Source of the DNA: Candidatus Omnitrophota bacterium
GTDB lineage: Bacteria > Omnitrophota > Gorgyraeia > Zapsychrales > Zapsychraceae
DNA: 47,499 nt
NCBI GenBank assembly: GCA_020053475.1
Contig: JAGVNC010000030.1
Location: forward strand, 1 to 47,499
Direction of reading: 5' to 3'
In this document: piece by piece, positions 1 to 47,499 of the stretch
How positions within the stretch are numbered: position 1 is the stretch's first letter
Layout of the letters: every line of letters starts with the position of its first letter
Notes under the pieces: generated by a model
The model's input: the letters and a program-made list of their open reading frames with translations, nothing else
Databases searched by the model: none
Told to the model about the DNA's origin: nothing
Position numbers and translations under genes: made by a program

Positions 1-509
1 ACTTTTGCCGTGCGAATGATTTTATCTCCCAATGAATACCCTTTTTGAAACTCTTCCAAAACCATCCCATCTTTTGCTTCTGTGGTCTCTTCTTGCATCA
101 AAATTTCGTGGCGATGAGGATCAAACATTTTCCCCTTGGCGTCGATGGCCTTAACCCCATTTCTTTTAAGCATTTCGTAGATATGGGCCATGACCATCTC
201 AATGCCTTTCTTCACCGCATCGCGATTGTCCTGTTGATTCTGAAACGCAGCTAATGTCCGCTCTAAATCATCCAAAATCGCCAAAAATTCAATGATTAAC
301 CCTTCGTTGGCATATTTAATAAATTCGTGTTTTTCCCGTTCCATGCGTTTACGCGCATTATCAAAATCAGCGAGCAAGCGCAGGTATTTATCTTTGTAGT
401 CGTTGACGGACTCTGCGTTAGACGGTGCAGGAACCTCCTTCTTGGCCTCTGTCTGCTTGACATCGGCTTCTGGCGAATTTTCCTGTGTTTTCATTTTTTC
501 TTGATCCAT
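1..509 (-). CDS. grpE: GrpE nucleotide exchange factor (C-terminus cut by window edge)
   Basis: GrpE stimulates ADP release from DnaK in the cytoplasmic Hsp70 cycle. I translated the minus strand from the ATG at 507-509. A charged, low-complexity N-terminus is followed by the coiled-coil segment (KYLRLLADFDNARKRMEREK) and the C-terminal beta domain with FDPHRHEIL and a final GYSLGDKIIRTAKV that runs off the window, so only a few residues are missing. Its ATG overlaps the hrcA stop as TAATG, which indicates translational coupling. It therefore lies in the hrcA operon under the CIRCE-containing promoter near 1.3 kb. dnaK would be expected next, outside the window. Confidence 0.95.
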   Translation of the reverse strand, partial: MDQEKMKTQENSPEADVKQTEAKKEVPAPSNAESVNDYKDKYLRLLADFDNARKRMEREKHEFIKYANEGLIIEFLAILDDLERTLAAFQNQQDNRDAVKKGIEMVMAHIYEMLKRNGVKAIDAKGKMFDPHRHEILMQEETTEAKDGMVLEEFQKGYSLGDKIIRTAK

Positions 510-1240
510 TACAATATTTCCTCAATCAATTCTGAAAAATAATCCAAAGCAGAAACGACTCGTTTGTAATTCATGCGTGTCGGCCCCAAAATCGCCAGAC
601 GTCCGGCCGGGCCGCCCCTTGTTTTAAAAGGGGAAATGACAAGAGAGCAACTGTCAATATCCGCACATTCCAATTCACGGCCAATCAGGATTTCTATTTT
701 CCGGACAAAAATTTGCCTATTAATAATTTCCAAAATCCGTTCCTTCTCATCCAGCGCCCATAGAATATTTTTAATTTTACTAAGATCTTGAAAATCCGGA
801 TATTCGACGACAAAACTTGTCCCTCGGCAAAAAACCTTATTTTCTACGGAAATGATACTTGTATAATGAGTCGTTTGTGAAAGGCTCTCGGATGTTTGTT
901 CAAATAGCCTATCTAATTCTAAAAATTGACGCGTATATTCAGCCTTGATCCGTTGTTTTTCGTCTTGCAACAACTGAATTTCATCCATGAAATGGTCCAC
1001 ATAATAGCGATACCCTTTTTGAGTAGGAATCCGTCCAGCCGATGTATGAGGGTGAGTCAGATACCCTTCTTCTTCAAGTTCCGCCAAAATATTGCGGATG
1101 GAAGCCGAACTTAACTCCGAGGGATATCGTTGGGCAATCAATTGAGAGCTAACCGGCGAAACGGTCTGAATATACTGATCAATGGTGATCGCTAAGATCC
1201 TGTCTTTTCTCGCGTCAACTTCTTCTTGCTTGAGTTTCAT
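509..1240 (-). CDS. hrcA: Heat-inducible transcription repressor HrcA, short form
   Basis: HrcA represses chaperone operons by binding CIRCE and is itself kept active by GroEL. The 243-residue protein has the N-terminal winged helix with the family signature HTSAGRIPTQKGYRYYVD (about residues 65-82) and the typical C-terminal segment GPTRMNYKRVVSALDYFSEL. Family members are usually about 340 residues, and here the shortage falls in the middle, where the GAF-like dimerisation core and its inserted domain normally sit. Both ends are intact, so this is a compact form rather than a truncation. It is the first gene of hrcA-grpE, and a CIRCE element and sigma-70-like promoter lie just upstream, implying autoregulation. 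Confidence 0.93.
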   Translation of the reverse strand: MKLKQEEVDARKDRILAITIDQYIQTVSPVSSQLIAQRYPSELSSASIRNILAELEEEGYLTHPHTSAGRIPTQKGYRYYVDHFMDEIQLLQDEKQRIKAEYTRQFLELDRLFEQTSESLSQTTHYTSIISVENKVFCRGTSFVVEYPDFQDLSKIKNILWALDEKERILEIINRQIFVRKIEILIGRELECADIDSCSLVISPFKTRGGPAGRLAILGPTRMNYKRVVSALDYFSELIEEIL

Positions 1241-1277
1241 CGCGTTTTATCTCCATGATCTTCTTATCGTTTAGTTC

Positions 1278-1304
1278 CTAGCACTCTTATCCCAAGAATG
1301 CTAA
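1278..1304 (-). promoter_or_regulatory. CIRCE operator (HrcA binding site)
   Basis: The inverted repeat CTAGCACTC-N9-GAATGCTAA matches the CIRCE consensus TTAGCACTC-N9-GAGTGCTAA with one mismatch in each arm and the exact 9-base spacer. It starts a few bases downstream of the -10 box of the hrcA promoter, covering the expected transcription start and the early leader. This is the classical place for HrcA repression. Confidence 0.93.
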
Positions 1305-1310
1305 AGTCGT

Positions 1311-1338
1311 ATTATAACAAAATTTGTTTGGATGTCAA
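1311..1338 (-). promoter_or_regulatory. Sigma-70-type promoter of hrcA-grpE
   Basis: On the minus strand a perfect -35 TTGACA (1333-1338) is followed after 16 bases by a perfect -10 TATAAT (1311-1316). The predicted start falls at the upstream edge of the CIRCE element. Confidence 0.85.
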
Positions 1339-1366
1339 CGGTACTTTCTGGCCTTTACCAGCCCAT

Positions 1367-2059
1367 TTAACGGTTCATGTATTTTTTGTGGATTTGCTCT
1401 ACAGCCTGAGCGACGGCAATCAATTGATGCGCGTAGTCTTCAAGGGAGGGAACATTTTTACGTAGGTCAAGAAGGCTCGGCTTAAAGCCAATGACAGGGT
1501 GAAACTCCAGCATTAAAGTCCCCTGACGGATTAACAACGACATAAACGGATACCCGCGTTGGTCATGATTTTTATAGTTGACAAAGATCGGCCCTGCTTT
1601 AGGATCTTCCAAGAGCTCGCTGGCCTGGATCGGATCCGAAGTGAAGACATTAAAGTCTTTTAATGCCTTAGGGATACGCAATTTAGCCATTGCTTCCAGC
1701 GGTTCATTAGGAATTTGCGAGGCGATAATAATATCCGATTTGACGCTCTTGGCCTGTTCTTTCTCGGCAAATGTCAGATTTAACGGGCTTGATGTCTTAA
1801 TTTTCAAATATCCGGCATCTGTGTGTTTCCCAAACCCAACTTTTTCGGTATCTTCAAAGACAAATTCTTGGTTTTCAAATTGAAAATAAACGCGATGGGT
1901 CGGGCCAGAATCCGTTGGCGGTTCATAACGGCCTTCAAAATAGTCAGCCATCTTTTTTAAATACTGCTCTTTGGGAAGAGGCGGCGGAGCCTTCTTGTCA
2001 TACATCACAAAAATCCCGATGCCGACAGCAACAACAGCAATAATGATTCCGACCATCAT
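1367..2059 (-). CDS. Membrane-anchored protein of unknown function
   Basis: I do not recognise this 230-residue protein. It begins with a single hydrophobic segment (about residues 3-19, VGIIIAVVAVGIGIFVMY) followed by a Lys/Pro-rich linker, which suggests a bitopic protein with its bulk outside the cytoplasm. The rest is a soluble, mixed alpha/beta-looking domain without cysteines. Its start overlaps the stop of the upstream MORN-repeat gene by ATGA (2056-2059), so the two are probably co-translated and may act together at the envelope. The bases between its stop and hrcA carry the hrcA promoter. Confidence 0.75.
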   Translation of the reverse strand: MMVGIIIAVVAVGIGIFVMYDKKAPPPLPKEQYLKKMADYFEGRYEPPTDSGPTHRVYFQFENQEFVFEDTEKVGFGKHTDAGYLKIKTSSPLNLTFAEKEQAKSVKSDIIIASQIPNEPLEAMAKLRIPKALKDFNVFTSDPIQASELLEDPKAGPIFVNYKNHDQRGYPFMSLLIRQGTLMLEFHPVIGFKPSLLDLRKNVPSLEDYAHQLIAVAQAVEQIHKKYMNR

Positions 2060-2997
2060 GGCGAAAATTCTCCTAAATCCAAGTTCCCAAACTCGTCATA
2101 CAGCTTAATCGAAACTTTTTGATCCTTTTGATAAGCCGTCGCGCTTTGGGGGTTCCCATTAGGATGGTACGAATTAAATGCCCCTTCCCTCTGGTCATGG
2201 TGAAATTGTCCCACTGTTTTAAGCGCCCCATCTTCATAATACTCCTCATAAAGCCCGTGGCGTTTCCCATCGACAATATCCACTCTGCGCCATAACGCTC
2301 CGGAAGGATAAAATTCTTCACGGACCCCTTCCTTAATCTGCCCATCTTGAAGCGTGGCTGCGCTTCTTAATCGTCCGCTCATGGCATATTCTTTGACAAT
2401 CCCTCCCGGGATGCCATCTTTGGCTTCATATGCCCGTCGGAGTTGGCCCGCTTGATCAAACTCACGGATGATGCCTTGTTGCACCCCGCCAACAAATTCC
2501 GCGGTGCGCGCCACATATCCTTCGGGCGCATAATGCTTAAACGTTCCTTCTTCAATCCCATCTTTATACTGGCGTTCGTATTTTAACCGCCCCTTAGAAT
2601 CATATTCTTTCATTGTCCCTTGTAAATGGCCATATTCATAGGAAGATTCCGTTTTCACATGGCCGTTTCTTGAATAAGAAGTCGCCGGGCCATGCAACAG
2701 GCCATTGTTGTAATGGACGTCGATCCTCAATTTCCCATCAGGATAATAGCCGCGGGCTTCGTCTTGTAAAACGCCGTCGGTTAATAATCCTTCGCCTAAA
2801 ATCTTGCCGTTTTTAAAATACGTGTTAAAAAATCCGTTGAGCTTCCCGTCCTTGATCGTTAACCGCCGACGGACTTCGCCCGTCGGATAAAGTTCCTTGT
2901 AAACCCCGTCCTCTAAAAGAATAGCGGCCTGGCCCTGCGGAAAATTCAGTAACAGGAAAAGCCCTATCCCTAACCCAATGTGCGGTCCGTACTTCAT
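2056..2997 (-). CDS. Secreted MORN-variant (YwqK-type) repeat protein
   Basis: The protein has about 313 residues, with an N-terminal signal peptide (MKYGPHIGLGIGLFLLLNFP...) and then some ten repeats of about 23 residues of the form YYPDGKLRxxxxYxxGxxxG, the MORN_2 pattern. Such repeats form extended beta-hairpin sheets and usually mediate protein or membrane contacts; no enzymatic residues are apparent. A longer reading from 3042 exists, but it overlaps clpB and adds 15 residues before the signal peptide, so the ATG at 2997 with AAGGTG upstream is preferred. It lies 13 bases after clpB and overlaps the next gene by ATGA. Automatic annotation often labels this family as a toxin-antitoxin antitoxin; nothing here supports that. 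Confidence 0.8.
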   Translation of the reverse strand: MKYGPHIGLGIGLFLLLNFPQGQAAILLEDGVYKELYPTGEVRRRLTIKDGKLNGFFNTYFKNGKILGEGLLTDGVLQDEARGYYPDGKLRIDVHYNNGLLHGPATSYSRNGHVKTESSYEYGHLQGTMKEYDSKGRLKYERQYKDGIEEGTFKHYAPEGYVARTAEFVGGVQQGIIREFDQAGQLRRAYEAKDGIPGGIVKEYAMSGRLRSAATLQDGQIKEGVREEFYPSGALWRRVDIVDGKRHGLYEEYYEDGALKTVGQFHHDQREGAFNSYHPNGNPQSATAYQKDQKVSIKLYDEFGNLDLGEFSP

Positions 2998-3010
2998 GAT
3001 TCTTAGCACC

Positions 3011-5593
3011 TTAAACACGGATGTCCAGTTGTTCTTTTCCATTCTTCCCGATGTCCACCTTTGCTTTATCCTTCTCCTTCATTGCACCTTGAAGCATCTT
3101 CAAGGCGATCGGGTCCTGGAGATATTTCTGGACGGCCCTCTTGAGCGGACGGGCCCCATAAACAGGGTCGTAGCCATGCTGTCCTAAGAAATCCTTGGCT
3201 TTGTCCGTTAGTTCCAGTGAAATGCCTTTATTCTTTAACCGATTCTTTAAAATATCAACCTGAATGTCCACAATTTTATTGATATCGGCCTTCTTCAAGC
3301 GATTGAAGACGACAATTTCATCGATGCGGTTCAAAAATTCCGGCCGGAAATGCGCTTTTAAGGATTCGTGAATCTTTTTCTCGATCTCTGTTTGATCGTC
3401 CAACGTGATGATTAAATCCGATCCGACATTAGACGTCATGATGATGATCGCATTTTTAAAATTAACGACCCGGCCCTGGCCATCCGTCAGCCGGCCGTCA
3501 TCCAAAATCTGCAAAAGGGCGTTAAACACCTCCGGGTGCGCCTTTTCAATTTCGTCGAACAAAATGACCGCATACGGCCGTCGGCGCACAGCCTCCGTCA
3601 ATTGCCCGCCCTCGTCATACCCGACGTACCCGGGAGGGGCACCGATCAACCGGGCCACACTATGCTTTTCCATATACTCGCTCATGTCAATGCGGATCAG
3701 AGCGTTTTCATCGTCAAACAAATACCAGGCTAGTGATTTCGCCAACTCGGTTTTCCCAACACCCGTCGGACCAACAAAAATAAACGATCCAATCGGGCGG
3801 TTTGGGTCGCTTAAGCCGGTGCGTGAACGGCGGATGGCCGAGGCCACCAGTTCAACAGCTTTGTCCTGGCCGACCACACGCTTCTTTAACACATCTTCAA
3901 TATTAATCAGTTTTTGTGTTTCCCCTTCCATTAATTTGGAAAGGGGGATCTTGGTCCATTTCGAAACGATTTCGGCAATGTCCTGATCGTCCACCTCTTC
4001 TTTGAGCAATCCGCCTTTTTTTTGCATATCCCCTAAGGCGGCATTTTGTTTTTGCAATTCCTTCTGTAATTCAACCGACGTTCCGTAACGGATCTGGGCG
4101 ACTTTGTCCAAATCCCCTTGCTTTTCATAACGGGCTTCTTCCAATTTCAATTTTTCGATGTCCGCCTTGATCTTACGGATTTTCTCAATGACCTGTTTTT
4201 CGCCCTGCCAACGGAAACGCAACTGTTTGTTCTCTTCGCGTAACGTATCCAATTCCTTTTCGATATTTTTTAATCGCTGGCGGGAGGCTTCGTCCGTCTC
4301 TTTTTTCAACGCTTGGCGCTCGATCTCCAATTGACGAATCCGCCGTTCGTTAACGTCTAATTCTTGGGGCATGCTGTCAATTTCAATGCGCAGGCGGGAG
4401 GCGGCCTCGTCGATCAAATCGATGGCCTTGTCCGGCAGAAACCGTTCGGTAATATAGCGGTGCGACAACGTGGCGGCGGCGATAATCGCGGAATCCTGGA
4501 TGCGCACCCCGTGATGGATTTCGTAACGCTCTTTGAGGCCACGTAAAATCGCAATGGTGTCATCGACGCTTGGTTCCTCGACTATGACCGGTTGAAAACG
4601 CCGCTCTAGGGCGGCATCTTTTTCAATGTGTTTGCGATATTCATCCAATGTCGTCGCCCCGATACAGCGTAACATGCCGCGGGCCAACGCAGGCTTAAGC
4701 ATATTGGACGCATCCATTGAGCCTTCGGCTTTACCGGCACCAACGATCGTGTGTAACTCATCAATAAACAGAATGATTTCCCCAGCCCTTGCCTCAATTT
4801 CTTTGAGGACCGCTTTCAAACGATCTTCAAACTCACCGCGGAATTTCGTCCCGGCGATCAACGCCCCCATATCTAACCCGACAACCCTTTTATTCTTTAA
4901 CCCTTCGGGAACATCCCCGGAAAAAATCCGTTGGGCCAATCCTTCGACAATCGCCGTCTTCCCCACGCCGGGCTCGCCGATTAAAACAGGATTATTCTTC
5001 GTGCGCCGCGATAGCACTTGAACGACACGGCGGATCTCTTCGTCGCGGCCGATGACGGGGTCTAACTTCCCTTCTCGAGCAAGATCCGTCAGATCACGTC
5101 CATATTTCTCTAACGCTTGATATTTATCTTCAGGATTGATGTCAGTCACTTTTTGCCCCCCGCGAATATCGCTTAATAACTGTTGGATCTTATCCTCAGT
5201 GACCCCGTTTTTCTTTAATTCCTTGCCAAGGACAGAACTCTCTTCTTGATATAATGCCCAAAAAAGATGTTCTTGCGAAACATATTCGTCCTTCATTTGA
5301 GTGGCGATCTTCTGGGCATGGCGCAAAACATTATTGAGTGCCGATGATAAATGCGGTTCACTCCCGCCTTCAACCGATGGTTTTCTCTTTAAAGAATCTT
5401 CAATGCTGGATAATAACGTCGAAGGTGACACGCTTAACCGGCCCAGCAATGAAGGAACAAGCCCATCCTCCTGCTTTAACAACGCAAAGCTAAGATGATC
5501 TGGCTCTAATTGCTGATGCTTGAGTTCATCGGCCAATTCGAACGCTTTTTGGACCGCTTCCTGACTTTTTAATGTAAATTTATCTAAACGCAT
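3011..5593 (-). CDS. clpB: ClpB disaggregase (Hsp100)
   Basis: ClpB is a hexameric AAA+ unfoldase that rescues aggregated proteins together with DnaK. The 860-residue protein is full length. It has an N-terminal Clp repeat domain (1-145), a first AAA+ domain with Walker A GEPGVGKT at about 206-213, a long coiled-coil middle domain rich in Glu/Lys/Arg (about 405-525), and a second AAA+ domain with Walker [10 protein letters not shown] and the segment [21 protein letters not shown]. The C-terminal domain ends near the MORN gene. It follows hspR by 28 bases, and a Shine-Dalgarno-like AGGAATCC precedes the ATG. Co-transcription with hspR suggests HspR autoregulates the pair. Confidence 0.98.
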
Positions 5594-5621
5594 AGAGGAT
5601 TCCTGTGATTTGTTTTCATCA

Positions 5622-5921
5622 TCAACTCATTTTCCCATCTTCTTGCCGGCGGGCATGCAATTCTAAAATAAATTTGACCCCACTGATGTTCACGCCTTGA
5701 TTGTCCATTAAATGCTGAATATAAATCAATGTCCGGATTTGTTCCTTGGAATAACAACGCGTCTTTTTGCCGATCCGTTTAGGTTCAACCACCCCCATTT
5801 CATCCAATTTACGCAACGTCCAGATAGGGATCTGAACCATCTCGCTCACGATACTAATAATAAACAGCGGTTGATTCGGTTGAATGTCAACGTCAAAATC
5901 TTCAGGAAACTTTTCAGCCAT
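5622..5921 (-). CDS. hspR: HspR-like MerR-family heat-shock repressor
   Basis: The protein has 99 residues with one MerR-type winged helix: [20 protein letters not shown], then [19 protein letters not shown], and a dimerisation helix ([13 protein letters not shown]). The phrase GVN(I/L)xGVKxILEL and the position directly upstream of clpB are typical of HspR, which represses clpB or dnaK operons with DnaK as co-repressor. A good RBS (AGGTGAG) precedes the ATG at 5921. I looked for a canonical HAIR operator (CTTGAGT-N7-ACTCAAG) upstream and did not find one, so its binding site may be diverged. Confidence 0.85.
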
Positions 5922-5943
5922 TTGCTCACCTATCCTCAGTATA

Positions 5944-5972
5944 AATATAATATATTATGCTTATTATGTCAA
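5944..5972 (-). promoter_or_regulatory. Promoter of hspR-clpB
   Basis: On the minus strand TTGACA (5967-5972), a 17-base AT-rich spacer and TATATT (5944-5949) lie about 20 bases upstream of the hspR start codon. Confidence 0.75.
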
Positions 5973-6018
5973 GTATAATCTAACAGAAATAGTTAGGATA
6001 TCTTATTACAATGGCAGC

Positions 6019-6327
6019 CTAATCAGAGGGACTTACAGGGATGGGAGGCTCGCACCAAATCAAACTGTCAGGACACTTGAGGGTATTGGGATTAAATCCC
6101 GGAGGGCATTGACTATCTCTTAAAGTTTCTCCTGGGGCAAGAAGGAATCCGTTGTCTTCCATTTCGTGAAGAGAAGACAGACAGCACTCTTTGCCTGGTT
6201 TTGACCGACAATCATTCGCTAATTGTTTATAATCCGGTAGAGAATTGGAGGGATATTCATCTTGCGCAAAAATGAAGAAAGCCGGCAAGGCAAAGAAAAC
6301 AGCAATGATCATCATTAAATGTTTCAT
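6019..6327 (-). CDS. Small secreted cysteine-rich protein
   Basis: The protein has about 102 residues with a signal peptide (MKHLMMIIAVFFALPAFFIFA) and a short mature part with six cysteines, including CRSKPGKECCLSS, CPPGFNP and WCEP, suggesting two or three disulfide bonds outside the cytoplasm. I do not recognise the family. The ATG at 6327 overlaps the stop of the upstream Nudix gene as ATGA, which decides the start over the longer reading from 6354. It is the last gene before the hspR promoter region. Confidence 0.65.
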   Translation of the reverse strand: MKHLMMIIAVFFALPAFFIFAQDEYPSNSLPDYKQLANDCRSKPGKECCLSSLHEMEDNGFLLAPGETLRDSQCPPGFNPNTLKCPDSLIWCEPPIPVSPSD

Positions 6328-6818
6328 AACCACCCACAAAAGGCTAACGCACAAATGGTTTTGGCGTCACGGATCCGCCCCTGTTTAAATAAGCGGCGAA
6401 CTTGAGATTTTGTCATCAACAATGATTGAAGGACTTCGTCCTCGTCCATTGTCCCTTTCTCAGGCATCAGTCCTTGCGCCTTATAAATCGTAATGACTTC
6501 CGTCGAATATCCGGGCACAGGGTAAATGGCTCCCAGCTTCGTTAAACGCTTGGCCCTAAACCCTGTTTCTTCAATTAATTCGCGGTGAGCGCATGTCCGC
6601 GCGCGTTCATTGGGATCCAGCGTTCCGGCGGGAAGCTCGTAAAGGTATTTCCCGATGACGGCGCGGAATTGCCGCAAAAAGACAATTTTTTGGGAAGAGT
6701 AAAATGGCACAATTAACGCGGCCCCGGGATGTTCGATCACATCAACAAGGATGGTGCGGCCGTCGGGCAGGCGCCTCTGGGCCAATTCGTACGTGATTTT
6801 CTTTCCTTTGATTTTCAT
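6324..6818 (-). CDS. Nudix hydrolase, ADP-ribose pyrophosphatase-like
   Basis: The protein has 164 residues. The Nudix signature GX5EX7REUXEEXGU is complete around residues 65-87 (G-TLDPN-E-RARTCAH-RE-L-I-EE-T-G-F), carrying the metal-binding glutamates. The preceding strand (ALIVPFYSSQKIVFLRQFRAVIGKYLYELPAG) is typical of the NudF/ADP-ribose pyrophosphatase branch, which hydrolyses ADP-ribose to AMP and ribose 5-phosphate. No clear Shine-Dalgarno sequence precedes the ATG. The gene ends by an ATGA overlap with the small secreted protein gene. Exact substrate is inferred from family resemblance only; a second Nudix domain occurs in the macrodomain fusion at 28 kb. Confidence 0.88.
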   Translation of the reverse strand: MKIKGKKITYELAQRRLPDGRTILVDVIEHPGAALIVPFYSSQKIVFLRQFRAVIGKYLYELPAGTLDPNERARTCAHRELIEETGFRAKRLTKLGAIYPVPGYSTEVITIYKAQGLMPEKGTMDEDEVLQSLLMTKSQVRRLFKQGRIRDAKTICALAFCGWL

Positions 6819-6987
6819 CTAAACACTTTTTTTGACTTAGCTTTGACCCTTGGCTACTACCTAAAACGCTTCGATGTTGGACTCAGCGCTGTTTTCAGTT
6901 CCCGCCTGACGTTCAGGACACCGTTGATTTTGCCCTCAACACCTTGCTTCACCCTAAATTCCCGGGCCGTTGGCCAGTCGTGACAGG

Positions 6988-7022
6988 CAGGGCCTTTACG
7001 AATGCGCTGCTCTACCAACTTG
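6988..7022 (-). other. tRNA-like relic (D-arm to anticodon of a tRNA-Thr(CGU)-type sequence)
   Basis: On the minus strand the bases from 7020 down to about 6996 read AGTTGGTAGAGCAGCG followed by CATTCGTAA, which is the D-arm and the anticodon stem 5' half plus loop of a bacterial tRNA with anticodon CGU. Downstream the anticodon stem is not closed (AGGCC instead of TGCGC), no TPsiC arm is found, and the acceptor 5' half is absent. This is a fragment, not a working tRNA. It abuts the end of the glycoside hydrolase gene. Confidence 0.5.
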
Positions 7023-7050
7023 TTCTTTACCAACTGTTCTTTAAATCCAG
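7020..7050 (-). repeat. 14-15 bp direct duplication at the stop of the glycoside hydrolase gene
   Basis: On the minus strand AAAGAACAGTTGGT is followed directly by AAAGAACAAGTTGGT. The first copy contains the last codons and start of the stop codon, and the second leads into the tRNA-like relic. Confidence 0.6.
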
Positions 7051-8409
7051 GTAAACCTTGCGCACAGTCATCGTGTCGGGGGCGGACGGGTCGTTGGCGT
7101 CAGCGACAGGGGTCGTGATCCCCCAGAATTGCTCGTGAAAAAATCCGTCTTGAGAAGGCAATGTCGAGTCTAGCGTCCCGTCTTTAGGACAGCTTGTGTC
7201 TGTTGGGCCGAATCCAAAGTGATTCTGCTCGGAGTTGCAGGCGGGGCTCTGTGTCCCGCACTGCCATTGGTACGGCTTCCACCATTCGTCCGAATATTCG
7301 AAGACCGTTCCTCCGATCGACTTATTCGCCTGATACGCTGAAGCGATTTCTTGCCACAACAAAACTGTCCACTGGGCCTGGGTTTGCTCATCAACAAACC
7401 CCTTCCCTGGATAGGACGGGCTCATGGCATTAAAAGCGTCCAGCCCGAATTCGGCGATCCACAGCGGTTTGTTCGTTTTGGCGTCGACATCATCGAACAA
7501 CGTCCCAAAGGAATTACCGGTGTAGGCATTCAATCCCCAAATATCCAAATCGGGCATTTGGTTATCGGCGGTTCCGAAATTCGATTGACCAATGAACGCT
7601 CTGTTCCCTAAAACGGTGGCAACAGGATGTTTGTTGGTGCCTTCGGCGGCGTGCGCAGCCTGGGCCATTTCTTGAATCAATGAAAAATACGCCTGCATCT
7701 GAACCAGGCTGGCAGGCAAATCTGGAGAAAAAGCAAAATCATTTTCGTTTCCAATCACCCAAAACAGAATCGCCGGATGATTCTTAAACGTGTTGACAAA
7801 CGTGACAAACCGATTTTTTAAATCCTGACGGATCGCCGGATTCGTATAATCCGTGTAGGTGACATACACGGCCTGGAACACCCCGGGGGAGGTTTCCTGG
7901 CATTGAACCTCTCCCGGCCAGGGCATAAAAAATCCCGGCGCTACTTTAATCTGATGCTGCTTGGCGTAATCCAATGTTTTAGTGGTCAACATCATCGGGA
8001 ACTGGCCAGTGGAAGGAATATATCCATCATTACCCGCATAAATTCGTACGGTATTGGCTCCCAAATCATCAAGCAACGCAAAATCGCGCTGGAGAATGAC
8101 ATCATCGTCGTAAATATTGTCCGGCCGCGGATCGCCAATGTCGGAATAACCGAATTCGGGGTGCCAACCGATCGGCGCCGGTTCATACGCGACACCTTTG
8201 ACAAGAAAATTCATGTATTGACAGCCTGTCAACGTCTGTAATTTGCCATTATTGATTTTGACGAAAGGTAAGCCCGGGCATGTGATGGGAACGGCTGTTC
8301 CCGCGATCGAATGGGGTACCCCGGGAGGATTGATCACGATCTGTGCCCCGACGGGATTACCCATCAAGAAAACAAAAACCGTAATGATCAAATAATATTT
8401 TTTCATCAT
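7027..8409 (-). CDS. Secreted TIM-barrel glycoside hydrolase (glucanase-like)
   Basis: The protein has about 460 residues with a signal peptide (MMKKYYLIITVFVFLMGNPVGAQ). The fold looks like a clan GH-A (beta/alpha)8 barrel: GANTVRIYAGNDGY, then ILFWVIGNEND with the expected acid/base Glu at about residue 222, WGLNAYTG, and PLWIAEFGLDAF with the expected nucleophile Glu at about residue 320. The arrangement recalls GH2/GH5/GH72-type beta-glucan enzymes, but the exact family cannot be fixed by eye. Six or more cysteines suggest an extracellular protein. A longer reading to 8496 would start upstream of the predicted promoter (8441-8469), so 8409 (or 8406) is preferred. Substrate is unknown. Confidence 0.8.
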   Translation of the reverse strand: MMKKYYLIITVFVFLMGNPVGAQIVINPPGVPHSIAGTAVPITCPGLPFVKINNGKLQTLTGCQYMNFLVKGVAYEPAPIGWHPEFGYSDIGDPRPDNIYDDDVILQRDFALLDDLGANTVRIYAGNDGYIPSTGQFPMMLTTKTLDYAKQHQIKVAPGFFMPWPGEVQCQETSPGVFQAVYVTYTDYTNPAIRQDLKNRFVTFVNTFKNHPAILFWVIGNENDFAFSPDLPASLVQMQAYFSLIQEMAQAAHAAEGTNKHPVATVLGNRAFIGQSNFGTADNQMPDLDIWGLNAYTGNSFGTLFDDVDAKTNKPLWIAEFGLDAFNAMSPSYPGKGFVDEQTQAQWTVLLWQEIASAYQANKSIGGTVFEYSDEWWKPYQWQCGTQSPACNSEQNHFGFGPTDTSCPKDGTLDSTLPSQDGFFHEQFWGITTPVADANDPSAPDTMTVRKVYLDLKNSW

Positions 8410-8440
8410 CTTAGAAATATTCATACAAGACATAATCATA

Positions 8441-8469
8441 AGTATACTGGAGGGGGGAAAACAAAGCAA
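8441..8469 (-). promoter_or_regulatory. Promoter of the glycoside hydrolase gene
   Basis: On the minus strand TTGCTT, a 17-base spacer containing a C-rich tract, and TATACT (8441-8446) lie about 30 bases before the start codon chosen for the glycoside hydrolase. Confidence 0.6.
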
Positions 8470-8472
8470 CTT

Positions 8473-8528
8473 GATTAAACGCTCGTGATGAAGCACTCGT
8501 GATTAAGCGCTCATGATTAAACACTCGG
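8473..8528. repeat. Four tandem 14-bp repeats over the hflX stop codon
   Basis: Four consecutive 14-mers on the plus strand read GATTAAACGCTCGT, GATGAAGCACTCGT, GATTAAGCGCTCAT and GATTAAACACTCGG. The last contains the hflX stop codon and final residues, so the array looks like repeated duplication of the 3' end of that gene. It lies directly upstream of the glycoside hydrolase promoter. Confidence 0.85.
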
Positions 8529-9809
8529 GTTGTTGACCGCGTGCTGGCGGATCAACCCGGCGAGCTTGGCAGGGACCGAAGCGCGGATATTAATTGTGCT
8601 CTCATAATATTTGATGGCAAACACCTGGCCTTGAGTATGAATCAAATTGACCAAATCCATGCGCTTAATGGGGATATACACGTCGATTTCATTAAACATC
8701 CCCTCTAGCATTGTGATCATCAATTGGTTGAGTTGTTCAATGTTCTCGCCGCTTTGGGCCGAAATGGCGACGGCCGGAGAAAAACTGTCGACCAAATCCT
8801 TAATCCCCATGCGTGAATCAAGGCGATCAATTTTATTGAGGACGGTAATGGTCGGTTTATCAATAGCCTCGAGCGCCTTGAGAACTGTTAACACCGCCTG
8901 ATGAAGATTGCGGAATTGGGGATTACTCACATCCAGGACGTGAATCAACAAATCGGATTCTTTCACCTCTTCTAATGTGGCTTTAAACGATTCAATCAAA
9001 TGGTGGGGCAAGTCATGCATAAACCCGACGGTATCGGAGATAATGACCTTTTGGTTATTGGGCAACGCAGTCTGGCGGGACAATGAATCAAGGGTCGTAA
9101 AAAGCCCGTCACGGGTGATTTGGCCAGCGCCGGTCAGGGTATTGAGCAGCGTCGATTTGCCGGCATTGGTGTACCCCACAAGTGAAATCGCCGGGACACT
9201 TTTCTCCTGGCGTTTTTTACGTTTCACAACGCGGTTGGCGGTAATTTCCTTGAGGCCTTGCCTTAATTTGTCAATGCGTTGGGCGATGCGCCGACGGTCC
9301 ACTTCCAGCTTGGTTTCCCCCGGCCCTAACGTCCCGATCCCGCCTCCCTGGCGGGACAATTCAATGCCCTTTCCAACGAGGCGCGGCATCAAATATTCGA
9401 GCTGTGCTAACTCGACCTGCATTTTCCCTTCATTGCTTTGTGCCCGACGGGCGAAAATGTCAAGGATTAGTTGAGTACGGTCAATAATCTTAACTTTGAT
9501 AATTTCTTCGAGGTTGCGTTGTTGGCTGCCCTTAAGATCGTAGCTAAAAATGACGGTGTTGGCCTGTTTCATCGCGACCAAATCAGCAATGCCCTGCACC
9601 CGGCCTTCATTGATCAAGTACCCGGCTGTTGGGGTCACGATTTTGATGACAATCGTATCGATCACTTCCCCGTCGCAGGCCACAACCAATTCTTTCATCT
9701 CTTCCTCAATGTCCTTCAGCGACCAGTCGGAATGAATCTTCTTGAAGTCCAGAATCACCAAGAGGACTTTTTCTCTTCCTTCATCTTTTGTCGAATGCAT
9801 TAGTTCCAT
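8517..9809 (-). CDS. hflX: Ribosome-associated GTPase HflX
   Basis: HflX binds stalled or stress-damaged 70S ribosomes and splits them using its N-terminal domain and GTPase. The 430-residue protein shows the HflX N-terminal domain, the glycine-rich linker (RQGGGIGTLGPGETKLEVDRR), and the G domain with G1 GYTNAGKST, G3 DTVGF and G4 NKID. Length is normal. It follows miaA with a one-base gap; the miaA-hflX neighbourhood is widely conserved, although no hfq gene lies between them here. Its 3' end is overlapped by a tandem 14-bp repeat array. Confidence 0.97.
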   Translation of the reverse strand: MELMHSTKDEGREKVLLVILDFKKIHSDWSLKDIEEEMKELVVACDGEVIDTIVIKIVTPTAGYLINEGRVQGIADLVAMKQANTVIFSYDLKGSQQRNLEEIIKVKIIDRTQLILDIFARRAQSNEGKMQVELAQLEYLMPRLVGKGIELSRQGGGIGTLGPGETKLEVDRRRIAQRIDKLRQGLKEITANRVVKRKKRQEKSVPAISLVGYTNAGKSTLLNTLTGAGQITRDGLFTTLDSLSRQTALPNNQKVIISDTVGFMHDLPHHLIESFKATLEEVKESDLLIHVLDVSNPQFRNLHQAVLTVLKALEAIDKPTITVLNKIDRLDSRMGIKDLVDSFSPAVAISAQSGENIEQLNQLMITMLEGMFNEIDVYIPIKRMDLVNLIHTQGQVFAIKYYESTINIRASVPAKLAGLIRQHAVNNPSV

Positions 9810-9810
9810 T

Positions 9811-10737
9811 TTAAATTCTCATTAAGGACGCCGTCCACTGATCGACGACGGATCCCGGCGGTTTCGTGTTGTCCAACATGATCCACGTCAACCGCTTGTC
9901 CTTGCGAAACCATGTCAGTTGGCGCTTGGCCAAATGCCGGGTGTTGAGTTTCATCAATTCGCGGGCGTGAGGCTCAGCATATTCCCCCTCAAGAAGCCCT
10001 AAGATTTCTTTAACGCCGATTAGCGCTTTGGCCGTCGGACTCCAGGGGGCATTCTTAAGCCTAACAATCTCATCGACAATTCCGGCGGCAAACATTTCAT
10101 CAACACGCTGATTAATCCTTGTATACAGATCGGATCGCGGCCGGTTAAGGGCATACAACGTAATATCATGCTTGCCCCAAATCCCTCCCGTCCGATTTTT
10201 TTGCAATTCGGAAATGGGTTGTTGCTGCGCTTCAATGACCTCCAACGCACGAATCATCCTCTTTACATCATTCGCGTGGATTTTCGCCGCAGCCGCAGGG
10301 TCACGGCTCTTAAGAAGATCATAAAGGGCTTGTTGCCCAGCCTCGTCCATGAACCGATGCAATGCGTCGCGCACCGAGGGTTGTTTTCCCACCCCGTCAA
10401 ATAGGCCGTCTAAAAGAACACTGACATAAAACCCGCTTCCACCGACGACAATGGGAATTCCTCCCCTCTGATGAATATCGGCGATTACCTCATGGACCAA
10501 TGCCGCGTATTGCGCCACATCGAATTCATCTTCAATGGACACAATGTCCAACAAATGATGCCTAACGTCTCGTTGCTGGGCGTCTGTCGGCTTATTGCTG
10601 GCAATACGGATCTCTTTGTAAATCTGCATCGAATCGCAAGAAACGATTTCCCCATTCACTTTTTTCGCTAAAGCCAATGCCAACGATGATTTACCGACAG
10701 CCGTCGGTCCAACGATCAACACGATTTGTTTGGGCAT
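9811..10737 (-). CDS. miaA: tRNA dimethylallyltransferase MiaA
   Basis: MiaA transfers the dimethylallyl group to N6 of A37 in tRNAs that read UNN codons. The 308-residue protein starts with MPKQIVLIVGPTAVGKSSLALALAKK (P-loop), followed by the family motif VSCDSMQIYKEI and the segment VVGGSGFYVSVLLDGL; the C-terminal part carries RHLAKRQLTWFRKD. Full length. Its ATG overlaps the stop of the TPR-SPOR gene as TAATG, so the three genes TPR-SPOR, miaA and hflX look like one operon. MiaB-type methylthiolation of the same base depends on YgfZ in E. coli; a YgfZ-like gene lies at 16 kb. Confidence 0.97.
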   Translation of the reverse strand: MPKQIVLIVGPTAVGKSSLALALAKKVNGEIVSCDSMQIYKEIRIASNKPTDAQQRDVRHHLLDIVSIEDEFDVAQYAALVHEVIADIHQRGGIPIVVGGSGFYVSVLLDGLFDGVGKQPSVRDALHRFMDEAGQQALYDLLKSRDPAAAAKIHANDVKRMIRALEVIEAQQQPISELQKNRTGGIWGKHDITLYALNRPRSDLYTRINQRVDEMFAAGIVDEIVRLKNAPWSPTAKALIGVKEILGLLEGEYAEPHARELMKLNTRHLAKRQLTWFRKDKRLTWIMLDNTKPPGSVVDQWTASLMRI

Positions 10738-11495
10738 TAGGGGAATATTTGGGTAGGATACCCTTTCCGGGAAAGCCGCTCCTGTAAACTACGGGCTTCG
10801 TCTAAATAGGCGAGCTGCCCGACACGCACACGGAAAAATTTCTTGTTTTGATGGTCCACCGTTTCAACAATGTAGGCATATTCGTCCTTCACGTTTAATT
10901 CAGCCACAAGCCCCTCGGCCCGTTGACGGTCCAAAAAAGATCCGACCTGGACGGCAAAATATTGTTTTTCTTCCAAAAATTGTTGGGCAGTGGCCACCTC
11001 TAAACTTTGAGGATATTCGTCAATCACCTTCTTTAAATACGTATGGGCATCGTCCCAATGCGCTAACTTTAAATGAACGCGGGCGATTTTTAAATACGTT
11101 AAACTCTTAAACGGCGTTTGCGGATTGGATTTAAGAAGTTTTTGCAACACGGGTAACGCTTCTTCATATTGTTCTTCTAAAAAAGAGGCGTCCGCAAGCC
11201 CCAGATACGCTTTATCTCTCCATCCCGCGTCAACATCCTTCCCCAGAAGGCTATGAAACGCCTCACGCGCTTGGGCATATTTTTTCTGCTTGAGCTGGCT
11301 TAAGCCCAAATAATATTTGGCTTTCCATAACGTACTTTTGTCGGGGTTTTGCGAAAGAAGATTCTGGGCTTGTTCTTCAACGGCGGGAAAATTATTCTGC
11401 ATAACGGCCAGCTCTATTTCTGACAGCCGGTCGTGAGATGTAAACCCGTACAGAAAGAGGGCCGATGACAGGATCAATAAATGGTTAAACCGCAT
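10737..11495 (-). CDS. TPR protein with C-terminal SPOR domain
   Basis: The protein has about 252 residues. A signal peptide (MRFNHLLILSSALFLYGFTS) is followed by four or so tetratricopeptide-like helical pairs (for example AKYYLGLSQLKQKKYAQAREAFHSLL) and a C-terminal SPOR domain starting at YFAVQVGSFLDRQRAEGLVAEL and ending RKGYPTQIF. SPOR domains bind denuded septal peptidoglycan, so a role in cell division or envelope maintenance is plausible. The start at 11495 places the signal peptide at the N-terminus; GTG/ATG codons further upstream add a charged extension and overlap the terminator region. It leads the miaA-hflX operon. Confidence 0.85.
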   Translation of the reverse strand: MRFNHLLILSSALFLYGFTSHDRLSEIELAVMQNNFPAVEEQAQNLLSQNPDKSTLWKAKYYLGLSQLKQKKYAQAREAFHSLLGKDVDAGWRDKAYLGLADASFLEEQYEEALPVLQKLLKSNPQTPFKSLTYLKIARVHLKLAHWDDAHTYLKKVIDEYPQSLEVATAQQFLEEKQYFAVQVGSFLDRQRAEGLVAELNVKDEYAYIVETVDHQNKKFFRVRVGQLAYLDEARSLQERLSRKGYPTQIFP

Positions 11496-11532
11496 ACTGG
11501 AAGATATCTTAACAAAAATCATGGACACTGGC

Positions 11533-11570
11533 TACAAAAAAATCGGAGGCTGTGAATCACAGCCTCCGGA
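11533..11570 (-). terminator. Intrinsic terminator of the ECF cassette
   Basis: A perfect 12-bp stem (CGGAGGCTGTGA pairing with TCACAGCCTCCG, 11544-11568) is followed on the minus strand by a run of seven or eight Ts (11535-11542). It lies 30 bases after the Arg-rich repeat gene and just before the TPR-SPOR gene. Confidence 0.93.
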
Positions 11571-11599
11571 TAGTTCATTCTCCCTTTGAAAAACCGAAT

Positions 11600-12340
11600 T
11601 TATCGACCGCGTCCACCTCGGCCGCCTCCTGAGCGTCCGGAAGATCTTGTCCCCATCCCTCCGGGACGATTGGCGTTGGCATTCAATCGCGGTTGGGCGG
11701 ATGGCCGTTGCGGGGCGCGATTCAAATGGTCGCGGACATCTTCACGGCGATCACGCACATTTTCACGTTGATCAACCACATCTTCACGGCGGTCGCGGAT
11801 ATCTTCACGACGATCCCGGATATCCTCTAAACGGTCACGCCGGCCTGTATCCGTTTGCCGATCAATTCTGTCTTCGCGCCGATCAGCCACATCTTCGCGC
11901 CGATCACGCACGTCTTCACGGCGATCCGCGATATCTTCACGACGGTCACGGACATCCTCACGTCGGTCCTGGCTTAGGTTTTCACGACGTTCTTTTCTTT
12001 TCTCTAACCATTCACGGAATTTCCCCGGATTTTTGACAGCCCGAAGAAGCTGGCCGCGGTTAAGATCCGGATATTGTTCATGCAAGGCCTTCATTTGACG
12101 GATATCTTCTGGCGACAAATCAGGATGTTTGGCAATAAAGTCATCCAGTTGCTGTCGTCGTCTTTGCTTCAAGGCTTCGTCATTCTGAGCGGCCCTAACT
12201 CGCCGGGCTCGAATGGCCTCAGGTTGAACCTTTGTAACTGTCGGTTCGGTGACCGTTGTTTCGACGGGTTGCGGCTGCGCCCAACTGATCACTGGGGCCG
12301 CCAACAATCCGACCATTAAACTGAATATGATTCTTTTCAT
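11600..12340 (-). CDS. Secreted RRED heptad-repeat protein
   Basis: I do not recognise a named family for this 246-residue protein. After a signal peptide (MKRIIFSLMVGLLAAPVISWAQ) comes a Thr/Val segment, a Lys/Arg-rich region with HPDLSPEDIRQMKALHEQYP, then from about residue 125 to 207 some twelve heptads of the type DRREDVR/DRREDIA. Such repeats should form a long, highly charged helix. The tail is Pro/Asn-rich and ends in SGRSGGGRGGRGR. A strong RBS (AAGGAGGG) precedes the ATG. It is the last gene of the ECF sigma cassette, before an intrinsic terminator, and shares its C-terminal SGRSG-G-R motif with the DUF3106-like protein. It probably works in the envelope as part of that regulon. Confidence 0.75.
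   Translation of the reverse strand: MKRIIFSLMVGLLAAPVISWAQPQPVETTVTEPTVTKVQPEAIRARRVRAAQNDEALKQRRRQQLDDFIAKHPDLSPEDIRQMKALHEQYPDLNRGQLLRAVKNPGKFREWLEKRKERRENLSQDRREDVRDRREDIADRREDVRDRREDVADRREDRIDRQTDTGRRDRLEDIRDRREDIRDRREDVVDQRENVRDRREDVRDHLNRAPQRPSAQPRLNANANRPGGMGTRSSGRSGGGRGGRGR
11737..11985 (-). repeat. 21-bp coding repeats (RREDxxD heptads)
   Basis: The DNA repeats in units of about 21 bases, on the plus strand variants of TCTTCACGGCGATCACGNAC, because it encodes consecutive seven-residue units. Units differ at synonymous and first positions, so this is an old or diversified array. One interruption encodes RQTDTGRRDRLE. Confidence 0.8.
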
Positions 12341-12430
12341 GGAACTACCCTCCTTATGTTCTTGAGGCCTCTTTAGGCCTTCACGATGTTAAACCCTTGT
12401 TGTCTAATAAAGTTTCGGTCTTTTTTTAAA

Positions 12431-13198
12431 TTATCTTCCAGTGCCTGAACGGCCACTCCGGGAACGAACACCGACCGGAGCGCGCTGCGATGGCAAATTT
12501 TGATTCGGTCGCCACCCCTCACGCGGTGTCGATCGTTGATGATTATATTGATCACGCCACTGGTTGTTGCGTTGTTGCGGCTGAGGCCTGTCCATCGATC
12601 GATCGTTCAAAACTGGGCGCTGCGCTGGGACTTCGCGAACACGTTGATGACGTTCACGTAACTCTTGACGGCGCGATTCAGGTAATTGCTGCCAGCGTTC
12701 ACGGTTATGGTCAAAACGTTGCCGTTCTTCGGGCGATAAATTTTCCCAACGTTGACGGCGCTCTCGAATCCGTTGCTGTTCCGGTGCTGAAAGATTTTGC
12801 CATCGCTGGAACTTTTCTCTTAACGCGGAGCGTTCTTGATCATTCAAATGTCTGACCCTCTCCCAATTACGGCGGATCGTGGCTTTTTCTTCAGGGCTGG
12901 CGGCTTGAAACCGCCGATAATTTTCACGCAATTTCTCTTTTTTCTCAGGATCCAAATTCTTCCAACGATCATAACGACTGCGCAATTGTTGTTTCTCCTC
13001 TTCACTTAAGTTTTGCCAACGTTCGCGTGCCGCACGTTGTTTCTCGGATAATTTTTGCTCTTGAGAAGCCGAAACTTCTAAAGACGGCGTCTCGCTATCT
13101 TGCGCATCAGCACAGAAAACGTCAACCGCACTAAGGGCGAAGAAGAATAAAAAGCCCGCAAATATGCTCCCAACAACCTGTTTAATTCTCATGGCCAT
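12431..13198 (-). CDS. Secreted DUF3106-like Arg/Trp repeat protein
   Basis: The protein has about 255 residues, with a signal peptide (MAMRIKQVVGSIFAGFLFFF...). From about residue 50 there are six or seven repeats of about 21 residues of the form RxRWQNLSPEERQxLRExx, the pattern of DUF3106 proteins, which are found next to ECF sigma/anti-sigma genes in several phyla. The second half is Arg/Gln/Pro-rich and ends RSRSGRSGTGR. The start is set by AAGGAG just before ATG at 13198; the longer reading overlaps the lipoprotein gene. Helical, basic, exported proteins with this repeat could sense envelope stress, loosely like CpxP/Spy-type proteins, but that comparison is an inference. Confidence 0.82.
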   Translation of the reverse strand: MAMRIKQVVGSIFAGFLFFFALSAVDVFCADAQDSETPSLEVSASQEQKLSEKQRAARERWQNLSEEEKQQLRSRYDRWKNLDPEKKEKLRENYRRFQAASPEEKATIRRNWERVRHLNDQERSALREKFQRWQNLSAPEQQRIRERRQRWENLSPEERQRFDHNRERWQQLPESRRQELRERHQRVREVPAQRPVLNDRSMDRPQPQQRNNQWRDQYNHQRSTPREGWRPNQNLPSQRAPVGVRSRSGRSGTGR

Positions 13199-13457
13199 GT
13201 TTGTCTCCTTGTGCCCCATCCAGGTCTTCAATTTCCTCATAATTTCCCAGGAGGGCGACATCTTCTTCTAAAATATCCAAACTTTCTAGAAACTCTAAAT
13301 CATTGATAATGTCCCAATCTTCCGGCGCAATTTGTTCGACCATCGGCTCTTTGATGGATGCTTCCTCCTTTTGAGATGAAGGCACGGCACAACCTGCATT
13401 CCCTTGGAGCAATAAAATAATGATCCCTAAAATCATTAAGCTGACTTTTCCCATCAA
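13182..13457 (-). CDS. Small acidic lipoprotein of the ECF cassette
   Basis: The protein has 91 residues with a hydrophobic signal segment ending in LQGNAGC, a plausible lipobox, so it should be a lipoprotein. The mature part is strongly acidic and contains DIINDLEFLESLDILEED and YEEIEDLDG. The same type of acidic leucine-rich sequence forms the C-terminal tail of the anti-sigma factor immediately upstream. Its start overlaps the anti-sigma stop as ATGA (13454-13457), and its end overlaps the DUF3106-like gene by 17 bases, so the four cassette genes are tightly coupled. Function unknown; I infer a periplasmic signalling or buffering role. Confidence 0.75.
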   Translation of the reverse strand: MMGKVSLMILGIIILLLQGNAGCAVPSSQKEEASIKEPMVEQIAPEDWDIINDLEFLESLDILEEDVALLGNYEEIEDLDGAQGDKHGHEN

Positions 13458-13963
13458 GCGGATGTCTCCAGAGACTCCAGGTTTTCAATCACATCGAGAT
13501 CTTCTAAGAAGTCCAAATCTTGCACAATATCCAAACTTTCCGCTAAATCGATGTTTTCCACCATTTCCAAATCATTGTCGTTGATTTCGACGACTTCAGG
13601 CACAACGCCCTGATTTCCTTTGAAATACTGCAAAGAAAAAATCCCAATAAAAATCAACGCGTAAATACCGACCAATACCGGGACCCAACGTTTCCTGGCA
13701 AATGTTGTTTTGAGGCCTTCCCAAACTTCTTCATACCACGGTTGTTCAACCGCAACACGTGTCCAAAATCGCGATATATAGTTAGGCTGAGGTTCAACGG
13801 AAGGCAAATCACCCAGCATATTCCAAGCTTGCTGAACAGACAAAAACTCCTGCCGGCAGGAAGCACAAGAGGCGAAATGCTCTTTAACTTCTTTACTTGC
13901 AATGGCTTGGATATCTTTCTCCGCCAGTTCAGGAATTAAATGTTTGAATTGATCGCAGTTCAT
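13454..13963 (-). CDS. Zinc-finger anti-sigma factor with acidic periplasmic tail
   Basis: The protein has 169 residues. The N-terminal zinc-binding anti-sigma domain has the H-x3-C-x2-C signature (HFASCASC, about residues 31-38). A single membrane helix (VPVLVGIYALIFIGIFSLQYF, about 95-115) separates it from a C-terminal tail of about 50 residues dominated by Asp, Glu and Leu (for example NIDLAESLDIVQDLDFLEDL). The cytoplasmic domain should hold the co-encoded sigma factor inactive, and the tail should face the periplasm. Start at the ATG with AGGTGAG upstream, rather than the in-frame GTG nine bases earlier. It lies 32 bases after the sigma gene. Confidence 0.88.
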   Translation of the reverse strand: MNCDQFKHLIPELAEKDIQAIASKEVKEHFASCASCRQEFLSVQQAWNMLGDLPSVEPQPNYISRFWTRVAVEQPWYEEVWEGLKTTFARKRWVPVLVGIYALIFIGIFSLQYFKGNQGVVPEVVEINDNDLEMVENIDLAESLDIVQDLDFLEDLDVIENLESLETSA

Positions 13964-13995
13964 TTTTCTCACCTATTCGTTAAACCCGCACTTTG

Positions 13996-14610
13996 TTAAA
14001 AAGTTTCGTTATTTTTACTATATTTGCGGAGATTAACCTTCAAATTCTCTTTCGCCCGGCTAAGCAGGGACTTGACCGCCTCAACCGATAAATTCATGGT
14101 CTGCGCAATTTGTTCGTAGGAAAACTCCTCGTAGCGGCGCAGCAGTACCGCCGTCCGTTGGTTTTCCGGCAAAGAAGCAATCGCCTCTTTAATGGCTTCA
14201 ACTTTTTCCTGGCGAATCAATTCTTCATCAGCGCCAACCGATCGCGGATCGGTCAATTGGCGTTGCATGTCACTATCTTCCCCCATCAACGGCGCGTCCA
14301 ACGACACGGCCGGTTGATGCCGGCGCAATTCGTTGAGCGTCAAATTACGGGCAATCGTTAAAATCCATGTGGAGATGTGCGCCTGCGGGCGATACCTTTC
14401 AACGCTTTTGTAAACCCGGACAAAAACTTCCTGTGTCAGATCTTCCGCCGTGTCGCGCTGGGCGATCATCCGGAAAATAAAATTCAACACGCGCGGATAA
14501 AATTTGCGCATCAACGCCTCGAACGCGGCTTTATCGCCCTGTTGAAACGTTAACATTAATTTCACGTCGGGATCTTGGAGATAGAGATTGGAAGATTCGT
14601 GGGAATTCAT
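13996..14610 (-). CDS. ECF-type RNA polymerase sigma factor
   Basis: The protein has about 204 residues with region 2 (FEALMRKFYPRVLNFIFRMI, TAEDLTQEVFVRVYKSV, STWILTIARNLTLNELRR) and region 4 (SLPENQRTAVLLRRYEEFSYEQIAQTMNLSVEAVKSLLSRAKENL), with no region 1.1 or 3. This is the SigE/RpoE-like ECF layout. The start MNSHESS at 14610 is preferred; the open frame continues upstream but into cystathionine lyase codons. No good RBS is visible, and a strong hairpin with a UUCG loop (14626-14643) precedes the start. It is followed by its anti-sigma factor and three exported proteins, which are its likely regulon. Confidence 0.93.
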   Translation of the reverse strand: MNSHESSNLYLQDPDVKLMLTFQQGDKAAFEALMRKFYPRVLNFIFRMIAQRDTAEDLTQEVFVRVYKSVERYRPQAHISTWILTIARNLTLNELRRHQPAVSLDAPLMGEDSDMQRQLTDPRSVGADEELIRQEKVEAIKEAIASLPENQRTAVLLRRYEEFSYEQIAQTMNLSVEAVKSLLSRAKENLKVNLRKYSKNNETF

Positions 14611-14625
14611 TGAAGGATGGGAATG

Positions 14626-14643
14626 GGCCGCCCGAAGGCGGCC
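14626..14643 (-). other. GC-rich UUCG-loop hairpin between metB/C and the sigma gene
   Basis: On the minus strand GGCCGCC-TTCG-GGCGGCC forms a perfect 7-bp GC stem with the very stable UUCG tetraloop, 8 bases after the metB/C stop and about 15 bases before the sigma start codon. No U-tract follows, so it is not a normal intrinsic terminator; it could stabilise the upstream mRNA 3' end or hinder ribosome loading on the sigma gene. Confidence 0.6.
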
Positions 14644-14651
14644 GCCCTTTA

Positions 14652-15794
14652 TTAAACTTTTAAGGCGTTTGCCAAATCGTCGATCAAGTCCTGGGCGTCT
14701 TCGATGCCGCAAGACACGCGGATAGTTTCTTTCGTGATCCCCGAGGCCTTGAGCGCCGCCTCACCCATCGAGGCATGGCTCATGAGCCACGGATGTTCGA
14801 TGAGCGATTCGACCCCGCCCAACGATTCAGCCAATGAAAAATATTTCAATTTAGTAAATAATTGATCACAGGACACTTTCTTCGTATCCAGCTCAAACGC
14901 TAACATGCCGCCAAACCCTTTCATTTGTTTTTTGATTAGTTTCTGCTGCGGATGGCTTTTGAGCCCAGGATAATACACTTTCTTTACGTTCTTATGGCCC
15001 TCGAGGAATTCGGCGATCGCTAGCGCGTTGGCCTGATGCGCTTCCATGCGTTGGACCAATGTCTTGACCCCGCGTAGAACAAGCCAAGCATCAAACGGGG
15101 ATTCGGAAACGCCCAACGCATTGACTAAAAAGCGGCCGCGCTGTTCCAAGTCTTTGTTCCCGTAAATAATGGCGCCGCCGACCACATCGCTGTGGCCATT
15201 AATGTATTTTGTCGTCGAATGCACGACAATATCCGCGCCGAACTCGAACGGCTGTTGGAAATACGGCGAAAGGAATGTATTGTCCACGACCGACAATAGT
15301 TTTTTCTTTTTGGCAATGGCAATCGTCCCTTCCAAATCCACAATATTGAGCAGAGGATTCGACGGGGTTTCGATCCAGATCATTTTGGTGTCTTTATTCA
15401 CCGCTTTGGCCACCGCGTCAAGATCGCGCATATTGACAAACGAAAACCGGATGCCCAGGGGCGTAAACACTTGGGTAAACAACCGGTACGTCCCGCCATA
15501 AATATCATCCCCTGTCACAACGTGATCGCCGGCTTTAAGGAAAAACAACACCGCCGTAATCGCGGCCATGCCAGTTGCGGTGGCCGAGCAACCCACACCC
15601 CCTTCAAGCTCGGCGATGTTCTCTTCGAGCGCCGTGCGGGTCGGATTACCGCTGCGAGTATAATCGTAGCCCTTGTTCTTCCCTAACGCGTCAAAATAAA
15701 ATGTCGACGTAGGATAAATCGGCGTTGTCACCGAATTGTAGCTTTTATCTTTATAAACGCCGGTGTGGACTGTTTTGGTGCGAAGTTTGGCCAT
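14652..15794 (-). CDS. Cystathionine gamma-synthase / beta-lyase (PLP-dependent)
   Basis: This 380-residue Cys/Met metabolism PLP enzyme belongs to the MetB/MetC/MGL family. Visible motifs are YDYTRSGNPTR near residue 44, the PLP-stacking region SATATGMAAITAVLFFL, TPSNPLLNIVDL, and the lysine motif VHSTTKYINGHSDVVGGAII that holds the Schiff-base Lys. The C-terminal FSLAESLGGVESLIEHP and IRVSCGIEDAQDLIDDL are typical. MetB and MetC cannot be separated by eye. An RBS (AAAGGAG) precedes the ATG. It lies downstream of the SAM-II riboswitch and the ygfZ-like gene, consistent with methionine synthesis controlled by SAM. Confidence 0.93.
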   Translation of the reverse strand: MAKLRTKTVHTGVYKDKSYNSVTTPIYPTSTFYFDALGKNKGYDYTRSGNPTRTALEENIAELEGGVGCSATATGMAAITAVLFFLKAGDHVVTGDDIYGGTYRLFTQVFTPLGIRFSFVNMRDLDAVAKAVNKDTKMIWIETPSNPLLNIVDLEGTIAIAKKKKLLSVVDNTFLSPYFQQPFEFGADIVVHSTTKYINGHSDVVGGAIIYGNKDLEQRGRFLVNALGVSESPFDAWLVLRGVKTLVQRMEAHQANALAIAEFLEGHKNVKKVYYPGLKSHPQQKLIKKQMKGFGGMLAFELDTKKVSCDQLFTKLKYFSLAESLGGVESLIEHPWLMSHASMGEAALKASGITKETIRVSCGIEDAQDLIDDLANALKV

Positions 15795-15806
15795 GGAAAA
15801 CTCCTT

Positions 15807-15949
15807 TTAAGTTCGTAGTTCAGGGTTCGCCCCGTGGAAGGCAAAGCCTTCCCGGGATTAAGTCCCCGAAATCGCAAAGCGATTTCAGGGGATAGTTCGT
15901 AGAAACTTTTGCTTTTACTCCGAACTCCCAACTACGAACTCCGAACTTA
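15807..15949. repeat. Composite inverted-repeat element with two inner hairpins
   Basis: Outer arms TTAAGTTCGTAGTTCAGGG (from 15807) and the near complement ending ACTACGAACTCCGAACTTA (to 15949) enclose two perfect or near-perfect hairpins: GGAAGGC-AAA-GCCTTCC (15836-15852) and CCCCGAAATCGC-AAA-GCGATTTCAGGGG (15864-15891). No U-tract follows on either strand. The element fills the gap between the ygfZ-like gene and metB/C and resembles miniature, non-coding mobile or REP-like elements. Confidence 0.7.
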
Positions 15950-15961
15950 TCTATATTACCA

Positions 15962-16639
15962 TCATTCCTTATTGCTGACAAAGACAAATCCCTTAACATT
16001 GCCCGTCGCCGGATCCGAAACTTTCGATGTCATCTTCCCTTTTTCTTCAAGGCTGCATTCATCTTCGCGCTTGACGACCAGTTTCCAGCTCGGCTGAGAG
16101 CGGTTGTATACTTTAGAAATCGGCTCCTGGCCGAGATAACAGCCTTTGGTAAACGATACGTGGTCCCGCATGCTCACGTTCAATAAAAGTTCATCGGTAT
16201 AATCGATTCCGTGGATCGGGATTCCGTTCGTCACCCGGAACAACCGAAATTCTTCATCAGTCACATTCGCCGTCAATGTGCGCGGTGTGGCGATGATGCG
16301 TCCTTTTTTCTGCGCAAAAACCCAATCCTGCGGGTCCACGGGGGCGTCGGCATCCAAATCAAAATAAATATTTCGGGCCGGCTGCTCGATGGTAACGCCA
16401 CTTAACTTCGCGTACCGGTTGACATGCTGTAAAACATTGTCCCCAAATGGTTTCTCGATCAAGATGACGACTTCATCATCGCTGATTTTCAGCTGATCAA
16501 ACGTCGCAATAATCCGGCCGTGGATGTTTAAAAACGCATTTTGCGGCTTGATTACCTCATTGGATGTCAATCCGTTTAAAAAAGCCGCGGCCTTGTTTCT
16601 AAATAATAAAACTGTTTTGTTCAGGGCGGATAATCGCAT
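15962..16639 (-). CDS. ygfZ: YgfZ/GcvT-like folate-binding protein
   Basis: The protein has 225 residues. The YgfZ/IBA57 signature KGCYLGQEPISKVYNR is present near residues 178-193, with the cysteine that marks the family; the N-terminal part (FLNGLTSNEVIKPQNAFLNIHGRIIATFDQLKI) matches the tetrahydrofolate-binding GcvT-like fold. In E. coli the homologue supports Fe-S enzymes such as MiaB. It is somewhat shorter than the E. coli protein. The ATG at 16639 lies only a few bases after the U-tract of the riboswitch terminator and has no Shine-Dalgarno sequence, so translation begins on a U-rich leader. It is the first gene under the SAM-II riboswitch. Confidence 0.88.
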   Translation of the reverse strand: MRLSALNKTVLLFRNKAAAFLNGLTSNEVIKPQNAFLNIHGRIIATFDQLKISDDEVVILIEKPFGDNVLQHVNRYAKLSGVTIEQPARNIYFDLDADAPVDPQDWVFAQKKGRIIATPRTLTANVTDEEFRLFRVTNGIPIHGIDYTDELLLNVSMRDHVSFTKGCYLGQEPISKVYNRSQPSWKLVVKREDECSLEEKGKMTSKVSDPATGNVKGFVFVSNKE

Positions 16640-16640
16640 A

Positions 16641-16682
16641 AAAATAAAAAACCCGACGGCTAAAAAGTTAACCTTCGGGTTG
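16641..16682 (-). terminator. Intrinsic terminator of the SAM-II riboswitch (expression platform)
   Basis: On the minus strand AACCCGAAGG (16672-16681) pairs with CCGTCGGGTT (16650-16659), with one mismatch, and is followed by TTTTTTATTTTT. The loop contains CTTTTTAGC, which is complementary to GCTAAAAG at the 3' end of the aptamer. Pairing of those two would block the terminator when SAM is absent. The terminator would cut off ygfZ and possibly metB/C. Confidence 0.88.
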
Positions 16683-16734
16683 GCCTTTTAGCACATTTAT
16701 ATAGCGGAGCAAGTCGTGTTAAATCACCGCGAGA
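16683..16734 (-). ncRNA. SAM-II riboswitch aptamer
   Basis: The RNA read from the minus strand shows the SAM-II core in order: TCGCGG, TGATTTAAC, a TTGC, a CCGC that closes P1 with GCGG (16727-16730 with 16704-16707), then ATAAATGTGCTAAAAGG. The same blocks in the same order and spacing make up the known 52-nt SAM-II (SAM-alpha) aptamer, which folds as a pseudoknot around S-adenosylmethionine. A promoter puts the transcription start at its 5' end and an intrinsic terminator follows directly. The regulated genes are the ygfZ-like gene and a cystathionine synthase/lyase, a fitting target. Confidence 0.9.
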
Positions 16735-16737
16735 GTT

Positions 16738-16766
16738 AATTTACCATCAACCTTAGAGACTGTCAA
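16738..16766 (-). promoter_or_regulatory. Promoter of the SAM-II leader
   Basis: On the minus strand TTGACA (16761-16766), a 17-base spacer and TAAATT (16738-16743) place the transcription start within a few bases of the 5' end of the SAM-II aptamer. Confidence 0.75.
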
Positions 16767-16783
16767 GAAAACATTACCGACCC

Positions 16784-16809
16784 CAATTGTTGTTGGCCAA
16801 CAACAATTG
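16784..16809. repeat. 26-bp perfect palindrome
   Basis: CAATTGTTGTTGG and CCAACAACAATTG meet without a spacer to give a perfect 26-bp dyad. It lies about 18 bp upstream of the SAM-II leader promoter and 50 bp after the outer-membrane protein gene. There is no T-run beside it, so a protein-binding site is more likely than a terminator. Confidence 0.8.
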
Positions 16810-16859
16810 ACTTGCCCTATTTTAAATGACAGAAATAAAACGCTGCCCCTTAAACAAAG

Positions 16860-17813
16860 CTACCAGATGATCTTTCCGCCGGCGGTCCATATGTAATCCA
16901 ACTCTTGATGGACGCCCCCCAAGTCTTGATAAACAGGCAACATCACATTGGCAAAAAACGAGACGCGTTGATTGGCCGCAATCATCAAGGCAGGCCCCAT
17001 TAATAATGTGACACCACCGCTGTCCGCCACTTCCGCTCCTGCCTCTTCCTGTTTTTGTTCATACTGAAGATTGGTATCAAGGCCGACCGTTGTGATCCAG
17101 GCATCGCTTTGGGGATTTAACGTATAATCAATAAAAAGCGACGTTGACAAAAGATCCCCGAATTCAAAGTCATGGTCGCCCTCCGTCTTAAAAACATACG
17201 CCAGGTTCCCGGTAAAAGCCCAGGGGCCTGACGCGTGTTTATAGATCCCGCCGACAAGATAATCAAAGGACCCGGAGCCTGGTTGTAATTCGGATTCGAA
17301 CGTAGTCCCCACGGAATTCTTTTCTTCCGTTCCTCCGGTGGGGAATTTAACGCCGGCGACCACGTTAAATTTGGACGCCTCTTGTTTGCTTAACGCATAT
17401 TGGCCGATCAAAAAAATATCCCCGAGCCCCTCGGACTTCTGTTTTGATCCGAGGATATCATGGTCCTCCACTTCAATCGAATGGCGGATGACGTACGGGA
17501 TCTCAGCGGAAAGGCTGAAGGTATCCGTAAAATTTCCACCGAACGTCAAATGATGAAAATCTTCTCGGGCCTTGTTATGGAAGTGGTGCCCCTGATCATG
17601 CAACGCGTGGCCTTCCCCACCTTCTTTCTCATGCCAATTCTGCTGTTCGAACAGGTACTTGAAAAACCATTTTCCATCCTGGCTTTCAACTTTAAGCCCT
17701 TCCTCTTTTCCTAGCCTAGGAACGGTGCAGATATCGCAGGCCCAAACACAGTTTAATAGAAATGCAGCTAAAAATAAATTAATGAAAAAAATCCGATACA
17801 ATTGTCGGGACAT
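16860..17813 (-). CDS. Outer-membrane beta-barrel protein (transporter-like)
   Basis: The protein has 317 residues, with a signal peptide (MSRQLYRIFFINLFLAAFLLNC) and then CDICTVPRLG, a His-rich stretch (HALHDQGHHFHNKAREDFHH) and alternating amphipathic strands ending in an aromatic residue (IWTAGGKIIW), as expected for an outer-membrane barrel. The strand pattern (FSLSAEIPYVIRH, GLGDIFLIGQYAL, VVAGVKFPTGG) is that of the MetA/phenol-degradation-type transporter-like family. The His/Cys content could mean metal binding. A small secreted protein with Cys and a sulfate/molybdate-type transporter lie upstream. An RBS (AAAGGA) precedes the ATG. Confidence 0.75.
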   Translation of the reverse strand: MSRQLYRIFFINLFLAAFLLNCVWACDICTVPRLGKEEGLKVESQDGKWFFKYLFEQQNWHEKEGGEGHALHDQGHHFHNKAREDFHHLTFGGNFTDTFSLSAEIPYVIRHSIEVEDHDILGSKQKSEGLGDIFLIGQYALSKQEASKFNVVAGVKFPTGGTEEKNSVGTTFESELQPGSGSFDYLVGGIYKHASGPWAFTGNLAYVFKTEGDHDFEFGDLLSTSLFIDYTLNPQSDAWITTVGLDTNLQYEQKQEEAGAEVADSGGVTLLMGPALMIAANQRVSFFANVMLPVYQDLGGVHQELDYIWTAGGKIIW

Positions 17814-17863
17814 AGAAAATCCTTTCTGATAGATGAGGTGATTAAAATCTAAGGAGGGAAAAA

Positions 17864-18214
17864 TTAAACTTTCGGGACAGGATCGAGGGCTTTGACTAGG
17901 TTGAATTGGTAGGAGGCAACCGGAGAGAACATCAATGCTGACTGTTGTTCAATGAAATCGTTGAGAGAATTGCTCGCGAGGAAATCGTGACTTGACCCCG
18001 ACGAAGGGCTTTTTTCATGGGCGTGGGAGGCCCCGGGAGAAAAAACTTTAACGGCGGTTTGCTCCGTATTCTTGGCTAAATGGCTGCTACAAAGGCAGAT
18101 GGCCCGCTGGCCGTTGCAAGCCAATTGCTCTTGTCCCGGCTTGATAAAAACACCTAACGGCAGGATCCAGATAAAAAATAAAAGGCCGCTAATAACCGCA
18201 ATATTCTTTTTCAT
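17864..18214 (-). CDS. Small secreted protein with Cys cluster
   Basis: The protein has 116 residues, with an N-terminal hydrophobic segment (IAVISGLLFFIWILPLGVFI) and then CNGQRAICLCSSH, a three-Cys plus His motif, followed by a Ser/His-rich region. I do not recognise the family. The Cys/His cluster next to the His-rich outer-membrane protein 50 bases downstream suggests a shared role in metal or sulfur handling, which is an inference. A promoter (TTGTCT-N17-TATAAT) ends only about 10 bases upstream of the ATG, so the transcript may be nearly leaderless. Confidence 0.6.
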   Translation of the reverse strand: MKKNIAVISGLLFFIWILPLGVFIKPGQEQLACNGQRAICLCSSHLAKNTEQTAVKVFSPGASHAHEKSPSSGSSHDFLASNSLNDFIEQQSALMFSPVASYQFNLVKALDPVPKV

Positions 18215-18224
18215 AAACGTACTG

Positions 18225-18253
18225 ATTATACTATCTTAAAAATGATAAGACAA
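18225..18253 (-). promoter_or_regulatory. Promoter upstream of the small Cys-cluster protein
   Basis: On the minus strand TTGTCT (18248-18253), a 17-base spacer and a perfect TATAAT (18225-18230) lie immediately upstream of the ATG at 18214, implying a leader of only a few bases. Confidence 0.6.
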
Positions 18254-18283
18254 TTTCGTTTAATAAAAGTTTCGAGTAAGACT

Positions 18284-19423
18284 TTACAATTTGATTCGAG
18301 AGAAATACACCAATGATCCCACAACCAATCCTATCACGTATCCCTGAGGGAGCGTCATGGCCATTGCCGCAACAAGCAACGCGATCGTCAGATCACGTTT
18401 ATTCTGCGCCTGATCACGAATAAGAAGCATCAGCGTCAAAGCTTCAAAAAGAAGCACGACACCGAGGATCGGCTGGGGGAAAAATTCAATGACCTGCTGA
18501 AATGCCCCGCTAAACACTAGCCCGATGACAACAAAAATGGCCCCGTAAATAATAACGGAACCCCCTGTTCGCGCGCCCAACGCGTAATGTCCGGCAAGCC
18601 CTCCGCATCCATGACAAACAGGGATTCCCCTAAAGAATGGTAAGATCAAATTAATAACGGCATACGTTATCCCCAATTTCTTGATGGATATGTTTCGCTC
18701 CGGGAAAAGATCATGGACCGTCTTGTGTGTCGCAATCACGGAATTTGAGATCGAAAGCGGCAATTGCGGCAAACTAAGGACAATAAATCCTGTCAGAATA
18801 TCGTTCATGGACGGAGCTGCGATTTGCGGCAGCCTAAACCCTATCCCTGAAACGAGGGCACCGAAATCCACCCTGAAAAATAACGCGTACAGTAATCCCA
18901 GGCCGATGACAAAAATCCCCGGAGGCCAGTGACGGTTCCCCAGAAGAACAATCATGATCATAAAACCGGCCAAGGCAAGAACATATCCGCTGTTGCCCAT
19001 ACTAGGGACATACGTTTTCAACGCCAATGAAGCTAAGGACAACCCTAATCCAAACTGGATGCCCCGAACCACGCAAGAGGGGATCTTTCGCGCCAGCCAG
19101 CCAAGTCCCCCGCTCCAACTTAGAACCAACATAACAAGCCCGATGGCAAATCCAGCCCCGAACAATATGGAAGATTGAATGTTTTGGGTGATCACCAAAA
19201 CCGCCATGGCTTTGAGTGGCTGGACGGGCATGGGCAACCCATAAACCATTCCGGTAATGATCTGCATGGCCCCAAACATCACAAAGACGCTTGTCACATC
19301 CAGATTCGACGCCAGGATCATGCCGACAATCAAAGGAAAATCCGTGCCGATATCGCCAAAGCTTCCGGAAAATTCATTGCGGTTAAATAAAATCCGATTT
19401 TTGATAAAGAATTTTTTCATCAA
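18284..19423 (-). CDS. MOT1-type sulfate/molybdate transporter
   Basis: This 379-residue integral membrane protein has about ten or more hydrophobic helices. It carries the paired motifs of the MOT1/MFS_MOT1 family: FSGSFGDIGTDFPLIVGM near the N-terminus, MPVQPLKAMAVLVI, and GIPVCHGCGGLAGHYALGARTGG in the second half. This family moves molybdate or sulfate. The substrate cannot be decided from the sequence; the neighbouring methionine/sulfur genes at 14.6-16.6 kb make sulfate plausible but do not prove it. Its start overlaps the end of the GST gene, so the two are coupled. Length is close to the usual for bacterial members. Confidence 0.88.
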   Translation of the reverse strand: MMKKFFIKNRILFNRNEFSGSFGDIGTDFPLIVGMILASNLDVTSVFVMFGAMQIITGMVYGLPMPVQPLKAMAVLVITQNIQSSILFGAGFAIGLVMLVLSWSGGLGWLARKIPSCVVRGIQFGLGLSLASLALKTYVPSMGNSGYVLALAGFMIMIVLLGNRHWPPGIFVIGLGLLYALFFRVDFGALVSGIGFRLPQIAAPSMNDILTGFIVLSLPQLPLSISNSVIATHKTVHDLFPERNISIKKLGITYAVINLILPFFRGIPVCHGCGGLAGHYALGARTGGSVIIYGAIFVVIGLVFSGAFQQVIEFFPQPILGVVLLFEALTLMLLIRDQAQNKRDLTIALLVAAMAMTLPQGYVIGLVVGSLVYFSRIKL

Positions 19424-20067
19424 TGGTGATCAATCACCCACGTCTCTTGAAGGGCGGCTTTTGTCCATTCCTGGACGGCAGGCAAGGCGAGGATGGTTTT
19501 CACATATTGTTGAACAACGCCGTCGACAGGAATCCCATGCGTTTGAAACCGGAAGACCACCGGCACAAACATCGCGTCGGCAATCGTGAATGGGCCAAAG
19601 AGAAAGTCCCCTCGGGTTTTGGATTGTTGACGGCATTGTGTCCAAATGGCTTTGATCCGTTCAATGTCGCGCGTTAATTCCGGACTAGGATTTGTCACCG
19701 ATTTTCTGGCTTTCACATTCATCGGGCACGTGCTGCGTAATGCCTGGAATCCTGAATGCATTTCCGCACTGACGGAACGCGCCCGCGCTCTTGATTCCGC
19801 ATCTTTGGGCCACATTAACTTTTTAGGAAAAGTTTCCGCGAGGTATTCCGCGATCGCCAGTGAATCCCAGATGAGCGTGTCTCCGTGCTTTAAAACAGGC
19901 ACTTTGCCCGCGGGTGAATACTTAAGGATTTTTTCCTTGCTGCCGGGCTGAAACAAAGGAATGACAATTTCCTCAAAAGGAATCTTAAAATATTTCATTA
20001 AAATCCATGGCCGCAGCGACCAGGACGAATAATTTTTATTGCCGATGACAAGGACAAAATTTTTCAT
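19420..20067 (-). CDS. Glutathione S-transferase-like protein
   Basis: The protein has 215 residues. The thioredoxin-like N-terminal domain has the active-site segment NKNYSSWSLRPWILMKYF and the cis-Pro element GKVPVLKHGDTLIWDSLAIAEYLAETFP; the C-terminal helical domain follows (GPFTIADAMFVPVVFRF). This is the SRPWL-type branch of the cytosolic GST family. Whether the organism makes glutathione is unknown. A good RBS (GGGAGGTC) precedes the ATG. It lies between the DUF4143 ATPase gene upstream and the MOT1-type transporter with which it overlaps. Confidence 0.9.
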   Translation of the reverse strand: MKNFVLVIGNKNYSSWSLRPWILMKYFKIPFEEIVIPLFQPGSKEKILKYSPAGKVPVLKHGDTLIWDSLAIAEYLAETFPKKLMWPKDAESRARARSVSAEMHSGFQALRSTCPMNVKARKSVTNPSPELTRDIERIKAIWTQCRQQSKTRGDFLFGPFTIADAMFVPVVFRFQTHGIPVDGVVQQYVKTILALPAVQEWTKAALQETWVIDHH

Positions 20068-20132
20068 CTAATGACCTCCCATCCGTTCAAGAATGGACAA
20101 AAATGTTAAACATTATCGATCGGGCGTTCCCT

Positions 20133-21572
20133 CTAAAAAAACAAAAGAAATATAGGCAGGGGAATAAACAAAAGATTATTGGCTTCCGTTTGCTTCTGAA
20201 AATTCTTTGTAACCACAATACCAAATTTTTGATTATATTTTTCGATAAAATACTTAATGGAAGCGATGTCATCCACAGCTTCCCGGTATTTAACTTCGAC
20301 TGGTAGATACCGTTTCCCACCTAGATGGACGATAAAATCAACCTCTCGCTTAGCATCCTTATAAAATCCTAGCTCAATAACCCCTTCAAATTGACGCAAA
20401 GCATTAAAGACCAAATTCTCCGCGTAAAATCCCATCATAACATCATCCTCTAAAATCTTATCAGTAAGCTTCAAAATGGCGTTACGAAGGGCCAAATCGA
20501 CAAGATAGCACTTAACACTCCCTCGCCGGAACTTCAATGGCCTCTGAGAGAACCTCTGGATCGTCTTGACCAAATCCGTCATTTCTAAAAGCGGCAAATA
20601 TTTTTCCAGCATTTGCCGGCTAATACCAATTTTCTGCGAGGCTTTTTCAATATTCAGCTCTTGCCCGGGTTGCTCGACCAAAGATAAATAATAACTTTTG
20701 ATCTTTTCCGGCTTACGGAATTCTGTGGTTATAACCAGATCCTCAAAAATGACTTTCTGCACTTGGTTATCAAAAAGATATTCTTGGCGAGCGACCAGAT
20801 CTTTTATTTCCCACGCCTCGGGGAATCCCCCCTCCATAAAATATTTCTTCAGGAGGTCATTTAATTCGGCAAAAACCCTGCCAGACACCTGTAAAGGCCC
20901 TGCTTCTGACTGAATCTCTTTCCACTCAATCAGCATTTCCCTTTGTAATTTATAGCCAAATTTTTGAGCGCCGTTTACAAAATCTAAGATCTCTCGATCT
21001 TCTCCCTTATTAAAATAAACGAACTCCTTAAACGAGAAAGGCAATAAATGATTGTCCTTGATCCTTCCTAATAAACTCTCACGGCTTTTACGAAAGATGG
21101 GAGAGGAAGCTGACCCGGAAATGATAAAACGCACAGAAAAACCAAGATCATAATATTTCTTTAGATAAAGTTCCCATCGATCGAAGCGCTGGATTTCATC
21201 TAAAACGAAATACGTTGGCGCCCCTTTGTGTTTAATATCCGCCCATTTAATCAGATCATCAAAAAATCGTTCCCTGATGTGCGAATCAACCATGAGTGGG
21301 TCATCAAACGAAAAATAGATCACATGATCCGCTTTAACATGGCCATCTTTGATGAGCGACTGAATAATTTGCTTCAATATCGTTGTTTTGCCAACCCTGC
21401 GAGGTCCTGTAATGGAGATGATCTGTTTGAGGCTTAAAAGGTCATTATAAATCTTGTGGAATATCGGCCTTTTGAAAGATTGGGTGTCAACTTGACCGTC
21501 TCCCCACCAGGGATTATAAGGTGTCAGGATCTCTTGGATCTGAATAGTATCGAATTTGTTTTTTGCAGTCAT
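20133..21572 (-). CDS. AAA+ ATPase with DUF4143 domain (first copy)
   Basis: The protein has 479 residues. The N-terminal AAA_14-type ATPase has Walker A GPRRVGKTT (about residue 56), Walker B YFVLDEIQRF and sensor motif FIISGSASS; the middle is a winged-helix-like segment (KIGISRQMLEKYLPLLE). The C-terminal DUF4143 domain has a PD-(D/E)xK-like pattern (KREVDFIVHLGGKRYLPVEVKY). Such proteins are common accessory genes of unclear function, sometimes classed with mobile or defence loci. A second member lies at 26-27.5 kb with low similarity. A perfect inverted repeat upstream (21598-21625) may be its operator. Confidence 0.88.
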   Translation of the reverse strand: MTAKNKFDTIQIQEILTPYNPWWGDGQVDTQSFKRPIFHKIYNDLLSLKQIISITGPRRVGKTTILKQIIQSLIKDGHVKADHVIYFSFDDPLMVDSHIRERFFDDLIKWADIKHKGAPTYFVLDEIQRFDRWELYLKKYYDLGFSVRFIISGSASSPIFRKSRESLLGRIKDNHLLPFSFKEFVYFNKGEDREILDFVNGAQKFGYKLQREMLIEWKEIQSEAGPLQVSGRVFAELNDLLKKYFMEGGFPEAWEIKDLVARQEYLFDNQVQKVIFEDLVITTEFRKPEKIKSYYLSLVEQPGQELNIEKASQKIGISRQMLEKYLPLLEMTDLVKTIQRFSQRPLKFRRGSVKCYLVDLALRNAILKLTDKILEDDVMMGFYAENLVFNALRQFEGVIELGFYKDAKREVDFIVHLGGKRYLPVEVKYREAVDDIASIKYFIEKYNQKFGIVVTKNFQKQTEANNLLFIPLPIFLLFF

Positions 21573-21597
21573 GTTTTTGTTGTTTTTATCGTTGAAT

Positions 21598-21625
21598 ATT
21601 TATGTAAACTATATTTTACATAAAT
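21598..21625. promoter_or_regulatory. Perfect inverted repeat upstream of the first DUF4143 ATPase
   Basis: ATTTATGTAAA, six bases CTATAT, then TTTACATAAAT: 11-bp arms with no mismatch, 25 bp upstream of the ATPase start. The AT-rich sequence and position fit an operator for an autorepressor or a dimeric regulator. Confidence 0.6.
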
Positions 21626-21681
21626 TCTATTTAATTACAAGCTTTTTATTATCAGCGAGTTACATCGATAAAACTTGATTA

Positions 21682-21706
21682 AAAATCCGTTTTCTTTACT
21701 GAACGG
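21682..21706 (-). terminator. Possible weak terminator after the RND gene
   Basis: On the minus strand CCGTT-10 bases-AACGG followed by ATTTTTAATC, 30 bases beyond the RND stop codon. The stem is only 5 bp, so the call is tentative. Confidence 0.4.
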
Positions 21707-21735
21707 CCTCTAATCGAAACTTTTGTAAAATCACA

Positions 21736-24700
21736 TTACCTGCGAACTTTCCTTTTCCATCTCTCAACCAGTGAATAAACACACGGAATGACAAAAATCG
21801 TCAACACGGTCGAGGCGATCATCCCGCCGATGACAACCGTTGCCATGGGGCGCAGAACTTCCGACCCCGGGCCCAATGCCAGCGCCGGGGGAATGGCCGC
21901 GGCGATCGTCGCTAAGGATGTCATGATAATCGGACGCAATCGGATAGGGGCTGCCTCCAATAATGCTTCGTGAACGGGTTTGCCCTGCGCGCGTAATTGA
22001 TTAGTAAATTCGACGAGCAAAATAGAATTTTTCTTCACAATCCCCATTAATAACACAAGCCCGATGAAACTATAAATGTTCATCGATTGATTCGTGATCC
22101 ACAACGCGATAAACGCGCCCGAGACGCTAAACGGCAACGCCAAGAGGATCGTCACCGGATCGAGATAGCTGTTAAATTGCGACGCCAACACCATGTAGGC
22201 GATCAAAATCCCTAACCATAAAACCAAATAAAGGCTTTGGAAGGACTCTTTCATTGTCTGTGTGTTGCCGGTAAATGTGGCATGGTACCCTTCCGGCAAC
22301 GTTTCCCTGGCGATGCGCTGGGCTTGTCCGACGGCATCGGCCTGCGATTGGCCGGACGCGACGTTAGCATAAATTTTAATCGCCCGTTCGCGGTTACTGC
22401 GGGTGATTGTCAGAGGCGTTTTCTGTTCAGTAATCGTGATCACATCCTTGAGTTGTACCAACTCGCCGTGATTGTTCCACACCCATAACGCTTCGATGTC
22501 TTGCACCTGGGCCCGTTGCGAGGGAAGCAAACGAATACGCACATCATAACGCCGTCCGCCTTGCGTGTATTTCGCCACACGTTCGCCGGCGATCAAGGCA
22601 TTGATCGTTTGGGCAATATCATCAATACTGACCCCGCGCTCGCTGGCCTTCTGACGATTAGGAAAAACACGCACTTCAACAACACCTTCCTCAAAATTGC
22701 TGTCGACATCCGTCAGCAAGGGGCTCTGTTTCATTTTCTCCTGGATTGCCTCGCTGAATTCCGCCAGCTTCGCCCAGCTCGGGCCCAAGATCAGCATCTC
22801 AACGGGGAAGCCGCGGGACGATGACAGCCCGGCCAAGGAAGGGTCCTGGATGACCACCTTTAAATCGGGGATCTTTTTCAATTCTTTCCGAAAATAATCC
22901 ATAATGTCGTTTTGGGACGGCCTTTTTTTATACGGCTCTGTCACCGGACGGTCACGCGCTTCCTTTAACATGACAAAAATCTGGCCGCTATTCACTTCCC
23001 CGCCGCCAAACCCGCCGATCGCTGAGAACGTCCGCAACACTTCCGGCCGGGACATCACGAATTTCTCGACTTCACGGAACTTTTCGCTCGTCAAATCGAT
23101 CGATGAACCGACAGGCGTTTGAAGGCGGGCAAAAAATATGCCTTGATCCTGGGCCGGCATAAATTCCTTGCGTAAAAGCCCCACAATCCCCAACGAAGCG
23201 AAAAAGAAAATAAGCGCCGCCGCCGAAACGAATTTCCGATGGCCTAAGGCCCACGCCAACCCTCTGGCGTACGCTTGCGCCAATCTCTGGAACCCTTGAT
23301 GCACGGATTTGCCAATGGCACTGTCATGCCCTGTCTGCAAAAATTGCGAACAACGCATGGGAGTAAACGTCAACGCCTCCAACAACGAAATGGCCACGGC
23401 CACCGAGAGTGTCACGCCGAACTGGTAAAAAAATTTCCCGATAATGCCTTCCATAAACGCGACGGGCAAAAAAATCGCAATGATCGCCAGTGTGGTGGCC
23501 GTGGCTGCAAAGGCAATCTGTCGCGCTCCCTGACTGGCGGCCTCCACTTTGGAAAATCCTTTTTCCCGGTAACGCACGATGTTTTCCAACACCATAATCG
23601 CGTCATCCACCACGATCCCGATCGCCAGCGAAAGGGCCAGCATCGTAAATGTGTTCAATGTAAACCCCAGGAAATAAATCACAATGAACGTCCCTAAAAT
23701 TGATGTAGGAATCGCCAGAAGAATATTAACCGTGGCGGAGAACGTGCCTAAAAATAACCAGCAAACAATCGATGTGACAATCGCCGAAAGAATCAGCGTG
23801 AATGTCAACTCCTGCATCGATTGCTCGGTGAATTTGACCCGGTTCACCGTCAAATCGACCTTAATGCCTTCGGGCACATTCTTTTGAACTTCTTCAAGGC
23901 GCTTGAGGATCCTTCGTCCGACGTCAACCTCATTGACCCCCCGCTGTTTTCGGATCCCCAGGCCGACCGCCTGTTCTCCGTCTTTACGGGAAATCCGCCG
24001 GACGTCGGCCAATCCGTCTTCGATCGTCGCCACATCTTTTAAATAAATGGGCTTATAAATGGGGCTTCCCCCGCGCCGGGGAATGATAATATTTTGGAAC
24101 TCTTCGACATTAATGGCCTCGCCCATGGCCCGCACGTTGAGCTCCCGGGATGCCGTTTCCAAGCGGCCGGCCGGCAACTCGCTGTGCCCTTGTGCGATCG
24201 CCGTAATCACATCCTGGACGGTGAGTTGATACTCTTCTAACTTTGTGGCATCGATCCAGACGCGCAAATTGCGCTCCAAAAATCCGCCCATAAAGACTTC
24301 CCCGACACCCTTGACCGTCGTAAAACGGTCTTCCAGGTGGTTCTGGACGTAATCCATCAATGTTCGCAGAGGGACTTTATCGGCGGTGGCCGTAATCCAC
24401 ATAATGGGCTGGTCTTCGGGGTTACTTTTGCTGACGGTGGGAGGGTCCATATCGTCGGGGAGCTGGCGCTGGGCCTGGGACATTTTGGTTTGGACTTCCT
24501 GGACGGCCACATCGATGTCGCGGTCCAAGTCAAATTCCAATGTCACTGTCGCTTGGCTCTGACGGACGTTGGAATCAATGTTGCGGATGCCTTGGATCCC
24601 GGTCAAGGCCTCTTCGACGACGTCCACCACGTCTGTTTCCATGACCTCGGGCGCCGCGCCCTCCCAGCTTAAGCGCACATTAACGACGGGGAAATCAACA

Positions 24701-24816
24701 TCGGGCAGGCGGCCGATGCCCATGCGCTGAAACGAAATGAGCCCGAAAAACATGAGCCCCGACATAAGCATCCAGGCAAAAACGGGACGGCGGATAGAAA
24801 TATCGGAAAGAATCAT
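21736..24816 (-). CDS. RND-family multidrug efflux permease (HAE1-type)
   Basis: The 1026-residue inner-membrane pump is full length for AcrB/MexB-type proteins. It starts MILSDISIRRPVFAWMLMSGLMFFGLISF, has two large periplasmic loops, and TM4 carries the proton-relay pair in IGIVVDDAIMVLENIVRYREKG. The TM10-12 half shows MGIVKKNSILLVEFTNQLRAQGK and ATVVIGGMIASTVLTIFVIP. It should expel hydrophobic compounds with a TolC-type channel. The stop codon of the TolC-like gene directly abuts its start. No membrane fusion protein (adaptor) gene is next to the pair, which is unusual. Confidence 0.97.
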   Translation of the reverse strand: MILSDISIRRPVFAWMLMSGLMFFGLISFQRMGIGRLPDVDFPVVNVRLSWEGAAPEVMETDVVDVVEEALTGIQGIRNIDSNVRQSQATVTLEFDLDRDIDVAVQEVQTKMSQAQRQLPDDMDPPTVSKSNPEDQPIMWITATADKVPLRTLMDYVQNHLEDRFTTVKGVGEVFMGGFLERNLRVWIDATKLEEYQLTVQDVITAIAQGHSELPAGRLETASRELNVRAMGEAINVEEFQNIIIPRRGGSPIYKPIYLKDVATIEDGLADVRRISRKDGEQAVGLGIRKQRGVNEVDVGRRILKRLEEVQKNVPEGIKVDLTVNRVKFTEQSMQELTFTLILSAIVTSIVCWLFLGTFSATVNILLAIPTSILGTFIVIYFLGFTLNTFTMLALSLAIGIVVDDAIMVLENIVRYREKGFSKVEAASQGARQIAFAATATTLAIIAIFLPVAFMEGIIGKFFYQFGVTLSVAVAISLLEALTFTPMRCSQFLQTGHDSAIGKSVHQGFQRLAQAYARGLAWALGHRKFVSAAALIFFFASLGIVGLLRKEFMPAQDQGIFFARLQTPVGSSIDLTSEKFREVEKFVMSRPEVLRTFSAIGGFGGGEVNSGQIFVMLKEARDRPVTEPYKKRPSQNDIMDYFRKELKKIPDLKVVIQDPSLAGLSSSRGFPVEMLILGPSWAKLAEFSEAIQEKMKQSPLLTDVDSNFEEGVVEVRVFPNRQKASERGVSIDDIAQTINALIAGERVAKYTQGGRRYDVRIRLLPSQRAQVQDIEALWVWNNHGELVQLKDVITITEQKTPLTITRSNRERAIKIYANVASGQSQADAVGQAQRIARETLPEGYHATFTGNTQTMKESFQSLYLVLWLGILIAYMVLASQFNSYLDPVTILLALPFSVSGAFIALWITNQSMNIYSFIGLVLLMGIVKKNSILLVEFTNQLRAQGKPVHEALLEAAPIRLRPIIMTSLATIAAAIPPALALGPGSEVLRPMATVVIGGMIASTVLTIFVIPCVYSLVERWKRKVRR

Positions 24817-26052
24817 TTAAGGAATTTGTCCCAACGCCACTTTTAACTGCCAATAAAATTGCTTCAGTTGATTTTGAACGGCGATATAATCGCGTTTACT
24901 GTCCTGCAGGTCTTCCAACGCTTGCAATACATCGAGATTGTTCACAAGATTAATCCGGAAATCTTCCTGCTGTAAATCATAATTTTTCTGAATGGCCTCC
25001 AAGGCCTTCCTCAACGCCTCTTGGCGCCGTAAGGATGAACTAAACCGGCTATAAGCATTGTTGATTTCAAGAAGAGCGGTCCGCTGGATTTCTTCGTAGC
25101 GTAACTGAGATTGATTGGCTTGCGATTTGGCCTGGCGCACTTGCCCCGCCGTCTCGCCGCCTTGAAAAAGAGGGACATCGACACTTAATGCCACGTCCCA
25201 ATCTTTATCAGTTTCGGATTTGGTATATTGATTCGCGTCTAAAACAACTTCCGGGTAATACCCGGCGCGGGCGATCGTGACTTGTTTTTGAGACTGCACC
25301 CAGACTTCTTTAAGGGCAGCCACATCCGGCCGTTGGTCAACGGCCTCTTTAAGGGATTCCGAAAGCTTGAGATCGTTATCGATCGGCTGGTCATCGATCA
25401 GCCGTTCAATCGTTTGGCCCGTCAAAAATTCCAATAACTGCCGGGCAACTTCTTGTTGGGTGCGCACCCCCTCAATATCGGCGTCCAATCGGCTGATCCT
25501 GGCCTCGACGCTGGCCAGCTCACTTTGACGCGAACGGCCCAGCGATTCTCTTTTCTTGAGTTCATCGATACGGTCCGTTAATGTCATTTGGATGCTTTCC
25601 AAAACGTCAATATCTTGTTGGTATTGTAAATAAAAATAAAACGCGTCCGCGACGTCACGAAAAAGAATCTGTTTCGCCCGCTCTAATTCTAAGAGCCGTT
25701 GCTCTTTTTTGGAATGGCCGCCGGCAATTGCGGCAAACTCCTTAAACCCGCGAAACAACGGTTGGCTAAAAACAAACCTGCTTTCCGTCTTTTGGTCTCC
25801 GTCTTGCCATGTTTCCGTGTGAGAATAAGAAACGTTCGGCAAAATACCGCTAAAGGCCTCTTTCATGATTCCTTCGGCCTCGTCAATGAGCTCCCGGCGA
25901 ACCGCCACGGTTTCGCTTTGCTTTAAGGCCAACCGATAACAGTCCAATAGCGTGTATCCGGCGGGCTCTTGGGCCGAAATCACAGTGCCACCCGGGCTCA
26001 AAACCATCAGTCCTGCGGTGGACAAAATTAAAATTATTTTATCATTCTTCAT
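24817..26052 (-). CDS. TolC-like outer-membrane efflux protein
   Basis: The 411-residue outer-membrane efflux protein has a signal peptide (MKNDKIILILSTAGLMVLSPGGTVISAQ) and two OEP-type coiled-coil halves (EAEGIMKEAFSGILPNVSYS and AGYYPEVVLDANQYTKSE), long alpha-helical stretches, and the pairing VPLFQGGETAGQVRQAKSQANQSQ. It should form the trimeric outer-membrane channel for the RND pump encoded immediately downstream. Its promoter (26098-26126) carries an inverted repeat over the -35 box, so a repressor probably controls the operon. It is the first gene of the pair, the reverse of the usual adaptor-pump-TolC order. Confidence 0.92.
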   Translation of the reverse strand: MKNDKIILILSTAGLMVLSPGGTVISAQEPAGYTLLDCYRLALKQSETVAVRRELIDEAEGIMKEAFSGILPNVSYSHTETWQDGDQKTESRFVFSQPLFRGFKEFAAIAGGHSKKEQRLLELERAKQILFRDVADAFYFYLQYQQDIDVLESIQMTLTDRIDELKKRESLGRSRQSELASVEARISRLDADIEGVRTQQEVARQLLEFLTGQTIERLIDDQPIDNDLKLSESLKEAVDQRPDVAALKEVWVQSQKQVTIARAGYYPEVVLDANQYTKSETDKDWDVALSVDVPLFQGGETAGQVRQAKSQANQSQLRYEEIQRTALLEINNAYSRFSSSLRRQEALRKALEAIQKNYDLQQEDFRINLVNNLDVLQALEDLQDSKRDYIAVQNQLKQFYWQLKVALGQIP

Positions 26053-26072
26053 ATAACTCTCTAATAATCATT

Positions 26073-26139
26073 AAATCTATTTCTATAAAGCTATATATTT
26101 ATAGCAAGGGAGGACAACCAGGTCAATGGTTAATTCATG
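26073..26139. repeat. Left copy of a ~67-bp direct repeat (promoter/operator of tolC-RND)
   Basis: The stretch from AAATCTATTTCTATAAAG to CAACCAGGTCAATGGTTAAT and TCATG is repeated at 27558-27627 with a few changes. The shared core CAACCAGGTCAATGGTTAAT is identical in both. It includes the tolC promoter. Confidence 0.8.
26098..26131 (-). promoter_or_regulatory. tolC-RND promoter with overlapping operator
   Basis: On the minus strand TTGACC (26121-26126), 17 bases and TATAAA (26098-26103), about 46 bases before the start codon. The inverted repeat AACCA-TTGACC-TGGTT (26116-26131) is centred on the -35 box, a typical site for a repressor of an efflux operon. Confidence 0.7.
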
Positions 26140-26225
26140 GGGAAGTCAAAGAAATAAGGAACAAGCATGTCGGCGATGCTCGCCAGCCTACCGATGGCCA
26201 ATCCTAAAAATAAGCCTTTACATGA

Positions 26226-26335
26226 TCAAGATGCAAAACGACTTTCATAAGGCTTCTTAGTAAATTCCGAATTAGGCTCGTAAATCTCACGCTGTGTTGG
26301 TTGACGACCAAGTTTTATCCAAATTTCATAAAACC
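26226..26335 (-). pseudogene. Fragment of an HNH/homing-endonuclease-associated repeat protein
   Basis: Directly behind the second DUF4143 ATPase the minus strand reads, in one frame without a start codon, EIWIKLGRQPTQREIY then ...FTKKPYESRFAS and a stop. The W-x-KLGRQPT-x-RE ... Y-x-xRF pattern is that of the HNH-associated repeat, which normally continues GSW. Only about 35 codons remain, so it is a decayed piece. Confidence 0.5.
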
Positions 26336-27496
26336 CTACCCCTTGAAAGCTGCTACCGCGTTTTCATAATTTAAGACCGTAAATTCCTTGCCCCGATGTT
26401 CATCTCCCGCATGAATCACGATCGATCTGGAAACTTTGTTTTTGAAAAGTTTTTCAAAATACTTAAGGCCTTTAAGAAAATCGGCGTGAAAAGTGGCGCT
26501 AGATTTTATTTCAACGCCGGTTAAAGTGTTGCCGGATTTGATGACCACATCAATCTCGTGGTGGCGATCGTCTCGGAAGAAGTAAAGATTGTTGTCCTGC
26601 CCGCGGTTAAACCGGTATTTCACCAATTCCATCACGACCATATTCTCAAATAACGCGCCGCGCAAAGGATCGCGGCTCATTTGCGTCTCATTTTCAATGG
26701 CCAAAAGATATGCGGCTAATCCGACGTCATAAAAGTAGAGTTTAGGTGATTTCGTAAGCCGCTTTCGGATGTTGGTATAATACGGCTGTAACAGAAGAAC
26801 AACGTACGACTCCTGTAAAATAGAAATCCAGGAATTGATCGTCGGGACTGAAACGCCGACCTCCGAAGCCAGGGCGCTGGCATTAAAAACCTGCCCTACG
26901 CGACCGGCGCATAAACGCACAAACTTTTGAAAATGATTTAAGTCCCTCAAATGAATGAGCGCCTTTAGGTCGCGCTCAATATAAGTCTGATAATAATTAC
27001 GATAAGCCTTTGTCGGATCCAAATTTTCCGTATGGACTCGAGGATAAAAGCCTTTAAGCAAGTGCTGATCAACGGTGTATTGGATATGCGCGGTTTTCAA
27101 TTCATCAATACTCAAAGGAAGCAGGCATAAAAGCGCGGTCCGGCCAGCCAGAGACTGGGTCACGGTTTCCATCAGTTCGAAATTCCGGCTTCCGGTAAGG
27201 ATAAACTGACCGTGCCTTTTAGTCTTATCAACGATCCCTTGAATATAGGATAAAAGCTCGGGAACACGCTGGATCTCATCCAGAATCAAATCTTTATCAT
27301 TCCCGGACAAGAAACCCCGCGGATCCGCCTGTGCGATTTCCCGTGTATCCGGTTCTTCAAGGTTATGATACTGATGTTTTGGAAAATACTTTTTGACCAA
27401 TGTCGTTTTACCGGATTGACGGGGGCCTGTCACAGTCACAACCGGATATTGCTTAGCATTGGCTTTTAGCTCGGCACCTAATTCACGCTTGATCAT
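26336..27496 (-). CDS. AAA+ ATPase with DUF4143 domain (second copy)
   Basis: The protein has 386 residues. The AAA_14-type ATPase starts MIKRELGAELKANAKQYPVVTVTGPRQSGKTTLVKKYF (Walker A), with Walker B DLILDEIQRVPEL and sensor ILTGSRNFELM. The C-terminal DUF4143 part includes FYDVGLAAYLLAIE, the nuclease-like region HEIDVVIKSGNTLTGVEIKSSATFH and a final helix. The family is common in uncultured and archaeal genomes and its role is not established. It sits between two direct repeats (26073-26139 and 27558-27627) and next to an HNH-repeat fragment, so it looks like an accessory insertion. Confidence 0.88.
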   Translation of the reverse strand: MIKRELGAELKANAKQYPVVTVTGPRQSGKTTLVKKYFPKHQYHNLEEPDTREIAQADPRGFLSGNDKDLILDEIQRVPELLSYIQGIVDKTKRHGQFILTGSRNFELMETVTQSLAGRTALLCLLPLSIDELKTAHIQYTVDQHLLKGFYPRVHTENLDPTKAYRNYYQTYIERDLKALIHLRDLNHFQKFVRLCAGRVGQVFNASALASEVGVSVPTINSWISILQESYVVLLLQPYYTNIRKRLTKSPKLYFYDVGLAAYLLAIENETQMSRDPLRGALFENMVVMELVKYRFNRGQDNNLYFFRDDRHHEIDVVIKSGNTLTGVEIKSSATFHADFLKGLKYFEKLFKNKVSRSIVIHAGDEHRGKEFTVLNYENAVAAFKG

Positions 27497-27557
27497 GGTT
27501 AAAGCATAACATAAGACTGCGTAAATTTAAAGTTAAAGTTTAAATATCCGCATATAC

Positions 27558-27627
27558 AATCTATTGTTTCTATAAAGGCGGATATTCATCGCAAGGAGAA
27601 CAACCAGGTCAATGGTTAATTCATGTG
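27558..27627. repeat. Right copy of the promoter/operator direct repeat
   Basis: It matches 26073-26139, including the operator AACCA-GGTCAA-TGGTT (27602-27617). The -10 box of the left copy is degraded here (ATGAAT in place of TATAAA). It lies about 60 bp upstream of the second DUF4143 ATPase. Confidence 0.75.
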
Positions 27628-27647
27628 GTGTGATACACTTGTCAACC

Positions 27648-27681
27648 CTTCGACATTACTCAGGACTGAGCGCCGTCGAAG
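27648..27681. repeat. REP-like inverted repeat
   Basis: CTTCGAC ... ACTCAG-GACTGAG ... GTCGAAG: outer 7-bp and inner arms form a nested stem. The motif resembles dispersed intergenic palindromes and is similar in build to the repeat at 43.66 kb. Confidence 0.5.
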
Positions 27682-27782
27682 TATCAAATTCTTGAAATTT
27701 CCGAAGACAATCTTCCGTTTTCCATGTATAAATAAAGAAGATAATCTCATCTTACGCTCTGCATCGCAAGGCAAACCCTACC

Positions 27783-27852
27783 CAGATTTTGTCCCTTTAG
27801 GACAAAATCTGCCCAAAGGGCCGATTAATTAAATCTTGAAAAGATTTAATTA
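27783..27852. repeat. Two perfect 12-bp hairpins in tandem
   Basis: CAGATTTTGTCC-CTTTA-GGACAAAATCTG (27783-27811) is followed by TAATTAAATCTT-GAA-AAGATTTAATTA (27826-27852). Both stems are perfect, and no U-tract follows either. They fill most of the gap before the DUF378 gene, so this ~390-base gap holds a promoter copy, a REP-like repeat and these hairpins. Confidence 0.7.
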
Positions 27853-27888
27853 GCTTATCGGGGTAAACAATAACAAGGAGGGATCGTT

Positions 27889-28110
27889 ATGGGAGGAAAA
27901 TCATGTATGATCTGTAAAATCGCCGGGATTCTCGCGATTGTCGGCTGTCTCAACTGGGGCGCCATCGGACTTTTGGGCACAAACGTCGTCGAAAATATCC
28001 TCGGCGCCGGCTCAACCCTCACCCGTGTCGTTTACATCCTCGTCGGCTTATCGGGCATCGTGCTTTTGATGAGCTGTTGCAAAGCATGCCCTGTGTGCAA
28101 AAAGACTTAA
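27889..28110 (+). CDS. DUF378 small membrane protein
   Basis: The protein has 73 residues and two hydrophobic segments (IAGILAIVGCLNWGAIGLLG and VVYILVGLSGIVLLMSC), the first with the DUF378 core LNWGAIGLLG. The C-terminus adds CCKACPVC, giving four cysteines close together, which could hold a metal or a disulfide. A strong RBS (AAGGAGG) lies six bases before the ATG at 27889. It is the only clear plus-strand gene of the window. The function of the family is unknown. Confidence 0.85.
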   Translation: MGGKSCMICKIAGILAIVGCLNWGAIGLLGTNVVENILGAGSTLTRVVYILVGLSGIVLLMSCCKACPVCKKT

Positions 28111-28178
28111 TTGTTTACCAATCAATCGGTTTGCGGCCTTAAGAAATGTATTTCGATTTGCCTCGACAATACGCAGGA

Positions 28179-29114
28179 TTACTTTTTATGGCTTAAATAC
28201 TCCCGGATAATTTCCTTATGGTCAAAGGCATATGTCCCGTTGAGCAAATCATTGTAAGCGGCAATTTTTAAGCCCTTGGCGTCATCCCCGGATTGCGGCC
28301 GGCCCTTGCCCCGGGCGATAAAAACCGTCGAGATGGTGTGAAATCGCGGATCGCGGCCCGGATCGGAATACGTGTGGAACTGCCGCAGGCCTTCTAACTC
28401 CAAATTCGTTTCTTCTTTCGCTTCCCGGCGGGCCGCGGCCTCCAAACTTTCGCCGTAATCGACAAACCCTCCCGGCAACGCCCACCCGTAAGGCGGGTTG
28501 GAACGCTCGATCAAAACAATCCCTTGCGGCAACTCGATGATCATGTCGACGCAAACGTACGGCCCGGCGCCTAACGTTTCCTGAATGTGCTGGATATACC
28601 CGCGGATGGTTTTATTGAAAACGTCGAACGTGGCGTCATCAGAAAGGCAAAAGGCAATTTCATTCAGGGACGTCGGCCGGCGCAAAAATTTCATGATTTC
28701 CTGCGTCATGATTTTGGCGGCCCCAACCGACGGGAATCCGCTTGCCCCGCCGCCGCAACCCATCGCCGGAAAAACCAACGACCCGGCACTCAACCCATCC
28801 GCACAGCGTAACGCGTTGGCGACGGCTGTACGCAAAATGGCCTCGCTTGTTTTTGCTTGCTCATCAACCGTCACCGCGTGAACAATATGCTTTGCTTTAA
28901 GTTGGCCCGCTTTTGTCGCCACAGCGTGGCCCGGCGCTAACGGGGCTTTTAAGACAGCTTCGCGTTCAATCGTTTCTCCCCCGCTTTTTTTAAGGGCCCC
29001 AGCCAACCCCGCCTCCATGGTCAACTGAACATTGGCGGGATTGACAATCACATCGTAAGCCAACCGCGCGATATCGTCCTGGATAATATTAATTGTCGTG
29101 TTTTTGATTTTCAT
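28179..29114 (-). CDS. Macrodomain-Nudix fusion protein
   Basis: The protein has about 311 residues. Residues 1-175 form a macrodomain ([24 protein letters not shown], then [16 protein letters not shown]), the fold that binds ADP-ribose and can hydrolyse ADP-ribosylated groups. Residues 185-311 form a Nudix domain with a complete box ([22 protein letters not shown]). Together they could release and then cleave ADP-ribose, or process related nucleotides. The start is the ATG at 29114, six bases into an open frame that begins with TTG. The neighbour upstream is an AlbA/Schlafen-type regulator. The fusion is uncommon; function is inferred from the domains. Confidence 0.88.
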
Positions 29115-29174
29115 TAGCAATAATCGCTGGGGCTATTTTATTACGGACATGAGCTTCAACACTCTCTTTCAATT

Positions 29175-30515
29175 TCAACAAACCTCCCAATGCCCACCTT
29201 TATCGGGGCCGGCGCGTTTAATAAGCCCTTCTTTTTTCATCTTGCTGATGCTCCACTCTACCCCTTTAAGGGTAATGCCCAATTTTTCGGCAAACTCGGA
29301 AGTCGTTATGGCTGGATTCTCTTTTATTAAGCGCAATATTTTCTCCCTAGTTTTCTCCCTAGTTTTCTCCCTAGTTTTCTGACCACCTTGCTCCAGTCCT
29401 TCGCCCTCTTCCCACTTCGGCCGATAGAAAGAAACCACAAACCCGGTTTTCACACGCTTAAATTCAACCTTAACTTGATTCGCCGCACACTCATCATAAA
29501 TTCTTTTTAAGCCGCTCGCCCACTTCTCAATATCTTCTGACTTATACATTGCTTCTGCGATCAGAGGATTACGCAAAATAGAATAACCATCACCATTAAC
29601 AAAATCTTGTGGATCCAATTCCTCAGGAAACGTTCCAGGATTATAAATATCCACCCGATCCTTGAAAATAGCAACTTCATTCCCTTTTGGATTCGAGTAG
29701 TCTCGATGACAAAGTGAGTTACCAATCGCTTCCGAAAGCGCCCGAACTGGAATCTCCGGAATCTCTTTGCGGCGGCTTTCACTTAAATCCGCCCGCCACT
29801 TCATATTACCGGCGACATAGACCTCTGCCTGCTGGCGCAAATTAAAAAGATTTCCTTTGAACGACTTAATGTCCAGAAATGTCAGCTTGTCAGTCCCGGC
29901 GAAAATTGCGGCTTGAACTTCCATTGAGTTTTCATCACAAAAAAGAATTTCGGCCGCATGGGTCAATTGATTCTTATGCAGAAGGCCAAGTTTATTCAGC
30001 GTACTTTTTACGTTCACAAAATCAAAATCGATACGTTTCGCCGTCTTAGCCTTACGCATGAACTCCTTGACCGCTTCCTCATTAACATCAGCAAGTGTCT
30101 TTTCGGATATCTCTCTTTCCCAAAGGAATTTTTTCTTATTTAGTATGCGTGTTTCAATCTCATGAGGACTCATAACCTTGTCGGACTCGCCAACGCGGAT
30201 GTATGCCCGGCCATAAGCGAAGTACGGGCTGTCGATCCCATGTGCCTCCACAACAATGCAATCTTTTCCTTCAATCTGCCGCGCTTCCACCTTGGGATAA
30301 ACCTTCGGCTCGGTATTATCCACTACCGCCTGCGTCACATCCTTAATAGTCATCCGCCCGATGGTTTGACCCAAGACCTTGCCATCATCTGCGATCCCAA
30401 AATACACCTCTCCCCGGCCGTGCTTATTGAGCATTGCCACAATAGAAACGACCGCTCCTTTAAGCTCAGCGGTGGACTTTTTGAATTCGATTGTTTCTGA
30501 TTCTTTATACGTCAT
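29175..30515 (-). CDS. AlbA_2/Schlafen-type ATP-binding protein with winged helix
   Basis: The protein has 446 residues. An N-terminal AlbA_2 domain (SETIEFKKSTAELKGAVVSIVAMLNKHGRGEVYFGIADDG) is followed by the RecG-like C-terminal ATPase region with IPVRALSEAIGNSLCHRDYS and VDIYNPGTFPEELDP, and a C-terminal winged helix (ITTSEFAEKLGITLKGVEWSISKMKKEGLIKR). Such proteins are putative transcriptional regulators or nucleic-acid-acting factors in accessory DNA. Between the last two parts a linker of TREKTREKTREK is encoded by 12-bp tandem repeats. The RBS GAGGAG precedes the ATG. Confidence 0.9.
   Translation of the reverse strand: MTYKESETIEFKKSTAELKGAVVSIVAMLNKHGRGEVYFGIADDGKVLGQTIGRMTIKDVTQAVVDNTEPKVYPKVEARQIEGKDCIVVEAHGIDSPYFAYGRAYIRVGESDKVMSPHEIETRILNKKKFLWEREISEKTLADVNEEAVKEFMRKAKTAKRIDFDFVNVKSTLNKLGLLHKNQLTHAAEILFCDENSMEVQAAIFAGTDKLTFLDIKSFKGNLFNLRQQAEVYVAGNMKWRADLSESRRKEIPEIPVRALSEAIGNSLCHRDYSNPKGNEVAIFKDRVDIYNPGTFPEELDPQDFVNGDGYSILRNPLIAEAMYKSEDIEKWASGLKRIYDECAANQVKVEFKRVKTGFVVSFYRPKWEEGEGLEQGGQKTREKTREKTREKILRLIKENPAITTSEFAEKLGITLKGVEWSISKMKKEGLIKRAGPDKGGHWEVC
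29343..29386 (-). repeat. 12-bp in-frame tandem repeat encoding TREK
   Basis: TAGTTTTCTCCC is repeated three times with a partial fourth unit. The unit is a multiple of three, so copy-number change alters only the length of a charged linker. Confidence 0.85.
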
Positions 30516-30617
30516 TAATCTCCTCTTTCCTAATTCTATTGCCGCATTTATGACAAGTCGCCGTGTGGCACCGGGAAATTAGCATTCTGTCTCAAAAATT
30601 TTGTTCAAAAAGTTAAT

Positions 30618-31496
30618 TCAAGTGCCAATCACATATCTTTCATGCGAGAACTCAATATCTTTTTTAGACAGTTCATCGCGCTTTTTGAAATTTATTTTTT
30701 GTACCAAAATGGGGAGTATGTCTTCTATGGGTTCTGCCAATTTATTCGCTTCCCGATATGTAAACACCCCCAAACCAGCAGGCTGCCCAGCAAGAAACAA
30801 TTTTTTCCATATAAAATAATTTGAATTTTGTTTAAGGGGAAATGATTGACACAAAATCATCTGAACAATCAATTGATGATGATCCTTCCCTTTGTTTTCA
30901 TCAGTCTCTTTTATTCTTTGTTCAAAATCACGAAGGGTTTTCCTGTTTTCGCTTGGATAGAAATAAACTCTATAACTTTCTCTATCTTCAATAAAGCTAA
31001 TTACTATATTCCCCTCTTTATCTGCGTTTTGCTCATAATTCCAAGACGATAATAATTCAAAAACCTTACACCCAAAATCTTTATTTAAAAAAGCCGGGCC
31101 AAAAAAGGAAGGTTTGTTTAAATCATGCGTATACATATATCCCATAGCATTCCACTCCTTTTTATCCCACTTGAAATCTGGTAAAGGGGTAATAAAAATC
31201 GTGGTGAAACGAAAAATAACTTTTTCCAGAGTCCACTGAAAAGCAAATAACAATAATGCTAATAACAAATTCAAATACCAAGCAGACATATATACTAAAG
31301 AAGATAAAATACCCAAAGCTGTGAGGGCTCGCGTGAACCATTTGACTTGCTTCTTAAATTTTTCATGTATTATTAACCTAGGAATTTTATTATCAATCTT
31401 GAAACCGATGAATGATTCCCATCTATTGAAAGGAATAACCGCTTTCTCGAAATAGAAAATTTTTGCTTTCTTAATAGCCTCTTTTATCATTTTCAT
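30618..31496 (-). CDS. Membrane protein of unknown function (AT-rich)
   Basis: I do not recognise this protein of about 292 residues. It has an amphipathic Lys-rich N-terminus, two adjacent hydrophobic helices (about residues 62-98, LTALGILSSLVYMSAWYL and LLLALLLFAF) and a long cytoplasmic-type domain with FFGPAFLNKDFGCKVFELLSSWNYEQ. No catalytic motif is apparent. Base composition is more AT-rich than the neighbours, suggesting transfer. The start at 31496 is preferred over the GTG at 31520. A promoter with an operator-like repeat lies just upstream. Confidence 0.7.
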   Translation of the reverse strand: MKMIKEAIKKAKIFYFEKAVIPFNRWESFIGFKIDNKIPRLIIHEKFKKQVKWFTRALTALGILSSLVYMSAWYLNLLLALLLFAFQWTLEKVIFRFTTIFITPLPDFKWDKKEWNAMGYMYTHDLNKPSFFGPAFLNKDFGCKVFELLSSWNYEQNADKEGNIVISFIEDRESYRVYFYPSENRKTLRDFEQRIKETDENKGKDHHQLIVQMILCQSFPLKQNSNYFIWKKLFLAGQPAGLGVFTYREANKLAEPIEDILPILVQKINFKKRDELSKKDIEFSHERYVIGT

Positions 31497-31508
31497 ATAA
31501 TATTTTAT

Positions 31509-31547
31509 TTCATAAAACACGAACCACTACATGTCAATACACATGTA
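31509..31547 (-). promoter_or_regulatory. Promoter and operator-like repeat of the AT-rich membrane protein gene
   Basis: On the minus strand TTGACA (31532-31537), 17 bases, TATGAA (31509-31514). The perfect repeat TACATGT-CAATAC-ACATGTA (31528-31547) overlaps the -35 box, a layout typical of repression. Confidence 0.55.
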
Positions 31548-31600
31548 TAGCTTAATGTTAAGTCAATGGCTTCTAATCTTGGGAGCGGACCCCGGTTCCC

Positions 31601-31624
31601 AATATTCGCCGCGCGGCGGATATT
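31601..31624. repeat. Intergenic hairpin before the CCA-adding enzyme gene
   Basis: AATATTCGCCGC is followed by GCGGCGGATATT, a dyad with one mismatch. It is preceded by a smaller GC-rich stem (31580-31600). It is likely another small palindromic element; no U-tract is seen. Confidence 0.5.
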
Positions 31625-31637
31625 GTAGTGTAAATTC

Positions 31638-33083
31638 CTAATCGTTTGTCCCTTTGTCAACCAACTTCTTCGCCAAGGCCAACGCTTCCTCTTTGACCGT
31701 GATTTTCCCCAAATTCTGCGCTTCCTCTACGGCTGTCAATATTTTTCCAAAAAATGGTGAGGGTTTCAACTTGAGGTTTCTAATGAGGTCTTTTCCGTTG
31801 ATGAGCCGGACAAATGGTTTCTCTTTCTTTTTGTTGAAAAATTGTTCGACTAAACGCAGGCAGATTGTTTCGTGATGCTGTTGATCGCGTTCGGTGGTCA
31901 GCGGCCCGCGCGTGGAACGCTGGTCGGCTAACGATAACAAAAGGATACTGGCGGCTTCTTCTTTCGTATCGCGAAAATAGCGGTAAATTGATTTTTCCGA
32001 AGGATGTTGGAAATTGGATAAATACCCGGGACGCAAATGCCAAAGGACCATGTCTTCCAACGCGTGGCGTTCAGCGGTCGATATCTTTAACATCTTGGCG
32101 ATGGCGCGGGAGATGTCTCGCCCGACGTGCTCGTGCCCGTGGAACGAAACCCGTCCCGGCTCTTCTTTGCGTGTCTGTGGCTTCCCAATATCATGCAACA
32201 GGGCGGCCAATTTCATCAAACTTTGCCGGCTATGGTCTCCGCCGATTTTTTGGGCTAAATAAGGGCCGATATCTGCATCATTCTTCTTCTCTTCTAAAAT
32301 CGTTTCCAATTGCCCAACCACTTCCAAGGAATGCGGCCACACATCCAAATGATGATACCCGCCTTGCAAGCAATGCTCCATCACCTTAATTTGCGGAATC
32401 ACCTGCTCCAAGAAATCGATTTTATCCATGGCTTTAAACGTCGACGCGGCCCGGGGAGACTCGAGGATTTTAAACAGCTCTTCCCGGATCCGTTCATACG
32501 CCGCTTGGCGTAACCGCTGCTTGTCTTTCTTAATCTGGCGCAACGTCCGCGCCTCGATGGTAAATCCTAAGGCCGCCTGCAAACTAAACGCCCGCAAAAG
32601 CCTTAAGGGATCATCCTGAAATGCTTTTAATGTCACGCAACGAAGCGTTTTTTGCTGGAGATCCTTTAACCCATGTTTGGCATCGCGGATGAGCCCTCGA
32701 AGATCAGCCTTCTCATCAAGAGATTTGAGATCGACCGACAACGTATTGATCGTGAAGTCCCGGTGCGCCAAATCCGCTTTGAACGTTTTTGCCCGGTAAT
32801 CGGCAAAATCAAATGTCGCGATCCCCTTCTCGGTTCGTTTGACGACACGGGCACAGCCATGCTCTCCATCCAAAAGAACGTAAGCGCCCTTAATTTGACG
32901 GGCGAACGAACGCGCGAACGCCAACGCGCCCTTCTCGACGGCAAAATCAAAATCCATGCGGATACCGGGCCGGCCCAGCACAACATCGCGCAAGAATCCC
33001 CCGACCAAATGCACCGCCACCCGGCGGCGGCGGGCCATCTGTTGAATGATTTTTAATTGAGGGGAATCTAGGAAGAAAGACAT
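31638..33083 (-). CDS. CCA tRNA nucleotidyltransferase / poly(A) polymerase family with HD domain
   Basis: The protein has 481 residues. The N-terminal class II nucleotidyltransferase domain has VHLVGGFLRDVVLGRPGIRMDFDFAVE, with the G-G-x-x-R-D loop and D-x-D pair near residues 26-48, and the RDFTINTLSVDL strand. The head and neck domain includes DPLRLLRAFSLQAALGF, and the C-terminal HD domain includes LLHDIGKPQTRKE and FHGHEHVGRD. Members either add CCA to tRNA 3' ends or tail RNA; the two cannot be told apart by eye. Full length. It is followed by no gene before the membrane protein. Confidence 0.93.
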   Translation of the reverse strand: MSFFLDSPQLKIIQQMARRRRVAVHLVGGFLRDVVLGRPGIRMDFDFAVEKGALAFARSFARQIKGAYVLLDGEHGCARVVKRTEKGIATFDFADYRAKTFKADLAHRDFTINTLSVDLKSLDEKADLRGLIRDAKHGLKDLQQKTLRCVTLKAFQDDPLRLLRAFSLQAALGFTIEARTLRQIKKDKQRLRQAAYERIREELFKILESPRAASTFKAMDKIDFLEQVIPQIKVMEHCLQGGYHHLDVWPHSLEVVGQLETILEEKKNDADIGPYLAQKIGGDHSRQSLMKLAALLHDIGKPQTRKEEPGRVSFHGHEHVGRDISRAIAKMLKISTAERHALEDMVLWHLRPGYLSNFQHPSEKSIYRYFRDTKEEAASILLLSLADQRSTRGPLTTERDQQHHETICLRLVEQFFNKKKEKPFVRLINGKDLIRNLKLKPSPFFGKILTAVEEAQNLGKITVKEEALALAKKLVDKGTND

Positions 33084-33104
33084 CGGAGAATCCTAAAAAA
33101 AGAA

Positions 33105-33262
33105 AACTCAAAACACAAAACTCTAAATTCTAAACAAACACAAAATTCAAAACATAAAATCCAAAACATTTGAATTTTGGATTTTTGATTTATTTAGGAT
33201 TTAGGGTTTTGCACCGTCCCTGCCGGGACGGCACGGGGGATTTTGAGCTTGTTTTTGTTTAC
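33105..33262. repeat. Composite inverted-repeat element (AAAACTC/TTTTGAG type)
   Basis: Left: AACTCAAAACACAAAACTCT, AAATCCAAAAC and similar A-rich units; right: TTTTGGATTTTT, ATTTAGGATTTAGGG, and TTTTGAGC, complementary in order. Inside the right half sits a GC-rich perfect hairpin CCGTCCC-TGCC-GGGACGG (33214-33231). No coding potential. It is a sister of the elements at 15.8 kb and 34.15 kb. Confidence 0.65.
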
Positions 33263-33670
33263 CTATTCCGCTTTAAAAATGGCCGCTTTGTCGATGACTT
33301 CGTTTTCCACAAAAATAGGCGCGGAACAACGCACGGCCAGGGCAATCCCATCCGAAGGACGGGCATCCACGAGTTTTAACATGCCGTCTTTGAGTTTAAT
33401 CTCCAATTTGGCGTGGAACGTATTATCCACCAGTTTGTCGATAATCAGACGGCTGAGTTTGGCCCCCAGGCTTTCCAGCGTGGCCACCAGCAAATCATGC
33501 GTCATCGGACGCGGGGCGCTGACACCGGAAAGTTTCATTTTGATACTGGACGCCTCTAGAAATCCGATGACAATGGGGAACTGGCGGCCTCCCTCTTTTT
33601 CCTTGAGGACAATGATTTGATCTTGCCTCTTTTCATCAATGATAATTTTGCTTAGTTCGACTTGGACCAT
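33263..33670 (-). CDS. Bifunctional nuclease (DUF151) domain protein
   Basis: The 135-residue protein consists of one BFN/DUF151 domain: QIIVLKEKEGGRQFPIVIGFLEASSI, then RPMTHDLLVATLESLGAKLSRLIIDKL and DARPSDGIALAVRCSAPIFVENEVIDKA. The DARPSDGIALAVR signature is complete. Plant and bacterial relatives show DNase/RNase activity, but the bacterial role is not firm. It follows nrdR with no gap, so the two are probably co-transcribed with it. Confidence 0.92.
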   Translation of the reverse strand: MVQVELSKIIIDEKRQDQIIVLKEKEGGRQFPIVIGFLEASSIKMKLSGVSAPRPMTHDLLVATLESLGAKLSRLIIDKLVDNTFHAKLEIKLKDGMLKLVDARPSDGIALAVRCSAPIFVENEVIDKAAIFKAE

Positions 33671-34132
33671 TTATTTCTTTTCCTTATCTAACATGATTTT
33701 TAATTCACTCATAAATTGATTCACATCGCGGAACTGACGATAAACAGAAGCAAACCGCACGTAGGCCACTTCATCGAGCTGTGCCAATTTTTCCATAATC
33801 ATCTCTCCGATATCTTTGGAATTGACCTCCCTGTCATATTTCTTCTGGATCGACCGCTCCAGTTCACTGGTCAATTCCTCCATCTTGTCGATACTGACAG
33901 GGCGTTTTTCGCACGCCTTGACCAGCCCGGAAATAATTTTCTTGCGGTCAAACGGCTGGCGGCGGCCGTCGCGCTTGACGACCATGAGGGGAACCTCTTC
34001 AACATACTCATATGTCGTGAACCGTTTTTCGCATTTCAGGCATTCCCGCCGACGGCGGATGGAGGCCCCTTCGCTGCTAAGGCGTGAATCAATAACTTTT
34101 GTTTCAGGATAACTGCACGAAGGACATTTCAT
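33671..34132 (-). CDS. nrdR: NrdR transcriptional repressor of ribonucleotide reductase genes
   Basis: The protein has 153 residues. The N-terminal zinc ribbon has C-x2-C (MKCPSCSYPETKVIDSR) and C-x2-C (RECLKCEKRFTTYEYVEE) pairs, followed by the ATP-cone domain (LMVVKRDGRRQPFDRKKIISGLVKACEKRPVS). NrdR binds NrdR boxes upstream of nrd operons when its ATP cone carries dATP. Length is normal. glyA lies upstream, separated by an inverted-repeat element, and the BFN protein lies directly downstream. Confidence 0.97.
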   Translation of the reverse strand: MKCPSCSYPETKVIDSRLSSEGASIRRRRECLKCEKRFTTYEYVEEVPLMVVKRDGRRQPFDRKKIISGLVKACEKRPVSIDKMEELTSELERSIQKKYDREVNSKDIGEMIMEKLAQLDEVAYVRFASVYRQFRDVNQFMSELKIMLDKEKK

Positions 34133-34144
34133 AAGTTCATTTTA

Positions 34145-34262
34145 ATCAAACACAAAACTCTAAATCCAAAACTCTAAATAAATTCAAAATCTAAAACTCA
34201 AAACTTTAGTATCTTGGATTTTGTGTTTTGAGTTTATTTAGGGTTTTGGATTTAGGATTTTT
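34145..34262. repeat. Composite inverted-repeat element between glyA and nrdR
   Basis: Arms AAATCCAAAACTCTAAATAAA (34162-34182) and its complement at 34233-34253 (21 bp, one mismatch) enclose a smaller CTCAAAAC/GTTTTGAG pair (34197-34204 with 34225-34232). Similar A/T-rich, period-like motifs occur at 33.1 kb. No gene is in this gap. Confidence 0.75.
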
Positions 34263-34265
34263 AAT

Positions 34266-35570
34266 TTAGCTCCCTAAATCCTGATAAATCGGAAACGCCT
34301 TGGTCAGCGCTTCGACATCTTTCTTGATGTGATCCAATTTAGCCGGATTTCCTTTATTCAAAATCGCCTGGTCAATGAGCTGCGCGATTTGCAGCATCTG
34401 GGCTTCCTTCATCCCGCGCGTGGTCACCGCCGGCGTTCCGATCCGCACACCACTTGTCACCATCGGGGGCTGAGGATCAAAAGGAATTAAATTCTTATTC
34501 ACCGTGATGCGGACTTTGTCCAACACCTCGGTCGTTTCCTTCCCCGTCACGTTTTTAGGCCGTAAATCGACCATGAATAAATGATTATCCGTTCCGCCAG
34601 TGACAATGCGGTAACCCAAATCCGTCATTGCCTTAGAGAACGCTTGAGCATTCTTAACAATCTGCTGTTGATAAACTTTAAAGGCCGGTGTCATGGCTTC
34701 TTTTAACGCCACGGCTTTCGCGGCGATCACGTGCATCAACGGCCCCCCCTGAATTCCGGGGAAAATCCGGGCATTAATCTTTTTAGCGAATTCTTCGCGG
34801 CACAGGATCATCCCGGCGCGCGGCCCGCGTAACGTTTTGTGCGTTGTCGTCGTGACAAATTCCGCGTAAGGCACGGGGTTAGGGTGCAATCCGGCGGCCA
34901 CGAGCCCGGCAATGTGCGCCATGTCGACGAATAAAACAGCGCCGACTTTATCGCAAATTTGGCGGAAGCGTTTGAAATCAATGATCCGCGAATAGGCCGA
35001 AGCTCCCGCGACGATCATTTTGGGCTTATGCTGAACGGCCAGCCTCTCGACGTCGTCGTAATCAATCAATTCTGTTTTCGGGTCGACTTTGTAAGAAACG
35101 ATATTATAGGAAATCCCGGAGAAATTAATTTTCATCCCGTGGGTCAAATGCCCGCCGCACGCTAAATCCATCGCCAACACCGTATCGCCGTAACTCAATG
35201 CCGTCAAATACACGGCCATATTGGCCTGTGATCCGGAATGGGGTTGGACGTTGACGTGTTGGGCACCGAAAATTTTCTTCGCGCGGTCAATGGCCAACTG
35301 CTCGACGACATCCACGTATTCACATCCGCCGTACCAGCGCGCGGCCGGATACCCTTCGGCGTATTTATTGGTCAAGACACTTCCTTGGGCCTCTAAGACC
35401 GCCTGGGAAACAATATTTTCAGAAGCGATGAGCTCCAAATTGTTTTGTTGGCGGTGTAATTCGTCTTGGATCGCTTGATAAATTTCCGGATCATTCTCTT
35501 TTAAATGATGCATAGATATGTTTATTCCTTTTCTTGTTTCAGGTGCGGGGTTTAAAGCAGATGTCGTCAT
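34266..35570 (-). CDS. glyA: Serine hydroxymethyltransferase
   Basis: SHMT interconverts serine and glycine with tetrahydrofolate and supplies one-carbon units to purine and methionine synthesis. The protein has about 434 residues and carries [21 protein letters not shown], the PLP-lysine region [24 protein letters not shown] and HLFMVDLRP. The frame starts with TTG at 35573, then ATG at 35570 with AGAGG upstream; the ATG at 35510 ([13 protein letters not shown]) would give the usual family length of about 414. Both are possible. It lies upstream of nrdR and downstream of rpiB. Confidence 0.96.
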
Positions 35571-35599
35571 CAATGAACCTCTTGATCCTGTTCGAATCT

Positions 35600-36049
35600 C
35601 TAACAGGATTTTCGTTCAATTTGTTTGATTTGATTAACCCGCCGTTGGTGGCGGCCCCCCTCAAATTCTGTCTTGAGCCATGTCAAGATGATGGCCTTTA
35701 ATTGAGTGGCCTTAATAAATTTTGCCCCCAGGACAAGGATATTGGCGTTATTGTGCTGACGGGATAAGCGCGCGGCGGTGGCGTTGGTGCACAATGCAGC
35801 GTAGGCCCCGCGGACTTTGTTGGCCGCAATCGCCTGGCCAATGCCCGACATACACACAAGGATCCCGCGGCTATTTTGATGCTTAGCGACTTCCTTAGCC
35901 ACTTTATAAGCGACCAGAGGATAATCACAGCTTTGCTCGCTGTCATAGGCCCCCAAATCTTGATAAGGGGTACCGGCCTTCTCTAATATTCCTATGATTT
36001 TCTTCTTAAAATCAACCCCGCGATGGTCCGCGCCAAGATAAATGGTCAT
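35600..36049 (-). CDS. rpiB: Ribose-5-phosphate isomerase B
   Basis: The protein has 149 residues. It starts [22 protein letters not shown] and contains [20 protein letters not shown] and [19 protein letters not shown], the RpiB/LacAB signature; the catalytic cysteine is in VCMSG. It interconverts ribulose 5-phosphate and ribose 5-phosphate. The order YrdC/phosphatase, rpiB, glyA matches the ywlC-ywlE-ywlF-glyA block of Bacillus. Confidence 0.96.
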
Positions 36050-36065
36050 GACTTCTTTGGATCCC

Positions 36066-37130
36066 TTAGATTAACTCTTTAATTTTCGATATGGCTTCTT
36101 TAATGACCGTCAAACATTCTTTGTATTCAAAATGGGCCTTTCCGATAGGATCCGGGATGTCAATCTCCCCGGGAAAACCAGAAGGTATATTAACAAATTC
36201 CCGCAAAAGATACACTCTTTTTTCCACATCCGGCACGCGCTCCAAAACCTGTTGACGGTGGACCCGGGTCATGACAAAAATCAGGTCAGCCTTTTTTAAC
36301 AGGATAGACGATAACGGCCGGGACAAATGCCGCGTGGCATCGATCCCGTCTTCTTTTAAGACAGCGATCGTTTCCGCGCTTGCCGACGTTGGGAAAAATA
36401 CCCCTGTCCCCGCGGAAAAAACCTCCACCTCGCTGCGGCCTTTCATATAATCTTTCAACGTGTATTCAGCCATGACCGAACGGCAACTGTTTCCGGTGCA
36501 GACAAATAAAACAATCCTTTTATTAACCTGCTTGTCAATGTCTGCCTGGCTAATACTTCCTTCGCGCAGCAACACCGGGCGCTCTTGGGTTAAATCAACG
36601 ACTGATGAGCCGATCCCCAGCTTCGATGGGCCCCCGTCAATAGCCACATCCACTTGCCCGTCTAAAGCGGCGATCGCTTCTTGGCATGTCGTGGCCGGTT
36701 TCTCCCCTTGTTCATTGGCCGACGGAGCGGCCACAGGGCATTGACATTCTTCTGCAAATTTAAGGGCAATCAAATGGTCCGGCATGCGAAGGCCAATTGT
36801 TTTGCCCGGTTCTTTTAAGGGGACAACAACCGTCAGGGGCCCCGGCCAATACGCGTCAATCAGTTTAAATAATTTCGGGTCCACAATCGACGTATAATTC
36901 GCGATCAACCCTTTTTGAGAAATCAGGACGGAAAACGGCTTGTCGTGGGAACGTTTTTTGACTTCTTTCAAACGTTTAATGGCTTTGGGATTTGAGTAAT
37001 CGGCCGCAATCCCATAAACGGTTTCAGTAGGGAAAATGACTAACCCTCCCTGCCGGACAACACGCGCGCAATAAGCGATTTTATTCAGCTCGGGGTATTG
37101 GGGATTGACGGCTATGATTTCTGTTTTCAT
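36066..37130 (-). CDS. YrdC/Sua5-type threonylcarbamoyl-AMP synthase fused to an LMW protein phosphatase
   Basis: The protein has 354 residues. Residues 1-200 form a YrdC/TsaC domain (VVRQGGLVIFPTETVYGIAAD, KRSHDKPFSVLI, YWPGPLTVVVP, CPVAAPSANEQGEKP), which makes threonylcarbamoyl-AMP for t6A37 of tRNA. Residues 205-354 form a low-molecular-weight phosphatase with the P-loop VLFVCTGNSCRS (C211-x5-R217) and the general acid region DIPDPIG. The phosphatase part resembles the YwlE arginine phosphatase group. In Bacillus the two are separate neighbours (ywlC, ywlE). It lies 3 bases from purE. Confidence in the domains is high. Confidence 0.93.
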   Translation of the reverse strand: MKTEIIAVNPQYPELNKIAYCARVVRQGGLVIFPTETVYGIAADYSNPKAIKRLKEVKKRSHDKPFSVLISQKGLIANYTSIVDPKLFKLIDAYWPGPLTVVVPLKEPGKTIGLRMPDHLIALKFAEECQCPVAAPSANEQGEKPATTCQEAIAALDGQVDVAIDGGPSKLGIGSSVVDLTQERPVLLREGSISQADIDKQVNKRIVLFVCTGNSCRSVMAEYTLKDYMKGRSEVEVFSAGTGVFFPTSASAETIAVLKEDGIDATRHLSRPLSSILLKKADLIFVMTRVHRQQVLERVPDVEKRVYLLREFVNIPSGFPGEIDIPDPIGKAHFEYKECLTVIKEAISKIKELI

Positions 37131-37132
37131 CG

Positions 37133-37618
37133 TTAATTCAAATCCGTATTTAGAGCCGCCTTTCGTTGTTCCTCAGTATAATGGTCAAGTTTCTGGGCCA
37201 TCGTTTTATCGGTAACACCCAAAATGCGTAACGCCAGAAAAGCCGCGTTTTTTGCGCCGGCTTTCCCGATGGAGACACAGCCGACCGGAACGCCGGGGGG
37301 CATTTGGGCCGTTGAAAGAAGCGCATCCATGCCGTTTAATGGCGAGGAATCGATCGGAACACCGATGACGGGTAACGATGTATGAGCGGCCACAAAGCCG
37401 GCCAACGCGGCGGAAACACCCGCCCCACAGATAAAAACTTTCCCGCCGTTAGAACGAAATTTCTCTGCATACGCGGCTGTTTCTTTAGGAGTCCGATGGG
37501 CTGACAGGACTTTTAATTCACACGACACACCGAATTCCCTTAAAATTTTGGCTGATTCTTCCATGACGGGCAAATCGGATTTGCTGCCCATCATAATGGC
37601 GACTTCAACATTTGGCAT
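37133..37618 (-). CDS. purE: N5-carboxyaminoimidazole ribonucleotide mutase
   Basis: PurE converts N5-CAIR to CAIR in purine synthesis. The 161-residue protein starts MPNVEVAIMMGSKSDLPVMEESAKILREFGV, with the SAHRTPKETAAYAEKF active-site loop (His of SAHRTP) and the GCVSIGKAGAKNAAFLALRIL segment. Full-length class I PurE. It lies 9 bases after purD, so these two are probably one operon with the following genes down to rpiB/glyA. Confidence 0.97.
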   Translation of the reverse strand: MPNVEVAIMMGSKSDLPVMEESAKILREFGVSCELKVLSAHRTPKETAAYAEKFRSNGGKVFICGAGVSAALAGFVAAHTSLPVIGVPIDSSPLNGMDALLSTAQMPPGVPVGCVSIGKAGAKNAAFLALRILGVTDKTMAQKLDHYTEEQRKAALNTDLN

Positions 37619-37627
37619 AACTGCCTC

Positions 37628-38935
37628 CTATAAATTACGGGTGATTGCCTTTGACCGTTTACGCGGATGCGCAAACGCTTTGGCCCCGATATCCCGACGG
37701 AAAAAACAACGGGTAAAACTGATTTTTTCGACAGAGGCGTACACATGATTGATGGCCTCTTCAATCGTGTCCCCCAGCGCCGTGACCCCTAAAACGCGGC
37801 CTCCGGCGGTGACGACATTGCCGTCTTCTTTTTTTGTCCCGGAATGAAACACAATGGTTTCCAAATCTTTTTGCACCGCCGTCAGGCCCTTAATCTCAAA
37901 TCCTGCTTCATATTTCCCCGGGTATCCTCCGGAGCTCATCACGACACACACGCAGCGGCGCTTATCCCAGGCCAAATGCATATCTTCGAGGCGGCCTTCA
38001 CAACTGGCGGCCATCATTTCCACTAAATCATTTTTTAACCGCGGCAAGAGAACTTGCGTTTCGGGATCACCAAAACGGACGTTGAATTCAAGGACTTTAG
38101 GGCCTTCTTCGGTAATCATAATCCCTGCATACAAAACACCTTTAAAGGGAATCCCTTCCCGGCGCATGCCGCGGATCACCGGATCAATGATGCGAGTCTC
38201 GATGGTCTTGAGCATTTCCTCATCGACGAACGGGGTGGGCGAATACGCGCCCATGCCACCGGTGTTCGGGCCGATATCATCGTCGAAAATCCGTTTATGG
38301 TCCTGCGCCCCATCCAAAATAACAAAATTATTGCCGTCGCTGATCGCTAAAATCGACACTTCTTCCCCTTTTAAGCATTCTTCCACCACGATCTTCGCCC
38401 CGGCTTCCTTAAAAATCTTTTGCTTCATGATCTGGTCAACGGCTTCTTGCGCCTTCAAGAGATTATCGCAAAGCATGACCCCTTTGCCACCGGCTAATCC
38501 GTCGGCCTTAACCACAATTGGATACTGGGCTTTTTCCAAAAAAGATTTCGCGGTTTCATAATTGTCAAACGATTGAAACGCAGCCGTAGGGACGTGGAAT
38601 TCACGCATCGCTTCTTTCGCAAACACCTTGCTGCCTTCTAATCGGGCCGCGCGCTTACTGGGGCCAAAAATCATCAATTTTTCTTTTTCAAACGCGTCGA
38701 CGATGCCGGCGACCAACGCGGCTTCCGGCCCGACGACCGTCAGGCCGATCTTTTTCGTTTTGGCAAACTTTAATAATCCGGCGATGTCGTCAGAGGCGAT
38801 ATCCACACACTCCGCCATCTCCTCAATGCCGCCGTTTCCCGGGGCACAATATAATTTCTTGACCAACGGACTTTGCCGGATTTTCCACACCAACGCGTGT
38901 TCGCGGCCACCTGAACCAATCACTAAAATGTTCAT
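37628..38935 (-). CDS. purD: Phosphoribosylamine-glycine ligase
   Basis: PurD joins glycine to phosphoribosylamine (GAR synthetase). The protein has about 435 residues. It starts MNILVIGSGGREHALVWKI, has the ATP-grasp elements PIVVKADGLAGGKGVMLCD and VVEECLKGEEVSILAISDG, then GGMGAYSPTPFVDEEML and VLEFNVRFGDPETQVLLPRL. The start is fixed by AAGGAG before the ATG; the reading from 39043 adds 36 residues of no known homology. Glycine from GlyA, encoded nearby, is the co-substrate. Confidence 0.96.
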   Translation of the reverse strand: MNILVIGSGGREHALVWKIRQSPLVKKLYCAPGNGGIEEMAECVDIASDDIAGLLKFAKTKKIGLTVVGPEAALVAGIVDAFEKEKLMIFGPSKRAARLEGSKVFAKEAMREFHVPTAAFQSFDNYETAKSFLEKAQYPIVVKADGLAGGKGVMLCDNLLKAQEAVDQIMKQKIFKEAGAKIVVEECLKGEEVSILAISDGNNFVILDGAQDHKRIFDDDIGPNTGGMGAYSPTPFVDEEMLKTIETRIIDPVIRGMRREGIPFKGVLYAGIMITEEGPKVLEFNVRFGDPETQVLLPRLKNDLVEMMAASCEGRLEDMHLAWDKRRCVCVVMSSGGYPGKYEAGFEIKGLTAVQKDLETIVFHSGTKKEDGNVVTAGGRVLGVTALGDTIEEAINHVYASVEKISFTRCFFRRDIGAKAFAHPRKRSKAITRNL

Positions 38936-39252
38936 CAAAAACTCCTTCAAAACAGTAAATGGAACATAGTACTTAGTACATGGAAATTTTAATGGGAGCA
39001 TTACACCGGTGTACATTTCAACAAAATCTGATATACCAAACAAGACTAAGACTATTCCACACCGCTGAGAAATGGGTGAGATTCGAGGGTCTAAGTTTTC
39101 TTTATATGAGAAACATGGGAATCGGTCAATTTGCTCATTATTTGACTCCTAAAATTCAAAAATGTTAATATAAATCCTTAATATTTATTCCCGTCGGATC
39201 TCCTGGCCCTTGGCCACCTTTTAACCGAATTATTTTGGAAATAATCAAATAA
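38936..39252. other. Gap between purD and the immunity-like gene
   Basis: No convincing gene is seen. It holds a short run of TACTAAGTACTATG-type low-complexity repeat (about 38955-38985), the perfect 12-bp dyad TACACCGGTGTA (39002-39013), and on the minus strand a 15-codon reading frame (39102-39149, MSKLTDSHVSHIKKT) behind a good RBS (AGGAG). A second short frame (39165-39266) overlaps the end of the immunity gene and ends ...GGQGPGDPTGINIKDLY. Confidence 0.4.
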
Positions 39253-39615
39253 TTATTCTTCGTCATCTTCAATAAAAGTAAATGAAAAATCTATTGTTCC
39301 TCCGATTTTTGCATAAAAATCAATAATTCTATCCGGGACAGTAAGACCATCACTATCAGTTCCAGTGACTAAAGAAGCATATATCCCATAAGATTCTTTG
39401 GGGAGATTATTCTTTTTTATAAATTCTTTAAGTTTTCCACAATCGATGTTTTCAATGACTTCTGTAGAAATAACAAACTTTTCTTTGTCTTTAAAATATT
39501 TGTTTACCTTATAAGAGAAATTGTTAAATATTTTCTTAAAACTATAAACTTCCTTTGCAGTAATGTTTAAAATGCGAAACGAATATTTCTCGCGATGGTA
39601 ATGATCAGATGTCAT
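39253..39615 (-). CDS. Probable immunity protein for the RHS toxin
   Basis: The protein has 120 residues, with no signal peptide and no membrane helix. It has a YSFRILNITAKEVYSF start, a central KLKEFIKKNNLPKESYGIYASLV and a C-terminal VPDRIIDFYAKIGGTIDFSFTFIEDDEE. The VPDxIxxxYxKIGGxxDFSF ending resembles that of DUF4279-type small proteins, which are found as putative immunity partners. Its ATG overlaps the stop of the RHS gene by ATGA, the typical order and spacing of toxin-immunity pairs. More AT-rich than the RHS core, as is the toxin tip. Confidence 0.6.
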   Translation of the reverse strand: MTSDHYHREKYSFRILNITAKEVYSFKKIFNNFSYKVNKYFKDKEKFVISTEVIENIDCGKLKEFIKKNNLPKESYGIYASLVTGTDSDGLTVPDRIIDFYAKIGGTIDFSFTFIEDDEE

Positions 39616-42600
39616 TGCTGCATAAACTCCTTTCCTAATTCTAACAACTCTTTATAAGTAAAATTATCTGCCCCCTTCTTACCAATGGAATCCTTAACAA
39701 ACTCAATATAATTGCCAAATTCTTTTTTCTCTACGCCCTTCATTCCAAGTTGCTTCGCGACATCACTAACTTGCTTGTTAAATATTTTATTACTACCAAA
39801 ATTAGCAAATCCTTTTTCGTTCGACAGCACTTTAAAGAACGATGATTTTGAAGCAGTCTGCTCCCACTTTGCTATGGTTGCTAGTTTAGATAATGCTTGA
39901 AACGCACCCCCAAAAGTTCCTCCGACAAGGGCTGCCTTTCCAACCGATTTCCAATTGATTCCATGGCAGCCAGTAATGGCGTTACCTATAATTTGTGATG
40001 CCAATTCAAAACCGGCCCCAGAAGCTGCCCCAACAAGAATAGGAACTAAAAATTCGCCGTTCGGATCAACATAGTTCACCGGATTATTCCCGACGGCCTG
40101 GTACAAGTTCATAGAATCATAGTATCCCATTGGATCACGCTGGGTGAATCGTCCAATCTTTGAATCGAGCATCCTGTTTCTATTGAAATACAGCCCCGTC
40201 TCCTCATCGAATCTCCTTCCTGTAAAGCGAAATGGATTTCCGATAGCCGAATTAATTATCGATGGCGTTCCGTATGGATCGTAAGTGTAATTTTCAACGA
40301 CTGAGCCGGATGCATCGGTGATTTCTGTGACCGAGCCTAGCCCGTCGTAGTGATAATAATACGTATTGCTCCCACGGGTCATCGTTAGGACTTCGTCAAT
40401 CGAATCTCCGAAAACATAGTCGGCTAATAGGGCTCCCGAAGAATCCCTCTCCTCCACTTCTCGATCTCCATCATTGATAAAATATGTGGTGATCCCATTA
40501 ACGGTTTTGGATACTCTCCGATTAAACGCATCATAGGCGTAGCCCCCAGTGCTAAGAGGTAAGTTGTAAGTGGTAAGACGATTTTCTTCGTCATAGGTGT
40601 ATGCGGCGTTGCCATCGAATGTGAGATTACCATTATTATCATAAAGGTAAGTTGTCGCGCCGACGGATGTATATTGATTCAAATTATTGGGAGTGTATGT
40701 CACTCCATCCGCTATCTGTCGATTGGCGACATTGTCGTAATCGTAGGAATGAGTTTGGGAGCCAGTAACACCCGTGAGTTCGTAGATAGTATTATATTCA
40801 TAATTAATCGTTTGGCTTCCCGGCGCGCCGGTTGTGACAAATTGTTTACGGTTGCCGACATTGTCATATTGCGAATAAATGTACTGCGAAATTGCTGTGG
40901 CATTAACGAGTTTATTCGTTATCGAACTAAGTTGATTAGCGATGTCGAATTGATACGTGGCTAACGGCAACGTGGCCGAAATGAATGATTTTTGCGTTAT
41001 TCGATCCAGGGTATCGTAATTATAATCGGTTAATGTCGCCGTATTCACCTTCACCAAATCCATATTATCATTGGCGTCGTAGGTGTAATCCACGACTTTA
41101 CCCGAGGGATAAGTCACTTTTGTACGATTACTCACCTTGTCGTAATCGTAATCCAAAAGATAAGGAATTGAGTTTAAGGTTGTTGTATTTGTGTCTACCC
41201 TATTTAAATTGTCGTAAGTAAACTGGATTAATACTGGATTGAGATTACTGGGATCGTTGGTATTCGCATCTGTTAATCGAGAACTAAGATCGTAAACAAA
41301 AGTTTTATTATCCGCCGGTGTATTTGGATAATTTGTATTGGTTAGTCGGTTGAGTTCATCGTAAACATAATCGATCGTCCCATGCGTAACGGGCAGCGTC
41401 ACAAAATCCAGATTCGAGTTTTTATCGTAATCATAATTCACGAATGATAAATCTGCGTACGTCATAATGTCAAGCCGGTCAAAAAGATCAAACGCGTAAT
41501 TTGTTTCCTGGTTCTTGGCGTCTTTGATCTTCTTTAAGTTACCATTGGTATCGTAATCGTATTGCGTGACTCCCTGCGGCGAATTCGCATCAAAAATTTT
41601 AAAGAGCTTATTGCGTTCGTCGTATTGGTAAGTGATCGTGTTGGGAATTGCATCGATGACCGACGACAAATTCTCGTTGTTGTCGTAATTGTATGTTGTC
41701 ACGCGGTTGAGCGGGTCTTTGACCGTCTTTAAATGATTAAGAATATCGTAGGTCATTTCCGTCGCCTGGAAGACGGTTGCCCCCGCATCCGCCTGGCGTT
41801 CGATCTTGGTCACGTTGCCGTTTTGGTCGTAGGAGTATTTCGTTAAATAAGTGCGGGGGTTGGTTTCCTGTATGAGCCAGCCGAGTTCATTAAAGTTCAA
41901 ATCTGTGACATGGCTATTGGCATCGGTAATCGTATCGGGATAACCGAAGTTATCATAAGTAAACTGGGTGACGGCGTTAATTCCCGCGGGATCGCGGGCA
42001 ATCGACTGAAGATACCCTGTAACTGGGAAATAAGTATAATCTGTTACGATCCCGTTGGGGTCGATCATCTGCGTTATTTGACCGTTGGCGTTGTAGGCAA
42101 ATTCAATCGTTGGAATGCCGGTGACCACTGTCGGGTAGTCGATAAAGATAAGATTACCTTTCGTGTTGTATTTAGGATGATTCGTCAGCAATTCGTAATC
42201 ATAAGTATACGTCGTAATATTAGCCTTGGGATCGGTGACGGTCTTGACCTGATTGAATTGGGATTCGTAAGTGAAATTCGTTACGATATCAAGTGTGTCA
42301 TTGTCCGCTGCGGCCATGCTTGTTTTCCGGCGAATCTGGAGGAGATTCCCCCGCGCACGGGGATTAGAATTTCCAGAGTCATAGACATATTTAATCCCAT
42401 TGCCTTTAGGATAGGTTACGGATATCATTGAACCATTACTATCATATGTATAATTGGTACTGAACGAGGCCGGATCACCCGGATGCAGTCCAGCAGTAAA
42501 TTCTTCTTTTTTGGTCATATGGCCGGAAGCATCAAATGTATACGTGGTCACAAATCCTTTGCGGTCGGTCACAGTTGTCTTCCCGGCAATATTATAATTA

Positions 42601-43622
42601 AAGAGTATGCTCCCCACACCTAAATCTTGTTTGAACACCCTTTCCTGGGCATCATAATGGTTAGTTGCGTAAGCTTGCCCCTTAGCATCTTCGAATATTT
42701 CCAAATTATGGTTGGTGTAAGTAAAGGTCTTGGTCACACCTAAGGGAAATTGAGGCGTTGTCGGTTTTTTGATGGTCAGCAGGTTATCTTCATTAGGATC
42801 GTAGGTGAACTTAACTTCCCGGCCGGCAAAGTCGGTAATTTTGTCCAGGCGGCCGTCCGTATTGTAAGTAAAATTAATTTGGCGTCCAACGGTATCGGTG
42901 ATGGTGGCAATGCGAAAATCCTGGCCAACAACAACGCGCTGAAGAGGATCTTGGTTAAATACGGATTTTCCAATGATGGAAAACAAGACGGGAATTCCGC
43001 TTATGGCTTCATAGGCAAAAGATATTGTATTGTTATTACGGTCGACAATGGATGACAGATTACCGTTGATGTCAAAATTCCATTTCTCTCCCTGGGCTTT
43101 AGTGAGCGTCCATGTTCCGCTGGGCATATTCTTGACCAGCGTCTCAAACACTCCCGACGGCGGATTAAAATTAATCCCATCCACATAAGTGTATTCATCG
43201 CTTCGGCCCAAGCCGTTTAAAATCACGACGTTGCCGTTAGAAAGCCGCTTTAAGCGCTGATGATAGTTAATGCTCCAGCCATAACCGTAGAGTCCGTTAT
43301 AATCAATGCCGCTTCGATAGGTATGCTTGATTTCCACGTCCATCCCGCGTCCGGGAATGACCAGATCAACGCACGTATACTGCTCTTCACCTGTAGCAAG
43401 ATTAATGGGCTTGGAGGTAAAACAGCTGTTTTGCGCAGGCGCATCTTTAAGTTGTTTATTGAGAGGTGCGGCGGCAACATTCGATGATCCGGTTGCTACT
43501 TGGCCGGGGGAAAACCAGGGAAATTCATCATCGGCCATCGCATAATAAGGAGCAAATCCGGTAGCAAGGAAAGCAAATATTGTAATTAGGGAAATAAATC
43601 TGTATCGTCTTAATCTATTCAT
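39612..43622 (-). CDS. Sec-exported RHS/YD-repeat protein with C-terminal toxin-like tip
   Basis: The protein has about 1336 residues. A signal peptide (MNRLRRYRFISLITIFAFLATG) precedes a DUF6531-like region (CFTSKPINLATGEEQYTCVDLVIPGRG), then dozens of YD repeats (YDxxGNLxxIxDxxGxxTxYxYD) that should form the RHS cocoon. The RHS core ends RFTQRDPMGYYDSMNLYQAV and YVDPNGEF, after which a Gly/Ala-rich hydrophobic segment leads to a unique tip of about 70 residues (SNEKGFANFG...ELGKEFMQQ) without a domain I can name. The start at 43622 follows AGGAAAAACA. The tip gene is overlapped by an immunity-like gene. Its Sec signal differs from T6SS-type Rhs proteins. Confidence 0.9.
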   Translation of the reverse strand: MNRLRRYRFISLITIFAFLATGFAPYYAMADDEFPWFSPGQVATGSSNVAAAPLNKQLKDAPAQNSCFTSKPINLATGEEQYTCVDLVIPGRGMDVEIKHTYRSGIDYNGLYGYGWSINYHQRLKRLSNGNVVILNGLGRSDEYTYVDGINFNPPSGVFETLVKNMPSGTWTLTKAQGEKWNFDINGNLSSIVDRNNNTISFAYEAISGIPVLFSIIGKSVFNQDPLQRVVVGQDFRIATITDTVGRQINFTYNTDGRLDKITDFAGREVKFTYDPNEDNLLTIKKPTTPQFPLGVTKTFTYTNHNLEIFEDAKGQAYATNHYDAQERVFKQDLGVGSILFNYNIAGKTTVTDRKGFVTTYTFDASGHMTKKEEFTAGLHPGDPASFSTNYTYDSNGSMISVTYPKGNGIKYVYDSGNSNPRARGNLLQIRRKTSMAAADNDTLDIVTNFTYESQFNQVKTVTDPKANITTYTYDYELLTNHPKYNTKGNLIFIDYPTVVTGIPTIEFAYNANGQITQMIDPNGIVTDYTYFPVTGYLQSIARDPAGINAVTQFTYDNFGYPDTITDANSHVTDLNFNELGWLIQETNPRTYLTKYSYDQNGNVTKIERQADAGATVFQATEMTYDILNHLKTVKDPLNRVTTYNYDNNENLSSVIDAIPNTITYQYDERNKLFKIFDANSPQGVTQYDYDTNGNLKKIKDAKNQETNYAFDLFDRLDIMTYADLSFVNYDYDKNSNLDFVTLPVTHGTIDYVYDELNRLTNTNYPNTPADNKTFVYDLSSRLTDANTNDPSNLNPVLIQFTYDNLNRVDTNTTTLNSIPYLLDYDYDKVSNRTKVTYPSGKVVDYTYDANDNMDLVKVNTATLTDYNYDTLDRITQKSFISATLPLATYQFDIANQLSSITNKLVNATAISQYIYSQYDNVGNRKQFVTTGAPGSQTINYEYNTIYELTGVTGSQTHSYDYDNVANRQIADGVTYTPNNLNQYTSVGATTYLYDNNGNLTFDGNAAYTYDEENRLTTYNLPLSTGGYAYDAFNRRVSKTVNGITTYFINDGDREVEERDSSGALLADYVFGDSIDEVLTMTRGSNTYYYHYDGLGSVTEITDASGSVVENYTYDPYGTPSIINSAIGNPFRFTGRRFDEETGLYFNRNRMLDSKIGRFTQRDPMGYYDSMNLYQAVGNNPVNYVDPNGEFLVPILVGAASGAGFELASQIIGNAITGCHGINWKSVGKAALVGGTFGGAFQALSKLATIAKWEQTASKSSFFKVLSNEKGFANFGSNKIFNKQVSDVAKQLGMKGVEKKEFGNYIEFVKDSIGKKGADNFTYKELLELGKEFMQQ

Positions 43623-43635
43623 TGTTTTTCCTATT

Positions 43636-44409
43636 TTATTTTTGAGATCCTTCGTCGCTACGCTCCTCAGGATGAGCGCCAGGGCGCTCATTTTTTATCA
43701 TAAAGACTTTTGTCACAGCCCCGGCCTGGCCGGAAGAACATAGAATATTGACGTTAATGCGATGCAAACCGTCATTATATTTAGTCGTATCGATAAAATA
43801 GGTGTATGGGCTGACCCCTTCTTCTTCCTCGTACATAAAAAGATCATCAAAATAAAGTGCAATTTCGTACCGAAGATCAGATAACCAAGTCATTGTGTCA
43901 GGCTGCACCATGACACGAATCGATGTGTTCCCTTCCAGCACAGGATATCCTCCTGATTCTCCCTTTGCCTCAGGAAAGAGAATATCAAACGCCGGTACCG
44001 GTTGAAGGAATGGATACTTTTCTATATTCTTTTTATCAAGCGGTGCTGAATAGGCAAAAATCGTAAGCATTAAATCCTTTCGAGTACGGTAATCCACGGG
44101 GCTTTGCCCAACTTTTCCGTTCCATTCTTCAACATGACGGCCTTTGGGACGATATTCCCAATCCAGAAGATGTGTTAGCAACGGGCCTCCCTGGGTCAAA
44201 CCTATACGGATACGGACATAAGCATTTTCGGGAAGCGTATAAACAATTTTACCGCTCACAGCGTCAAAGGATATATCCTCAACCACAAGCTGATGAATTT
44301 CGCTTGTTACCGTCACAGTAGTATCAATCTTCGAAGATTTCATAGACGAACATCCCTGCAAAAAAAATAGACAAAGAACAAAGCTTAAACAAGGGCAGGC
44401 CAATCTCAT
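43636..44409 (-). CDS. Lipoprotein of the RHS operon
   Basis: The protein has 257 residues with a signal peptide ending FLQGC, a lipobox. The mature part contains an Ig-like, FlgD-resembling segment (VRIRIGLTQGGPLLTHLLDWEYRPKGRHVEEWNGKVG) and a region for a folded beta domain. The C-terminal tail, ERPGAHPEERSDEGSQK, is encoded by a dispersed palindromic repeat (43645-43690) rather than by ancestral coding sequence. The gene overlaps the TolB-like gene by ATGA upstream. Likely a surface or periplasmic partner of the RHS protein; exact role unknown. Confidence 0.75.
   Translation of the reverse strand: MRLACPCLSFVLCLFFLQGCSSMKSSKIDTTVTVTSEIHQLVVEDISFDAVSGKIVYTLPENAYVRIRIGLTQGGPLLTHLLDWEYRPKGRHVEEWNGKVGQSPVDYRTRKDLMLTIFAYSAPLDKKNIEKYPFLQPVPAFDILFPEAKGESGGYPVLEGNTSIRVMVQPDTMTWLSDLRYEIALYFDDLFMYEEEEGVSPYTYFIDTTKYNDGLHRINVNILCSSGQAGAVTKVFMIKNERPGAHPEERSDEGSQK
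43645..43690. repeat. Dispersed palindromic repeat forming the lipoprotein C-terminus
   Basis: It includes ATCCTTCGTCGCTACGCTCC, TCAGGAT and the perfect hairpin GAGCGCC-AG-GGCGCTC (43674-43689). On the minus strand it is read as HPEERSDEGSQK, a peptide known from many unrelated predicted proteins because this repeat is widespread. Confidence 0.75.
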
Positions 44410-45383
44410 TGATTTGCCGTCCCTTCCTCGATATCTACCGCAATCGGATCAACAGATGCCGTTCCAAGCGTCAGCTGTTTAGGTGAGCCGTTAGGCAAAT
44501 CAACAGCCCATATCTGGCTTTCCCCGCTGCGATTGGAAACAAAAACGATATGCGCATTATCCAAAGAATACGATGGGGAAGTGTCCATCCCTTCATTTTG
44601 AACAACAGCTGTTATCGCCTTTGTATCCACATCTATCTGATAAAGATCAAAATCGTTGTTACGATAATTAGAAGTAAATAAAATCTTTTGTTTATCGGCC
44701 GAAAGTTCCGGACTGGCCAGCCTTCCGTATTCTTCTGTTATTTTTACCTGATTGGATCCGTCAGCCTTCATGATCCATATTTGATTTAGCCGTTCCTCAT
44801 CTTTTTGGATAAAAACGATTTTCTCACCGTCAGAGCTTATACGCGGCTGAAAGCTTAAGAAACGGCTCTGAGATAAAACCTTTGTCTCTCCTGTTTTAAG
44901 ATCAATTTTCCAAATATCCCCGACATCGGCTTGTTGAGGCAAAAAACGAACAAAAACCAACTCATGCGTCTGCGGAGCATAATGCGGACTGCTGATTGGT
45001 TTTAAATTTTCAACCAACTCTTTACAATCAAGACTGGTGAGTCCGCACAAAAAAAGCTCGCCATTGGAAGTCCTATATCCAAATTTATTCTCCGGGCCGA
45101 TCCAAAATGGTTCTCTCTTGTCTCCGGGGGATGTCGTTATCTGTTTCTGGCTTTCCCCGCTGGTATCCATTTGCCAAATCTGCCAATAGCCGTCATCGCT
45201 ATATTTAGAGAAAAGAATCTGTTCCTTGGCGTCAGCACCCTGGATAATCCCTATTGTCAAAAAACAATATAATAAAACGATTTTATTGACCTTTCTAAAA
45301 TTAATACCATGATGGTAGTCAATATTTCGCTTTGTTTTCTTACATTGGATACTTTTGATTGTACAAAGCTCAATAAATTTCAC
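44406..45383 (-). CDS. TolB-like beta-propeller protein
   Basis: The protein has 325 residues. After an N-terminal hydrophobic segment (KIVLLYCFLTIGIIQGADA) come about six WD40/PD40 propeller repeats such as QIWQMDTSGESQKQITTSPGDKREPFWIG, QIWIMKADGSNQVKITEEYGRLASPELSADKQKILFTSN and IVFVSNRSGESQIWAVDLPNGSPKQLT. These are TolB-type repeats that usually act in protein-protein contacts in the periplasm. The start is uncertain: no ATG lies near the signal segment, and the GTG at 45381-45383 is used. It overlaps the lipoprotein gene by ATGA. Confidence 0.78.
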   Translation of the reverse strand: MKFIELCTIKSIQCKKTKRNIDYHHGINFRKVNKIVLLYCFLTIGIIQGADAKEQILFSKYSDDGYWQIWQMDTSGESQKQITTSPGDKREPFWIGPENKFGYRTSNGELFLCGLTSLDCKELVENLKPISSPHYAPQTHELVFVRFLPQQADVGDIWKIDLKTGETKVLSQSRFLSFQPRISSDGEKIVFIQKDEERLNQIWIMKADGSNQVKITEEYGRLASPELSADKQKILFTSNYRNNDFDLYQIDVDTKAITAVVQNEGMDTSPSYSLDNAHIVFVSNRSGESQIWAVDLPNGSPKQLTLGTASVDPIAVDIEEGTANQ

Positions 45384-45450
45384 GATGAGCGTTTCCTTTA
45401 TTTAGATATGCGCGAAATCGCCCCGCGAGCGCAAGCGAGCAGGGGTTTCT
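45384..45450. repeat. Short palindromic stretch after the beta-helix gene
   Basis: GCGCGAAATCGC and CCCCGCGAGCGCAAGCGAGCAGGGG carry nested inverted arms of the GCGAAATCGC/GCGAGC type also seen at 15.87 kb. It lies between the beta-helix gene and the TolB-like gene. Confidence 0.4.
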
Positions 45451-47499
45451 TTAAAAAAGGGTAACGGTCCCTAACCTCTCAACCACGACTCCGGTTGCCG
45501 TATCCGTAGCCTCTACTCTTATGTTAACTTTATCTAACCCTGAAACCAACTCACCTGCCGTGTTAGTTCCGTCCCAAACAACGGAATTCAAACCCGATGA
45601 ACGCGGGTCATTATTAAGCAAAGTTTTAAGAACACTTCCGCTAAGATTTTCAATCTTAACCGTTACATTCGCCGCAATGGACAAGGAGAATTCAATTTCG
45701 GTCACATCCGAATAAACCGGATGGAAAACATAAGGATCAGCCTTGACGTAGTCAACCATTAATGCAGAATCAGTCTGAATGACAATCCCGTTCTCAGGAA
45801 TGGCCTTTGGAAATATTGCCGCAATATAAGGACCTGGGGTCGTTACGAAATTACCATTATTAGCCCTCCCATCCCAATAATCGTTTTGCGTGGATGCCGT
45901 TTTAATTTTATTTGTAAACAAAGTCAATTGAGGTGTTGAACTAGTATTATTAAATCCGATTTCAGCGCTGACGAGCGCCGGATTAGGAAGGTTATAAGAA
46001 AGTATGGCAAATTGTCCTTTGTAAGGGTCAAAATCTGCCGGCGTTAACGTGATGTTTTGCGCCGTAACTGTCGCCGGGAAATACGATGGATCGTATATCC
46101 CTAACAAATCTCCTTGGATATTGCGGGCTTCAATCCTGAAAACGTATATGCCATCGGATAAAATAGTTGCAGTGTCGTTTTTCCCATCCCAAACGATAGA
46201 TTGCGGTCCCGCTGTCTGGGATACGCCATTGATCAACGTTCGCACAACATTTTGCGTATTAAAATCAGAAATTTTGATCGTCATGTTGGCATCAGAGGCC
46301 AGGTCGTAGGTGACTGCCGTTGTTTCCGCCCCATTCGGATCAAATACACCCGCCGTGACTACAACATTGCTGATTGGATTATTGCCGATATCATCATCCA
46401 GAGGATCTGCGGCATCAACAACAGGCCGCAGAGGGTTATCGGCATTATCAAATATGGATGCGGCAATGGCTCCCGGATCCGTTGTCCCCCACCAATTCTT
46501 TTGCGCATCAACGGTAAATGTATTATTCCCACCATTGGCAGACAATTCAAAGTTGGTATTATTTTCAATTGTATTATTATTCACTTTAATGTTCGGGTAT
46601 ATAGAACCACCGTTAAAGCGGATCCCATCGTTATTATTTAATTTGATAGTGCTGTTAGAAACAAAACCTGAAGAATTATTTTCCAAAAATAAACCATCAT
46701 CATTATTTGAGAATGTGCTGTTGGTCACAACGATAGAGGCATTATTGATATAAAGACCGTCGCCGGAATTGTTCTGGATGGTTGTATGATCTAACTGATT
46801 TTGACCACCCGGCCCTGTTTCAGAAATGCTGAAAGCAGGGACCGTCCCCTGACCAGCGTACTGGATATCACAATATTTACAGATGATCGTTCTGTCATTC
46901 ACACCGAGTGTTGATATGAATTCCAAACCCTTCCAACTACCAGGAGTTGGAGTAACGGCATTGGATGTAAAAGTCACGTGCTCAACGGAAGTCCCTAACG
47001 CCTGAAGCGTTGCATTAGTGAAAAATTTCAATCCGGCGCCGGGGCCGAATTTGATCGTAACACCGGGCTCAACAGTCATCGTTCCAAGCACAAAACCGGT
47101 AATGACGTTAATGTTTTCAAGGATTTCGTAAAATGTTTCTTGCTTTGTTAAGGTTGTTGGAAAATAAATGGCTGTTCCCGGGGAACCGCCGGATGCGGGC
47201 TTGAGTCTTATGCTGTTCGGAGTATTATTTGTATATGTGTTATTTGAAAGAGCGGGCGACGGAGACCCTGTCGTTGAATATTCAATAACCAATCCATGAC
47301 TTCCATTATTCGTAAATGTATTTCCGGAAACCGAACCGGAAAAAGGCCCTTTAATAGTCAACCCTGCGTTTAGATTGCTCTGGATGGTTGAATTAGTTAT
47401 CGGGAAGGATTGCGGAACCTCAATGACATAAACAGCCGGTTCACCCAATTGCCCGGCATTCTCGACGATAACATGGTCCAATAACGTCGTGCTTCCAGA
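45451..47499 (-). CDS. Large secreted beta-helix protein with FlgD-like Ig domains (N-terminus outside window)
   Basis: At least 682 residues are open, and the frame runs off the right edge (SGSTTLLDHVIVEN...), so the N-terminus is missing. The first half has right-handed parallel beta-helix repeats (NNSGDGLYINNASIVVTNST, NNDGLFLENNSSGFVSNSTI), as in pectate-lyase-like adhesins and surface proteins. The second half has three FlgD-like Ig modules (TMTIKISDFNTQNVVRTLI, QSIVWDGKNDTATILSDGIY and SGLNSVVWDGTNTAGELVSG). Probably a cell-surface or secreted binding protein, first in the operon seen here before the TolB-like gene. Confidence 0.8.
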   Translation of the reverse strand, partial: SGSTTLLDHVIVENAGQLGEPAVYVIEVPQSFPITNSTIQSNLNAGLTIKGPFSGSVSGNTFTNNGSHGLVIEYSTTGSPSPALSNNTYTNNTPNSIRLKPASGGSPGTAIYFPTTLTKQETFYEILENINVITGFVLGTMTVEPGVTIKFGPGAGLKFFTNATLQALGTSVEHVTFTSNAVTPTPGSWKGLEFISTLGVNDRTIICKYCDIQYAGQGTVPAFSISETGPGGQNQLDHTTIQNNSGDGLYINNASIVVTNSTFSNNDDGLFLENNSSGFVSNSTIKLNNNDGIRFNGGSIYPNIKVNNNTIENNTNFELSANGGNNTFTVDAQKNWWGTTDPGAIAASIFDNADNPLRPVVDAADPLDDDIGNNPISNVVVTAGVFDPNGAETTAVTYDLASDANMTIKISDFNTQNVVRTLINGVSQTAGPQSIVWDGKNDTATILSDGIYVFRIEARNIQGDLLGIYDPSYFPATVTAQNITLTPADFDPYKGQFAILSYNLPNPALVSAEIGFNNTSSTPQLTLFTNKIKTASTQNDYWDGRANNGNFVTTPGPYIAAIFPKAIPENGIVIQTDSALMVDYVKADPYVFHPVYSDVTEIEFSLSIAANVTVKIENLSGSVLKTLLNNDPRSSGLNSVVWDGTNTAGELVSGLDKVNIRVEATDTATGVVVERLGTVTLF

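Follow-up and report, generated by a model that had tools for sequence, protein, structure and literature searches.

A probable transcriptional SAM-II riboswitch ahead of a ygfZ-cystathionine gamma-synthase operon in the phylum Omnitrophota

SAM-II riboswitches have been reported from Proteobacteria, Bacteroidetes and marine metagenomes (PMC1273637, PMC2258182, PMC2864571). The SAM_alpha family of alphaproteobacterial metA and metZ (RF00521) combines a pseudoknot with a promoter just upstream and, in many members, a terminator (PMC1273637). The metX-type elements, represented by PDB 2QWY and its marine Pelagibacter and SAR86 relatives, include the metX riboswitch, classed among the rare SAM-II that act on translation (PMC6061858); those of Pelagibacter have a terminator, the loop of which carries UUUAGC. 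The helix P2a is 5 bp long in 60% of published SAM-II and 2 bp long in metX, and SAM-V resembles SAM-II in its short P2a and in a virtually identical SAM site (PMC6061858). Tandem SAM-II riboswitches are known from 44 published cases, some of which contain a terminator after each aptamer (PMC9481103). The literature that we searched held no report joining Omnitrophota or Omnitrophica with riboswitches or SAM-II. The class described below is known, and the lineage appears to be new to that literature.

The window analysed here is a stretch of 47,499 nucleotides from an Omnitrophota genome (GCA_020053475.1, contig JAGVNC010000030.1). Inspection of its minus strand at 16641-16766 identified TTGACA-N17-TAAATT followed by the core of a SAM-II pseudoknot and then by an intrinsic terminator, so that all the promoter, aptamer and terminator elements listed in an earlier note on this DNA are present (Table 1). 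After TAAATT the strand reads AACTCTC-GCGG-TGATTTAAC-ACGAC-TTGC-T-CCGC-TATATAAATGT-GCTAA-AAGGCC, followed by the hairpin and the U tract up to the ATG of the first gene; the further named elements ATAAATGTGCTAAAAGG and the terminator end TTTTTTATTTTT were also found. The -35 and -10 hexamers match the promoter consensus at ten of twelve positions. P1 and P2b (UUGC with GC(U)AA) form the H-type pseudoknot expected of SAM-II, and the segment UGAUUUAAC is identical to the GAUUUAA third strand located beside P1 in that class.

The element shares UGAUUUAAC in L1, the UUGC/GCUAA pseudoknot, the AUAAAUGU-type linker and P1 with metX-type SAM-II, as well as the terminator with those of Pelagibacter. 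It differs from the metX type in containing one nucleotide, not two, between UUGC and the P1 3' strand, in lacking an extra base between AAAUGU and GCUAAA, and in its weak P2a. The pseudoknot topology, the upstream promoter and the terminator also resemble SAM_alpha, whereas the L1 and loop sequences differ. SAM-V is distinguished by a P3 hairpin, a Shine-Dalgarno sequence in P2a and action on translation, whereas the window shows no hairpin in its 11-nt linker and has a terminator; Rfam scans of the window gave no match to SAM-V. The window also had no match to the SAM-II family with long loops (RF01726) up to E 10, and it contains a single aptamer. RF01726 is instead resembled by second tandem elements in three relatives (G296, G315 and G189), and the published tandem arrangement by the pairs of G315, G296 and G068.

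Table 1 Features of the riboswitch locus and its operon in the window
Feature	Position	Strand	Basis or remark
-35 hexamer TTGACA	16761..16766	-	sequence; promoter consensus match
-10 hexamer TAAATT	16738..16743	-	17-nt spacer, TG ahead of -10
SAM-II aptamer	16681..16732	-	model R2, match positions 1-52
P1 5' strand GCGG	16727..16730	-	sequence; P1 covariation over 23 SAM-II sequences
L1 TGATTTAAC, third strand of P2 triplex	16718..16726	-	same as metX-type SAM-II
P2b 5' strand TTGC	16709..16712	-	invariant among aligned relatives
P1 3' strand CCGC	16704..16707	-	sequence; covariation
P2b 3' strand GC(U)AA	16688..16692	-	invariant among aligned relatives
Predicted antiterminator 5' arm GCTAAAAGG, overlapping P2 3' strand	16684..16692	-	folding, shuffles
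Intrinsic terminator hairpin, 7 + 6 bp, -16 kcal/mol	16650..16681	-	folding
Predicted antiterminator 3' arm CTTTTTAGC, terminator loop + inner 3' arm	16659..16667	-	folding
Remaining U tract, adjoining ygfZ start codon	16640..16649	-	sequence
YgfZ/CAF17-like gene, first of operon	15962..16639	-	TIGR03317 6e-11, 42.6 bits, under cut-off 49
Putative second promoter, TTGTCA-N17-TAATAT, between ygfZ and CGS	15953..15981	-	consensus match only, 9/12
Cystathionine gamma-synthase/lyase (CGS; Cys/Met metabolism PLP enzyme), second gene	14652..15794	-	only such enzyme detected in genome

Rfam at its own cut-offs gave no match in the window. At a lax threshold, the full RF00521 model matched 16668-16740 with 18.9 bits where 36 are required, and nowhere else in the 2.03-Mb genome did RF00521 score higher. 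The gathering cut-off of 36 bits serves annotation and does not describe the structure of the class. SAM-II elements of Pelagibacter scored 26.2-28.2 bits, and three marine loci with Pelagibacter/SAR86-like elements had no Rfam match at cut-off. Because Pelagibacter SAM-II are themselves excluded, we did not take the RF00521 cut-off as defining SAM-II. The Rfam check proposed in the earlier note thus fell short at a threshold that known SAM-II also miss, and the outcome that would have spoken against its reading, no significant match to any SAM riboswitch model, was obtained against the Rfam cut-offs only.

Two covariance models that exclude the window gave significant matches. A core-pattern scan of species genomes yielded mostly Pelagibacteraceae and SAR86 elements; model R1 comprises 19 Pelagibacteraceae/SAR86 and similar SAM-II RNAs and no sequence of the window's phylum, and model R2 comprises relatives from the phylum together with outgroups. 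The window element reached 30.3 bits with R1 (E 4e-6; runner-up 11 bits) and 64.9 bits with R2 (E 6e-16 over the 2.03-Mb genome); the next best matches within the window had 10-11 bits. The scores of R2 over 384 genomes of the phylum leave a gap between 44.2 bits and a noise ceiling of 28.6 bits. In a control set from a different phylum, none of 301 genomes matched at E 0.001.

Homologues were found in the family, class and phylum of the window, which supports both the SAM-II identity and the extension of the class beyond its published groups that the earlier note had anticipated. R1, run over 364 genomes of the class, recovered a coherent group of two genomes from the window's family (G315 and G271) and six from another family (f10), with elements close to AGCGG-NGAUUUGANGCGUA-UUGC-U-CCGC-UUAAUAAAUGU-GCUAAAAAGC. 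R2 placed 13 genomes of the phylum above the gap; three of them (G066, G084 and G068) belong to another class and were absent from its training set. Together with G409 and G419, detected by R1, and G385 (60 bits), 16 of the sampled phylum genomes contain the element. Most homologues carry terminators and promoters of the TTGACA type, with the -35 hexamer upstream of the element as in the window. The L1 triplex strand varies at four loci (L196, L194, L204 and L218), which have GAGUU or AAUUU instead of GAUUU.

The downstream genes of the homologues belong largely to sulfur metabolism. The element precedes metY, encoding O-acetylhomoserine sulfhydrylase, in eight genomes (G315, G271, G119, G409, G033, G273, G419 and G068), metK, encoding methionine adenosyltransferase, in G296 (542 bits against a cut-off of 309), and a cysteine-synthase-like (cysK-like) gene in G304. 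Other or not clearly identified genes follow it in G066, G084, G189 and G385. Five genomes have tandem pairs: G296, where two SAM-II with one terminator each lie ahead of metK (L204 1386-1555), G315 (L186 1318-1552), G068 (L218 1501-1668), G189 (L201 1360-1554) and G304 (L219), the second element of the last being recognised by eye. The second elements of G296, G315 and G189 scored 41.3, 34 and 30.4 bits on RF01726, the cut-off of which is 44.

Several other matches were rejected. An exact-pattern scan of the 384 phylum genomes returned the window's own genome and three chance-looking strings. The exact pattern was too strict, because relatives have GATTTGA or GAGTTGA, and its apparent restriction to a single genome was therefore misleading. 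None of eight pattern matches in viral contigs was convincing. Matches of the species-genome scan in Firestonebacteria, Planctomycetota, Bacteroidetes, Anaerolineae, TM6 and similar groups had either no P1 pairing or no linker and were attributed to chance, and several R1 matches in phylum genomes (e.g. L188, L192 and L193) lacked a terminator or lay inside coding sequence.

The operon downstream of the window element begins with ygfZ, which the earlier note had rightly called not a usual methionine gene. However, a methionine-type gene is present in the operon, because the second gene encodes a cystathionine gamma-synthase/lyase. The element is thus located upstream of a methionine gene, as expected of SAM-II and as seen in the relatives. 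The two activities, synthase and lyase, are not separable from sequence, and repression by SAM makes more sense for the synthase. CGS begins 167 bp past ygfZ, has 73-86% identity to close homologues in relatives, and is the only member of the Cys/Met PLP enzyme superfamily detected in the genome. The YgfZ orthologues of eleven other family members are 49-63% identical, and most share the position of the start codon; none of the ten with readable upstream sequence, one stretch of which is short, has a SAM-II upstream of ygfZ. The contig fits its assembly, because close homologues of both its CGS and its ygfZ occur within the family and order of the genome. The metK gene of the genome lies elsewhere, and its examined flank gave no match to Rfam SAM riboswitches. 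CGS may have its own promoter, as suggested by the promoter-like sequence ahead of it. The gap also contains an inverted-repeat element (15795-15961, minus strand; -70.6 kcal/mol, z -6.25), and the 63-nt two-hairpin core of this repeat occurs in about 40 genomic copies of 82-95% identity, similar to REP/BIME elements. Riboswitch control of CGS can only be presumed, because the gap holds this strong hairpin repeat and the promoter-like site.

The terminator and the antiterminator of the window element are mutually exclusive in folding, and the antiterminator uses the 3' strand of the aptamer, as expected of a transcription-terminating riboswitch. The terminator consists of 7 bp, a mismatch, 6 bp and a 4-nt loop (AACCCGA-A-GGUUAA-CUUU-UUAGCC-G-UCGGGUU). 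The earlier note had placed the complement of the aptamer's 3' end in the terminator loop. This complement is present, but it spans the loop and the inner 3' arm, because the terminator is longer than that note implied. It amounts to seven contiguous bases, or nine with one G-U pair; taken by itself, the uninterrupted 7-nt complement of the window carries little weight (43 of 1000 shuffles). Six relatives of family f10 (G119, G409, G033, G273, G019 and G419) have complements of 9-11 nt to the P2 3' strand in the terminator region, each matched in 0-3 of 1000 shuffles. When the nascent RNA was folded before the terminator 3' arm is complete, 7.98 of the 8 P2-strand bases were in the antiterminator, compared to a shuffle mean of 1.46, and none of 500 shuffles reached this value. 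Among five relatives folded likewise, three form an antiterminator as the window does and G315 nearly does so; G271 has no predicted antiterminator. The folding of the window together with its homologues thus supports the switching logic that the earlier note had outlined. Folding of the complete leader gave the terminator as the minimum even without the pseudoknot, and masking the P2 strand to mimic SAM-bound RNA left this minimum unchanged. Because equilibrium favours the terminator even without the pseudoknot, the switch must be kinetic. Between the terminator U tract and the ygfZ start codon (16639-16650), there is no Shine-Dalgarno-like sequence.

The window RNA is very probably a transcriptional SAM OFF switch of the SAM-II class positioned ahead of the ygfZ-CGS operon. 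We base this reading on homology, covariation in the family, architecture and mutually exclusive folds, and from these we infer that the RNA binds SAM, that it terminates transcription and that read-through extends into CGS. RNA polymerase would start just downstream of TAAATT. SAM bound as the aptamer emerges would hold GCUAAAAGG in the P2 pseudoknot and triplex and leave CUUUUUAGC free, so that the AACCCGA...UCGGGUU hairpin and the U tract would halt transcription ahead of ygfZ. When SAM is scarce, GCUAAAAGG would pair with CUUUUUAGC, with AACC-CGAA-GGUU nested inside. The pairing of GCUAAAAG with CUUUUUAGC would be the antiterminator pairing that governs read-through. The antiterminator would consume the 5' arm and the inner 3' arm of the terminator and thereby allow transcription into ygfZ, which probably continues into CGS. 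Against this reading stand the failure of any Rfam model to pass its cut-off, the weak P2a of the window, the absence of SAM-II from the ygfZ orthologues of the family, the equilibrium preference for the terminator even without the pseudoknot, and G271 without a predicted antiterminator.

The pairing of P2a bears on whether the element still functions. In a hand-made table of 23 SAM-II sequences, which leans towards the expected structure because it was aligned to that structure by eye, P1 pairs 1-4 are formed in all 23 with at most three pair types, and P2a pairs 1-2 in 22 with three to four types, including C-G, U-G, U-A, G-C and A-U. This sequence covariation provides good support for P2a as a predicted pseudoknot helix, one that neither R1 nor R2 used. 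In the expected register, the window forms one of three standard P2a pairs, a C-G, and has A x C at the next position; its P2a is the weakest of the 23, whereas the other 22 sequences have two to three pairs each. The element could accordingly be read as a decayed SAM-II, homologous to functional ones, in which P2a was lost and the terminator attenuates constitutively or SAM sensing is gone; a first gene outside methionine metabolism that lacks the element in family relatives, and the equilibrium preference for the terminator, would fit such decay. However, L1, P2b, P1, the promoter, the terminator and the antiterminator, the last unmatched by shuffles, are all intact and mutually consistent. 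A P2a of 2 bp suffices in metX SAM-II (PMC6061858), and the window could form two C-G pairs if an A is bulged out. We consider decay improbable.

Even less credible is a SAM-II fold with a changed ligand, such as SAH or another adenosyl compound, matched to the unusual YgfZ/CAF17-like first gene and reflected in the altered P2a, since the P2b/L1 core is unchanged from metX-type SAM-II and such uridines contact the sulfonium in the virtually identical site of SAM-V (PMC6061858). A chance assembly of promoter, terminator and SAM-II-like string, which the sub-threshold Rfam score and the exact pattern without a convincing match elsewhere in the phylum might suggest, is ruled out for practical purposes by the R2 E-value, the unmatched control genomes and the homologues ahead of methionine genes in the same phylum.

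The homologues accompanying the window's transcriptional SAM-II indicate that a deep, uncultivated phylum uses this class in at least two of its own classes, often in tandem, ahead of metY or metK. Some members of this phylum may rely on RNA for methionine and SAM feedback. None of the phylum's SAM-II tested here reaches an Rfam cut-off, and a retrained model would annotate them. The differing sulfur-gene targets among relatives (CGS, metY, metK and cysK-like) offer a ready system in which to trace riboswitch movement between genes. We speculate, with considerable doubt, that these RNAs form an unrecognised SAM-II clade in at least two classes of the phylum, below every Rfam cut-off, of which the window member lost most of P2a and sits on ygfZ-CGS instead of metY. 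The amount of a folate-dependent Fe-S protein, presumed to aid radical-SAM enzymes, would then likewise depend on the SAM level. Outside this phylum, a Spirochaetales metagenome-assembled genome has a SAM-II at 36.1 bits, just above the Rfam cut-off (L099 3632-3707); it lies directly ahead of a Shine-Dalgarno sequence and ATG and is therefore of the translational sort.
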